DNA from: Candidatus Saccharimonadota bacterium
Lineage (GTDB): Bacteria; Patescibacteriota; Saccharimonadia; Saccharimonadales; UBA4665
DNA: 44,808 bases
NCBI GenBank assembly: GCA_027314885.1
Contig: DAHUZY010000002.1
Location: 1 to 44,808 of the forward strand
Direction of reading: 5' to 3'
Under the pieces are notes generated by a model that was not told the origin of the DNA, searched no databases, and saw nothing but the letters and a program-made list of their open reading frames with translations. Positions 1 to 44,808 of this stretch are shown one piece after another. Each line of letters starts with the position of its first letter. Positions within the stretch are counted from its first letter, which is position 1. The position numbers were made by a program, and so were the translations under genes.

Positions 1-384
1 TTCTCGTTTCAGTACTCGCTTAGTGGCTGGTCCAGACAGGCCGTCTAGTAGATCGTCAATCCTAGCTAGCTCCACAATGTCTGTCCGGGTATAAATACCC
101 CGAAAAATTGGCTGAGTACGAGGAGATAAGGCAAGATGCCCACTAAGAACATATTGATGCAATAGCCTAGTGAGCTGTGCTCTGGAATAACCAGTGATTT
201 GGCTAAGGTAAGCTTTGACAATCGATTTATCTGGTTTGGTCAGAGTTGTGTAACTATGTTTAACCAATACTTGTTCTAGAAAAGCATAGGCTTCTGTTTT
301 GTTTTGGCAACTTAGTTTAACAATATTATGGCCGCTGACATATTGAGCCATTTGTTTTAGAGTTGGTATATGTGTGGTATCCAT
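1..384 (-). mobile_element. N-terminal part of a DDE-type transposase/integrase (IS481/ISNCY-like, CPR type), truncated by window edge
   Basis: Manual reverse-complement translation is open to the edge: MDTTHIPTLKQMAQYVSGHNIVKLSCQNKTEAYAFLEQVLVKHSYTTLTKPDKSIVKAYLSQITGYSRAQLTRLLHQYVLSGHLALSPRTQPIFRGIYTRTDIVELARIDDLLDGLSGPATKRVLKRE. HTH-like ITGYSRAQLTRL and LSGPATKRVLKRE segments resemble the N-terminus of DDE transposases common in CPR genomes. Not in the ORF track because it is partial. An in-frame alternative start lies at 396. Confidence 0.7.
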
Positions 385-422
385 GTGTATCGTCATACCT
401 CCATGCTGCCACACATACTGAG

Positions 423-480
423 TTCAGGCTCATTTTGCGTTGGAAACCGAACACCACTTCAGGCTCATTTTGTATTGGAA
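423..480. repeat. Two direct copies of TTCAGGCTCATTTTG(CG/TA)TTGGAA (423-445 and 458-480), putative transposon-end repeats
   Basis: 21/23 identity, 35-bp period, located just upstream of the transposase start. Confidence 0.75.
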
Positions 481-519
481 GAGAGTCCAGCTGGACGCCT
501 ACACCCCGAAGGCTGTACT

Positions 520-1845
520 ATGAAAACCATTATGCATATATACTTTTCGGGCATTGGCGGCGCTGGCATCGGCCCATTGGCGCAAATCGCACATCAAGCA
601 GGGTATAAAGTCAGTGGCTCAGATAAGCGCGACTCTCAATACATTCAGTATTTGAAAAAGCATGGCATCACCGATATACATATCGGGCAGACGCGAGAGA
701 TTATTGCAGCGGCGCACGAGCATGAACCAATTGATTGGTTTGTGTATACATCTGCGCTACCGCTGGAGAATCCAAATGCCCCTGAGCTTGCGTACTGCCG
801 CGAGCAAGGCATCAAAGCTTCCAAGCGAGACGAGTTGCTTAACCTAATTCTGCAAGAAAAGAAGCTTAAAATGATTGCTGCTGCCGGTACTCACGGCAAA
901 ACAACTACAACCGCTATGCTGGTATGGCTATGCGTTAAGCTTCAAGAAAAACTGGGCGTACCTGTCAGCTATCTCCTGCCCGCCAAGACTAACTTCGCCG
1001 AAATGGGTAAGTATAATCAGGGAAGCCTATACTTTATCTACGAAGCCGACGAGTTTGACCGTAACTTTTTGGCATTTGAGCCGGCGGTCAGTGCAATTAC
1101 GGGGGTGAGCTGGGATCACCACGAAATCTTCCCTTCTCGAGAAGACTACCAGGAAGCATTTCGGGAATTTATCTCTCAATCAGCACATACATTTATCTGG
1201 AGCGAAGACGCGGAGTACTTGGGACTCCAGACACCTACCCGGGGGAATATACAAGTGCTTAATAGTGACGACTCACACCTTAAAGAGATAGGGCTGCTGG
1301 GTCAGTATAATCGAATGGATGCCTGGTTAGCTATACAAGCTGTTCATCGTATCACTGGCTGTCCGCTCAACGAGCTTATTGAATTAATTAACAGTTTTCC
1401 AGGTCTTTCTCGAAGGATGGAACAAATCCTACCAAATCTGTATAGCGACTACGCGCACACACCTGAAAAAATACGCGGTGCGATGAGTGTGGCGCTGGAG
1501 ATGTCGGCCCAGACCGGACAAAAGCTCATTATTGTGTATGAACCACTGACCGATCGGCGACAGCATTATATGATTAACGACTACAAAGATTGCTTCAGTG
1601 GCGCCGATAAACTCTATTGGATTCCCAGTTACCTGGCTCGAGAAGACCCTACCCAACGAATTATTCCGCCTGCCGAGCTTATTTCACACCTTGACAATCC
1701 GTTGATTGCCAAACCGATGGAACGGGATGCCGGACTCGCGCGTGTTATACGTAAGCACCTCGATCTGGGCGACATGGTTGTTTGTTTGGCTGGAGGTGGG
1801 GGCGGCAGCCTCGATGATTGGCTTCGGCAAGAATTTATTGATTAA
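520..1845 (+). CDS. murC: Mur ligase family protein, UDP-N-acetylmuramate--L-alanine ligase-like (MurC/Mpl)
   Basis: MHIYFSGIGGAGI N-terminus, P-loop AAAGTHGKTTTTAML, EADEFDRNFL, SWDHHEIFP. Track ORF starts at 370, but the family N-terminus begins at ATG 520 or 532. Confidence 0.8.
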   Translation: MKTIMHIYFSGIGGAGIGPLAQIAHQAGYKVSGSDKRDSQYIQYLKKHGITDIHIGQTREIIAAAHEHEPIDWFVYTSALPLENPNAPELAYCREQGIKASKRDELLNLILQEKKLKMIAAAGTHGKTTTTAMLVWLCVKLQEKLGVPVSYLLPAKTNFAEMGKYNQGSLYFIYEADEFDRNFLAFEPAVSAITGVSWDHHEIFPSREDYQEAFREFISQSAHTFIWSEDAEYLGLQTPTRGNIQVLNSDDSHLKEIGLLGQYNRMDAWLAIQAVHRITGCPLNELIELINSFPGLSRRMEQILPNLYSDYAHTPEKIRGAMSVALEMSAQTGQKLIIVYEPLTDRRQHYMINDYKDCFSGADKLYWIPSYLAREDPTQRIIPPAELISHLDNPLIAKPMERDAGLARVIRKHLDLGDMVVCLAGGGGGSLDDWLRQEFID

Positions 1846-1852
1846 AAGCACA

Positions 1853-2185
1853 CTATCTATTGTCGCCGTCGCCGCTGAGCACACCTCGAGCCTTACGGCT
1901 GCTGAGCTTATCGAGATTCTGACTCGCGATCTTTTCAAAAGGAATTCCAAGCTCGTGGGCAAAAACCGCCAGATACCATAAAACGTCACCGAGCTCCTTG
2001 CCGAGTTCCGCCTTGTCTGTTTCAGCCATAATCCCGTTCTTATCCCGGATGATCTTCTTAACCTTTTCAGCCACCTCCCCAGCTTCACCATTGATACCCA
2101 GTACCCAGTGAAGCGAGTCCTTGAACATGTCACCCGTACTAATTACGGTAGTGAGGGCCTGTCTTTGATACTCGTTAAAGGTCAT
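1853..2185 (-). CDS. MazG-like nucleotide pyrophosphohydrolase
   Basis: GEAGEVAEKVKKIIRD...ELGKELGDVLWYLA motif (ExxE...ExxD). Confidence 0.85.
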   Translation of the reverse strand: MTFNEYQRQALTTVISTGDMFKDSLHWVLGINGEAGEVAEKVKKIIRDKNGIMAETDKAELGKELGDVLWYLAVFAHELGIPFEKIASQNLDKLSSRKARGVLSGDGDNR

Positions 2186-2202
2186 GGCCGTATTGTAACA
2201 TC

Positions 2203-2757
2203 TTACCCTACTTTACCTGCACCTTGGCGGAGCACCTCAATAGCGTCATCTACGATCTGGATAACAGTAGAGGGCTGACGTCCTGAAAGGTCGCCGCCGT
2301 CTTCATAAAAATCTATATTATTATCAAAGTAGGCCTTGGCTTCGGCAAGATTTTGGGCTGGTGGCTGGCCGGGCAAATTTGCACTGCTCGTGAGCAGTGG
2401 GCCGGTTTGTTTCAAAATTGCTTTCAATGATGGCGGTTCCGGGAGACGCACTGCCAAGCTCTGTTTGCTGCAGTGGAGATACTCAAGCCCGGGGTCACTG
2501 ACTGGTATGACGACACTTATAGGGCCCGGCCAAAATTGCTCTACCGCTTTTAAATAACGGCGTTTTATACCGAGGGATTGGAGTTGGTCAATGTCTGCAG
2601 CGATGACGGTTCCGGGTTTTCGCTCGCGGTGTTTCAGATTGTAAAGCCGTGTCACTGCTGCTTCATCGGCAGCTCTGGCTACGAGGCCATATAAGGTATC
2701 GGTAGGGATAACCCCAACGGCGCCGGGCCGCTTGAGACGCGTAGCTATATCTGTCAT
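2203..2757 (-). CDS. tsaC: Sua5/YciO/YrdC family L-threonylcarbamoyladenylate synthase
   Basis: GVIPTDTLYGLVARA...YNLKHRERKPG...SLAVRLPEPPSLKAIL...LLTSSANLPGQPPA. Confidence 0.85.
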   Translation of the reverse strand: MTDIATRLKRPGAVGVIPTDTLYGLVARAADEAAVTRLYNLKHRERKPGTVIAADIDQLQSLGIKRRYLKAVEQFWPGPISVVIPVSDPGLEYLHCSKQSLAVRLPEPPSLKAILKQTGPLLTSSANLPGQPPAQNLAEAKAYFDNNIDFYEDGGDLSGRQPSTVIQIVDDAIEVLRQGAGKVG

Positions 2758-3017
2758 GGCTTAGTTTTTATATATGCATACGTAGCGAGCGCAGCGAGTC
2801 CTAGAACAATAATGACAGTGGCGACAATCGCTGTGGCCACGCCGCTATTCGTTGTCTTCTTCACCGGGGCGGGGGGCTTCTTTACAGAGGTGGCAGATTT
2901 ATGGACTGGCGCTTGCTCAACTGGTTTAGTATTATCCGCTGGCTGCGGTGTATGAGCCTGGTCTGGCCGCAAATGTACTGGTTCCATAGTTGTTTGTGGA
3001 TTGGACATCTTGGGCAT
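2754..3017 (-). CDS. Small C-terminally membrane-anchored protein, Pro/Lys-rich linker
   Basis: Start at MPKMSNPQ supported by AAAGGAA-type RBS. C-terminal hydrophobic helix GVATAIVATVIIVLGLAALATYAYI. 4-bp overlap with downstream tsaC. Confidence 0.6.
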   Translation of the reverse strand: MPKMSNPQTTMEPVHLRPDQAHTPQPADNTKPVEQAPVHKSATSVKKPPAPVKKTTNSGVATAIVATVIIVLGLAALATYAYIKTKP

Positions 3018-3095
3018 GTTCCTTTTACTATCTTTTGCGTGTTGCAGTGAAAGTATACCATGAAAGCCGTCTGCCAAACTCAGGGCTGGGCTTGT

Positions 3096-3923
3096 TCAAA
3101 GATAGTATTGCCGGCGGTGATAATTAATTAATTTTTCCTGACAGAGTTCATTGAGAACCCGGTTGAGGCGTTCATCACGACAAGCGGATTGCAGTTGCTC
3201 CCTTTGCATTGGTTGTCGGCTGAGCAAACGAATAATCTGACCACGGAGCTGGCGGCGAGAGCCCATAAATGGAGCCTGCTTCTGATAGCGGGCGCTTCTT
3301 CTACTTGGATTTTGCAGTTTACTCTTGAGGTAACTGCCATAGTCCATAAGCGCCCAGTACCACTGCCGTGGATTCTGGTCATCGAGGGTTTGCTCAATGA
3401 GAGGATAAAGCCTGGCATCGGTCACAGACAGGTCATCTGCAAAAAAGTTATGGATAAACACCGAGCGTATGTTTGTTTCAATGAAAACGACCGGTTCGTT
3501 GAAGGCATATGCCCGGATGGCAGCTGCCGTGTTCGGTCCGATACCAGGAAGTTTTGTCAGCTCTGCCGCCTGTCTGGGCAGCGCATAGCCTTGCGCCGCA
3601 ACCATTATCGCAGACTGATGCAAGAACCGGGCCCGACGGTTATAGCCTAGGCCATTCCAAAGTGTTAAAACTTCGGCTTGGGTCGCGTTAGCCAGGTCTC
3701 GCATGTGTGGAAAGGCGGTTAAGAACTGCTCGTATTTCGAGAGCACTCGGCTAACTTGGGTCTGCTGCAACATTATCTCACTGACAAGTATTTTATATGG
3801 GTCAAAGCTGCCATCTGTTTCGGGTTGCCGCCACGGCAAATTATGTCGCCCTGCTTGTTGATAATATGTCACCACTGATTGCCGGAATTGTAACGTGTCT
3901 GCTTCATTAACCATATGTGCCAT
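3096..3923 (-). CDS. mutY: MutY-like HhH-GPD adenine glycosylase without Fe-S cluster motif
   Basis: LPWR, EIMLQQTQVSRV, WNGLGYNRRAR, LPGIGPNTAAAI; no C-terminal Cys quartet after ALMDYG. Confidence 0.8.
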   Translation of the reverse strand: MAHMVNEADTLQFRQSVVTYYQQAGRHNLPWRQPETDGSFDPYKILVSEIMLQQTQVSRVLSKYEQFLTAFPHMRDLANATQAEVLTLWNGLGYNRRARFLHQSAIMVAAQGYALPRQAAELTKLPGIGPNTAAAIRAYAFNEPVVFIETNIRSVFIHNFFADDLSVTDARLYPLIEQTLDDQNPRQWYWALMDYGSYLKSKLQNPSRRSARYQKQAPFMGSRRQLRGQIIRLLSRQPMQREQLQSACRDERLNRVLNELCQEKLINYHRRQYYL

Positions 3924-3942
3924 TGTATTATAGGTATATCTA

Positions 3943-4782
3943 ATGATTAGTTACATATCCCGGTTTGCCAAACGCATTGTTGTGCTGTTGCCTGGCCTCG
4001 CTATTGCATATCTATCGTTTCGCGATGTATTTCCCTATTTCCACCGCCGCCTGCCGGTTGTGGTTGCCATACTCATCACCTATGCGCTCATCGCCTACGT
4101 ATTTATCCCGGGACTCTTTCGGGCTTATCGTATTCTAAGGCCAGCTGACCATCTGCCCTTTTACTGCGTTACCCCGGATGGCTTTGCCTCTGATCCCCTC
4201 AATATAGGCATCATTGGTACCCGAAGACAACTCATTACTGCCATGGAGGCGGCTGGCTGGCGACAAGCCGATCCGCATACACCACTGAATGTCATCAAAC
4301 AAATTCTTAGCTTTTTGCTCAGCCGGGATTACCCCACCGGTCCGGTCAGCAGCCTGTTTCTTTTTGGACGCAAGCAGGATCTGGCTTTTGAGGTTCCGGT
4401 AAACGGGGTCAGCAACCGGCATCATGTACGTTTTTGGGCTACCACGTACGAAGAGGGCAAACACCTGGCAGTTCATACCATCCATTGGCACCACCGCAAG
4501 CGGCATATATATGGAGATAATTTGCTTTGGGTCGGTGCTGCCTCACGAGATATAGGCCTCGCCCCAATCCGGCACAACTTTCAACTGACACACCTGATCC
4601 ATCCTGACACTGATAAAGAGCGCGAGCTTATTGTCAAACAACTGCACGATCAGAAACTTGTCAAACGTCGAACTTCTGTTACCCTAGACAAACCCTATCG
4701 GCTCATCAATCGGGCATGGACAGCGTACGCGCATACCGATGGAGTCATGGCTGTGGTCTACCTGCCGACACAGAAGTCTTAA
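3943..4782 (+). CDS. LssY C-terminal domain membrane protein
   Basis: Two N-terminal TM segments, then DPLNIGIIGTRRQLITAMEAAGW and KRHIYGDNLLWVGAASRDIG. Confidence 0.7.
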   Translation: MISYISRFAKRIVVLLPGLAIAYLSFRDVFPYFHRRLPVVVAILITYALIAYVFIPGLFRAYRILRPADHLPFYCVTPDGFASDPLNIGIIGTRRQLITAMEAAGWRQADPHTPLNVIKQILSFLLSRDYPTGPVSSLFLFGRKQDLAFEVPVNGVSNRHHVRFWATTYEEGKHLAVHTIHWHHRKRHIYGDNLLWVGAASRDIGLAPIRHNFQLTHLIHPDTDKERELIVKQLHDQKLVKRRTSVTLDKPYRLINRAWTAYAHTDGVMAVVYLPTQKS

Positions 4783-6716
4783 AAGCCTCCGTATTCATAG
4801 TTGCTTGAGCTGGCAGGCTCGCTGTAACTTGAAATAAACAACGGTTGCCTGCCCCCACTCAGGCCACTGGCGGGTATTATGTACAGCCGCCCACCGCGGT
4901 CGAGCAGGAGATATTTATCCGTGTACCAGCCATAGACATGGTAGCCGCTGAGCGCAGCAACTTGCTTGGGGCTACCGCCGTTCGCGTTGCCGGTGAAGAT
5001 TATGTCCTGGCCGTTTTGTTGTTCAGACCAGGCTACAGCATTTCCAGAAGGTGATGGAACATACATCGGGTTTGTTTGATTAAAGGTTGCCTGATTAATG
5101 CTTGCTGGGGCAACGCCGCCATTTGTGTATTGATAATAGGTGATTTGGCCGGTTGATGTATTTGGTATAGAAAAGTACACGCTGTTCGGTGCAAAACGGT
5201 TGGCGCTTATCTGGCCGGTGTTGTTGGCGATGAACGATTGGTAGTCTTTTGGTGTCTGGCCGCTGAGCAGAATAACTCTCAGGGCGTCGTTTTGCGTTGT
5301 CAAGCTATATCCACCTTGAGTTATCCATTGGGTGTTATACGAAAGTCCATCACTGGTAATAAAGAAATTCGCTAGATTTTGAGTCGCATAGCTGCCGCTG
5401 GTGCCCACCGCTTGGTTTTGATCCAGCTGGTAAAGTTCACCCTGGTCTGCCCTATATTCTTTGACCGCCTCATAACCCTGCTGCCATGGGTTGAGGCTAT
5501 TATTCGTCAAACTATAGATGAAATAGTGGCCGTACCAACCGATTAGGTTAAAGCTCGCATTGGTGCTGTCAAAGCCCGTCATTTGTTTATTGGCAGTATT
5601 TATAAGATACAGTGCCTGGTGCCCACCGCTGCGGTTTGCCTCCAGCAGCAGATAGTGCCAATCGGTCGAGGCAATCAGCCGGGTTGTAGCAAGTGCTTCC
5701 TGCCCGGTACCAGCTATGAATACCGTTCGATTGCTGCCATCAAGATTAGACTTCATAACATTAAGCATGCCTCCTTGGTTCAACAGATAGTAGATACTGC
5801 CCGCTGGAGTAAGCTGAAAACTGTTTGTCACCAGTTTGGCAGTAGTAACAACAATAGTCACCTGTGCGGTATTGTAGCCATTCAAACTAATACTGGCGGG
5901 GTCGTTTGCGTGAGTGGTCGGCATGGCGATGGTGGCGTGTCCCTGGGAATTTGTTTTGGCAGTAGTATTAAGGACATGTACCTCGGCACCAGCGAGCGGT
6001 TGTCCGCTGATACGGTTTGTAATCGTTACCCCTATTAAGCGTCCGGTTGCCTGCATCGGAACCGTAAGCTCGTGGCTACCTGAGAAACCCACAAAGCGGT
6101 TTTCAGTTACGGTTCGGTAATAGTGTTTGGCCACAACCAGTTTATGTTTGCCCACGCCGACTTGCATGGTTACGCGGCCATTGCCATTTGTTTTAACGGT
6201 TTCGCCTGCAAGAGTGATAGTCGCATCACTGACCGGTGTTTTGGTCTGCTCATCTATGACACTGATGTTGAGCTTTTCTTTCACCACTAGTCCGAGTATC
6301 TTATACCGGGTGAAGGGGGTTGCAAACAAAGCAATGAGCACAATGAGCACAAAAACCCAGGTCCACTTACTTCTCATTATTCGCTTGAGCTTGTTTCTCC
6401 AGCCTGAGGAAGTGGGTTTCACGGCTGACTGGCGGTTGGCGATCGCATCATCAACCGCTAACACCATATCACTCTCTCGGGCCATAATGTCATCAACAGC
6501 TTGATCCGTTTCAGGATTATCAAAGGTATCTGACAGAGGTTTTTCAAGGGAAGCCCTTTTTTCGGGGGTTTCTTCGGCCGGTACCGTCGCAGCTGGTTTC
6601 GTTCGCCGCACATGTATGGTTCCACCTGATGACCGGGGCAAGTCCGGGGCGGTGGTGGGTTGGTCTTCGTGATTACCGTTTTCCTGATTGGCAGCCATGC
6701 GCTTATTGTGACACAA
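4779..6716 (-). CDS. Membrane-anchored protein with carboxypeptidase-regulatory-like repeats and a beta-propeller-like C-terminal region
   Basis: Acidic cytosolic N-terminus, single TM (WTWVFVLIVLIALFATPF), two repeats of the form TPVSDATITLAGETVKTNGNGRVTM / QPLAGAEVHVLNTTAKTNSQGHATI, then ~350 aa propeller-like (SNLDGSNRTVF). Confidence 0.65.
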   Translation of the reverse strand: MCHNKRMAANQENGNHEDQPTTAPDLPRSSGGTIHVRRTKPAATVPAEETPEKRASLEKPLSDTFDNPETDQAVDDIMARESDMVLAVDDAIANRQSAVKPTSSGWRNKLKRIMRSKWTWVFVLIVLIALFATPFTRYKILGLVVKEKLNISVIDEQTKTPVSDATITLAGETVKTNGNGRVTMQVGVGKHKLVVAKHYYRTVTENRFVGFSGSHELTVPMQATGRLIGVTITNRISGQPLAGAEVHVLNTTAKTNSQGHATIAMPTTHANDPASISLNGYNTAQVTIVVTTAKLVTNSFQLTPAGSIYYLLNQGGMLNVMKSNLDGSNRTVFIAGTGQEALATTRLIASTDWHYLLLEANRSGGHQALYLINTANKQMTGFDSTNASFNLIGWYGHYFIYSLTNNSLNPWQQGYEAVKEYRADQGELYQLDQNQAVGTSGSYATQNLANFFITSDGLSYNTQWITQGGYSLTTQNDALRVILLSGQTPKDYQSFIANNTGQISANRFAPNSVYFSIPNTSTGQITYYQYTNGGVAPASINQATFNQTNPMYVPSPSGNAVAWSEQQNGQDIIFTGNANGGSPKQVAALSGYHVYGWYTDKYLLLDRGGRLYIIPASGLSGGRQPLFISSYSEPASSSNYEYGGF

Positions 6717-6749
6717 ACAATAAGCGTTTTGCTACTTACTGGTCAAGTA

Positions 6750-7727
6750 TTAGCGATTGACTGTCGACATGTCTGGGTAACGGTTACCTGCGGTGCTGCC
6801 TGGGGGTATGGCTTCACTGAGTTGGTCAATTTCTCCCTTGCTCAACACAATATCGACTGCAGCGATGTTCTCTTCTAGGTATTGCTGGTGTTTTGTGCCG
6901 GGGATAGGCACAATATCTTGTCCTTGCGCAAGCACCCAAGCCAGTGCAACTTGTCCCGGTTTTACTCCCCTGGCGTCGGCAATTGCTTTCACTGCCTCTA
7001 CTATCTTTAGGTTTTGGTAGAAGTTTTCTCCCTGAAAGCGCGGCTGTTTGCGTCGCCAGTCGTCAGCCGGCAAGTCTTCCGGCTTGCTCCAGCGACCGGT
7101 GAGAAAACCGCGGCCAAGCGGACTATAAGCAACGAAGCCGATGCCTAGCTCCCGAACGGTATCAAGAATCTCTTTCTCCGGATCCCGGGTCCATAAACTA
7201 TATTCTGTTTGCAGGGCGGTGATAGGGTGCACCTTGTGGGCTCTACGAATAGTCCCCGGTGCCGCCTCGCTCATACCCAGGTACCTTACTTTTCCTGCCT
7301 GTACAAGGTCGGCCATGGCACCAATAGTGTCTTCTATGGGCACGGTTGTATCCACTCGATGTTGGTAATACAGATCAATGTGATCAACACCAAGCCGCTG
7401 CAAGCTCGCATCACAGGCTTTTTTCACATACTCCGGCTTACCGTTAATGCCAACCCAGCTGCCATCAGGGTTTCGCTCGTTTCCAAATTTGGTGGCAAGT
7501 ATTACTTTATCCCTTCTCCCTTGGATGGCTTTACCGACCAGCTTTTCGTTCGTAAAGGGGCCGTACATATCCGCGGTGTCTAAGAAGTTAACTCCGCGAT
7601 CAAGGGCGTAGCGAATCACATCGATTGCTTCCCCCTCGTTACTGGTGCCATAAAAATCGCTCATTCCCATACAGCCAAGGCCTATGGCTGAAACCTGTAA
7701 ATCCGCTCCGAGCATGCGTGTTTCCAT
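6750..7727 (-). CDS. Aldo/keto reductase
   Basis: [65 protein letters not shown]. Confidence 0.95.
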
Positions 7728-7829
7728 AATAAAACCCCCTCTTTATTCTTACTATTAGTCTACCAGTTATTGCTTCCCCTGGCCGTAAGGTTTCCCACCG
7801 CTCTCTTGTCAGACGCGTATAATACAAAT

Positions 7830-8408
7830 ATGCAAGGGTCTTCTGTCTGGCGGTCTTTTTTCTATAGTCAACTTTGCCTTTATATAGGTCTCCTGGTGTG
7901 TGTGTTGATTAAATCAAGAGGCCTTACCATTAATGACGGTATTAGCTATTATGGAACACTCCTCGTCACCATAGCCCCCTACTGCTTTGGCCTTGTTGGG
8001 TCAGCATATTTCTGCTGGCGCGGTACCTGCCAGCTCAACCAAGACTTGCTTAAGCCGGCCCGGTACGTCTTGGTGGCCATTGCGGCATTGACTGTCGGTA
8101 TCGTATTGACACCCTATACTTTGAACGCATTTGTGTCCGACCTCCATGAGGCTATCGGCAGTACATTGTTTGTACTGCAGCTACTCCTCAGCGGCTGGTT
8201 CATAGTGCGACTGAGGTACAGGCTGGAGTTGATCGCCTTAACTGTCCTGGAGTTCGCAGCTGGTGTTGCGTGTTTAATTTGGTTAAACCCAAAGCACGGA
8301 TACTTGATAGAAGGACAAATTGTCTTTCAGATAGCATTCGGCATTCTGCTGCTCTATAGCCTGCCTCTGCTACTGCCAGTAAGGGCTAGTCGAGCTACCA
8401 CATCATGA
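7830..8408 (+). CDS. Polytopic membrane protein of unknown function
   Basis: About 6 hydrophobic segments. Start chosen at 7830 (in frame with track ORF 7770), 6 nt after a TATAAT. Confidence 0.6.
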   Translation: MQGSSVWRSFFYSQLCLYIGLLVCVLIKSRGLTINDGISYYGTLLVTIAPYCFGLVGSAYFCWRGTCQLNQDLLKPARYVLVAIAALTVGIVLTPYTLNAFVSDLHEAIGSTLFVLQLLLSGWFIVRLRYRLELIALTVLEFAAGVACLIWLNPKHGYLIEGQIVFQIAFGILLLYSLPLLLPVRASRATTS

Positions 8409-8974
8409 CAGCGGAAACATTACTCGACGGGTCAGCCCTCAGTGCCGCTCCTCGCCTATTGGGCTGTCTATTGGAGCGCGATCTGGGCGGTACGAAACTG
8501 ATTGGACGCATTGTTGAAACCGAGGCATATGATCAAGAAGATGTGGCTAGCCATAGCTACCGGGGGGAAACTGAGCGAACAAAAGTCATGTTTGGGCCGC
8601 CGGGACATTTATACGTCTATTTCACGTATGGTATGCACTACTGCGCCAATATTGTAGTTGGGCCGCGGGGGCATGGTGCCGCTGTCTTAATTCGAGCACT
8701 CGAACCTCTTGAGGGTATTCCTTTGATGCAGGCGTATCGTCATGGGCGCAGCGTAGAAGAGCTCACCAACGGGCCTGCCAAGTTCACTCAGGCATTTAAC
8801 ATCACCAGTGAGCTGAACGGTCATAATCTAAAAATATCTCCGCTTACGCTCAGGGTGCAGCCGGCACTGCCAGCTAACGAGGTGGTACGCGCAACTCGCA
8901 TTGGTATCAGTCGTGGCCGTGAACTTCCTTGGCGCTTTTATGTGCGTGGCAACCCTCACGTTTCGGTTAAATAA
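8405..8974 (+). CDS. DNA-3-methyladenine glycosylase (AAG/MPG family)
   Basis: LIGRIVETEAYDQEDVASHSYRGETERTKVMFGPPGHLYVYFTYGMHYCANIV; ATGA overlap with upstream gene. Confidence 0.93.
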   Translation: MTAETLLDGSALSAAPRLLGCLLERDLGGTKLIGRIVETEAYDQEDVASHSYRGETERTKVMFGPPGHLYVYFTYGMHYCANIVVGPRGHGAAVLIRALEPLEGIPLMQAYRHGRSVEELTNGPAKFTQAFNITSELNGHNLKISPLTLRVQPALPANEVVRATRIGISRGRELPWRFYVRGNPHVSVK

Positions 8975-9004
8975 TAAGCCCCCCTCGGGTATACTATGGA
9001 GTAT

Positions 9005-9553
9005 ATGCTCCAAGCTCGCTCTAAATCGGCACTACTTATTATGGATGTCCAGGACGGTATTTTGCAGCGGCTGGAAGAACCTGAAAAATATCTCGCGCGC
9101 ATTAAAAAGTCAGTTGCGGCAGCACGTGCAAAATCCATACCTGTCATATTCGTAGTCGTTGGCTTCCGGCCAGGCTTCCCCGAGATAAGTCCCCGCAATA
9201 AGTCTTTCAGTGCCTTAAAAGGCTCGATGGGAAGTGTTATGAGCAACCCCAAGCCCTCACTCGCTCCTGCCAAGGAAGATATTGTGGTAGTGAAACACCG
9301 CGTCAGCGCATTCAGCGGCAGCGACCTGGAGGTGATATTGAGGTCTTTAGGGATTGAGCACCTCATCCTCGGCGGCATTGCAACCAGCGGTGTGGTACTA
9401 TCTACGGTCAGGGAGGCAGCTGATAAGGATTTTGAGATGACGGTACTCTCTGATCTTTGTGCCGACTTTGACGAACAGGTGCATGCTGTACTTATGGAAA
9501 AGGTATTGCCAAGACAAGCAGCCATACTTACTGCAAAGGAGTGGGGTAGTTAA
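9005..9553 (+). CDS. Isochorismatase-fold hydrolase family protein
   Basis: SALLIMDVQDGIL...GGIATSGVVLSTVREAADKDFEMTVLSDLCAD. Track start is 8996; 9005 is preferred because TATACT lies 9 nt upstream. Confidence 0.8.
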   Translation: MLQARSKSALLIMDVQDGILQRLEEPEKYLARIKKSVAAARAKSIPVIFVVVGFRPGFPEISPRNKSFSALKGSMGSVMSNPKPSLAPAKEDIVVVKHRVSAFSGSDLEVILRSLGIEHLILGGIATSGVVLSTVREAADKDFEMTVLSDLCADFDEQVHAVLMEKVLPRQAAILTAKEWGS

Positions 9554-9572
9554 GCGCCTTTACTTATTAAGT

Positions 9573-10907
9573 CTAGGGGCTTAGGCGGTTGATATCTCGT
9601 GGGAAAAGAATGGCTTCTTTGACGTTATTGAGACCGATTGCTTTTTCGGTCAGGCGGTCAATACCGAAACCAAAACCGCCATGGGCTGGCAGGCCATGTT
9701 TCATGGCTGTGACGTACGGAGCAAAACCCGAGCTGTCCGGGTCAATACCAGTTGCCTTCATTTGTGCGACCAGTTCTTTATAGCGATGCTCCCGTTGCGG
9801 CACAGTGCTAATTTCAATGCCCCTAAATAAAAGGTCCGCCGAGCGGGCAGTTTGGTCTTCACCCTTCATGTGGTAGAACTTCATTTTGCTGGCTGGCAAT
9901 CCGGTAGCAAAGACTGCCTCGCTGCCTTCTCGTTGCATCGCATATTCGCAAATCCATTTCTCTTCTTCGGGCGTCAAGTCAATTTCCTGGCTAACATCCT
10001 TGCCCGTCTCCTTCTCATAAAGAGCGTGTATTTCGGCCATGCTATAACGGGGGAACCTTGGCGTAAGCTTGAGCTGCGGAGCTCTCAGGTTTTTCAGTTC
10101 GTCGCCATGCTCTTCATACAGGCGAGTTAAAACGTCATACAGGAGATCCTGCACGAGGTCGAGCACTTCACTGTGGTTTTTAATAAAGCCCATCTCAACA
10201 TCAAGCATAGTGACTTCAGAAACGTGACGGGTGGTAGCCGACAACTCTGCTCTGAATGCAGGGGCGATTTCAAAGACCCGCTCAAACACACCAACCATGA
10301 TTTGTTTATATAACTGCGGGCTTTGGGCGAGCGTGGCTTCCTTGCCGAAGTAGTCTGTCTTAAAGACTTCAGCACCACCTTCGGCTGCTCCGGCGACGAG
10401 CTTGGGCGTGTTAATCTCAATAAAGTCACGCTTGTATAAGAACTCGCGTATATAGCGAAGCAGCTCGCTGCGCAAACGGAAGATAGTGGCCTCCTGCAAG
10501 TTACGAAGACCGAGCACACGATGATCAAACAAGGTATCGAGATTCTCTGATTTATGACTCAAGGGCTTATCTATCTCGATCGGTGGTTCAGTTGTGACGG
10601 GCACCAAAACTGTTAGTTTGGGGTCATGTAGCTCCGCGCCGCCGGGTGCTCTCGGCTCCTCTATGACGGTGCCCTCAATTGCGAGCACGCTGCCAATTTG
10701 CAGCCCTCTTAATTTTTCAACTTCTGTCTTATCCTGAATAACAACCTGCACGAGGCCGCGGCGATCACGCATACTAATAAATGTCAGGCCGCCGAGCAGG
10801 CGCTTTTTGTGCAGCCAGCCTTCGATATGAATAACCTCACCAATATGCGTCTTCAGCTCATCACTTAAAAGTCGCGTATGGTTGGACGAGCCTGTTGATT
10901 GTTCCAT
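9573..10907 (-). CDS. aspS: Aspartyl-tRNA synthetase, archaeal/eukaryotic type (possibly non-discriminating)
   Basis: HIEGWLHKKRLLGGLTFISMRDRRGLVQVVIQ; class II motifs (FRAE, GFGFGIDRL); compact 444 aa without the bacterial GAD insertion. Confidence 0.9.
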   Translation of the reverse strand: MEQSTGSSNHTRLLSDELKTHIGEVIHIEGWLHKKRLLGGLTFISMRDRRGLVQVVIQDKTEVEKLRGLQIGSVLAIEGTVIEEPRAPGGAELHDPKLTVLVPVTTEPPIEIDKPLSHKSENLDTLFDHRVLGLRNLQEATIFRLRSELLRYIREFLYKRDFIEINTPKLVAGAAEGGAEVFKTDYFGKEATLAQSPQLYKQIMVGVFERVFEIAPAFRAELSATTRHVSEVTMLDVEMGFIKNHSEVLDLVQDLLYDVLTRLYEEHGDELKNLRAPQLKLTPRFPRYSMAEIHALYEKETGKDVSQEIDLTPEEEKWICEYAMQREGSEAVFATGLPASKMKFYHMKGEDQTARSADLLFRGIEISTVPQREHRYKELVAQMKATGIDPDSSGFAPYVTAMKHGLPAHGGFGFGIDRLTEKAIGLNNVKEAILFPRDINRLSP

Positions 10908-10914
10908 AGTGCTG

Positions 10915-11967
10915 CTATTCTAACACTTCGGCATCTGTTTTTACAGATCGCTCCACACTGGGCTCTGGTTGCTCTCGTTGGCTTCGGCGACGAGCCACTA
11001 CCGCACTTGGATCTGTATATTGATCAAAGTTCTCCCCGGGAACATGGCCAAGTAGCTGTTCAATCATAGTTTGGACTGTAATAATACCTATATATTCCTC
11101 GGCGTTGTCGATCACTATGAAAAACGGGCGGTTGGTTAAGTGAAATGCGTACAGTGCTTGTGTTAACGTGTCGTCTTCATGAAGATAGTAAACGGCATTA
11201 TCCATGAGCTCCCGAACGGTTCCTTTGCTATGAAGCCCGAGTTTATCAAAGGCGAGCGTGCCAATGACTGGTCCTTTTTTGCCTTCTCTCACCGGAGTAT
11301 ATGGCTGTCTTTTCTTATGCAGCTCATCAATGAGGATCGGTCCGATCACGTCGCTTGGTTGCAGTGCCTTAACCCTGGAGCTCGGCAGCAAGACATCTTT
11401 AACTCTCACATCTCCAAACTCTAGCGCCCGTCTGGCAATTTCTAGTTCTTCGAGGCTAATGCGACTATCTGATTGAGTTGGCTGGTGAGTAATAAGTTCG
11501 ACGAGATCTTCTTTTTCAAACAGCCCACTGTGCCGGGGAGCTTTAAAGCGTGTCTCAATGGCGTCGGCACCGCGACTGATCGATGGGTGTAAATAATTAA
11601 GCAGCCAGGCGACAATCGGTGTAGCGGCGCCTGTCAGCCATTGGCCGTAACTGCTCGTGCGAGCAGCGGGGATTAATGAAAATGCAATCCAAAGCAGCGG
11701 ACCAATAACCAGAATACCCAGCCAGATAGGCAGAGAACGGGCTAGTAATATAACTGCGATTGCTGAAGTCAGTCCGATGTATAACCAAAGTAAGCCCCGT
11801 AAGCTGTTGCCGTAACTGACTACTCTATAGAGCTGCCTCGCGCTCTGGTCGCCATAACGGGCGCGCCGCTTCAGTTCGCTCGCGGGCAGTGCAAAATATG
11901 TTTTACGCAGCACTATACCAAGTAGTGCCAGAATCAGGCAGACAATCGCAATAATAATATCTGTCAT
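10915..11967 (-). CDS. CBS-domain membrane protein (CNNM/hemolysin-C-like)
   Basis: N-terminal TM helices, EELEIARRALEFGDVRVKDVLLPSSRVKAL then paired CBS motif regions. Confidence 0.75.
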   Translation of the reverse strand: MTDIIIAIVCLILALLGIVLRKTYFALPASELKRRARYGDQSARQLYRVVSYGNSLRGLLWLYIGLTSAIAVILLARSLPIWLGILVIGPLLWIAFSLIPAARTSSYGQWLTGAATPIVAWLLNYLHPSISRGADAIETRFKAPRHSGLFEKEDLVELITHQPTQSDSRISLEELEIARRALEFGDVRVKDVLLPSSRVKALQPSDVIGPILIDELHKKRQPYTPVREGKKGPVIGTLAFDKLGLHSKGTVRELMDNAVYYLHEDDTLTQALYAFHLTNRPFFIVIDNAEEYIGIITVQTMIEQLLGHVPGENFDQYTDPSAVVARRRSQREQPEPSVERSVKTDAEVLE

Positions 11968-12055
11968 TGCTTTTTAGCTTATACGGTGAAGCTGTTGAAT
12001 GCAAAGGAATGATGTATACTAGAACATACTAATTTATGAAGGAGCTTTTATAGCT

Positions 12056-12790
12056 ATGTCCAAGCAATTCTGGGCCGTTATCGTTGTCATCGTCTTAATC
12101 TTTATCGGTATATTTGCGTTCAGTAATAACGGCACCCCCGGAGGAAATAGTAATAACAGCGGCACACCTAGCCAACATATTGAAGGCAAAGGACTGGATC
12201 ATGTGACTTTAGTTGAGTACGGTGACTATGAATGTCCCTACTGCGGTCAGTACTATCCAATTGTGAAACAAGTGGTATCACAGTATTCCAACCAGATTAC
12301 GTTCCAGTTCAGAAACTTCCCTCTGACAAGTATTCACCCGAACGCCTTTGCCGGTGCGCGGGCCGCCGAAGCTGCGTCACTTATGGGCAAGTTCTGGCAA
12401 ATGCACGATCTTCTTTATGAACAGAACGGCATTTACTATAACAGTAACCAAACTGCCAATACCTGGGTAGGTGCCTCTAACCCATTGCCGTATTTTGATA
12501 ACCTCGCCAAACAACTCGGCCTTAATGTCAATAAGTTCAATCAATATTACAATTCCAACCGAGTAGACAACACCATTAACGCCGACATGGCTGCCGGCAA
12601 CAAGCTCGGTGTCAATGCTACGCCGACCTTCTATCTTGACGGAAAAAAGATCAGTGTCGGTGAAAGTGTCGCTAATTTCCAGACTCTCATCAATGCCGCC
12701 ATTGCTCAAAAGACCGGGCACGCAGGTACTAGTTCAACTTCGGCCGGAACTACCAATCAAACTAAAGCCAGCTCGCCATCTAAGCCCTAG
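12056..12790 (+). CDS. DsbA-family thiol:disulfide oxidoreductase, membrane anchored
   Basis: N-terminal signal-anchor, VEYGDYECPYCGQYYPIVKQV with CPYC active site, ATPTFYLDGKKI. Confidence 0.9.
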   Translation: MSKQFWAVIVVIVLIFIGIFAFSNNGTPGGNSNNSGTPSQHIEGKGLDHVTLVEYGDYECPYCGQYYPIVKQVVSQYSNQITFQFRNFPLTSIHPNAFAGARAAEAASLMGKFWQMHDLLYEQNGIYYNSNQTANTWVGASNPLPYFDNLAKQLGLNVNKFNQYYNSNRVDNTINADMAAGNKLGVNATPTFYLDGKKISVGESVANFQTLINAAIAQKTGHAGTSSTSAGTTNQTKASSPSKP

Positions 12791-13391
12791 AAGACTTGAT
12801 ATCTGAAAGGGATACATATAGCCAGTGATTATTGCTGTAGCGTTCTACGCTTTTTAGTATCCCCGAAGCAGAGCGGTTCTGTCTAAGAGCACTGCGTATC
12901 TGACTCGATGACACCATCGGTGCGTAGCTGTCAAAAATGGTAACCTCTTTCGGCACAGCCTGCCAGCTCGCTACAAGCTTTTTGATACCTGCTCGGTCAT
13001 CTTGACCACGAAGACCAATAACAAGTTCGCTGCAGCTCAGTAATGTCCCGGCATTTGGCCACCCCATAAGGCCTGGCACTATATCAGAGCCAAATAGAAA
13101 TGCCAGCTGATTATCTGGTAATTGCTGCTTCAGTCTACTGAGGGTCTTCTTCACCGTAAAGTGTGCGTCGACAAGCTCCAGCACACTGCAGCCCGAATGC
13201 GGCTTGAGTGCTTCACGCAACATGGCAACCCGGTGTGCATAATGTGTAGCCTGAACCTTGGCTTGGGGCCTTCTCTCAGGCAGAAAGTACACGTGGTCAA
13301 GCTTGCAAAACTCCAGAGCCTGGAGTGCAAACGCAACGTGACCGCTATGCACCGGGTCAAAGGTACCGGCGTAGATGCCTACTCTATTCAT
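12780..13391 (-). CDS. nadD: Nicotinate-nucleotide adenylyltransferase
   Basis: GIYAGTFDPVHSGHVAFALQA, SSSQIRSALR. Confidence 0.85.
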   Translation of the reverse strand: MNRVGIYAGTFDPVHSGHVAFALQALEFCKLDHVYFLPERRPQAKVQATHYAHRVAMLREALKPHSGCSVLELVDAHFTVKKTLSRLKQQLPDNQLAFLFGSDIVPGLMGWPNAGTLLSCSELVIGLRGQDDRAGIKKLVASWQAVPKEVTIFDSYAPMVSSSQIRSALRQNRSASGILKSVERYSNNHWLYVSLSDIKSSRA

Positions 13392-13407
13392 AGCATTAAT
13401 TATATTC

Positions 13408-14637
13408 TTATTTCTTCTTCACCACACAGCCACAACTACCACTTATTTCTTTATCCGTCTCTGTCGCGAGTACATCTTTTTTATGACACTCGGGACATTC
13501 TTTTACAGGATAGGTGCACTTACCGTTTGCGTCCAATGTAGACCTATTGCCGTATCCAAGTAGAGACAATTGCGTGCTTCCCCGCTGCTCATCCTCTGCT
13601 ATAACGGTTGCGCCACAGCCACTGAAAACATCCCCTCTAATGGCAGCGCGTCTACCTTCTCTATAAAGCTCTCTTTCCATATCCCGATAGAAAGCCTGCC
13701 TCACATAGTTCAAATTAATGAGAGTAGATGCCTGCACGTGATCAGCCACCGGCATCAATTCTGTGCCCTTGCTTTGAAGGAATCTTTCAAAACGAGCTTT
13801 CGCCGTTGCTGCGACATTGTAGCGCAATTGTTCAGCTCGGTGAGGATCCCTAAGTCTTATATTACTAAACCAATCGATAAGATCTGTCTGGGCTTTTGAG
13901 AATTCATAGGTGTTAATATGGGCCCTTTCATTTGGTAGACGCATTCCAGCGTGCCAGTGACCACCAAATTGTTCGCTCAGTGACTGGTCGTACGCATCGG
14001 TTAAGTTGCCGACTATTTGTCCTTGCCAGACGGGCGGTATATTCAAGGTAATGCGCTGCCCAAGCAGCTCACCTTCCTGTGGCTGTAGGCCAAAACGATG
14101 GTAGATAGCTTCTAGGGCCTGGCGATTTGATCCGTCAAGACTCCGAGATGTAACCCTAAGTCTGCCATCCGGCTCTTTAGTTATAACCCTCAGCATCGTT
14201 TGTTTGCGAGCAGAGTTATAGCCACCGACGTCTTCACTCGCGTCCATCAGCTCGGACGGAAAATCCGAAACCACTATGATGGTGTTCGCCTGGGCACCTT
14301 CTTCGGTGAGTAGTGCACTTTGGGCAAGGGCCTCCATGTCATCAAGCTCTTCACGCTCCGTCAGACGCCGGCGTAATTCAAAGAGGAGTCCGGGATTTTC
14401 TTCGGTGATTAAACGAGCCTCTTTGATGGCATCGTCAAAAATATCCTCTAGCTTGCCTCCGTCTTCGCTGAGCAGCCCATTCATAGGATCATGGTCATAG
14501 TAAAAGCTCGTGCGCATACTACCATAAAGGGTCTCGGCCAGCCAGGTGGCAGTATCTGTTTTATACCGAAGCTCGTAATTTATTTCGCGTGCTTGATCTA
14601 CTGCTGACAGCTGCTCGGCTGTATTGTTTAGTGACAT
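13408..14637 (-). CDS. Uncharacterised 409-aa protein with C-terminal Cys-rich (zinc-ribbon-like) tail; predicted cobalamin-riboswitch target
   Basis: Long ORF ending ...KCTYPVKECPECHKKDVLATETDKEISGSCGCVVKKK; no family recognised; riboswitch-like leader immediately upstream. Confidence 0.75.
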   Translation of the reverse strand: MSLNNTAEQLSAVDQAREINYELRYKTDTATWLAETLYGSMRTSFYYDHDPMNGLLSEDGGKLEDIFDDAIKEARLITEENPGLLFELRRRLTEREELDDMEALAQSALLTEEGAQANTIIVVSDFPSELMDASEDVGGYNSARKQTMLRVITKEPDGRLRVTSRSLDGSNRQALEAIYHRFGLQPQEGELLGQRITLNIPPVWQGQIVGNLTDAYDQSLSEQFGGHWHAGMRLPNERAHINTYEFSKAQTDLIDWFSNIRLRDPHRAEQLRYNVAATAKARFERFLQSKGTELMPVADHVQASTLINLNYVRQAFYRDMERELYREGRRAAIRGDVFSGCGATVIAEDEQRGSTQLSLLGYGNRSTLDANGKCTYPVKECPECHKKDVLATETDKEISGSCGCVVKKK

Positions 14638-14639
14638 AT

Positions 14640-14668
14640 AAAAACCCCTGCTCTACTGAGCAAGGGTT
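14640..14668 (-). terminator. Attenuator hairpin AACCCTTGCTC-AGTA-GAGCAGGGGTT + UUUUU, also overlapping the Shine-Dalgarno-like AGGGG
   Basis: 11-bp stem (one G.U), 4-nt loop, U-run, 2 nt before ATG at 14637. Confidence 0.85.
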
Positions 14669-14710
14669 GCGACATCATTGTCGATTGTATGCTCTTGCTC
14701 GAGAGACTTG

Positions 14711-14850
14711 TTCTTGCTGTGTCGGACTTGCCCTCAAAAATTGGGCTCACCGTTGCGGCACAGTTCCCGAGTTACACGGGATTCCAGCATTTAGTTATTA
14801 ATTTATATAGCAAAAACCACTCAAAGTGTACCAAGTTAGCTACCTAATAG
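14711..14850 (-). promoter_or_regulatory. Cobalamin (B12) riboswitch-like aptamer; 5' boundary uncertain
   Basis: Minus-strand RNA GCUGGAAUCCCGUGUAACUCGGGAACUGUGCCGCAACGGUGAGCCCAAUUUUUGAGGGCAAGUCCGACACAGC matches the cobalamin riboswitch core: GGAAU, CCCG-UGUAACU-CGGG, ACUGUGCCGCAACGGUGAG, and B12-box AAGUCCGA. Confidence 0.85.
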
Positions 14851-14862
14851 ATATAGTATTAA

Positions 14863-15336
14863 TTACTGCAAGGGTTTGGTTTTTAGCGCGTTCAGTCTGA
14901 CAGCAAAGCTTTGGGCAGCGCCATCGAGACCCAATACCCGCAGTGCGCCGACCAAGGTCGTAAGACGTTCTATGCCGGCCTCTCTCGTTTCCGGCCCGAG
15001 GCTTTCAACTTCATGAAAGACATGTTCAATTTTTTCTATAAGCCACTTTTCTTGCCGAGGGTTTACCTGATTAGTAGTCACCTTTGTGGGCTGGGCAGCA
15101 TGCGCAAGCTCCAGAGAGCGGGCAGAGTGATCACGTTTCTTCAGGTGCCCTCTTTTAATCAGGTTGTTGACGTGGACGGCAACTGTAGCGACTGAATTAT
15201 AGTTAAGGCCGCTCATTATTTCACGATAGCTCGGACTATAGCCGTGTTCATCTATAAAGTTCTGGATGAAGCTGAGCAGTTCGCGCTGCTTCTTGCTTGG
15301 CAGTGATAATTGCTGAGTGGATGGCTTTTCATTCAT
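14863..15336 (-). CDS. LexA-like winged-helix DNA-binding protein lacking the S24 autoprotease domain
   Basis: LPSKKQRELLSFIQNFIDEHGYSPSYREIMSGLNYNSVATVAVHVNNLIKRGHLKK; the remaining C-terminus is only ~80 aa with no Ser/Lys protease motifs. Confidence 0.8.
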   Translation of the reverse strand: MNEKPSTQQLSLPSKKQRELLSFIQNFIDEHGYSPSYREIMSGLNYNSVATVAVHVNNLIKRGHLKKRDHSARSLELAHAAQPTKVTTNQVNPRQEKWLIEKIEHVFHEVESLGPETREAGIERLTTLVGALRVLGLDGAAQSFAVRLNALKTKPLQ

Positions 15337-15369
15337 TTTTATGGAGAGACATTGCTCATAAGCGGGTTT

Positions 15370-15594
15370 TTACTTTTCTCTTTTTGCGAGGCTGGCAGCA
15401 GCTAATCCGGCGCTCGCTCCTAATATAGGGCCGCCGATAGCCGATTCACCGGTTGCTATTAGGGTTACCCCTACTGTCATACCGACTAGTCCAGACGCGA
15501 GCCACTTTACTTGCGGTGGCAGTAAGGTGCGCTCTCGGCTCTCTTCATGAGCTGCCTCACCTCGATAAAAATATCTTTCGTCAATATTGTCCAT
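15370..15594 (-). CDS. Small two-TM hypothetical membrane protein
   Basis: 74-aa ORF with hydrophobic Gly/Ala-rich segments. Confidence 0.45.
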   Translation of the reverse strand: MDNIDERYFYRGEAAHEESRERTLLPPQVKWLASGLVGMTVGVTLIATGESAIGGPILGASAGLAAASLAKREK

Positions 15595-15625
15595 ACTTAT
15601 ATACTAACTTTGTCTGCTCTTTAAC

Positions 15626-16036
15626 TCAAGAAGGTGTAGACCTGTTGTTGCCGGGAAATACCCAGTACTTGTACCAAAGATAGCTCCAGACGGTAAAGAA
15701 ACCTGCTGACACAAAGAAACCGATGTAAGGTGTAATGCCGATCGATTTAAGGCCTGCGATGATCAGGTAGTCCAACACAAAACCAATACTCTCTATAACG
15801 AGGTAGCGCTTGATGTGTTCAATTTCTCTTAGGTGTGGATGCGAAGGAGCAAACGCCCAGTAGCGCTGTGCGAGGTAATTGAGAGTCCAGCCAACGATAT
15901 CTGCCGCCATCTTGGCCCACAACCACCAAAGATGTAGCAGCGAGTAGCCGATGGCGAAGATGGCGTAGCCACTCCAAAAATAGAGGCTGCCGCCGGCAAG
16001 GTATTTAATGAACTGTGGTGAGAGTTTGCGCGCCAT
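15626..16036 (-). CDS. GtrA-like family membrane protein
   Basis: QFIKYLAGGSLYFWSGYAIFAIGYSLL...ADIVGWTLNYLAQRYWAF. Start moved to MARKLSPQ (track 16123). Confidence 0.75.
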   Translation of the reverse strand: MARKLSPQFIKYLAGGSLYFWSGYAIFAIGYSLLHLWWLWAKMAADIVGWTLNYLAQRYWAFAPSHPHLREIEHIKRYLVIESIGFVLDYLIIAGLKSIGITPYIGFFVSAGFFTVWSYLWYKYWVFPGNNRSTPS

Positions 16037-17348
16037 GCTTTTTACTCGATTGAGGTATCGGGGCCATAGCAATTCCGGCAAGACCCCACCAGACATAGGC
16101 TGCCGTAACATCAGCCCATTCATGTGACAGCATGCTCACGAATGTCAGGCCAATAAAGCTACCGAGCAGACAGAGGGCAAGAGGATCTGATCGTCTCAAC
16201 CAGAGCAGGTACCCGACGCCAACATTAATGAGCATAAACAAGATAAGTCCAATCCAGCCCATTTCCTGACCAATCTGAATGTAGAAATTCTCAGCAATTC
16301 GTACCGGGTGACCGGTGTTATAGACACTGGCCGGTCCGGCGGTGCCGGGACCACGGCCAAGCGGGTGGTGAGCGAGGTCACTGACGCCCTGCTTGAACGC
16401 AATGAGGTGTTGCTGGTCAGAGGTTGTCTTAATGGCTGAATGCTTTTGGGTATGAAATACGTAATTCTCGAACTGAGCATTGTTGTGAAGGGCAACGAAT
16501 AGGCCGCCAAAAATGATTACTAGCCCGCCAGCGGTGAGCAACAGCGCCTTGCGCAATTTTTGAGACTTGATGCCGAGCAGTACAATGATACCGATTGTAA
16601 GCACCGCTCCAATCCAGGCGGCGCGGGAATAGCTATAAAACAGTGCAGCAAGACTGGCCAACAAAAATACTACATGCCGCCAGTTCCTTTTAGGGCCGAT
16701 AAGCCGTACGGTGAGGTAGCTAATGGGGATGAGCAGGTAGGCACCGAGCAGATCTGCACCTCTGAGTGTTGATGCAATCCGAATATAGTTCGGGTTGCTA
16801 TTTATGGTCTCAGCTACAGGGATTCTGCCGGGGCCATACCCGAAGTGCTTGAGAAAATCGTGTGGCAGTACAAAGACTTGGAGCAGGCCAAATATAACCA
16901 CTATAAGTGCCGGCCAGCTGATTAACCATTGCCAACGGTTTCTGAGGCGTGAGAGTCGTAGCGCTACAGACCAGGTAACGAGGAAGAAGATGGGGAACCG
17001 TAGATCAACAATCAGGCCGTAGCCAAGAGCCTTGGCGGTCACTGCGTGTTTCAGATATGCCACAAGTCCCCAGAGTAATGTCATAGCTACGTAGGCTAAT
17101 ATTATGAGCACGAGTAGTCTTGAGAGAGTGTGACTTCGTATTTTATGATCAAAAATCCATAGGTAGAGTACCCCAACAATACATATGAGCAATAGGGTCT
17201 CCGTCCAAAGACGGATAGCGGTATAGTGACCCACTATGCTCGCGAGCCACACCGTCAAAAACCCATAGAAAGGTACGAGCAATATAATGATCGTGACCAG
17301 TGCACTTACCCAAGAGAGGATTGTGTATTTTAGCGCCGATGCCTTCAT
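16005..17348 (-). CDS. O-antigen ligase/polymerase-like membrane protein
   Basis: Multi-TM, central YSYSRAAWIGAVL, HHPLGRGPGTAGPASVYNTGHPVRIAENFYIQIGQEMGWIGLILF. Confidence 0.85.
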   Translation of the reverse strand: MKASALKYTILSWVSALVTIIILLVPFYGFLTVWLASIVGHYTAIRLWTETLLLICIVGVLYLWIFDHKIRSHTLSRLLVLIILAYVAMTLLWGLVAYLKHAVTAKALGYGLIVDLRFPIFFLVTWSVALRLSRLRNRWQWLISWPALIVVIFGLLQVFVLPHDFLKHFGYGPGRIPVAETINSNPNYIRIASTLRGADLLGAYLLIPISYLTVRLIGPKRNWRHVVFLLASLAALFYSYSRAAWIGAVLTIGIIVLLGIKSQKLRKALLLTAGGLVIIFGGLFVALHNNAQFENYVFHTQKHSAIKTTSDQQHLIAFKQGVSDLAHHPLGRGPGTAGPASVYNTGHPVRIAENFYIQIGQEMGWIGLILFMLINVGVGYLLWLRRSDPLALCLLGSFIGLTFVSMLSHEWADVTAAYVWWGLAGIAMAPIPQSSKKHGAQTLTTVH

Positions 17349-17438
17349 AAGCTATAATCTAGTATAGCTTACTCTCAGCTAGAGTGGTTTATTGATTTGT
17401 CTATCAGCTGAATTAACCATAAGCTTTTACGATGTAGT

Positions 17439-18875
17439 ATGAAGAACAATACTTCGCTCATTTTCAATATCGCCTTAATGATTGGTGATGCCCTGGCAAT
17501 TACCGCCGCTTTTACCGTTGCCTATATATTAAGGGTGTCTATCAGCCATGCCCGCTTAAGTGCTCCGATTCACGCACTCCCGTATATCATGATCCTCGCA
17601 AGCCTTTTACCGTTCTGGATTCTGCTGTTTGCGCTGCTCGGTTTATATAACATCAGGCTGTTCGAGAAGCGCTTCAGTGAACTCGGGCGCCTGCTCGTAG
17701 GATCATTCATTGGTATTCTATTTATTATTAGCTACAGCTATATAGTTAATGTCGCCATTTTTCCGGCTCGGCTGGTGACTGTATACGGGTTTTTCCTAGT
17801 CTTTTTCTTTGCCTTTGGTTTTCGCACTATCGCTCGGGGAATACGGCGCATGCTGTTTACCTACGGTGTCGGCATAAATAACGTGCTGATTGTCGGTGAC
17901 AATAAAACAACTGGTCGCCTGCTTGAGGCTCTGGCCGATGCGAGCATCACCGGGCACAAGATAGTGGGCGTGGTAGATGGTGCTGAGCGGGCCTCCAATC
18001 AATATTTCAAGCATTTTAAAAGTTTCCAAGAGGCAACTAAGTCTCTCAAGGCAAAATCAGTACACACCATCATTCAGACCCAGTTATATGCGGGTGGTGC
18101 CCAAAATGATGAGATACTCACCTATGCGCAGGAGAACCATATCGCCTACCGTTTTGTGCCCGGGAATAGCGAGTTGTTTGTAGGTAATTTATCGGTTGAC
18201 CTTTTTCATGCCGTCCCGATTATTGCCGTCCATCAGACAGCATTAATCGGCTGGGGCCGAGTGGTCAAGCGCTTAATGGATATCTTCCTTGGGGGTCTTT
18301 TCTTCATCATTGCACTGCCTCTCATGCTTATTATTGGAATAGTAATTAAGCTCTCTGACGGCGGGCCTATCTTCTTTCGGCAGGAACGCCTGAGCCGCTT
18401 TGATACTTCTATCTGGGTGTATAAGTTTCGCTCTATAAGACCAGCGTACAGCGGCCTTAAGCCGGAGGATGCCTTTCGTAAGATGGGGCAACCAGAGCTT
18501 ATAAAAGCATATAGAGAAAATGGCGATTACATGCCTGGTGATCCCCGACTGAGCCTTATTGGCGGGTTTTTGCGTCGTTATAGTTTAGACGAGCTTCCGC
18601 AGCTCTGGAACGTCATTAATGGCAGCATCAGCTTAGTTGGCCCGAGAGCGTTAGTCCCCTACGAGCTGGAGCGCTCTAAGCAGAAGAACCTCATCTTAAG
18701 CGTCAAGTCAGGCCTGACAGGATTAGCTCAGATATCTGGCGTGCGGGACTTAAGCTTTACTGAAAGACGCAAGCTCGATTTGTATTACGTACAGAACTGG
18801 TCATTCTGGGGTGACCTCATTATCCTGGCTAAGACCTTCTGGGTTGTCTTATTTCATCAAGGTACTCGCGGATGA
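17439..18875 (+). CDS. Polyprenyl-phosphate sugar-1-phosphate transferase (exopolysaccharide initiating transferase)
   Basis: N-terminal TM bundle, Rossmann middle, C-terminal KRLMDIFLGGLFFIIALPLMLIIGIVIKLSDGGPIFFRQERL...RRYSLDELPQLWNVINGSISLVGPRALVPYEL. Confidence 0.93.
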   Translation: MKNNTSLIFNIALMIGDALAITAAFTVAYILRVSISHARLSAPIHALPYIMILASLLPFWILLFALLGLYNIRLFEKRFSELGRLLVGSFIGILFIISYSYIVNVAIFPARLVTVYGFFLVFFFAFGFRTIARGIRRMLFTYGVGINNVLIVGDNKTTGRLLEALADASITGHKIVGVVDGAERASNQYFKHFKSFQEATKSLKAKSVHTIIQTQLYAGGAQNDEILTYAQENHIAYRFVPGNSELFVGNLSVDLFHAVPIIAVHQTALIGWGRVVKRLMDIFLGGLFFIIALPLMLIIGIVIKLSDGGPIFFRQERLSRFDTSIWVYKFRSIRPAYSGLKPEDAFRKMGQPELIKAYRENGDYMPGDPRLSLIGGFLRRYSLDELPQLWNVINGSISLVGPRALVPYELERSKQKNLILSVKSGLTGLAQISGVRDLSFTERRKLDLYYVQNWSFWGDLIILAKTFWVVLFHQGTRG

Positions 18876-20002
18876 GCGCAGCTAAAAAACTTCGGGTCGC
18901 AATTGTATGTGATTGGTTAACAAGTATCGGTGGTGCTGAGCGAGTAGTGCTTGAGCTACATCGGCTTTATCCTGACGCTCCTATTTACACCTCTCAATAC
19001 AATCCGGATAAGATCGATTGGTTCGAAGACGCTGACGTACGGACAACCTGGCTACAGCACTTACCGAGTAGCCTGAAGAAGTTCCTGCCGCTATTGAGAG
19101 CATGGGCGTTTAGCCGGTTGGATCTCAGTGAGTATGATCTTGTGCTCTCTTCCAGCGGCGCGGAGGCCAAGGGTATTAAGACCGGGCCAAACACCATACA
19201 TATCTGCTACTGCCATTCACCCACCCATTACTATTGGATCCGCCATGATGAGTACCTAGACAAGCCGGGGTTTCCATTTGGTCTCAATTGGCTCGCACGA
19301 TTGGGTCTTAAGCTACTAGTTGGGCCGATGAAGCGCTGGGACAGGCACGCCGCCCGTCAGCCGGATTTTTACGTTACTAATTCCTCTCACACTCAGACCA
19401 TGATTAAGCGCTACTATAAACGTGAGTCGATAGTCATTCATCCACCGGTCGACATTGACCGTTTTAAGTCATCCGCTGACACCTCGGCGCTGAGACATGG
19501 TTTTGTCGTCGCGGGGAGACAGACGCCGTATAAACGTTTTGACCTGGCTATTGAGGCGTGTAATGAGCTAAAGGTGCCCCTCATTGTGATTGGCGATGGG
19601 CCAGACCGTAAACGACTTGAGAAACTAGCAGGACGCAGCACAACTTTCCTGACACAAGTGAATGACCTGAACATTGTCGCTCATTTTGCCTCAGCCATTG
19701 CCTTTATCATGCCGAATATGGACGATTTTGGCATTGTGGCGGTGGAGGCTATGGCGGCCGGTACGCCCGTGATCGCATACAATAAAGGTGGTGTACTTGA
19801 TTACATCACACCCAATAAAACAGGTCTCTTATTCGATCGGCAAACTGTCAAGAGTCTCTCTGCGGTGCTTGAGACTGCAGCCAACAAGAACTGGGACTAT
19901 GCCCTCATTGCCCGTGAGGCAGCTAAATTTTCTGTACACAATTTTATAAAAAGTATGCAACACTATATTAACGAATGTCTTGAAGAAAGGTCAGCTACTT
20001 AA
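18872..20002 (+). CDS. Glycosyltransferase family 4 (GT4)
   Basis: CDWLTSIGGAERVVLELHRLYPDAPIYTS...AGRQTPYKRFDLAIEAC...IMPNMDDFGIVAVEAMAAGTPVIAYNKGG. Confidence 0.92.
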   Translation: MSAAKKLRVAIVCDWLTSIGGAERVVLELHRLYPDAPIYTSQYNPDKIDWFEDADVRTTWLQHLPSSLKKFLPLLRAWAFSRLDLSEYDLVLSSSGAEAKGIKTGPNTIHICYCHSPTHYYWIRHDEYLDKPGFPFGLNWLARLGLKLLVGPMKRWDRHAARQPDFYVTNSSHTQTMIKRYYKRESIVIHPPVDIDRFKSSADTSALRHGFVVAGRQTPYKRFDLAIEACNELKVPLIVIGDGPDRKRLEKLAGRSTTFLTQVNDLNIVAHFASAIAFIMPNMDDFGIVAVEAMAAGTPVIAYNKGGVLDYITPNKTGLLFDRQTVKSLSAVLETAANKNWDYALIAREAAKFSVHNFIKSMQHYINECLEERSAT

Positions 20003-20007
20003 ATAGT

Positions 20008-21834
20008 ATGTGCGGCATTGTTGGCTATATCGGTCCCAAACCCAGCAAGAACATTATATTGCGCGGCCTGGAAGCGTTAGAGTACAGGGGGTATGACTCT
20101 GCAGGAATAGCCTTAGTAGATAGCAAGGGGGGGCAGGTTTTTAAGCAAGTCGGGCGCGTCAACGGCTTAACGCAGGAAGTAGAAGAGGAAGCCAGCAACG
20201 CGGGACTTGCGATTGGGCACACTCGCTGGGCCACACATGGCGGAGTAACAGTAGCCAATGCGCACCCTCAGATGAACAGTGACCACAGTATCTTTGTTGT
20301 CCATAACGGTATTATTGAGAACTTTGATGAATTAAGGCAGCGCCTTGAAGAAGCGGGTTATACTTTCGAGTCTGAAACTGACACAGAGGTTGTGCCACAG
20401 CTTATTGACTATTATCTCAAACAGCTCCCCTCCTTCGTCGCTGCATTTGAGGCAACCTTGCGGGATGTGCGCGGGGCGTATTCAATTGTGGCCATATCTA
20501 CCGCAGAACCTGAGACTTTGTATGCCGCCCGTCTATCCAGTCCGCTCGTAATTGGCGTTGGTGAGCATGAGAACTTCTTAGCTTCTGATCCTTCTGCAAT
20601 CATGGACCACACGAAAAAGGTTATTTACCTGGAGGACTATGACGTTGCGGTGATCACCAAAGACAAGGTTGACATTCATAACTTAAAAGAAGATACGCAT
20701 ACAAGCCCGAAGATAGAACTGCTTGATTACGAGAACGAGAAGGCGTTGCTTGGAGACTACCCGAACTTTATGCTCAAAGAGATCTTTGAAGCACCCGCAG
20801 CCATACGTTCGGCCACCCTCGGTCGGGCTGTTGTAGAGCAGAACATGGTGAAACTTGGAGGTCTTGAGGGTGTACTCGGGCAGCTTAAGTACATCGATCG
20901 TATTGTGATTGTCGCCATGGGCACCTCATACTATGCCGGCCTTGTGGGTGAATACCTTATTGAGGAGCTGGCCGATATTCCAGTTGAGGTACAGCTCGCG
21001 AGTGAGTTTAATTACCGTAAAGAACCATTTTCTCGTAGCACAGCGCTGCTCGCTATTTCTCAGTCAGGTGAGACCGCCGATACGATTGCGGCACTGAAGA
21101 AGGTCGAGGATTACGGCGTACTGCGACTTGGTATTGTAAACGCGGTAGGAAGCACCATTGCACGCATGACTGATGCCGGCGTCTATTGCCACGCTGGGCC
21201 AGAAAAAGCAGTTGCGAGCACCAAGGCCTTTCTTGCCCAGGTGACCGTCCTACTGCTGATTGCGCTTCATCTTAACGACGGGCGCAGTAAGCGTTTTAGG
21301 CCCCTGATTGAAGAACTTAACGAGCTCCCTGCTAAGGCGCAGGCGATCTTAGATCATACAGATGAGATTAAGGCAATTGCTGAAAAGTATGCGGATTACA
21401 GAGACTTTCTATTCATTGGCAGACACACCGGATTCCCAGCAGCACTTGAGGGCGCGCTCAAGGTAAAGGAGATCTCTTACTTGCATGCTGAGGGTTATGC
21501 AGCCGGTGAGATGAAACATGGTCCATTGGCGATGATTGATGAAAACTTCCCGACTTTTGCTATTGCTACAGACTCGCCACTTTTAGAAAAAACATACTCT
21601 AACATTCAGGAAATTAAGGCCCGGAAGGGGCCGGTCCTGGCACTCGCAACGAGAGGCAATAAGGCGATCACTAAGTTCTGTAGTGATGTCATATATATTC
21701 CTGAAACCGAACCAGAGACCCAATCTATATTACAAGTCATAGTGATGCAGCTCTTTGCATACTATATCGCCATCAAGCGAGACAATGACGTGGACAGACC
21801 GAGGAACCTTGCTAAGTCTGTGACTGTAGAATAA
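20008..21834 (+). CDS. glmS: Glutamine--fructose-6-phosphate aminotransferase (isomerizing)
   Basis: MCGIVGYIG N-terminus, TRWATHGGVTVANAHP, SQSGETADTIAALK, C-terminal PRNLAKSVTVE. Confidence 0.97.
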   Translation: MCGIVGYIGPKPSKNIILRGLEALEYRGYDSAGIALVDSKGGQVFKQVGRVNGLTQEVEEEASNAGLAIGHTRWATHGGVTVANAHPQMNSDHSIFVVHNGIIENFDELRQRLEEAGYTFESETDTEVVPQLIDYYLKQLPSFVAAFEATLRDVRGAYSIVAISTAEPETLYAARLSSPLVIGVGEHENFLASDPSAIMDHTKKVIYLEDYDVAVITKDKVDIHNLKEDTHTSPKIELLDYENEKALLGDYPNFMLKEIFEAPAAIRSATLGRAVVEQNMVKLGGLEGVLGQLKYIDRIVIVAMGTSYYAGLVGEYLIEELADIPVEVQLASEFNYRKEPFSRSTALLAISQSGETADTIAALKKVEDYGVLRLGIVNAVGSTIARMTDAGVYCHAGPEKAVASTKAFLAQVTVLLLIALHLNDGRSKRFRPLIEELNELPAKAQAILDHTDEIKAIAEKYADYRDFLFIGRHTGFPAALEGALKVKEISYLHAEGYAAGEMKHGPLAMIDENFPTFAIATDSPLLEKTYSNIQEIKARKGPVLALATRGNKAITKFCSDVIYIPETEPETQSILQVIVMQLFAYYIAIKRDNDVDRPRNLAKSVTVE

Positions 21835-21903
21835 GTTAACGGGCTCTTAGTTAACAGTACACACCGGTTGCCTATAGAGTAAGCTTGGGAAAATCAATAT
21901 AAA

Positions 21904-22953
21904 CTAGCCCTGGTTGTGTTTATTTGACTCAAGACGTTTACTGATCTCTCCTACTTCTTGACTCATGTCTTTAGGGGCGACTAATAGCCCGCGAGCAGTA
22001 TTGATAACCACCACATTGTTCATGCCGATTACCGCGACCGGCTTATTCTCATGGTTTTCTATTAATGAGTCCTGGACTTCGTCAATCTCCACTAGACCAT
22101 GTATATAGTTGCCATTGCCGTCGTTGCTGATCGCCTTATGTAGATCATTAAATGAACCGATGTCCATCCAATCAAATGACGCAGGCACGACCAACAGATC
22201 AGGTACTTTCTCAATAAGCGCATAATCAATTGTATTGGCGTCTAGACCAAGATAGACTGCCTTGTATTCATCTGGGGAAGCCGAATCTAGCCGTTGATAC
22301 GTTTCATAAAGCTTTGGGGCGTATTGTTGCATGGAACGAACGAAGGTGTTGATGGAGCCTACAAAGTAGCCGCAATTCCACAAATAGTTATCACTTGCTA
22401 TGTATTGTTCTGCGGTTGCTGTTTCCGGCTTTTCTTTAAAGCTATGGACATTAAAGACGCCTGGGCTTCCCTTGAGTTCCTCACCCTTTTGTATATAACC
22501 GAAGCAAGTTGCGGGATACGTCGGTTTCACGCCGACGAGTATAATACGTTTTTCTTTTTCACAAATAGCTTCTAGCGCATCAAAGCACTCCTCGAAGCCG
22601 TCATTATTATGAATGAAATGATCGGCATGAATTGAGGCTATTGGCTCGTTTTTATCGTGGCGCTTTGAAATATATACCAACGCTGCGGTTATACAATTAG
22701 CTGTGCCGCGACGAGCTGGTTCAATAATAAAGTGATCGTTAGTAAGTTCTGGGATTTGTTCTTTGACATGATCAATGTGTCCCACTTCCGAGACAACGTA
22801 GATTTTGTCCGTGATAAGGCGTGCCCTATCATACGTGTGCTGGAGTAGTGATCTGTTGTCGCCACCCACCTTAAGCAGATGTTTTGGATAGTCCGGTGTT
22901 GAGAGTGGCCAGAGACGAGTACCCGATCCACCAGCAATGATAACAATGATCAT
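21904..22953 (-). CDS. manC: Mannose-1-phosphate guanylyltransferase
   Basis: [54 protein letters not shown]. Confidence 0.9.
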   Translation of the reverse strand: MIIVIIAGGSGTRLWPLSTPDYPKHLLKVGGDNRSLLQHTYDRARLITDKIYVVSEVGHIDHVKEQIPELTNDHFIIEPARRGTANCITAALVYISKRHDKNEPIASIHADHFIHNNDGFEECFDALEAICEKEKRIILVGVKPTYPATCFGYIQKGEELKGSPGVFNVHSFKEKPETATAEQYIASDNYLWNCGYFVGSINTFVRSMQQYAPKLYETYQRLDSASPDEYKAVYLGLDANTIDYALIEKVPDLLVVPASFDWMDIGSFNDLHKAISNDGNGNYIHGLVEIDEVQDSLIENHENKPVAVIGMNNVVVINTARGLLVAPKDMSQEVGEISKRLESNKHNQG

Positions 22954-22999
22954 CGTTTAATAATACCAAATTGCGTTCACGCTATACCCGTATCAACTC

Positions 23000-24868
<1,869 letters not shown>

Positions 24869-24869
<1 letters not shown>

Positions 24870-25423
24870 TGAGCGAGCTCGCGGTACATGAGTCTCCCAT
24901 ACCCGGTTTTTTTGTAATCGATTTAGTGCTCAATGGAGATAACCGGGGATGGTTTAAAGAGAACTACCAAAAGGAAAAAATGGAAGCACTCGGTTTGCCT
25001 CACTTTGAAGTTGTGCAGAATAATTTTTCATACAATCAAGAAAAAGGTGTCACACGGGGGTTGCACGCCGAACCATGGGAGAAATTTATCTCACTCGCTA
25101 ATGGCAGAGTGTTTGGGGCATGGGTTGACCTCAGATCAGGAGATAGCTTTGGTAAGGTTTTCACTATGGAAATAACACCAGACAAGGCCGTGTTTGTGCC
25201 GCGTGGTGTGGCCAATGGTTATCAGACACTGGAAACTAACACAACCTACACCTATCTAGTAAACGCACACTGGTCACCGGATGCAACCTATGTGAGCGTA
25301 AACCCTTTTGACCCTTCTCTTGCAATAGCTTGGCCCATCGCTAAAGACCAGGCAATTGTTTCAGAGAAGGACTTAGGTAACCCAATGTTCCCTAACGTAC
25401 AGCCAATGGAGATAGGGAAATGA
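24869..25423 (+). CDS. rmlC: dTDP-4-dehydrorhamnose 3,5-epimerase-like
   Basis: GDNRGWFKENYQKEKM, QNNFSYNQEKGVTRGLHAEPWEKFISLANGRVFGAWVDLR, VFVPRGVANGYQTLE. Confidence 0.92.
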
Positions 25424-26277
25424 CAGATAACAGCAGCGTCTTTATTGTCGGTGCCAATGGCCAGCTCGGTCTCGCCTTACAGGCTCAGTACCCTGGCGCG
25501 AAAAGTGCGGACATTGACACTCTCGACATTACAGATCGTGCTTCTGTTGAAGCTTTTGACTGGAGCTCAATTAAGACCATCCTGAATGCAGCCGCATTTA
25601 CAAACGTAGATGGTGCTGAAACTGACGAAGGCCGGGTAGCTGCGTGGAAAGTCAATGCAATGGCAGTCAGCAATCTGGTGCGTATGGCGCTTAAACACGA
25701 CATTACATTGGTACACATTTCAACCGATTACGTTTTTGATGGCAGCCAAGATCCACACACAGAAGACGAGCCACTATCCCCACTAAGCGTATACGGGCAA
25801 AGCAAGGCTGCTGGTGATATTTTAGTTAGCCTGCTCCCTAAACATTATTTACTCAGAACGTCATGGGTTATTGGCGAAGGTAAAAATTTTGTTCGCACCA
25901 TGCTCGGCCTCGGCCAGAAAGGCATCTCACCAGCAGTAGTGGCTGACCAGGTAGGTAGACTTACGTTCACGAGCGAGCTTGTACGAGCAATTGATCACCT
26001 GCTTACTCATAGTTGTCCATTCGGCACGTATAATGTAAGCAATGGCGGCCAGGCGGCCAGTTGGGCAGATATAACGCGAACAATTTTTGATGATGCGAAG
26101 ATCGACCAGTCGGTAACTGATACCACCACAGTTGAGTACTATAAGGGAAAGAAAGGCATAGCGCCTAGACCGCTTAAAAGCACTCTGGATTTAGACAAGA
26201 TCAGAGCTACAGGCTTCAATCCTCGGGATTGGCGCGAAGACCTCAAAGCATACATAGGAAAGGAGGCTAACTCATGA
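25420..26277 (+). CDS. rmlD: dTDP-4-dehydrorhamnose reductase
   Basis: [54 protein letters not shown]. Confidence 0.95.
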
Positions 26278-27134
26278 AAGGCATTATTCTTGCAGGAGGT
26301 TCAGGTACTCGGCTATACCCCATCACTAAGGCGATCTCTAAGCAGTTGATGCCGATATATGATAAGCCCATGGTGTACTACCCTCTTGGCACACTCATGC
26401 AGGCAGGTATTCGCGACATCTTGGTAATTACTACTCCCGATGACCAAACTCAGTTTCAGCGCTTGCTGGGTGATGGCTCTACTCTAGGCATTAACTTACA
26501 ATATGCAGCGCAGGCAGCGCCAGAAGGCCTCGCCCAGGCTTTCATCATTGGTGAGCAATTTATCGGCAATGACAAAGTTGCACTTATTCTCGGAGATAAT
26601 ATTTTCTATGGTGAAGCGTTTGGACAAAGCCTGCAAGAATGCGTTGATCCTGATGGTGGCGTAGTATTCGCGTACGGCGTTTCTGACCCCGAGCGTTATG
26701 GCGTTGTCGAGTTTGACCATAATCGTAAAGCAGTATCCATAGAAGAGAAGCCTTCGCAGCCAAAGTCCCATTATGCGGTAGTTGGCCTCTATTTTTATAA
26801 CAATGACGTTGTGGAGATTGCCAAGAATATTACACCAAGTAATCGTGGCGAACTTGAGATTACCTCAGTTAATGAGGCGTATTTAAAACAAGAGAAGTTA
26901 AAGGTACAGATTATGGGTCGAGGCTCTGCCTGGCTAGACACCGGTACGTTTGAGTCGATGAATGATGCAGGCGAATATATACGAGTAATTGAGAAGCGTA
27001 CTGGGCTAAAGATAGGTTGTATTGAAGAGATCGCTTGGCGGCAAGGATTTATTAATGATGAACAATTAAGTAAGCTGGCTGAACCACTGGTGAAGTCTGG
27101 CTATGGCAAATACTTGTTGTCTTTGGCCCAATAA
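26274..27134 (+). CDS. rmlA: Glucose-1-phosphate thymidylyltransferase
   Basis: [49 protein letters not shown]. Confidence 0.96.
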
Positions 27135-27142
27135 AGGTTATT

Positions 27143-28156
27143 ATGAAAACTGTTTTAGTGACTGGCGGCGCAGGCTTCATAGGCTCTCATACAGTAGTGG
27201 AGTTAGCAGAATCGGGCTATAAGCCAGTAATTATTGATGATTTCAGTAACTCAAAACGGTCAGTAATTAAAGCTCTGGAAAGACTGCTTGGGCAAAAGGT
27301 TACATGCTATGAGCAGAATTATCAAGATACTCACAGACTAAAAGAGGTTATTGCTAAGGAAGGCATAGAGAGCATCATTCATTTTGCAGCCTTTAAGTCA
27401 GTTGGGGAGTCGGCAAAGAAGCCTCTTCAGTATTATGCTAATAACGTTGCCGGCTTAATTGAGCTCTTTATATTTTTAAATAGCACACCAATAAACAGCT
27501 TTGTGTTCTCGTCTTCTTGTACAGTTTATGGCGAGCCAGATGAGCTGCCTGTTACTGAGGAAAGCCCCCTTAAGCAGGCCACCTCTCCTTACGCAAAAAC
27601 TAAGCAAATGGGAGAGGCTATAGTAGAAGACGTCACTAACGGCAGCGAGAAGTTGCGCTGTATGAGCTTACGATATTTTAATCCAATCGGTGCTCATCCT
27701 TCAGCTCTTATTGGTGAGCTTCCTCTTGGTAAGCCTAATAATTTGGTGCCCTTCTTGACTCAGACTGCCGCTGGTTGGCATAAAGAGCTCACCGTTTATG
27801 GAGATGACTACCCTACTCCTGATGGTAGCCCCATACGGGATTATATCCACGTAGTCGATCTGGCAAAAGCTCATGTCAAAGCGCTTGATTATTTAAAGAA
27901 TAAAGAAGCCGGTTTCTATGACAAAGTCAATGTGGGCACCGGTAATGGTAATAGCGTATTTGATGTACTACATACCTTTGAAAAAGTGACCGGCGTGCAA
28001 CTACCTTATAAGGTTGGGTCTCGCCGTGAAGGTGACCTCATGTCTACCTACGCGTCAACCAAGAAGGCTCATGAGTTATTTGGTTGGAGTAATGAAAGAA
28101 GTCTAGAAGATGCCCTTCTAGATGCCTGGAGATGGCAAAAAACTTTACATAGATGA
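27143..28156 (+). CDS. galE: UDP-glucose 4-epimerase
   Basis: [72 protein letters not shown]. Confidence 0.95.
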   Translation: MKTVLVTGGAGFIGSHTVVELAESGYKPVIIDDFSNSKRSVIKALERLLGQKVTCYEQNYQDTHRLKEVIAKEGIESIIHFAAFKSVGESAKKPLQYYANNVAGLIELFIFLNSTPINSFVFSSSCTVYGEPDELPVTEESPLKQATSPYAKTKQMGEAIVEDVTNGSEKLRCMSLRYFNPIGAHPSALIGELPLGKPNNLVPFLTQTAAGWHKELTVYGDDYPTPDGSPIRDYIHVVDLAKAHVKALDYLKNKEAGFYDKVNVGTGNGNSVFDVLHTFEKVTGVQLPYKVGSRREGDLMSTYASTKKAHELFGWSNERSLEDALLDAWRWQKTLHR

Positions 28157-28365
28157 TTGATAAGCTATAGGATATTTTGTGGAGGTTTTTGCTCTCTATT
28201 CGGCTACAAAGATACCACTAATGACCTTGTAGAAACTAGTGATCTATGAACGAGGTTCGCTTGCAAAATAACCCGGCGCCGCATTTCCAAAAATGGTAGC
28301 CCAGGAACAGTTGACGAGTTAATTGCCAATTACTCTCAACTGCTTTGATATAACCAATATGTAGT

Positions 28366-28839
28366 CTAGCCCCTTGTCTTGTCAGCCAATTTCATAAACA
28401 ATACCCTGCGTAAAGCAAAACTCCATATTGTAACAATTGCTATAGCTATTGCTTCCCCCAGTAGATAATAAAGCTTCAATTTGGAAACACATACCCAAAG
28501 TATAAGTTCATTTATTCCGAGTCCCCCCACCCCTATCAGTGTAAATACCATAAATTCAAGTTTAAAGTGCTGGCTTCTTTTAAATATCCACAAGATACTG
28601 AGTACGTAATTAACTATAGTGGCCACTATAAAAGCAACTAATTCTGATAGGAGATAGTGGACATGCAAGGAAGAAGTAAAAATAAAAATAGTTACTAGGT
28701 TGACACCGGCAGAAAACCCTCCAACAAAAATATATCGGAAGAATTGAACATGTGCGGTGTTTGTTCTTTGCTTAAACAATACGTCTATCATCCCTCGGAA
28801 ATTTTTAACACCTAAGAATGCGTATAATGAGGAAAGCAT
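28366..28839 (-). CDS. GtrA-like family membrane protein
   Basis: VQFFRYIFVGGFSAGVNLVTIFIFT, ELVAFIVATIVNYVLSILWIF, four TM segments. Confidence 0.85.
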   Translation of the reverse strand: MLSSLYAFLGVKNFRGMIDVLFKQRTNTAHVQFFRYIFVGGFSAGVNLVTIFIFTSSLHVHYLLSELVAFIVATIVNYVLSILWIFKRSQHFKLEFMVFTLIGVGGLGINELILWVCVSKLKLYYLLGEAIAIAIVTIWSFALRRVLFMKLADKTRG

Positions 28840-28843
28840 TTAT

Positions 28844-29884
28844 TTACGAGATCCACTTTAGTAGTCTTATAACACCCATTTTTGCGGCTTGCTTGTGAGC
28901 AGAAACGTCAGAGCGATTTTTTATGTCACGCAGGTTATCATGGTAATACTGGTAGGCTTTATAAAGCATCTCTTCGTTAGTTAGAGTCGGTTTCCAGTTT
29001 AATTCCTTCTTAATCTTAGAAGTGTCAAAGACAAAGTTTTCTGCTATCATTTTATATTGATACGGACCAAGAGGGGAAAGCTTAAGAGCATATGCAAGTT
29101 TCATGGCAGGTATAGCTATCCATCTGGGAAAGTTTGCAACTCTAGCATTTGTGCCGGTTTTCTTTATTACGTAGTTATAGACTTCTTTGAAACTTTTTAC
29201 ATCATCTGAGCCAATGTTTAATACTGATGTCTTGTTATAATCTAGGGCTTTGATGCATGCATCTACTAGGTCCTGGGCATATATAAACTGGTACTCATTA
29301 TCTCCCCCTCCAACAACCCAAACTCGACGACCTTCATCAATAAATTCAAATAGTATTGCCAGTAGTCCTAGTCTTCCAGCATCTATAATTGTGGGGCAAC
29401 GAATAATAACTGATTTAATATTTTTATGCTCCAAAAGTATTTTTTCACCTTCCAATTTTGATTGACCATATATTTCAATCGGTTTAGGTTGATCTTCTTC
29501 TTTAACCGGCCTGGCAAAGCTTTCTCCCCACAAACAATTTGAGGATGTAAAGATTATTTTTTTTATGTTATACCTATCTGCCAATTCTGCGAGATTACGA
29601 GTGCCCTCAACGTTGCTTGTCCATAGCTCGTTTTTATCTTTTACTGCATGAGCTAATATTGCAGCGAGGTGAAATATGGCGTTGAAATTATACTTCTGCA
29701 TTAACCTACTGAGCAGTTTTTTGTCTCGTATATCTCCCTGATATGCCACTAAGCTTGGGTGTTGAAAGTCGTCTTTCTCTAGGTCAATGCTCACCACAGT
29801 AAAGCCTTGCTTCAAGAGGTTCCTTTTTAATATTTCTCCAAAGAAACCGGCACCACCAGTAACGAGTACAGTCTTTTTAGCCAT
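28844..29884 (-). CDS. NAD-dependent epimerase/dehydratase
   Basis: VLVTGGAGFFGEILKRNLLKQGF, HLAAILAHAV, TSSNCLWGE, YGQSKLEGEK. Confidence 0.92.
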   Translation of the reverse strand: MAKKTVLVTGGAGFFGEILKRNLLKQGFTVVSIDLEKDDFQHPSLVAYQGDIRDKKLLSRLMQKYNFNAIFHLAAILAHAVKDKNELWTSNVEGTRNLAELADRYNIKKIIFTSSNCLWGESFARPVKEEDQPKPIEIYGQSKLEGEKILLEHKNIKSVIIRCPTIIDAGRLGLLAILFEFIDEGRRVWVVGGGDNEYQFIYAQDLVDACIKALDYNKTSVLNIGSDDVKSFKEVYNYVIKKTGTNARVANFPRWIAIPAMKLAYALKLSPLGPYQYKMIAENFVFDTSKIKKELNWKPTLTNEEMLYKAYQYYHDNLRDIKNRSDVSAHKQAAKMGVIRLLKWIS

Positions 29885-29958
29885 GAGTTCTAATTATTAT
29901 AGCAAGTTGACCCTAATATCCAGCATTACTACATAAAGTTTGTTATCTGAAAGTTAAA

Positions 29959-31569
29959 TTGGTAAAATTTAGCAAAATGGTGAAGAAATCTAAAACGGCT
30001 ATTATTATAGGCGCAGGTCCTGCAGGCTTAACCGCTGCGTATGAGCTGTTGCATAAAACCGATATAAAGCCAGTTGTATTTGAAGCTAGTAACGACATAG
30101 GGGGCATATCAAAAACCATAAACTATAAGGGCAACCGTATTGATATTGGTGGTCACCGTTTTTTTAGTAAATCCGACACCGTAATGGAATGGTGGCATAA
30201 TATTTTGCCAATTGAAAGAACTGATGCGTCTAAGACGTTTACTCTGAAATACCAGGGGAAAACCCGCGAACTAGCAGGAGGTGATGGAGCTGACCCAAAT
30301 AAAACAGACGATGTAATGCTTGTGAGAAGTCGTTTGAGTCGTATTTACTATGACGGTAAGTTTTTTAACTACCCCGTAAAGCTTGAGCCTAGTACTATTA
30401 AAAATCTAGGGGTGATGCGTATGACTAAAATGGGCCTAAGTTATATAAAGGCCAGGCTTAGACCCCTTAAAGAGAACTCGTTGGAAGACTTTTATGTAAA
30501 TCGTTTTGGTCGTGAACTATACAATACATTCTTCCGTGACTACACAGAAAAAGTATGGGGAGTGCCATGTTCTGAAATTGCACCCGACTGGGGAGCTCAA
30601 CGCGTTAAGGGATTATCAGTTAGTAAAGCCATAGCTCACGCGCTCAAAGGTGTGCTGCGCAGAGGCAAGTCTGCTGACCTTTCACAAAAAGGAACTGAAA
30701 CGAGTCTTATTGAATATTTTCTTTATCCTAAATTAGGACCGGGGCACATGTGGGAAACAGTGGCCAAAATTATCTTAAAGCTTGGTGGTGAAGTTCATAA
30801 AAACAAGACTATTACTAAAATCCATGCGGCAGGAGAAAGGATTACTGGTGTTACAATTACCGACACAAAGACTGGTGCGTCAGAAAAGATTACGGGCGAC
30901 TATTTCTTTTCAACAATGCCAGTTAACGAGCTTATTTCTTCCTTTGATGGGGTAGGAGTACCGAAAAACGTTAAAGAGGTAGCAGCGGGTCTGCCTTATC
31001 GCGACTTTATTACAGTTGGACTGTTGATGAAAGGACTTAAGATCAAAAATGAAACAGACCACCCTACTAAAAATAATGTTGTGCCTGACAATTGGATATA
31101 CATACAAGAACCTGGCGTAAAAGTTGGTCGCTTACAGGTATTTAATAACTGGAGTCCTTATCTAGTTAAAGACCCTGGCAGTGTATGGATCGGTATGGAG
31201 TACTTCGTTAACGAGGGCGATGAGCTTTGGGTTAAGTCAGATAAAAAAATGGCTGAGTTCGGAATCAACGAGCTTGCAAGTATCAAAATTATTGATAAAG
31301 AAGACGTATTAGACAGCACTGTTATCAGGATCAAAAAGACATATCCCGCCTATTTTGGTACCTATGGACGCTTTGACGAAATTCGTAAGTTTACAGATCA
31401 CTTTGAAAATTTGTATTTACTTGGTAGGAATGGGCAGCATCGTTACAATAATCAAGATCACTCAATGTTGACCGCCATAGAGGCAGTGCAAAATATAACA
31501 GACGGGCACAGGGGCAAAGACAACGTCTGGAATGTTAATGTCGAGAAAGAATATCACGAGAGCAAGTGA
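29959..31569 (+). CDS. FAD/NAD(P)-dependent oxidoreductase, UDP-galactopyranose mutase/amine-oxidase-like
   Basis: [81 protein letters not shown]. Confidence 0.88.
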
Positions 31570-31593
31570 AGGGTAATTAGCTAACTAGTTGCT

Positions 31594-33048
31594 TCAGGAA
31601 GGCCCGATTGCATGGTGGTAGGTTATGTACCAAAACTTTGCACATGTCAGTATAAGGCCTACAACAACCATACTGACTATTGCGATTTGCGGGTTATAGT
31701 TCTTTGCACTTAATCTAGTCCTTACATTTGCCGTGATCCAGAATGTTAACAGAAGGAGATATGGCAAAAAATACCGGCCTTGGGTGCTATCAACTATGGT
31801 AGCCTTAACAGGAGTTGCAGCAATGTACTCCGTTAGAAAAATTCCTACGACTCCCCCTATTATTATTAATATAATTGCGAGGTTGTTAATAAACTTCAGT
31901 TTAATTTTTTCTGCGATCCCCGCGGATACAAACAACGCTGTTAAATAAAGAACAAATGTGGTTCCTGGGATTTGAAACCCATTGAAACCAAACGACCCGA
32001 ACATTTGATAGATATAACCAGCATCAGCAACCAATAATGTCTTAATTAATGCTTTGACAAAAATTAATGGGTTGTGCTCTAGTACTTTAATTTGTTGGTG
32101 CGGGTGAATATACATCCAGATATTTCCAGGTATAATTAGCCGAACTGCACTTAATGTGTCTTTAGTGAGAAGACTCCATGTTAGAAAGGTACATAGTGCC
32201 GCCAATAAACCTAGTGTTTTGAAAACCCTGGACTTTTTAATGTTAGAGGAAATGGTTTCGTGGGGAATGAAAAGTAACAGTAAGCACAACACCACATATG
32301 TAGGTTTGACTAGCGGTAACACGAGGCTGGTAGCAAGCAGTGTGGCGAGCTCAGCTTTAGAGTATTTAGATTTTAGAAATCCTTTTATCATAAACGCGAG
32401 GAACAATAAAATAACTCCATTTGTTAATGTATCTGCAGTAATAATTGACGCTTGGGCAATCGCAACCGGCATAAGTCCTACGACGAACACTACCCATTTA
32501 GTTTTTGAGTTTCTCAATATTCTAAGTGCTAAATATACTATCCCGATATAAGCAAGCAGTTGAAAAAGGCGTGCTAGATAAATTGTTGAGCTAAGAGAAA
32601 AGTTAGCCACCCTGGCAATCCATATTGCCAATGCGCTGGGCAGGTAAACTACTGGCGAATATGGCGCAGCATTAGGAAAAGCATATTCTACACTCTTGGC
32701 ACTATTAATTGGTAGTTTCCCAATTTTATTGTACTGAGCAATATTTGCTTTGCCTACATATCCCGTAGTAAGTAGGTTGTGGTCCACATATGCTATTAGG
32801 GTGTGTAAGGTGGCTGGAATATTACCCCCATACCCCCCGCCTCTAGGCGCAACATCTGTTAGTTTCTGGCTAAAAACGTGACCCTCAGAAATTTGATAGG
32901 CCCGTGCGATATGGGATGTTTCATCACTACCCCAAAGAAGGGGTGTATTCATAACAAAGAACAGTCCGAAAACCAAAGCGACCGCAACAAAAACTGTCGA
33001 TGCTCTTAGGTGTGGGCGAGCAGCCGATACTATGGTTTCTATATTCAT
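31594..33048 (-). CDS. DUF2142-type polytopic membrane protein (GT-C-like)
   Basis: TPLLWGSDETSHIARAYQISEGHVFSQKL, many TM helices. Confidence 0.75.
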   Translation of the reverse strand: MNIETIVSAARPHLRASTVFVAVALVFGLFFVMNTPLLWGSDETSHIARAYQISEGHVFSQKLTDVAPRGGGYGGNIPATLHTLIAYVDHNLLTTGYVGKANIAQYNKIGKLPINSAKSVEYAFPNAAPYSPVVYLPSALAIWIARVANFSLSSTIYLARLFQLLAYIGIVYLALRILRNSKTKWVVFVVGLMPVAIAQASIITADTLTNGVILLFLAFMIKGFLKSKYSKAELATLLATSLVLPLVKPTYVVLCLLLLFIPHETISSNIKKSRVFKTLGLLAALCTFLTWSLLTKDTLSAVRLIIPGNIWMYIHPHQQIKVLEHNPLIFVKALIKTLLVADAGYIYQMFGSFGFNGFQIPGTTFVLYLTALFVSAGIAEKIKLKFINNLAIILIIIGGVVGIFLTEYIAATPVKATIVDSTQGRYFLPYLLLLTFWITANVRTRLSAKNYNPQIAIVSMVVVGLILTCAKFWYITYHHAIGPS

Positions 33049-33091
33049 TCAGTCTCTAAATTCTATGACGCCTTACCTCTAAGGCTACTTC

Positions 33092-33120
33092 TTTACATTT
33101 ATAAGCACATTCGCTATAAT
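33092..33120 (+). promoter_or_regulatory. Predicted promoter TTTACA-N17-TATAAT for the 33173/33718 pair
   Basis: TTTACA 33092-33097, 17-bp spacer, TATAAT 33115-33120. Confidence 0.6.
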
Positions 33121-33172
33121 ATTATAGAGATAATAAAAACAAAAGCAAAAGTTTCTTGGTTGATTCGATTAT

Positions 33173-33718
33173 ATGAATTATATGAAGATTAAGTTCAATA
33201 TAGTAGTACTCGTAGCGGTTATCCTGGTTGTTGCAGCAGCTATATATTTATTGTTTGATAAACTTGTACTCACACACTCTAGCACTAAATTACCTCCTAA
33301 TGTAGTGACGAGTACTTCTCCTGCAGCTAATTCTTTAAATAATAAACGTAAATCAAGCTCTTCTCCTGCAGTAACTCTGAATACTGGACCGTCCAAGGGC
33401 TCAGCCCTGACAAACGTTACTCTAGCTATTACACGAGCTTCTGTTGTAGGTAATAGTTTGGAGGTAGGAACTATAATCAATGGAGCCTCGAGTGGAACTT
33501 GTACACTTTCCGCATCTCAGAGTGGTCAAGCAACACTTGTCCGTACGGATAAAGTTGTCACCCAAAATAATAGTTATGTGTGCCCAGTTTTTAGTATTCC
33601 GGTAAGCCAATTTCCCGATCGAGGTAATTGGAATGTCTCTGTTAAGTTGATTGTTAACGGCAGTAGCTATAGCGCAAAGTGGGCAAGCAATCCTGTGCAT
33701 TTATCGGGTAGCTACTGA
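33173..33718 (+). CDS. Exported, N-terminally anchored small protein with Ser/Thr-rich linker and Ig-like C-terminal domain
   Basis: N-terminal TM, low-complexity linker, beta-rich C-terminus with two Cys. TGATG overlap with the next CDS. ATG 33182 is an alternative start. Confidence 0.7.
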   Translation: MNYMKIKFNIVVLVAVILVVAAAIYLLFDKLVLTHSSTKLPPNVVTSTSPAANSLNNKRKSSSSPAVTLNTGPSKGSALTNVTLAITRASVVGNSLEVGTIINGASSGTCTLSASQSGQATLVRTDKVVTQNNSYVCPVFSIPVSQFPDRGNWNVSVKLIVNGSSYSAKWASNPVHLSGSY

Positions 33719-36588
33719 TGTTAAAACGTAGAATATACTCAACCGCACTGTTGGCTTTCATTATATTGTTGGCTCCCACCTTAGGACTATTGCCCACTAA
33801 TTTTTTTGGCAAGCATTCCAGCACTATTGGAAAAGCATACGCTGAAACAACTAACTTTCAGGCTGGGCACATCATTGACGATAATATATTTACAAACAGT
33901 AATGCCTTAAGCGAGGGGCAAATCCAAACCTGGCTAAACGATATGGTAAACAGTGTTGGGGGATGTTACGCTCCTGGCGCTAAATCAACCAATCCGCCAA
34001 ACGGGGCATGTATAAATGAATTTTGTGAAAATACCTCTACTCTCCAAAACAACTTTAGTAGCCCCAATCCTTCTTTATCTTGTCCCCAACAGATAGCTGG
34101 CAGCGTAAGTGCAGCACAAATTATTTATAATGCCGCTCAGACATATGGGATTAATCCTGAAGTTATACTAACTACCCTACAAAAGGAGCAAGGATTGGTA
34201 ACCGACAATTGGCCTTGGTATAGTGAGTATCAATACGCCATGGGCTACTCGTGCCCTGACAGTAATGGCTGCAGCACTACTTATGCAGATTTCTATAAGC
34301 AAGTGGACGGCGCTGCTTGGCAGTTTAGGTATTATTTAAACAACCCTGGGGCGTTTGACTATTGGATAGGTAGCAATACTATTGATTATGCGCCTGGGTG
34401 TGCAGGGAGTACTATTGATATACAGAATGCAGCAACTGCCGCCTTGTACATTTACACCCCTTATCAGCCGGACAGTAATGTACTGGCAAATACGAACCCA
34501 ATAGGCTCCTCGTCTGGACCAGGACCCGCTATCAACGATGGTTGCGCGTCCTATGGTAATAGAAATTTTTGGTGGTACTTTAACACTTGGTTTGGGCCGA
34601 GCGTTGATACAAGCGTGTACCTCGCCGAGGAAACAGGGACCTCAACTTACTACGTTGTCTATGATAATCAAAAACAAGCAATCCCAAGCGCTGATGTCTT
34701 AGACTCCTGGGGCTTAAATGGGCTTCCCGTCTCGAGTCTGGATTCGTCTATATTCAACGCGATACCCACAAACCCTACAGTATTGACTCGGTATGTCGTT
34801 AATACTCAGAATAATCAAGCGTATTTTGCAGATAATGGTAACGTTTATTCCGTTTCTTCCAACGATGCCAGTGTTTGGGGTTTTTCTAACCCGTCACAAA
34901 TATCAACTTCGCTTGTTAATTTTGCTAACTATCAAGGAGAAATAAAACCTTACGTTAGCGAAAGTGGCAGTTCAACATATTACGCAGTTGATAATGGCGC
35001 CTTGCATGCAATAACAAGCAGTACTGCCTACGGGCTTTGGGCTGGTCAAAATAATCCACCAATACAAATTTCTTCTGCCTACTTTAACACGATGCCTCAG
35101 TCGTCAGCAGCCATAAGCAGTCCAGAGTTTACCTATAACAGCGCGAGTTATGTATTATCAGATGGTCAAGTTTTCTCTCTTAGCAGTAATACTGCAAGCT
35201 TGTTGCCATCATCGTGGTCAACTTTATCAATAGGCTCTGGACTCTTTAACACATTTTCGAGCGCCGGGGCTTTACAATATATGGTAAAAGCACAAGGGAG
35301 CTCTACTGTATATTTACTCGATTCGGGAACAAAGCGTGGCATACCAGACTTATTTACATATGGAGCGTTCCAGGCTGATCAAAGTGGGGATACTAGTCTG
35401 GTTTCAAATAACTTTATTAATAGTATACCTGGTGGTAGCGCTATGGAGAGTAATGTAGCTACAATAGGGAGTCAGACATATGTAGTTGATCAGGGATTGC
35501 ACCCCGTGCCTTCCTCGCTAACATCTGCATACAGCCCCATGGCTACAAGCTTATCTACAGCATATGGGTCGTTGCTTCCAAGCGCTTCAAACGCGACTGC
35601 TATAGCTAAATCAACTTCTTCATCGGCTGTTTACTTTTTAGACAATGGATCTAAGCTGCCTTTTAGCAATCCCGCAATGCTAGGTTTAGTGGCTGGAAAA
35701 ACTACCGTTACCTATTTGTCACAAGGGGCTTTAAGTATATTACCCCAAGGATCAGTTATGAGTAACTATGTGACAAACAATGGCTCGGATTATTTGATAG
35801 ATCAGGGCTCTGCCTATGGCATACCGGCCCCAGGAACAGCTAATGCATGGGGGTTGCAAAATCCCGTCTCGTTAAGCTCAACGGCTATTTCAAACTTTCC
35901 TAACGGCGGAAGCCTTTCCCAGTACATTCAAAAGCCAAACGGTCAGTTTTGCTTGATAGATGGTGCCAGCTATTGCGCAGGTAATGCCGCACTACTTACA
36001 ATGTGGAGCTTTGGCAATAAAAATGTTATTAAACCCTCTCAGCAGCTGCTAAACTACTTAAATTTTGACAACCTTTCTCTTTCTCCTTTTGTAAGTAGCC
36101 TGGCAGGCCAGACATATTCGGGAACAATTTTTGCCATGGCAAAAGGACAGTTAATTGGCATCTCTACCATATACAATGGCCTTAACTTAGGGCTGGCTAA
36201 TTACCCAGTAGTTAAGCTTGATAGCTATACAATGAGTTCACTTATGAGCAATAAGGTGTGGCAAGGTTACCTGGCTGAAGACGATAACGGCAACATATGG
36301 GTATTGGATGGCGGGATTAAGCACTCCCTCCCTTCTCAATATCAAAGCGCCTGGGTCGGCTCTAATAGCCCGACCCTACTAGGTAGCGACTTTTTGTCTC
36401 TTTTGAGCACAGGTCAACCCATAAGTAATTCCATTAAGTCTGCACCTAGTCCCACTGTGTTTGGCATTAAGAACAGCAAAGAATATGCAATACCATCTCC
36501 ACAAGTCTATGCCTCCTCTGGGCTTAGTCCTTATGTAATTGTTAATCCTAGTCTTATTTACAGTATTCCATATGCTGGCGTATGGTGA
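33718..36588 (+). CDS. Large secreted surface protein: N-terminal lysozyme/hemagglutinin-like domain plus ~12 degenerate ~50-aa repeats
   Basis: Signal peptide; AAQIIYNAAQTYGINPEVILTTLQKEQGLVT...QYAMGYSCPDSNGC...; repeats of the type (S)STxYxVDNGxxxxIPS... Confidence 0.8.
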   Translation: MLKRRIYSTALLAFIILLAPTLGLLPTNFFGKHSSTIGKAYAETTNFQAGHIIDDNIFTNSNALSEGQIQTWLNDMVNSVGGCYAPGAKSTNPPNGACINEFCENTSTLQNNFSSPNPSLSCPQQIAGSVSAAQIIYNAAQTYGINPEVILTTLQKEQGLVTDNWPWYSEYQYAMGYSCPDSNGCSTTYADFYKQVDGAAWQFRYYLNNPGAFDYWIGSNTIDYAPGCAGSTIDIQNAATAALYIYTPYQPDSNVLANTNPIGSSSGPGPAINDGCASYGNRNFWWYFNTWFGPSVDTSVYLAEETGTSTYYVVYDNQKQAIPSADVLDSWGLNGLPVSSLDSSIFNAIPTNPTVLTRYVVNTQNNQAYFADNGNVYSVSSNDASVWGFSNPSQISTSLVNFANYQGEIKPYVSESGSSTYYAVDNGALHAITSSTAYGLWAGQNNPPIQISSAYFNTMPQSSAAISSPEFTYNSASYVLSDGQVFSLSSNTASLLPSSWSTLSIGSGLFNTFSSAGALQYMVKAQGSSTVYLLDSGTKRGIPDLFTYGAFQADQSGDTSLVSNNFINSIPGGSAMESNVATIGSQTYVVDQGLHPVPSSLTSAYSPMATSLSTAYGSLLPSASNATAIAKSTSSSAVYFLDNGSKLPFSNPAMLGLVAGKTTVTYLSQGALSILPQGSVMSNYVTNNGSDYLIDQGSAYGIPAPGTANAWGLQNPVSLSSTAISNFPNGGSLSQYIQKPNGQFCLIDGASYCAGNAALLTMWSFGNKNVIKPSQQLLNYLNFDNLSLSPFVSSLAGQTYSGTIFAMAKGQLIGISTIYNGLNLGLANYPVVKLDSYTMSSLMSNKVWQGYLAEDDNGNIWVLDGGIKHSLPSQYQSAWVGSNSPTLLGSDFLSLLSTGQPISNSIKSAPSPTVFGIKNSKEYAIPSPQVYASSGLSPYVIVNPSLIYSIPYAGVW
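34605..36585 (+). repeat. Protein-level tandem repeats (~12) in the secreted protein
   Basis: Units include TSTYYVVYDNQKQAIPS, SSTYYAVDNGALHAITS, SSTVYLLDSGTKRGIPD, SSAVYFLDNGSKLPFSN, GSDYLIDQGSAYGIPA, GNIWVLDGGIKHSLPS, SPTVFGIKNSKEYAIPS. Confidence 0.8.
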
Positions 36589-36589
36589 T

Positions 36590-37603
36590 CTAGAAGCCTC
36601 TCTGCATTAACTGCCACAAATAGTCAGTATTAACATTTCTGTACTTTTTTAATCTGTGCCGCTTTACCAGAAATATTGGTATATACTTTAAGCTCGCAAG
36701 CCTCCCTTTAATAATAGCTGGCACTCCTTCTGGTTTACCTATCCTTTTAAGGTGCTTAATGGAGGCCCTATCGGCTTTAGGTATGTCCAGTAATATTACT
36801 AACAATATAGATAGTGGGAGGTTTTTTATTAGCATTCCTGTGTTATTTCTAAAGGTCATATAAAGTGAAAACCCGGGGTTTTTACTAGAACTTGCTGACC
36901 CCATGTGGTATGCTCTGGTCCCAGGCACAACGTAATTATCCCACCCCATTACTGTGGATCTTGCCGCAATATCAACATCTTCTAGATACATGAACATAGT
37001 TTCATCAAAAAAGTCTTTGAAAGGCTGAGCTTCTATAAACTTACGCGTTATTAGCATGGCTGCTGCATTACAACCAAATACTTTTTGGGGAGCTGTGTCT
37101 TTTTCTTTTGCAATGGGTGTTCTCCACGATCCTTGAGTTCCTTGTCCATACCTGGATATATAAACGTGGGTTGAGTCCATTATGCCTTGATCATAATAGT
37201 CTAGGGTTACGCTTTGCATAGTGGCTGTCATTGGCCGCAACCTGGCTGCCGCAATCACTGTTGATGTCCAGTTGGTTGCTAATCTTGCATCTGTATTAAG
37301 TAGCACAATATATTCTACGTCAATATCTTCAAGCGCTGCAGCTATGCCAATATTATTTCCTTTGGCAAAGCCGTAATTTTTAGTTTGTGGTAAAACCTCA
37401 ACTTCTGGGAAGTTCGTTGCCACATGTTCCTTTATGTTATCGCTTGAGGCGTTATCAACCAGAATAATTCTTTGCTTTTTTTGATAATCTTGGTTTTTAA
37501 TAGACTGAATACACTCATCGATTATGTCTTTATTATTCCAAGCTACAACCACATATGCAACACCTCGTTCTTTCTTGGCTGTGTGAGTAATTTTCTTTGT
37601 CAT
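36590..37603 (-). CDS. Glycosyltransferase family 2 (rhamnosyltransferase-like)
   Basis: AYVVVAWNNKDIIDECIQSIKNQDY, LVDNASSDNIKE, NYGFAKGNNIGI, FMYLEDVDIAARS. Confidence 0.9.
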   Translation of the reverse strand: MTKKITHTAKKERGVAYVVVAWNNKDIIDECIQSIKNQDYQKKQRIILVDNASSDNIKEHVATNFPEVEVLPQTKNYGFAKGNNIGIAAALEDIDVEYIVLLNTDARLATNWTSTVIAAARLRPMTATMQSVTLDYYDQGIMDSTHVYISRYGQGTQGSWRTPIAKEKDTAPQKVFGCNAAAMLITRKFIEAQPFKDFFDETMFMYLEDVDIAARSTVMGWDNYVVPGTRAYHMGSASSSKNPGFSLYMTFRNNTGMLIKNLPLSILLVILLDIPKADRASIKHLKRIGKPEGVPAIIKGRLASLKYIPIFLVKRHRLKKYRNVNTDYLWQLMQRGF

Positions 37604-39345
37604 TGGTCTTGATCCTGCTCCTGTTCCTGTTCCTGTTCCTGTTCCTGTTCTGTGATTTTTTGTAGAATGTTAATTGCTGCGGGTTCTGGTGTATACGGTT
37701 CAATGTTTTTGCCAACGGCAATGAGATTGGGAGAAAAAAATGATACTGCCGTGGGTTTTATTGGCTTCAAGCGTATTGAATAATTATCAAGGACTACCTC
37801 AGGAAAAACGACATTATATTTTTCTCTTGAATTATTATGTAGGGTAAAGTCGGTAATTGTAGCCTGTTCAGGATTATGTATTGATCGGAAATAGTGTCTT
37901 AAATCTTTTGTGTGAACTGCTGTAATGCCGCCTGTTAACGCATCGGCATTTCTGACCCAGTTGGTATTCCCAAAAAATGTCTGGTTGTTAAATGCATCCT
38001 GGTCTTTAAATAAGGCTAGTCGGTCACCCGTTGCTGTGACAACAAGTCCACAATCCTCTATGACTGAGTTATTTCTTATTACTAATGGAGCGACGGCCCC
38101 GACATGGTTTAGCGCAAGGGGGCCGCACAACTGCTGCATCCATTTTTTGTTTCGGGGCAATACAATCTGGTTTATTACTATAGCATTTGGGTATTGCGCA
38201 TTAGTTAGCGCGCTCGCTAGATAGCTACTTTTTGCCTCTACGGTTTTTATGCTTACATTCTTGTTTTTTACTCGTGGCTTCACATTGTTTGGGACAATTA
38301 TCTCAAGATCTATATTTTGTGTATTGCTGCGCATAGTAAGCAGTTCTATAAACAATCGCAATAACGCATCTGAAGCGAAAGGCATAATAATAATACTGAT
38401 TTTGGGGGGTCGACTAAAGTTTAGTTCATAAAAGCCAGGTTGTTGCTCCTTAGGAACAACATTAACTGTGACACCCTGACGTTTAAAGTGTTCTTCGAGC
38501 GATTGCGTGCCGGCTTTTGTTATATTCTTTTTTGAAGAAAAGTCTTGCGCAGTAGAGTTTTTCGTTGCTCTCCAGTGATAGAGTACTTTTGCCACATGGG
38601 AAATTCTAGGCTTCATATCAGTTACGCGTAGCACAAGGTCATAGTCTTGTGCCCCATCTTTGGTCGGATCAAGCATGCCAGCCTTTAGAACGAGGTCTTT
38701 TTTGATTACTGTGAGGTGGTTCACATAATTAACATGTGTTAGTAAATCGGGAGACCAATCAGGTTTAAAATGTGGGTCAAAATATACTCCACCATTATCT
38801 GAAATTTTGTCCTCGTCTGTGTATATAAGTTCGGCTTTTTCCTCGTTAATCTTTAAGACACACTCGTATAGGGCAAAGGGGTCAAGGACATCATCATGAT
38901 CAACAAACGCAATATATGTGCCCTTAGCCGCCAGAATACCGACATTTGTATTCTCTGATATACCTCTATTCTCTGCTTCTATGACTCTTATGCGTTCATC
39001 TCTTTGGACACAAGCATTAATTGTGCGCCTATTTTTTGAACTGGTAGACACATTAACAAGTATGAGTTCCCAGTTTTTGTATGCTTGTGAAATTACTGAA
39101 TAGACGAGGGGGTTAAGGTATTGGTTCGGGGTATTATATGCAGGCACTACAATGGAGATTTTTGGACCGTCAGATGTTCCTGATGATTGCTGGCATAGCG
39201 GTAGGTTTTCTAATTGTTGTTGCATCCATGTGTTGTAGTATCCTGCAACCACACTTGATCGTAAGTGTAGTTTAATAAGTGTTATTTTAACTAACTTGCG
39301 GCGAGAACTACCTGGTGGCAGGAATAGGTTTACTACGTATTTCAT
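37600..39345 (-). CDS. Glycosyltransferase family 2, two-domain, with (EQ)n C-terminal tail
   Basis: ISIVVPAYNTPNQYLNPLVYSVISQAYKNWELILVN, AFVDHDDVLDPFALYE; C-term EQEQEQEQEQEQDQDQ. Confidence 0.88.
   Translation of the reverse strand: MKYVVNLFLPPGSSRRKLVKITLIKLHLRSSVVAGYYNTWMQQQLENLPLCQQSSGTSDGPKISIVVPAYNTPNQYLNPLVYSVISQAYKNWELILVNVSTSSKNRRTINACVQRDERIRVIEAENRGISENTNVGILAAKGTYIAFVDHDDVLDPFALYECVLKINEEKAELIYTDEDKISDNGGVYFDPHFKPDWSPDLLTHVNYVNHLTVIKKDLVLKAGMLDPTKDGAQDYDLVLRVTDMKPRISHVAKVLYHWRATKNSTAQDFSSKKNITKAGTQSLEEHFKRQGVTVNVVPKEQQPGFYELNFSRPPKISIIIMPFASDALLRLFIELLTMRSNTQNIDLEIIVPNNVKPRVKNKNVSIKTVEAKSSYLASALTNAQYPNAIVINQIVLPRNKKWMQQLCGPLALNHVGAVAPLVIRNNSVIEDCGLVVTATGDRLALFKDQDAFNNQTFFGNTNWVRNADALTGGITAVHTKDLRHYFRSIHNPEQATITDFTLHNNSREKYNVVFPEVVLDNYSIRLKPIKPTAVSFFSPNLIAVGKNIEPYTPEPAAINILQKITEQEQEQEQEQEQDQDQ
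37614..37649. repeat. Hexanucleotide microsatellite, five perfect CCTGTT (minus AACAGG) units plus one variant
   Basis: cctgct(cctgtt)x5 read directly. Confidence 0.95.
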
Positions 39346-39403
39346 TTTTGCTCCCCGCCCTTATTGCTTGATCCCGCCAGAGTAGGCTTTCTGTATATCA
39401 TTA

Positions 39404-40480
39404 TCAGATTACTCCCCTGCCAATGAGTCGAGCAATGGCATTTCTCATTTTCCAGGCTCTAGATGATTTTATAGCTTTGATAACTTGCTCGCTTTGCTGG
39501 AGCAATTGCTCTTTTGATTCTATAGTTTGCTCTAGCCTATGCGCCTCTTCTTCTTTAACGCGTAACGAGGCCTCTGTTTTCTTAAGAAAGTCATACTGAA
39601 AAATAATAAACTTTTCAGAGATTTCCGGCAACTCCATTAGGGGTCTCGTGAGCAGCTCTTTCTTGCCCGTGAACCTCTTCTCAACTTCTATGAGAGCGTT
39701 GAACATATCATAAATATGTTCGTAAATAATTTTTTGGTATTTGGGGTTTTTCCCATAAAGTTTTAGAAACTCTGCATACAGTAGTAGATGCTGCTGGCCA
39801 TATTTCTCCCATATTTTATCAATGTCCTCGTAGCTATTCCACCACATACCTCCTGGATGACGCCTATAGACCGACATCACTCGATTAATAAAACCTATCT
39901 TTCCAAATTGCGCATGATAAAGATGAAAATACCAATCTATTGGGGAAACGTAGTTAGGAATACCACTGTAGTCGTTCTGTCTTCTATACATTACGGAGCT
40001 AGTTTGCATAAAGTTTTGCTTTAGTAATTTTTCAAAGCTAAATTTTGGGGACTCGCTGGTATTTGGATACAGCGAATCTTCTTCTTCCTTGTTCTCAAAC
40101 ACAACTTTAGTAGGCCCGAATACGATAGTGTGGTCTTTGTGGGAATCTAAAAAACTTGCTTGTCGTTGTATTTTTTTTAGGTCAATCCAAAAGTCATCCC
40201 CTTCACCTACGGCAATATAGTCACCACAAGCTCTTTGGAATACATCTATGAAGTTTCTTTCTGGTCCAATGTTTTTCTTTCTTAGTACAGCTTTTATTTT
40301 CTTATTTTTACCTGCATACTCTTTTATTATTTTCTGTGTACCATCTTGGGAGCAATCGTCTGCAATAATAATTTCATAATCAAAATCAGTTTTTTGGTTA
40401 ACAAAGCCCTCAAGGGCCTCTCTTATATACTTTTCCTGATTATAAGAGATCGAGACAATGCTGACTTTTGGTTTATTCAT
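39404..40480 (-). CDS. Glycosyltransferase family 2 with C-terminal coiled coil
   Basis: VSIVSISYNQEKYIREALEGFVNQKTDFDYEIIIADDCSQDGTQKII, VGEGDDFW. Confidence 0.92.
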   Translation of the reverse strand: MNKPKVSIVSISYNQEKYIREALEGFVNQKTDFDYEIIIADDCSQDGTQKIIKEYAGKNKKIKAVLRKKNIGPERNFIDVFQRACGDYIAVGEGDDFWIDLKKIQRQASFLDSHKDHTIVFGPTKVVFENKEEEDSLYPNTSESPKFSFEKLLKQNFMQTSSVMYRRQNDYSGIPNYVSPIDWYFHLYHAQFGKIGFINRVMSVYRRHPGGMWWNSYEDIDKIWEKYGQQHLLLYAEFLKLYGKNPKYQKIIYEHIYDMFNALIEVEKRFTGKKELLTRPLMELPEISEKFIIFQYDFLKKTEASLRVKEEEAHRLEQTIESKEQLLQQSEQVIKAIKSSRAWKMRNAIARLIGRGVI

Positions 40481-40617
40481 AGCTCAAACCATTAAAAATA
40501 ATTGTTGAATTACCGTGGACAGACAAGTATTGAACTGAGGCGACAGTATACGGGGTGTTTTTGTGACCATTATCAGCTTTCTTAAGGAAAGAAAGGCAGG
40601 GCCCTATAGAGTGGGTC

Positions 40618-41253
40618 TTATATTTCACGCAGCCATTCCTTATTGATTTTAATAATTTTTCCAGGAACGCCAACGATTACACTGTTCTCCGTGGTTACAC
40701 TTTCTATAACAACTGCGCCTGCCCCGACAACACATCCAGCAGCTATTTTTACGTTACTGCTTATAGTGGCGCCGATACCTACAAACACTCCGTCGGCAAG
40801 CTCAACTCTACCCGCTACATTTACGCCTGGACTAATTGTTACATAGTCACCTATTGTACAGTCGTGACTTATAGTTGACCCTATGTTTATTAATGTGTGG
40901 TCTCCGATTTTTACGTTAGTGGTTACCGTAACATTTGGTGCAACTATTGATCCTTTGCCTAGAGAAATACCTTTGCTCACGCATGCATTACTTGCCACTA
41001 AACTAAAGTACTGGCTGCCTTTCCACTGTTCTACTATGTCTTTGCGTAATTTTGGAGCTCCTACTGCCGCAAGAACTGGTGTTCCCACGTAAGTTGCTTC
41101 CATAGAGTTTATATTTATTATGTGGTGTCTCTTTTCTTGATCTAAGTACTTTTGCGAAACAGCACGAAAAGCTATGCTCACTTCACTATCAAGGTAGGAC
41201 TCGATCTCATCCGCTTGACTACCACTTCCCAATAGGCCAATGGTTTTGCTCAT
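40618..41253 (-). CDS. Left-handed beta-helix sugar acyltransferase, NeuD/PglD/VioB-like
   Basis: IGLLGSGSQADEIESYL, hexapeptide repeats GKGSIVAPNVTVTTNVKIGDHTLINIGSTISHDCTIGDYVTISPGVNVAG. Confidence 0.9.
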   Translation of the reverse strand: MSKTIGLLGSGSQADEIESYLDSEVSIAFRAVSQKYLDQEKRHHIININSMEATYVGTPVLAAVGAPKLRKDIVEQWKGSQYFSLVASNACVSKGISLGKGSIVAPNVTVTTNVKIGDHTLINIGSTISHDCTIGDYVTISPGVNVAGRVELADGVFVGIGATISSNVKIAAGCVVGAGAVVIESVTTENSVIVGVPGKIIKINKEWLREI

Positions 41254-41280
41254 GAAGATATCCTTTTCTTTGTCGGCATA

Positions 41281-42360
41281 TTATGCTGCGCTTCCATTAA
41301 CTACCTCGCATATTTTTCGTATAACTATTTCTTCTAGCCCAACATATAAGGGCAAACATATTATACGTTTAGATATATCTTCTGAAATAGGGCAATCTTG
41401 GGTTTGTTTTAAATAGGGAAGTTTGTTGAGCGATGGGTAAAAGTATCGGCGAGGGTAGATACTTTCTTCTTCTAGCCTATTAACCACTTTCAGCAGTGTT
41501 GCTTCGTTTTTGAAAAGCACTGGGTAATAGGAATAATTGTATTTTATTTCTGTCATTATTTTTGGCGCCTTTACGGTATCAATCAGTAGTTCGTCGTAAA
41601 GTTCCGTCACCTTTTTTCGCTCATTAATTATGTCTTCTATATGCTTAAGATTGCATAATCCCATGGCTGCCTGAAACTCAGAGGCCTTTCCATTAATACC
41701 GAGCCTCCTATGCTCATCGTAGTTATGGCCAAATCTTTTTATAAGCTCTACTTTAGCGCTTATGTCAGGAGACCTGGCGATTATGCCGCCCCCTTCAATG
41801 GTGTGAAATAGTTTAGTCGCATGAAAACTAGTAACCGAAATCTCCCCGTGCTTCAGCAAAGATTCTCCCTTATACTCAACGCCTACCGCATGTGCTGCGT
41901 CATAAATTACACTCAGGTTGTATCGTTTTGCTATGACTTCTATGCTTTCAACGTCACAAGGACGTCCAAAAACATGTACTGGCAAAATGGCCTTTGTATT
42001 TTGTGTGATCGCTGCTTCTATTTTATTTGGGTCAATGCAAAATGTCTCAGCATCTATATCTACATAGACCGGCTTAACTCTTTCCCACAAAAGTGAAGAA
42101 GTGGTGGCTACGTAGGAAAATGGTGTCGTTATGACCTCCCCCTCTGTAATATCAAGCGCTCTTAAAGCAACTTGCAACGCCATTGTGCCGTTGACGACAA
42201 AATGAAAGTTGTTTAATCCTAAATAGCCCTTCATCTCTTTTTCAAATTGCTTTAAGAGTGGCCCCTGATTTGTTAACTGGCCGTTCGCCCAGATTTGTCT
42301 TATATAGCCCTGATACTCCTCTATGGGGGGCAAAAAAGTTTTGGTAACGTTTATGCGCAT
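41281..42360 (-). CDS. DegT/DnrJ/EryC1/StrS aminotransferase (VioA-like sugar aminotransferase)
   Basis: QLTNQGPLLKQFEKEM, TTPFSYVATTSSLLWERVKPVYVDID, SFHATKLFHTIEGGG (PLP Lys). Confidence 0.9.
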   Translation of the reverse strand: MRINVTKTFLPPIEEYQGYIRQIWANGQLTNQGPLLKQFEKEMKGYLGLNNFHFVVNGTMALQVALRALDITEGEVITTPFSYVATTSSLLWERVKPVYVDIDAETFCIDPNKIEAAITQNTKAILPVHVFGRPCDVESIEVIAKRYNLSVIYDAAHAVGVEYKGESLLKHGEISVTSFHATKLFHTIEGGGIIARSPDISAKVELIKRFGHNYDEHRRLGINGKASEFQAAMGLCNLKHIEDIINERKKVTELYDELLIDTVKAPKIMTEIKYNYSYYPVLFKNEATLLKVVNRLEEESIYPRRYFYPSLNKLPYLKQTQDCPISEDISKRIICLPLYVGLEEIVIRKICEVVNGSAA

Positions 42361-42375
42361 GATATCACTCTAGAC

Positions 42376-43545
42376 CTAATTCTTTAAAGATTCCCATGTG
42401 TCGGGTAGTTTTATGATAGCTCCTTTAAATAATGACTGGCGATCAACATCTTTTAGTATAAAGCTTGGTTTTCTTTTGCATACCGCTACTAGTTGCTTGT
42501 TGTCTCGCGTAAAAAGCGCTGCGCTTACTTGGTATGTGCCAGGGTTTAAAACCGTCGTGCTTAGAGTATAAGAAATGGACCCTTTATTTTTTAGCTTTAA
42601 CTGCTTCATGGTATTAATTTCCGCCACTGACTGCCCGTCTTTTAATAGTGAAATTCCTGCAAAAACCTCACCTCTTTTTTTTGACTCAAAGTTTATCTTA
42701 AGGTTAACTTCTGCATCAGTTTGTTTGTGAATAGAAATATCGACTTTATACGAATTACCCTGCTGTTGTTCTGTTTCTCCTTTTGTGGCTTGCCTGCTGG
42801 TTTCCATATTTTCTTCTTGGTATATGTCTGCCGCCTCGGCTGGGTCACCTTCAAAAACGATCTTTCCGTTTTTTATACAGATTACCCTGGTACAGAATCT
42901 TCTAATTGCTGTCATGTCATGGGATACAAAAACAACTGTTTTCTTTTCCCGCTTTAGTTCTTCAAAATAGTCATAGCATTTTTGTTGAAACGCTGCATCG
43001 CCAACTGCCAGCACCTCGTCAAGGAGAAGAATGCCGCCTTTTGCTCTAACTGCAATAGAGAAGGCTAGTCTGACTTGCATTCCAGAAGAGTAATTTTTTA
43101 ATTTTTGGTCCATAAACTTCTCTAGTTCTGCAAAACCTACTATGTCTTTATACATTGCATGCATTTCTTTCCTGCTAAAACCCAGCAGTGCTCCATTAAG
43201 AAAAACGTTTTCCCGGCCAGTAAGCTCTGGGCTGAACCCTACTCCCAGCTCTATAAATGGGGTTATCTTTCCCTCTACTAAAACTTTTCCTTGATCTGGA
43301 TAATATATTCCTGCCAGAATTTTTAGTAAGGTGCTCTTCCCACTTCCGTTTTTGCCCACTATGCCGAAAAACTCGCCTTTTTTTACACTGAATGTAACGT
43401 CTCGAAGAGCCCTAAACTCTTCGTAGCCTTTTTTCCGGCGCCAGAAATTCACAATATAACTTTTTATAGTATTTATTTTTTCGTGGGGCAAACGAAAGGT
43501 TTTGTACAGATTGTTTACATCTATGACCGTTGGGTTGTCTTCCAT
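42376..43545 (-). CDS. wzt: ABC transporter ATP-binding protein, Wzt-type with C-terminal carbohydrate-binding-like domain
   Basis: VGKNGSGKSTLLKILAGI, YSSGMQVRLAFSIAV, ILLLDEVLAVGD; extra ~150-aa beta-rich C-terminus. Confidence 0.9.
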   Translation of the reverse strand: MEDNPTVIDVNNLYKTFRLPHEKINTIKSYIVNFWRRKKGYEEFRALRDVTFSVKKGEFFGIVGKNGSGKSTLLKILAGIYYPDQGKVLVEGKITPFIELGVGFSPELTGRENVFLNGALLGFSRKEMHAMYKDIVGFAELEKFMDQKLKNYSSGMQVRLAFSIAVRAKGGILLLDEVLAVGDAAFQQKCYDYFEELKREKKTVVFVSHDMTAIRRFCTRVICIKNGKIVFEGDPAEAADIYQEENMETSRQATKGETEQQQGNSYKVDISIHKQTDAEVNLKINFESKKRGEVFAGISLLKDGQSVAEINTMKQLKLKNKGSISYTLSTTVLNPGTYQVSAALFTRDNKQLVAVCKRKPSFILKDVDRQSLFKGAIIKLPDTWESLKN

Positions 43546-44346
43546 CTATATATTCTCCGCAAAGTACTTGGACTCTTTCTTAAAGAATAGTATGCCACCG
43601 ACCAGGAATACTACAACAATAATAAAGGGTATATACGCGTACCAGGATCCATTAAAAACGTGCCAGATAATGGTGGTGTGTTTCGTTATAAGTCCATACC
43701 GCGCATCTTGCATAGATTGTGCAAGAGGGTTGAGTAATAGAATCTTCTGGAAGGTGATGTTTGTGATACGAGAAAGGGGGTAAAGGATAGGCGTAGCATA
43801 GAATCCTGCCTGTATGCATACCTCCCATATGTAGCTTACGTCTCTGTATTTTACATACAAAGCTGACAAGAGAAGCGACATAGCAAAAGAAAATACATAT
43901 ATCTCTATAAGGAGAAGCGGGAGAAAGAGCGCATCAGCGGATGGGGTAACATGCCCAATAATCATGAAAATCGCAATGATAATCAAGTTTAGGCCAAGGT
44001 TAATAAGAGCGGCGATGCTGCTTGACAAGATAATTATCCAGCGCGGGATACTGATTTTTCGAATAAGATCCCCTCTGCCCACAATTGACGTAAGGCTTTG
44101 CATAGTCATCTCTACAAAAAAGTTCCAGATAACTATTCCGAATAGCAAATAAACAGGGTAGTGCGGAGTTCCCGTACCAACCTTTAAAAATTTAACAAAT
44201 ACTATATAAAGGATAACGAATATTAGTAAGGGTCGCAGAAGAGACCATGCATAGCCAAGCACGGAGTCTTGATATCGTAGCTTAAAATCGGTTCGGACGA
44301 GCTCGCCCAGCAGCACACGGTCTTGCTTTGAGAAAATATGCCTCAT
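43546..44346 (-). CDS. wzm: ABC-2 type polysaccharide exporter permease, Wzm-type
   Basis: LGELVRTDFKLRYQDSVLGYAWSLLRPLLIFVILYIVF. Start at MRHIFSKQ (track 44433) because the upstream ORF extension overlaps the divergent GT2. Confidence 0.88.
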   Translation of the reverse strand: MRHIFSKQDRVLLGELVRTDFKLRYQDSVLGYAWSLLRPLLIFVILYIVFVKFLKVGTGTPHYPVYLLFGIVIWNFFVEMTMQSLTSIVGRGDLIRKISIPRWIIILSSSIAALINLGLNLIIIAIFMIIGHVTPSADALFLPLLLIEIYVFSFAMSLLLSALYVKYRDVSYIWEVCIQAGFYATPILYPLSRITNITFQKILLLNPLAQSMQDARYGLITKHTTIIWHVFNGSWYAYIPFIIVVVFLVGGILFFKKESKYFAENI

Positions 44347-44370
44347 GTTTTGAGGTATTATAGAGGAAGA

Positions 44371-44808
44371 ATGAGCCAAAGTCGATTGCCTCAGCCTGTG
44401 ATTGTTGTACCAAATTGGAATGGTGCCGCTCATTTAAGAGACTGTCTTGATTCCTTACGCTCTCAGTCAATTGCAACACATATAATCGTGGTCGATAACG
44501 GTTCAACTGATGAGTCGCTGGATATTATCAGTACTTATAAAGACATTGGGGTCATTACGCATAACAAAAATCTTGGCTTTGCTGGTGGAGTTAATAGTGG
44601 CTTCAGGCGAGCCATAGAGCTTGGGGCAGAATACGTAGCAACGTTTAACAACGATGCCGTAGCAGATACGCAGTGGCTTGCTGAACTCATTCAGGAACTG
44701 AAAAGTCATCCAAGCGTAGGCATTACTACCTGTAAATTGTTGACGGCTGACGGAAAGGAGTTGGATAGTACTGGGGATTATTACACCTCCTGGGGGCTTC
44801 CTTACCCG
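44371..44808 (+). CDS. Glycosyltransferase family 2, truncated at window edge
   Basis: Manual translation: MSQSRLPQPVIVVPNWNGAAHLRDCLDSLRSQSIATHIIVVDNGSTDESLDII...NKNLGFAGGVNSGFRRAIELGAEYVATFNNDAV. Confidence 0.9.
   Translation, partial: MSQSRLPQPVIVVPNWNGAAHLRDCLDSLRSQSIATHIIVVDNGSTDESLDIISTYKDIGVITHNKNLGFAGGVNSGFRRAIELGAEYVATFNNDAVADTQWLAELIQELKSHPSVGITTCKLLTADGKELDSTGDYYTSWGLPYP

Follow-up and report, generated by a model that had tools for sequence, protein, structure and literature searches.

The leader of the 409-aa ORF in the window, that is the whole stretch of 44,808 nt analysed here, is a real and ordinary cobalamin riboswitch, the protein family under its control and the corresponding regulon being new. 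Our reading of the locus, to which we give a probability of about 0.55, is that an OFF riboswitch and an NrdR box would together govern an operon that keeps the ribonucleotide reductase NrdJ supplied, with the orphan 409-aa protein taking part in cobamide acquisition or handling. The features of the locus are the following:

12780..13391, minus strand: nadD-like nicotinate-nucleotide adenylyltransferase gene, a conserved neighbour 16 nt downstream of the orphan gene
13408..14637, minus strand: gene of the 409-aa orphan protein, the target of the riboswitch; Cys341, Cys381 and Cys402 are family-invariant in the alignment and the tail is zinc-ribbon-like
14643..14668, minus strand: terminator-like 11-bp hairpin AACCCUUGCUC(AGUA)GAGCAGGGGUU followed by a U run, -17.9 kcal/mol
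14645..14649, minus strand: likely Shine-Dalgarno sequence AGGGG, which would lie hidden within the hairpin's 3' arm
14658..14664, minus strand: 3' strand of the predicted antiterminator, CUUGCUC, inside the 5' arm of the terminator
14691..14792, minus strand: aptamer core and P13 according to the model of the relatives (P3, P4, P5, P6, P13), 97.4 bits
14692..14705, minus strand: P13 hairpin CUCU-CGAGCA-AGAG, whose loop can kiss L5
14694..14700, minus strand: 5' strand of the predicted antiterminator, GAGCAAG, overlapping L13/P13 and a perfect 7-bp complement of 14658-14664
14698..14830, minus strand: RF00174 cobalamin aptamer
14722..14729, minus strand: 3' side of the binding core, AAGTCCGA, pairing with the CGG after L5
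14752..14760, minus strand: L5 / B12 core TGCCGCAAC, invariant save for a compensated U-A to A-U swap
14825..14830, minus strand: putative -10 element TACACT (TGCTACACTACTA in the relatives), proposed from sequence and conservation
14844..14859, minus strand: degenerate NrdR-box-like site ATACTATATCTATTAG (ATACTATATCTAGCGT in the relatives), with its 3' half degraded and off consensus
14863-15336, minus strand: ORF with a LexA DNA-binding domain, the conserved upstream neighbour

When the whole window was compared with all Rfam models (cmscan), a single match exceeded its gathering threshold, RF00174 (Cobalamin), with 41.0 bits for a cut-off of 31.5 and an E-value of 4.6e-7. The AdoCbl variants RF01482 and RF01689 are not the best of their clan, RF00174 being its top match; cmscan reports the best match per clan only, and both variants are absent from its output. 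A search with these three models had been proposed in the first-pass annotation, which described a minus-strand cobalamin core between the LexA-like gene and the 409-aa ORF; the letters that it quoted are present and lie where it placed them, and the Rfam match, the covariation, the conserved synteny and the nature of the other genes under control bear out its assignment of the element to the RF00174 type. The conservation of the leader-gene arrangement, a second check that it put forward, was found in named public genomes, the core motif standing directly upstream in 11 of 11 close homologues of the 409-aa ORF. The 97.4-bit match was obtained with a covariance model of the Saccharibacteria relatives that has the window sequence itself among its training rows. 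In the 5' part of the RF00174 match (P1/P2 of the Rfam model) the pairing is poor and overlaps the putative promoter and its -10 element, so that the aptamer is probably of a compact form. The moderate score and this weak, promoter-overlapping P1/P2 might also be those of a cobalamin-riboswitch look-alike that has lost B12 binding, but with the invariants of the core, the covariation and the presence of B12 genes among the other targets, we find this scarcely credible.

An alignment of 38 aptamers from the relatives was tested against a drawn structure, and standard pairs occupy 96.6% of its cells, against 81.2% when shuffled. The covariation score reaches 0.443 for a shuffled mean of 0.154, a value attained by none of 500 shuffles, and 127 cells are changed on both sides compared with 36 after shuffling; when the partners are slid by 1-3 columns, the covariation signal drops steeply and is lost. 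The four-way-junction core by which members of the class are recognised is present, with two-sided changes in P3, P4, P5 and P6, and four of the five pairs of P4 vary on both sides. The helix after L5 has G-C replaced by U-A (CGG/CCG versus CUG/CAG), the CCG/CGG of one RNA being poorly placed there by the alignment, and columns 30 and 93 form a single pair in which A-U is swapped for G-C. The stem of P13 covaries, and the three loop-loop pairs between L5 and L13 (UGC/GCA) are invariant across the alignment, so that they carry no information for or against this contact. That the element is a cobalamin aptamer appears, from these comparisons, practically certain.

The GAGCAAG segment of P13/L13 is complementary to the 5' arm of the hairpin, so that P13 with the terminator on one side and the antiterminator on the other would be mutually exclusive. 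The upstream segment with the GAGCAAG/CUUGCUC pairing folds at -12.7 kcal/mol, and the start codon of the 409-aa gene is at 14637, just past the terminator hairpin. We propose that bound B12 would establish the L5-L13 contact and lock P13, setting free the 5' arm of the terminator hairpin; the hairpin would then form and turn the operon off, and the same hairpin would mask the ribosome-binding site of the 409-aa ORF. When B12 is missing, GAGCAAG would pair with the CUUGCUC of the arm, the terminator would fail and the gene would be read. The usual mechanism of kissing-loop cobalamin riboswitches predicts OFF with B12 (PMC9600662), and this direction is very probable here by analogy. The leader resembles the OFF-type RF00174 terminator with an L5-L13 kissing loop of Bacillus subtilis btuF (PMC9600662) in its core GGAA...TGCCGCAAC...AAGTCCGA, in P13 and its loop, and in the terminator hairpin that follows; it differs in that no clear P1/P2 is seen, in that its hairpin also buries the predicted Shine-Dalgarno sequence and reaches directly to the start codon, and in that no known B12 gene is its target. 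For 53 of 77 relatives, a rough text scan, some of whose picks are spurious, shows a similar succession of purine-rich arm, U run and start codon. An automated scan of the P13-arm complementarity gave values above shuffles in 21/71 (median p 0.51), a mixed outcome because the start codon was often mis-picked. The hairpin and the antiterminator pairing are clear in part of the family only, and our reading of the platform is based on the window itself and on the clear examples, not on the automated family scan.

To delimit the regulon, 98 riboswitches were collected and the neighbouring ORFs were gathered by iterative profiles. A member of the orphan family lies downstream of 84 of them, 81 loci coming from the iterative profiles and three (G015, G020, G246), missed by the ORF filter, from the family search. 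In a sample of 248 genomes drawn from the class, the riboswitch was found in 76 and the orphan (A4) family in 60, and 58 of these 60 carry the riboswitch as well (Fisher p 8e-38). The two exceptions are G066, where the match is that of a tail to a protein resembling RadA by eye, and G216, which has an apparent orphan member and no detected riboswitch. The remaining 14 riboswitches precede DUF4430 and DUF6580 (six), DUF4430 with alpha-alpha toroid proteins (three), a class I NrdA (one, in G028), unassigned long ORFs (three) and a probably false hit (one), these assignments having been made partly by Pfam scan and partly by tblastn or by eye. Ten of the 14 thus stand before genes predicted to serve B12 uptake or, in one case, before a class I ribonucleotide reductase. 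B12 uptake and B12-independent ribonucleotide reductases are the classical targets of cobalamin riboswitches, and the control of B12-related genes that characterises RF00174 is seen in the relatives with DUF4430, DUF6580 and class I NrdA; since the same riboswitch precedes these genes, its ligand should be B12. DUF4430 corresponds to the C-terminal domain of transcobalamins (PMC4350170). In other Patescibacteria too, the genes behind RF00174 encode DUF4430/DUF6580-like pairs or orphan proteins whose tails are rich in Cys. The latter were noted at L233:1687-2901, L234:159-1487, L235 and L249, three of them with an [IV]SPP-like motif, and L234 and L235 match the orphan-family profile weakly. At L208:1910-3094, L210:1876-3288 and L240:1740-3152, also in Patescibacteria, an alpha-alpha toroid is combined with DUF4430 or adjoins it behind an RF00174 riboswitch, an arrangement of transcobalamin-like architecture.

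Searches of the neighbours by tblastn revealed a conserved order lexA-like gene, riboswitch, X, nadD, in which the content of X is interchangeable. X is the orphan at 46 loci with nadD (lexA is there too in 25 of the 46), DUF4430-DUF6580 without the orphan in four genomes (G009, G032, G137 and G237, contig C10), and both together in G013, G029, G162 and G246. No orphan-family match was obtained anywhere in the four genomes whose site holds just the uptake pair, and DUF6580 is absent from most orphan-bearing genomes. The orphan thus seems to take the place of a predicted B12-uptake module, and this interchange at one site is the strongest pointer to its function. The DUF4430 (PF14478)-DUF6580 (PF20221) operons of Saccharibacteria and other Patescibacteria share with the orphan the riboswitch, the site and sometimes the operon itself; their products, however, are secreted or membrane proteins without sequence relationship to the orphan, which itself appears to be cytoplasmic. 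The presence of nadD within a few kb at the 46 orphan loci and at the four displaced loci could suggest that the riboswitch really serves nadD, the orphan being incidental cargo. This is very unlikely in our view, since the terminator/Shine-Dalgarno hairpin is placed at the start codon of the orphan, other riboswitch loci have the orphan without a detected nadD, and nadD is not a known B12 target.

The first-pass annotation had recognised no transport or ribonucleotide reductase motif in the 409-aa protein and gave it no function; the family searches found none either. Searches of Pfam, NCBIfam, PHROGs and PADLOC returned no match for the protein, those of PDB sequences, BFVD and IMG/VR no relative, and neither a transport nor a corrinoid-binding motif can be seen in it. 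Its close homologues are recorded as Candidatus Saccharibacteria or simply as 'bacterium'. The family, from Saccharibacteria, is very divergent; one Cys is invariant, the zinc-ribbon-like tails are interchangeable, and a second protein group is homologous to it (profile comparison, 97.3%, E 2.5e-11). Over 59 aligned sequences the mean column identity is 15%, with only Met1, Glu35, Cys341, Cys381 and Cys402 common to all, Arg90 and Ser124 being nearly invariant. After Cys341 the tail is of several zinc-ribbon-like types, of which A, B and C are each shared by the two largest core clusters; the same tails on different cores suggest that these modules are shuffled. As for the carboxyl end, 15 of 75 complete orphans terminate in -AA (five of them in -LAA), compared with 2 of the 132 ORFs in their neighbourhood, a comparison set that is not independent, and such C-termini (e.g. 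L063, L176, L164, L182) resemble the ssrA/ClpXP degron.

Structure prediction (AlphaFold2) gave a fair model for the whole protein (pLDDT 76.7; best Foldseek match in the PDB E 0.17) and a good one (pLDDT 89.3) for the 210-aa domain of residues 17-226, whose best match is TagF (E 3.8e-3, TM 0.24); neither has a convincing match among the solved structures of the PDB. TagF, longin-like and EagT6-like folds, with TM about 0.2 or less, were rejected. We also set aside an adenosyltransferase, a role that is unnecessary because a CobA/BtuR homologue is already present in 57 of the 60 relatives, including the window genome (G000, contig C48); the PduO-type enzyme is absent from all 60. A phage or defence protein was rejected as no PHROGs, PADLOC, BFVD or IMG/VR relative was found, and a general sorting signal in the C-terminal tail was rejected as each tail-positive genome yields one match only at the sensitivity of that search.

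The divergence of the orphan and the swapping of its tails are unusual for a housekeeping salvage factor and count against our explanation. They would suit an effector or surface-type protein directed at the bacterial host of the epibiont and used when B12 is taken from it. We judge this improbable, as hydropathy indicates neither a signal peptide nor a strongly hydrophobic, membrane-type segment in 58 of the 59 members, though an unrecognised signal might direct export, and as the searches found no toxin, adhesin or secretion-linked family for the orphan. Elsewhere in the window, a long polysaccharide and cell-surface region (17439-40480) encodes a sugar transferase, GlmS, GDP-mannose and RmlD-type enzymes, GtrA, DUF2142 and glycosyltransferases; it includes a 956-aa ORF (33718-36588) whose only match, a weak one, is to EccB of type VII secretion.

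The riboswitch promoters of the relatives carry a conserved palindrome, ATACTATATCTAGCGT, ahead of TGCTACACTACTA. The palindrome fits acaCwAtATaTwGtgt, which we take to be the NrdR-box consensus. Of 96 riboswitch promoters, 47 contain the pattern ACTAYATNTAGYG, for 0.005 expected from shuffling; with a slightly extended pattern, 44 sites were counted in 39 of 60 genomes, about 30 lying at riboswitches and three just ahead of nrdR. Sites of this kind also precede nrdR-nrdJ, where they frequently form pairs with a spacing of about 33 nt; directly upstream of nrdJ no strong NrdR box was found, as would be expected if the operon begins with nrdR. NrdR itself is encoded in 58 of the 60 relatives and in the window genome, and in most of the 60 genomes the canonical protein is accompanied by another, more weakly NrdR-like one of about 140 aa (G000, contig C26, 4645-5043). 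A putative control of the orphan family by NrdR is, on these data, likely, and with the NrdR-box-like site in their promoters the operons of the relatives should be on when both deoxynucleotides and B12 are short.

A large ribonucleotide reductase is found in 57 of the 60 relatives, and the four of the common form that were checked are the vitamin-B12-dependent NrdJ. No other protein with a B12-binding domain exceeded the cut-off, and NrdJ is the only B12-dependent enzyme detected by these searches. In the same 60 genomes, G046 has the class I NrdA only, and BtuR, the riboswitch and any orphan-family match are all absent from it. G055 (98% complete) has the riboswitch, the orphan and BtuR, and no detectable large ribonucleotide reductase. 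In the window genome, nrdR lies at the very end of contig C54, which stops 37 nt after it, and nrdJ is not in the assembly; it was therefore probably lost in an assembly gap. The earlier idea of a B12-responsive factor in a reduced-genome, B12-scavenging lineage holds by inference, given the genome size of 0.93 Mb, the presence of CobA/BtuR and the B12-dependent NrdJ of the relatives.

In Propionibacterium acnes, the class I nrdAB operon combines an nrd-box with a cobalamin riboswitch; in front of nrdRJ the boxes are paired and the riboswitch is lacking (PMC3848588). The Saccharibacteria relatives show the same double control by box and riboswitch and the same separate nrdR-nrdJ operon with boxes and without riboswitch; their payload differs, being the orphan or the uptake pair instead of a class I reductase behind a single nrd-box. 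This parallel, together with the class I nrdA found behind the same riboswitch class in G028, favours the main rival explanation, in which the orphan is a B12-independent backup of NrdJ or a factor for deoxynucleotide salvage or for sparing the reductase. The orphan is nevertheless no recognisable relative of these enzymes: the NrdJ profile aligns to its C-terminal zinc ribbon only (probability 11.6%), profile searches found neither the barrel nor any other ribonucleotide reductase domain, and the orphan coexists with DUF4430-DUF6580 at one site. A backup or sparing function is, all considered, rather doubtful. We prefer an operon that would be on under B12 shortage, in the relatives probably also under dNTP shortage, and whose job would be to keep the AdoCbl-dependent NrdJ supplied. 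In such an operon the orphan would be a cytoplasmic protein of cobamide acquisition or handling, replacing the DUF4430-DUF6580 uptake pair or acting beside it, a role that we put forward tentatively, at somewhat less than even odds.

Saccharibacteria are host-dependent and, to our knowledge, appear to lack B12 synthesis, and they seem to use AdoCbl for DNA precursors. The conserved riboswitch points to a gene turned on under B12 shortage, whose divergent family has no annotation in any library tried, and our literature search found no paper on this riboswitch-orphan system. The locus illustrates clearly how a single regulatory site can carry interchangeable payloads, the uptake pair, the orphan or both, a class I ribonucleotide reductase being under the same riboswitch class elsewhere. 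More speculatively still, a modular, zinc-tailed and previously undescribed superfamily could be the main cobalamin-riboswitch target across Patescibacteria and might form, with NrdR, a circuit responding to B12 and dNTP shortage that sustains ribonucleotide reduction by a novel cobamide-handling or reductase-sparing mechanism. How these epibionts obtain B12 from their neighbours and ration it becomes directly testable.

What the first reader, a model, noticed from the sequence alone, without database searches (positions are those of the whole stretch)
33173..36588. Two-gene secreted module: Ig-like anchored protein plus 956-aa repeat protein
Seen: the two CDSs overlap at TGATG and share a good promoter. 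The large protein has a signal peptide and an N-terminal domain (GINPEVILTTLQKEQGLV...YAMGYSCPDSNGCS) resembling lysozyme-/hemagglutinin-like secreted proteins of Actinobacteria as I recall them. About 12 degenerate beta-type repeats follow. Inference: if this is an episymbiotic CPR bacterium, this is a candidate adhesin/peptidoglycan-targeting host-interaction factor, possibly acquired from or targeted at an actinobacterial host.
Basis: partly seen in the sequence, partly recalled or inferred. Interest (0 to 1): 0.7.

Follow-up and report, generated by a model that had tools for sequence, protein, structure and literature searches.

The report
Epibiont cell-wall enzyme with swappable binders
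In a tiny bacterium that probably lives on the surface of other bacteria, two linked genes encode a secreted protein that looks like a cell-wall-cutting enzyme joined to twelve wall-binding-type repeats, plus a membrane-anchored partner; the pair is found in most relatives of this bacterium, with the binding half exchanged from species to species, and appears to have jumped as a unit into the group of bacteria such epibionts live on.

Summary
In detail: 33173-33718 (181 aa) and 33718-36588 (956 aa) overlap at TGATG. The small protein is a membrane-anchored Ig-like sandwich. The large one is a signal peptide, a roughly 255-aa domain absent from Pfam, NCBIfam and PDB by sequence, and 12 repeats homologous to the wall-facing R-repeats of mycobacterial EccB. 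The N-domain is most likely a divergent lysozyme-superfamily (GH23/GH73-like) peptidoglycan glycosidase: E157 is invariant in 199/199 homologs and aligns with the catalytic Glu, and one phage fuses the domain to an M15 wall peptidase. The organism is a Saccharibacterium by 16S signatures. The N-domain occurs in 97/119 genomes of its order, with the partner directly upstream in 39/41 examined. C-termini are swapped among EccB-type, LGFP, ricin, B-lectin, FW and FG-GAP modules. A published Tn-seq study reports adjacent essential genes of similar description in Southlakia epibionticum; identity is unproven. Best reading: a cell-wall-targeting enzyme-adhesin with an anchoring or regulating partner. 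Catalysis and host targeting are inferred, not shown.

The parts
33092..33120 (+). promoter-like site TTTACA-17-TATAAT upstream of the two-gene operon
   Evidence: 11/12 consensus, count in the region not above shuffles
33173..33718 (+). small gene (P0002, 181 aa): N-terminal membrane anchor, linker, Ig-like ectodomain
   Evidence: homolog directly upstream of the N-domain gene in 39/41 Saccharibacteria and 48/80 actinobacterial loci
33194..33262 (+). transmembrane anchor helix of the small protein (aa 8-30); replaced by a lipoprotein signal (lipobox Cys) in most actinobacterial homologs
33413..33706 (+). Ig-like ectodomain (aa 81-178) with conserved Cys110/Cys137 and G151-x-W153
33718..36588 (+). 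large gene (P0001, 956 aa): secreted N-domain plus 12 repeats
33718..33843 (+). signal peptide of the large protein (aa 1-42)
33844..34608 (+). N-domain (aa 43-297), probable lysozyme-superfamily peptidoglycan glycosidase
   Evidence: phage fusion to M15 peptidase
34186..34188 (+). codon of E157, invariant in 199/199 homologs, aligned with the catalytic Glu of SLT (GH23) and GH73 profiles
34615..36585 (+). twelve tandem EccB-type (R-repeat) units, aa 300-956
35644..35922 (+). part of the repeat array (aa 643-735) that scores above the Pfam gathering cut-off for PF05108 T7SS EccB
31594..33048 (-). DUF2142 membrane protein, neighbour; DUF2142 recurs next to homologous loci
36590..40480 (-). three GT2 glycosyltransferase genes, surface-polysaccharide context

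Best explanation
The two genes form a conserved cell-surface module of Saccharibacteria. The large protein is exported by its signal peptide. Its N-domain is a divergent lysozyme-superfamily peptidoglycan glycosidase (GH23/GH73-like) with E157 as the general acid. Its C-terminus is an exchangeable binding array, here twelve EccB-type repeats, that holds the enzyme at cell-wall glycans or peptides. The small protein is a membrane-anchored Ig-like partner, encoded in an overlapping gene, that most likely tethers, chaperones or restrains the enzyme at the epibiont surface. Together they would bind and locally cut or remodel wall polymer at the epibiont-host interface, with specificity set by the swapped C-terminus. 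The operon was later transferred, most likely from Saccharibacteria, into Microbacteriaceae and related actinobacteria. Shown here: gene structure, conservation of the pair, Ig-like fold of the partner (predicted), EccB homology of the repeats, C-terminal swapping, co-occurrence of both genes in actinobacteria. Strongly indicated: lysozyme-superfamily N-domain, direction of transfer. Inferred: catalysis, host (not self) wall as target, role of the partner.
For: N-domain: the AF2 model (pLDDT 84.6, pTM 0.86) matches, in PDB, mainly LytB, MltC, MltE, AtlE, goose lysozyme, FlgJ and SagB and, in viral models, SLT, lytic transglycosylase, GH73 and tail lysins. HHalign against SLT and GH73 profiles gives 74.7% and 38.6% with E157 on the catalytic Glu; 40 column shuffles each gave at most 2.2%, reversed profiles at most 0.3%, SLT versus GH73 as yardstick 90.8%. 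E157 is invariant in 199/199. A phage ORF fuses the domain to Peptidase_M15_4 (E 1.7e-17) in a contig with a terminase-like gene. CPR homologs match Peptidase_S11 (3/32) and PG_binding_1 (1/32). Repeats: a profile of 70 repeats finds EccB1 (2.9e-5), EccB3 (4e-4) and, weakly, EccB5 in PDB; EccB1 R1 resembles the PlyCB wall-binding domain (PMC4769845). Swapped C-termini. Partner. Context is rhamnose/GT surface-polysaccharide loci. The own genome shows no PF01832 or PF01464 match. Transfer: actinobacterial clade 100/99, sister to a Saccharibacterium 100/96, inside a Saccharibacterial group 100/99; Saccharibacterial monophyly rejected on the two-gene alignment, AU p 0.025. Literature: adjacent essential genes SEML1_0890 (FnIII) and SEML1_0891 (VCBS) in S. 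epibionticum (PMC10633639).
Against: No curated model hits the N-domain; individual Foldseek hits are weak (best E 0.09, TM 0.2-0.3). Catalysis is untested, and an inactive wall-binding domain would also keep many residues. Host targeting is inferred from lifestyle. The N-domain-only tree does not reject Saccharibacterial monophyly (AU p 0.149). A 99%-complete genome of the same genus lacks the N-domain, so the module is not universally needed. Correspondence to SEML1_0890/0891 is unproven.
Confidence: 0.6

Rival explanations
1. The pair remodels the producer's own cell wall (an autolysin-type enzyme for growth, division or passage of pili and secretion machines), with the partner as an anchor; host interaction is indirect.
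For: Actinobacteria keep both genes with native base composition (operon GC 0.683, flanks 0.689), so the module works in cells that are not epibionts; the own genome shows no PF01832 or PF01464 enzyme; loci lie among own surface-polysaccharide genes.
Against: C-termini are swapped between relatives, unusual for a housekeeping autolysin; about a fifth of order members, among them a 99%-complete same-genus genome, lack a detected N-domain.
Confidence: 0.22
2. The N-domain is a non-catalytic lysozyme-like wall-binding domain and the large protein is purely an adhesin.
For: Binding-type C-termini; Foldseek and HHalign similarity do not prove activity; the published essential proteins were proposed to bind or degrade host glycans (PMC10633639).
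Against: E157 is kept in 199/199 and K156 in 197/199, aligned with the catalytic Glu; phage fusion to a wall peptidase suggests a lytic enzyme.
Confidence: 0.13
3. The small Ig-like protein is a cognate inhibitor or immunity protein that protects the producer's wall from the enzyme, not an anchor (compatible with the best explanation for the large protein).
For: Strict adjacency (39/41), upstream position, membrane or lipoprotein anchoring in both lineages, transfer together with the enzyme.
Against: No sequence or fold match to known lysozyme inhibitors among the listed hits; 32/80 actinobacterial loci and most non-Saccharibacterial CPR loci have no detected partner.
Confidence: 0.2
4. The repeats mean the protein is part of a type VII (ESX) secretion system, an EccB.
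For: PF05108 match above gathering cut-off and PDB EccB matches.
Against: Only the repeats match; score 24.8 against the TIGR03919 cut-off of 154; twelve tandem repeats after a signal peptide and N-domain, without EccB's transmembrane/core arrangement; same repeats in many CPR homologs of this family.
Confidence: 0.02

Closest known systems
Lysozyme superfamily peptidoglycan glycosidases (GH23 lytic transglycosylases such as MltE/MltC; GH73 such as LytB, AtlE, FlgJ)
   Same: Predicted fold neighbourhood, catalytic Glu at the end of a core helix, conserved motifs downstream
   Different: Not recognised by Pfam, NCBIfam or PDB sequence searches; own signature KE ... AxG ... Q ... YTP; extra N-terminal IIDD...IQxFL segment and conserved cysteines
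EccB periplasmic R-repeats of mycobacterial ESX/T7SS (EccB1, PDB 3X3M, 4KK7) and, by published structural similarity, PlyCB
   Same: Sequence homology of the repeat unit; published wall-binding hypothesis (PMC4769845)
   Different: Up to 12-13 tandem copies without the EccB core domain, behind an enzyme-like domain in a secreted protein
SEML1_0890/SEML1_0891 of Southlakia epibionticum (Wang et al. 2023, PMC10633639)
   Same: Adjacent, essential, envelope-associated; FnIII-type protein next to a VCBS lectin-like protein, as expected for this module; proposed to act on host glycans
   Different: Sequence not available here, so orthology is not tested; the passages read name neither a lysozyme-like domain nor a family
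Modular phage endolysins (catalytic domain plus wall-binding domain)
   Same: Architecture; one phage protein carries this very N-domain with an M15 peptidase
   Different: Here it is a chromosomal, signal-peptide-exported protein with a membrane-anchored Ig-like partner

Membership tests
Lysozyme superfamily (GH23/GH73-like) | Lysozyme-like fold | tested here: inconclusive
   Confident model whose PDB and viral matches are mostly this superfamily, but best E 0.09 and TM 0.2-0.3
Lysozyme superfamily (GH23/GH73-like) | Catalytic Glu aligned and conserved | tested here: met
   E157 aligns with the Glu of SLT and GH73 profiles, 199/199 conserved, controls at most 2.2%
Lysozyme superfamily (GH23/GH73-like) | Match above cut-off to a curated GH model | tested here: not met
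   No Pfam hit for the window domain; one homolog PF01832 at E 0.063. Filed as 'works like', not as a member of GH23 or GH73
Lysozyme superfamily (GH23/GH73-like) | Peptidoglycan glycosidase activity | not testable with these tools
   needs purified protein
EccB (T7SS) | R-repeat homology | tested here: met
EccB (T7SS) | Full-length EccB score (TIGR03919) | tested here: not met
   24.8 against cut-off 154
EccB (T7SS) | Other ESX components (EccC, EccD, EccE) in the genome | not tested
   only PF05108 was searched, one match in the genome, the window protein itself
Ig-like membrane-anchored protein (small gene) | Single anchor plus Ig/FnIII beta-sandwich | tested here: met
   predicted structure and hydropathy:
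S. epibionticum essential pair SEML1_0890/0891 | Sequence orthology | not testable with these tools

The most novel reading that the evidence does not exclude
A CPR-wide family of wall-cutting enzymes with exchangeable binding ends is a core host-attack and host-recognition device of Saccharibacteria, essential for epibiosis, and actinobacterial lineages of the kind they parasitise have captured the whole two-gene module from their epibionts, perhaps as defence or as a weapon against competitors.
Probability: 0.3. Interest if true: 0.9.

Novelty: new variant of a known kind. Interest (0 to 1): 0.72.

Why it matters
How Saccharibacteria recognise and breach actinobacterial hosts is an open question; published genetics names essential envelope proteins only by weak domain hits. 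This gives a testable family: one conserved domain with a named candidate catalytic residue, a conserved partner, and a C-terminus that varies as a host-specificity part would. The likely epibiont-to-host-lineage transfer of an operon is unusual, and the shared EccB-type repeats connect CPR surface proteins with an unexplained part of the mycobacterial ESX machinery.

Tried and rejected
Plasmid and phage collections by tblastn: no match. Viral contigs with the full protein: none; with the domain alignment: one phage locus. PDB sequence searches with the N-domain: none. Family search PF05108 in relatives: only the window protein, because the Pfam model is too narrow; an own repeat HMM found the repeats in 36 of the Saccharibacterial and actinobacterial homologs and in 20/33 other CPR proteins. 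EccB/T7SS membership rejected. Acquisition from actinobacteria rejected as the likelier direction. The idea that genome G795 is S. epibionticum was tested by the positions of type IV pilus ATPases and not supported; its pair does sit at the end of its circular contig. The genome contigs probe was an actinobacterial-type sequence written from memory, used only to fetch real sequences; the 80 loci kept are biased to that type, so actinobacterial frequency was measured separately.

Full report
Observation. The two genes are as described: 33173-33718 and 33718-36588, overlapping at TGATG. Upstream lies an 11/12 promoter-like site, not more than chance in number. The own genome (0.93 Mb, 69 contigs, 91.5% complete) carries one copy. 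Its 16S gene has exact matches to three primers specific for Saccharibacteria (TM7), primer sequences written from memory, so the organism is a Saccharibacterium.

Large protein. After a signal peptide ending at AYA-42 comes a domain (aa 43-297) with no match in Pfam, NCBIfam, PHROGs or PDB sequences. Then follow 12 repeats (aa 300-956), 10 of which individually beat 300 shuffles in leave-one-out tests. Aa 643-735 score above the Pfam cut-off for EccB, a repeat profile from this protein alone finds only EccB1 in PDB at E 0.02-0.035, and a profile of 70 repeats from homologs finds EccB1 at 2.9e-5, then EccB3 and, weakly (0.11), EccB5. EccB1's R-repeats are reported to resemble the phage wall-binding protein PlyCB (PMC4769845).

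N-domain. An AF2 model from 67 sequences reached pLDDT 84.6 and pTM 0.86. Matches in PDB and in viral models are individually weak but concentrated in one superfamily of peptidoglycan glycosidases. Profile alignment to SLT and GH73 families sets E157 on their catalytic Glu, far above shuffled and reversed controls. E157 is invariant in 199 sequences from Saccharibacteria, other CPR, actinobacteria and a phage. In the phage contig L073 the domain is fused to an M15 peptidase and lies near a terminase-like gene, which is what an endolysin would look like. Among other CPR homologs some match Peptidase_S11 and one PG_binding_1.

Small protein. One membrane helix, a linker and an Ig/FnIII-like sandwich with two conserved cysteines. 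A homolog lies directly upstream in 39 of 41 Saccharibacterial loci and 48 of 80 actinobacterial loci. In actinobacteria the anchor is mostly a lipobox. The anchor type changes while the ectodomain stays, which points to a function at the membrane surface.

Distribution and swapping. The N-domain is in 97/119 genomes of the order, 148/381 of the phylum and 10/297 of Actinomycetota. It is followed by EccB-type repeats in 36 of the Saccharibacterial and actinobacterial homologs and 20 of 33 other CPR homologs, probably the ancestral form. Elsewhere the C-terminus is LGFP, CWB2, FG-GAP, CBM, ricin-type, B-lectin, FW (N_BRCA1_IG) or DUF5648. Neighbouring genes in Saccharibacteria are mostly glycosyltransferases and nucleotide-sugar enzymes, including rhamnose genes.

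Evolution. In a 124-row tree and a 71-row tree the main actinobacterial sequences form one clade inside Saccharibacteria. With both genes joined, support is 100/99 for the clade, 100/96 for its sister relation to Saccharibacterium L048 and 100/99 for the enclosing Saccharibacterial group; Saccharibacterial monophyly is rejected at p 0.025, though not by the N-domain alone (p 0.149). The actinobacterial partner proteins, tested independently, find their best hits mostly in the same Saccharibacterial subgroup (L045, L048, L047, L160, L046; 37 of 39). Base composition shows long residence. A few other actinobacterial sequences fall elsewhere, so there was more than one event. The direction depends on rooting with other CPR.

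Function. Wang et al. (PMC10633639) found adjacent essential genes SEML1_0890 (FnIII domain) and SEML1_0891 (VCBS lectin-like domain) in S. epibionticum and suggested action on host glycans. The description and gene order fit this module with an FG-GAP/VCBS C-terminus, but I could not compare sequences. I therefore favour a cell-wall-targeting enzyme-adhesin with an anchored partner, and keep own-wall remodelling, non-catalytic adhesion and an inhibitor role of the partner as rivals.

Limits. No activity was tested. Fold evidence rests on consistency across many weak hits plus a controlled profile alignment. Percentages depend on genome draws and thresholds. The repeat HMM that counts repeat-bearing homologs was iterated on the same protein set, so its counts are generous for the weakest members.

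Noticed in passing
window 1-44808: GC falls from about 0.50 (1-28 kb) to about 0.40 (28-44 kb); the low-GC part is the surface-polysaccharide region that holds the module, possibly a mobile or fast-evolving island.
   Followed up: no
genome G212, contig C1, 736283-736945: An N-domain match lies in a 24,404-aa open frame in a roughly 0.8 Mb Patescibacteria genome, a possible giant surface protein.
   Followed up: no
L073, 9881-11230: Phage protein joining the N-domain core to an M15 peptidase, a probable new endolysin architecture.
   Followed up: partly
window 37600-39345 (-): GT2 protein ends in an EQEQEQEQEQEQDQDQ low-complexity tail.
   Followed up: no
one of the 41 Saccharibacterial homologs in alignment A6: A large protein of this family matches PF16743 (lysozyme inhibitor PliI) at E 4.6e-6, odd next to a lysozyme-like domain.
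   Followed up: no
genome G001 (same genus as the window): A 99%-complete genome of the same genus has no N-domain match, suggesting loss or replacement within a genus.
   Followed up: no
L135, 6036-6563: Actinobacterial partner homolog more than 3 kb upstream of the N-domain gene, not adjacent as in most loci.
   Followed up: no
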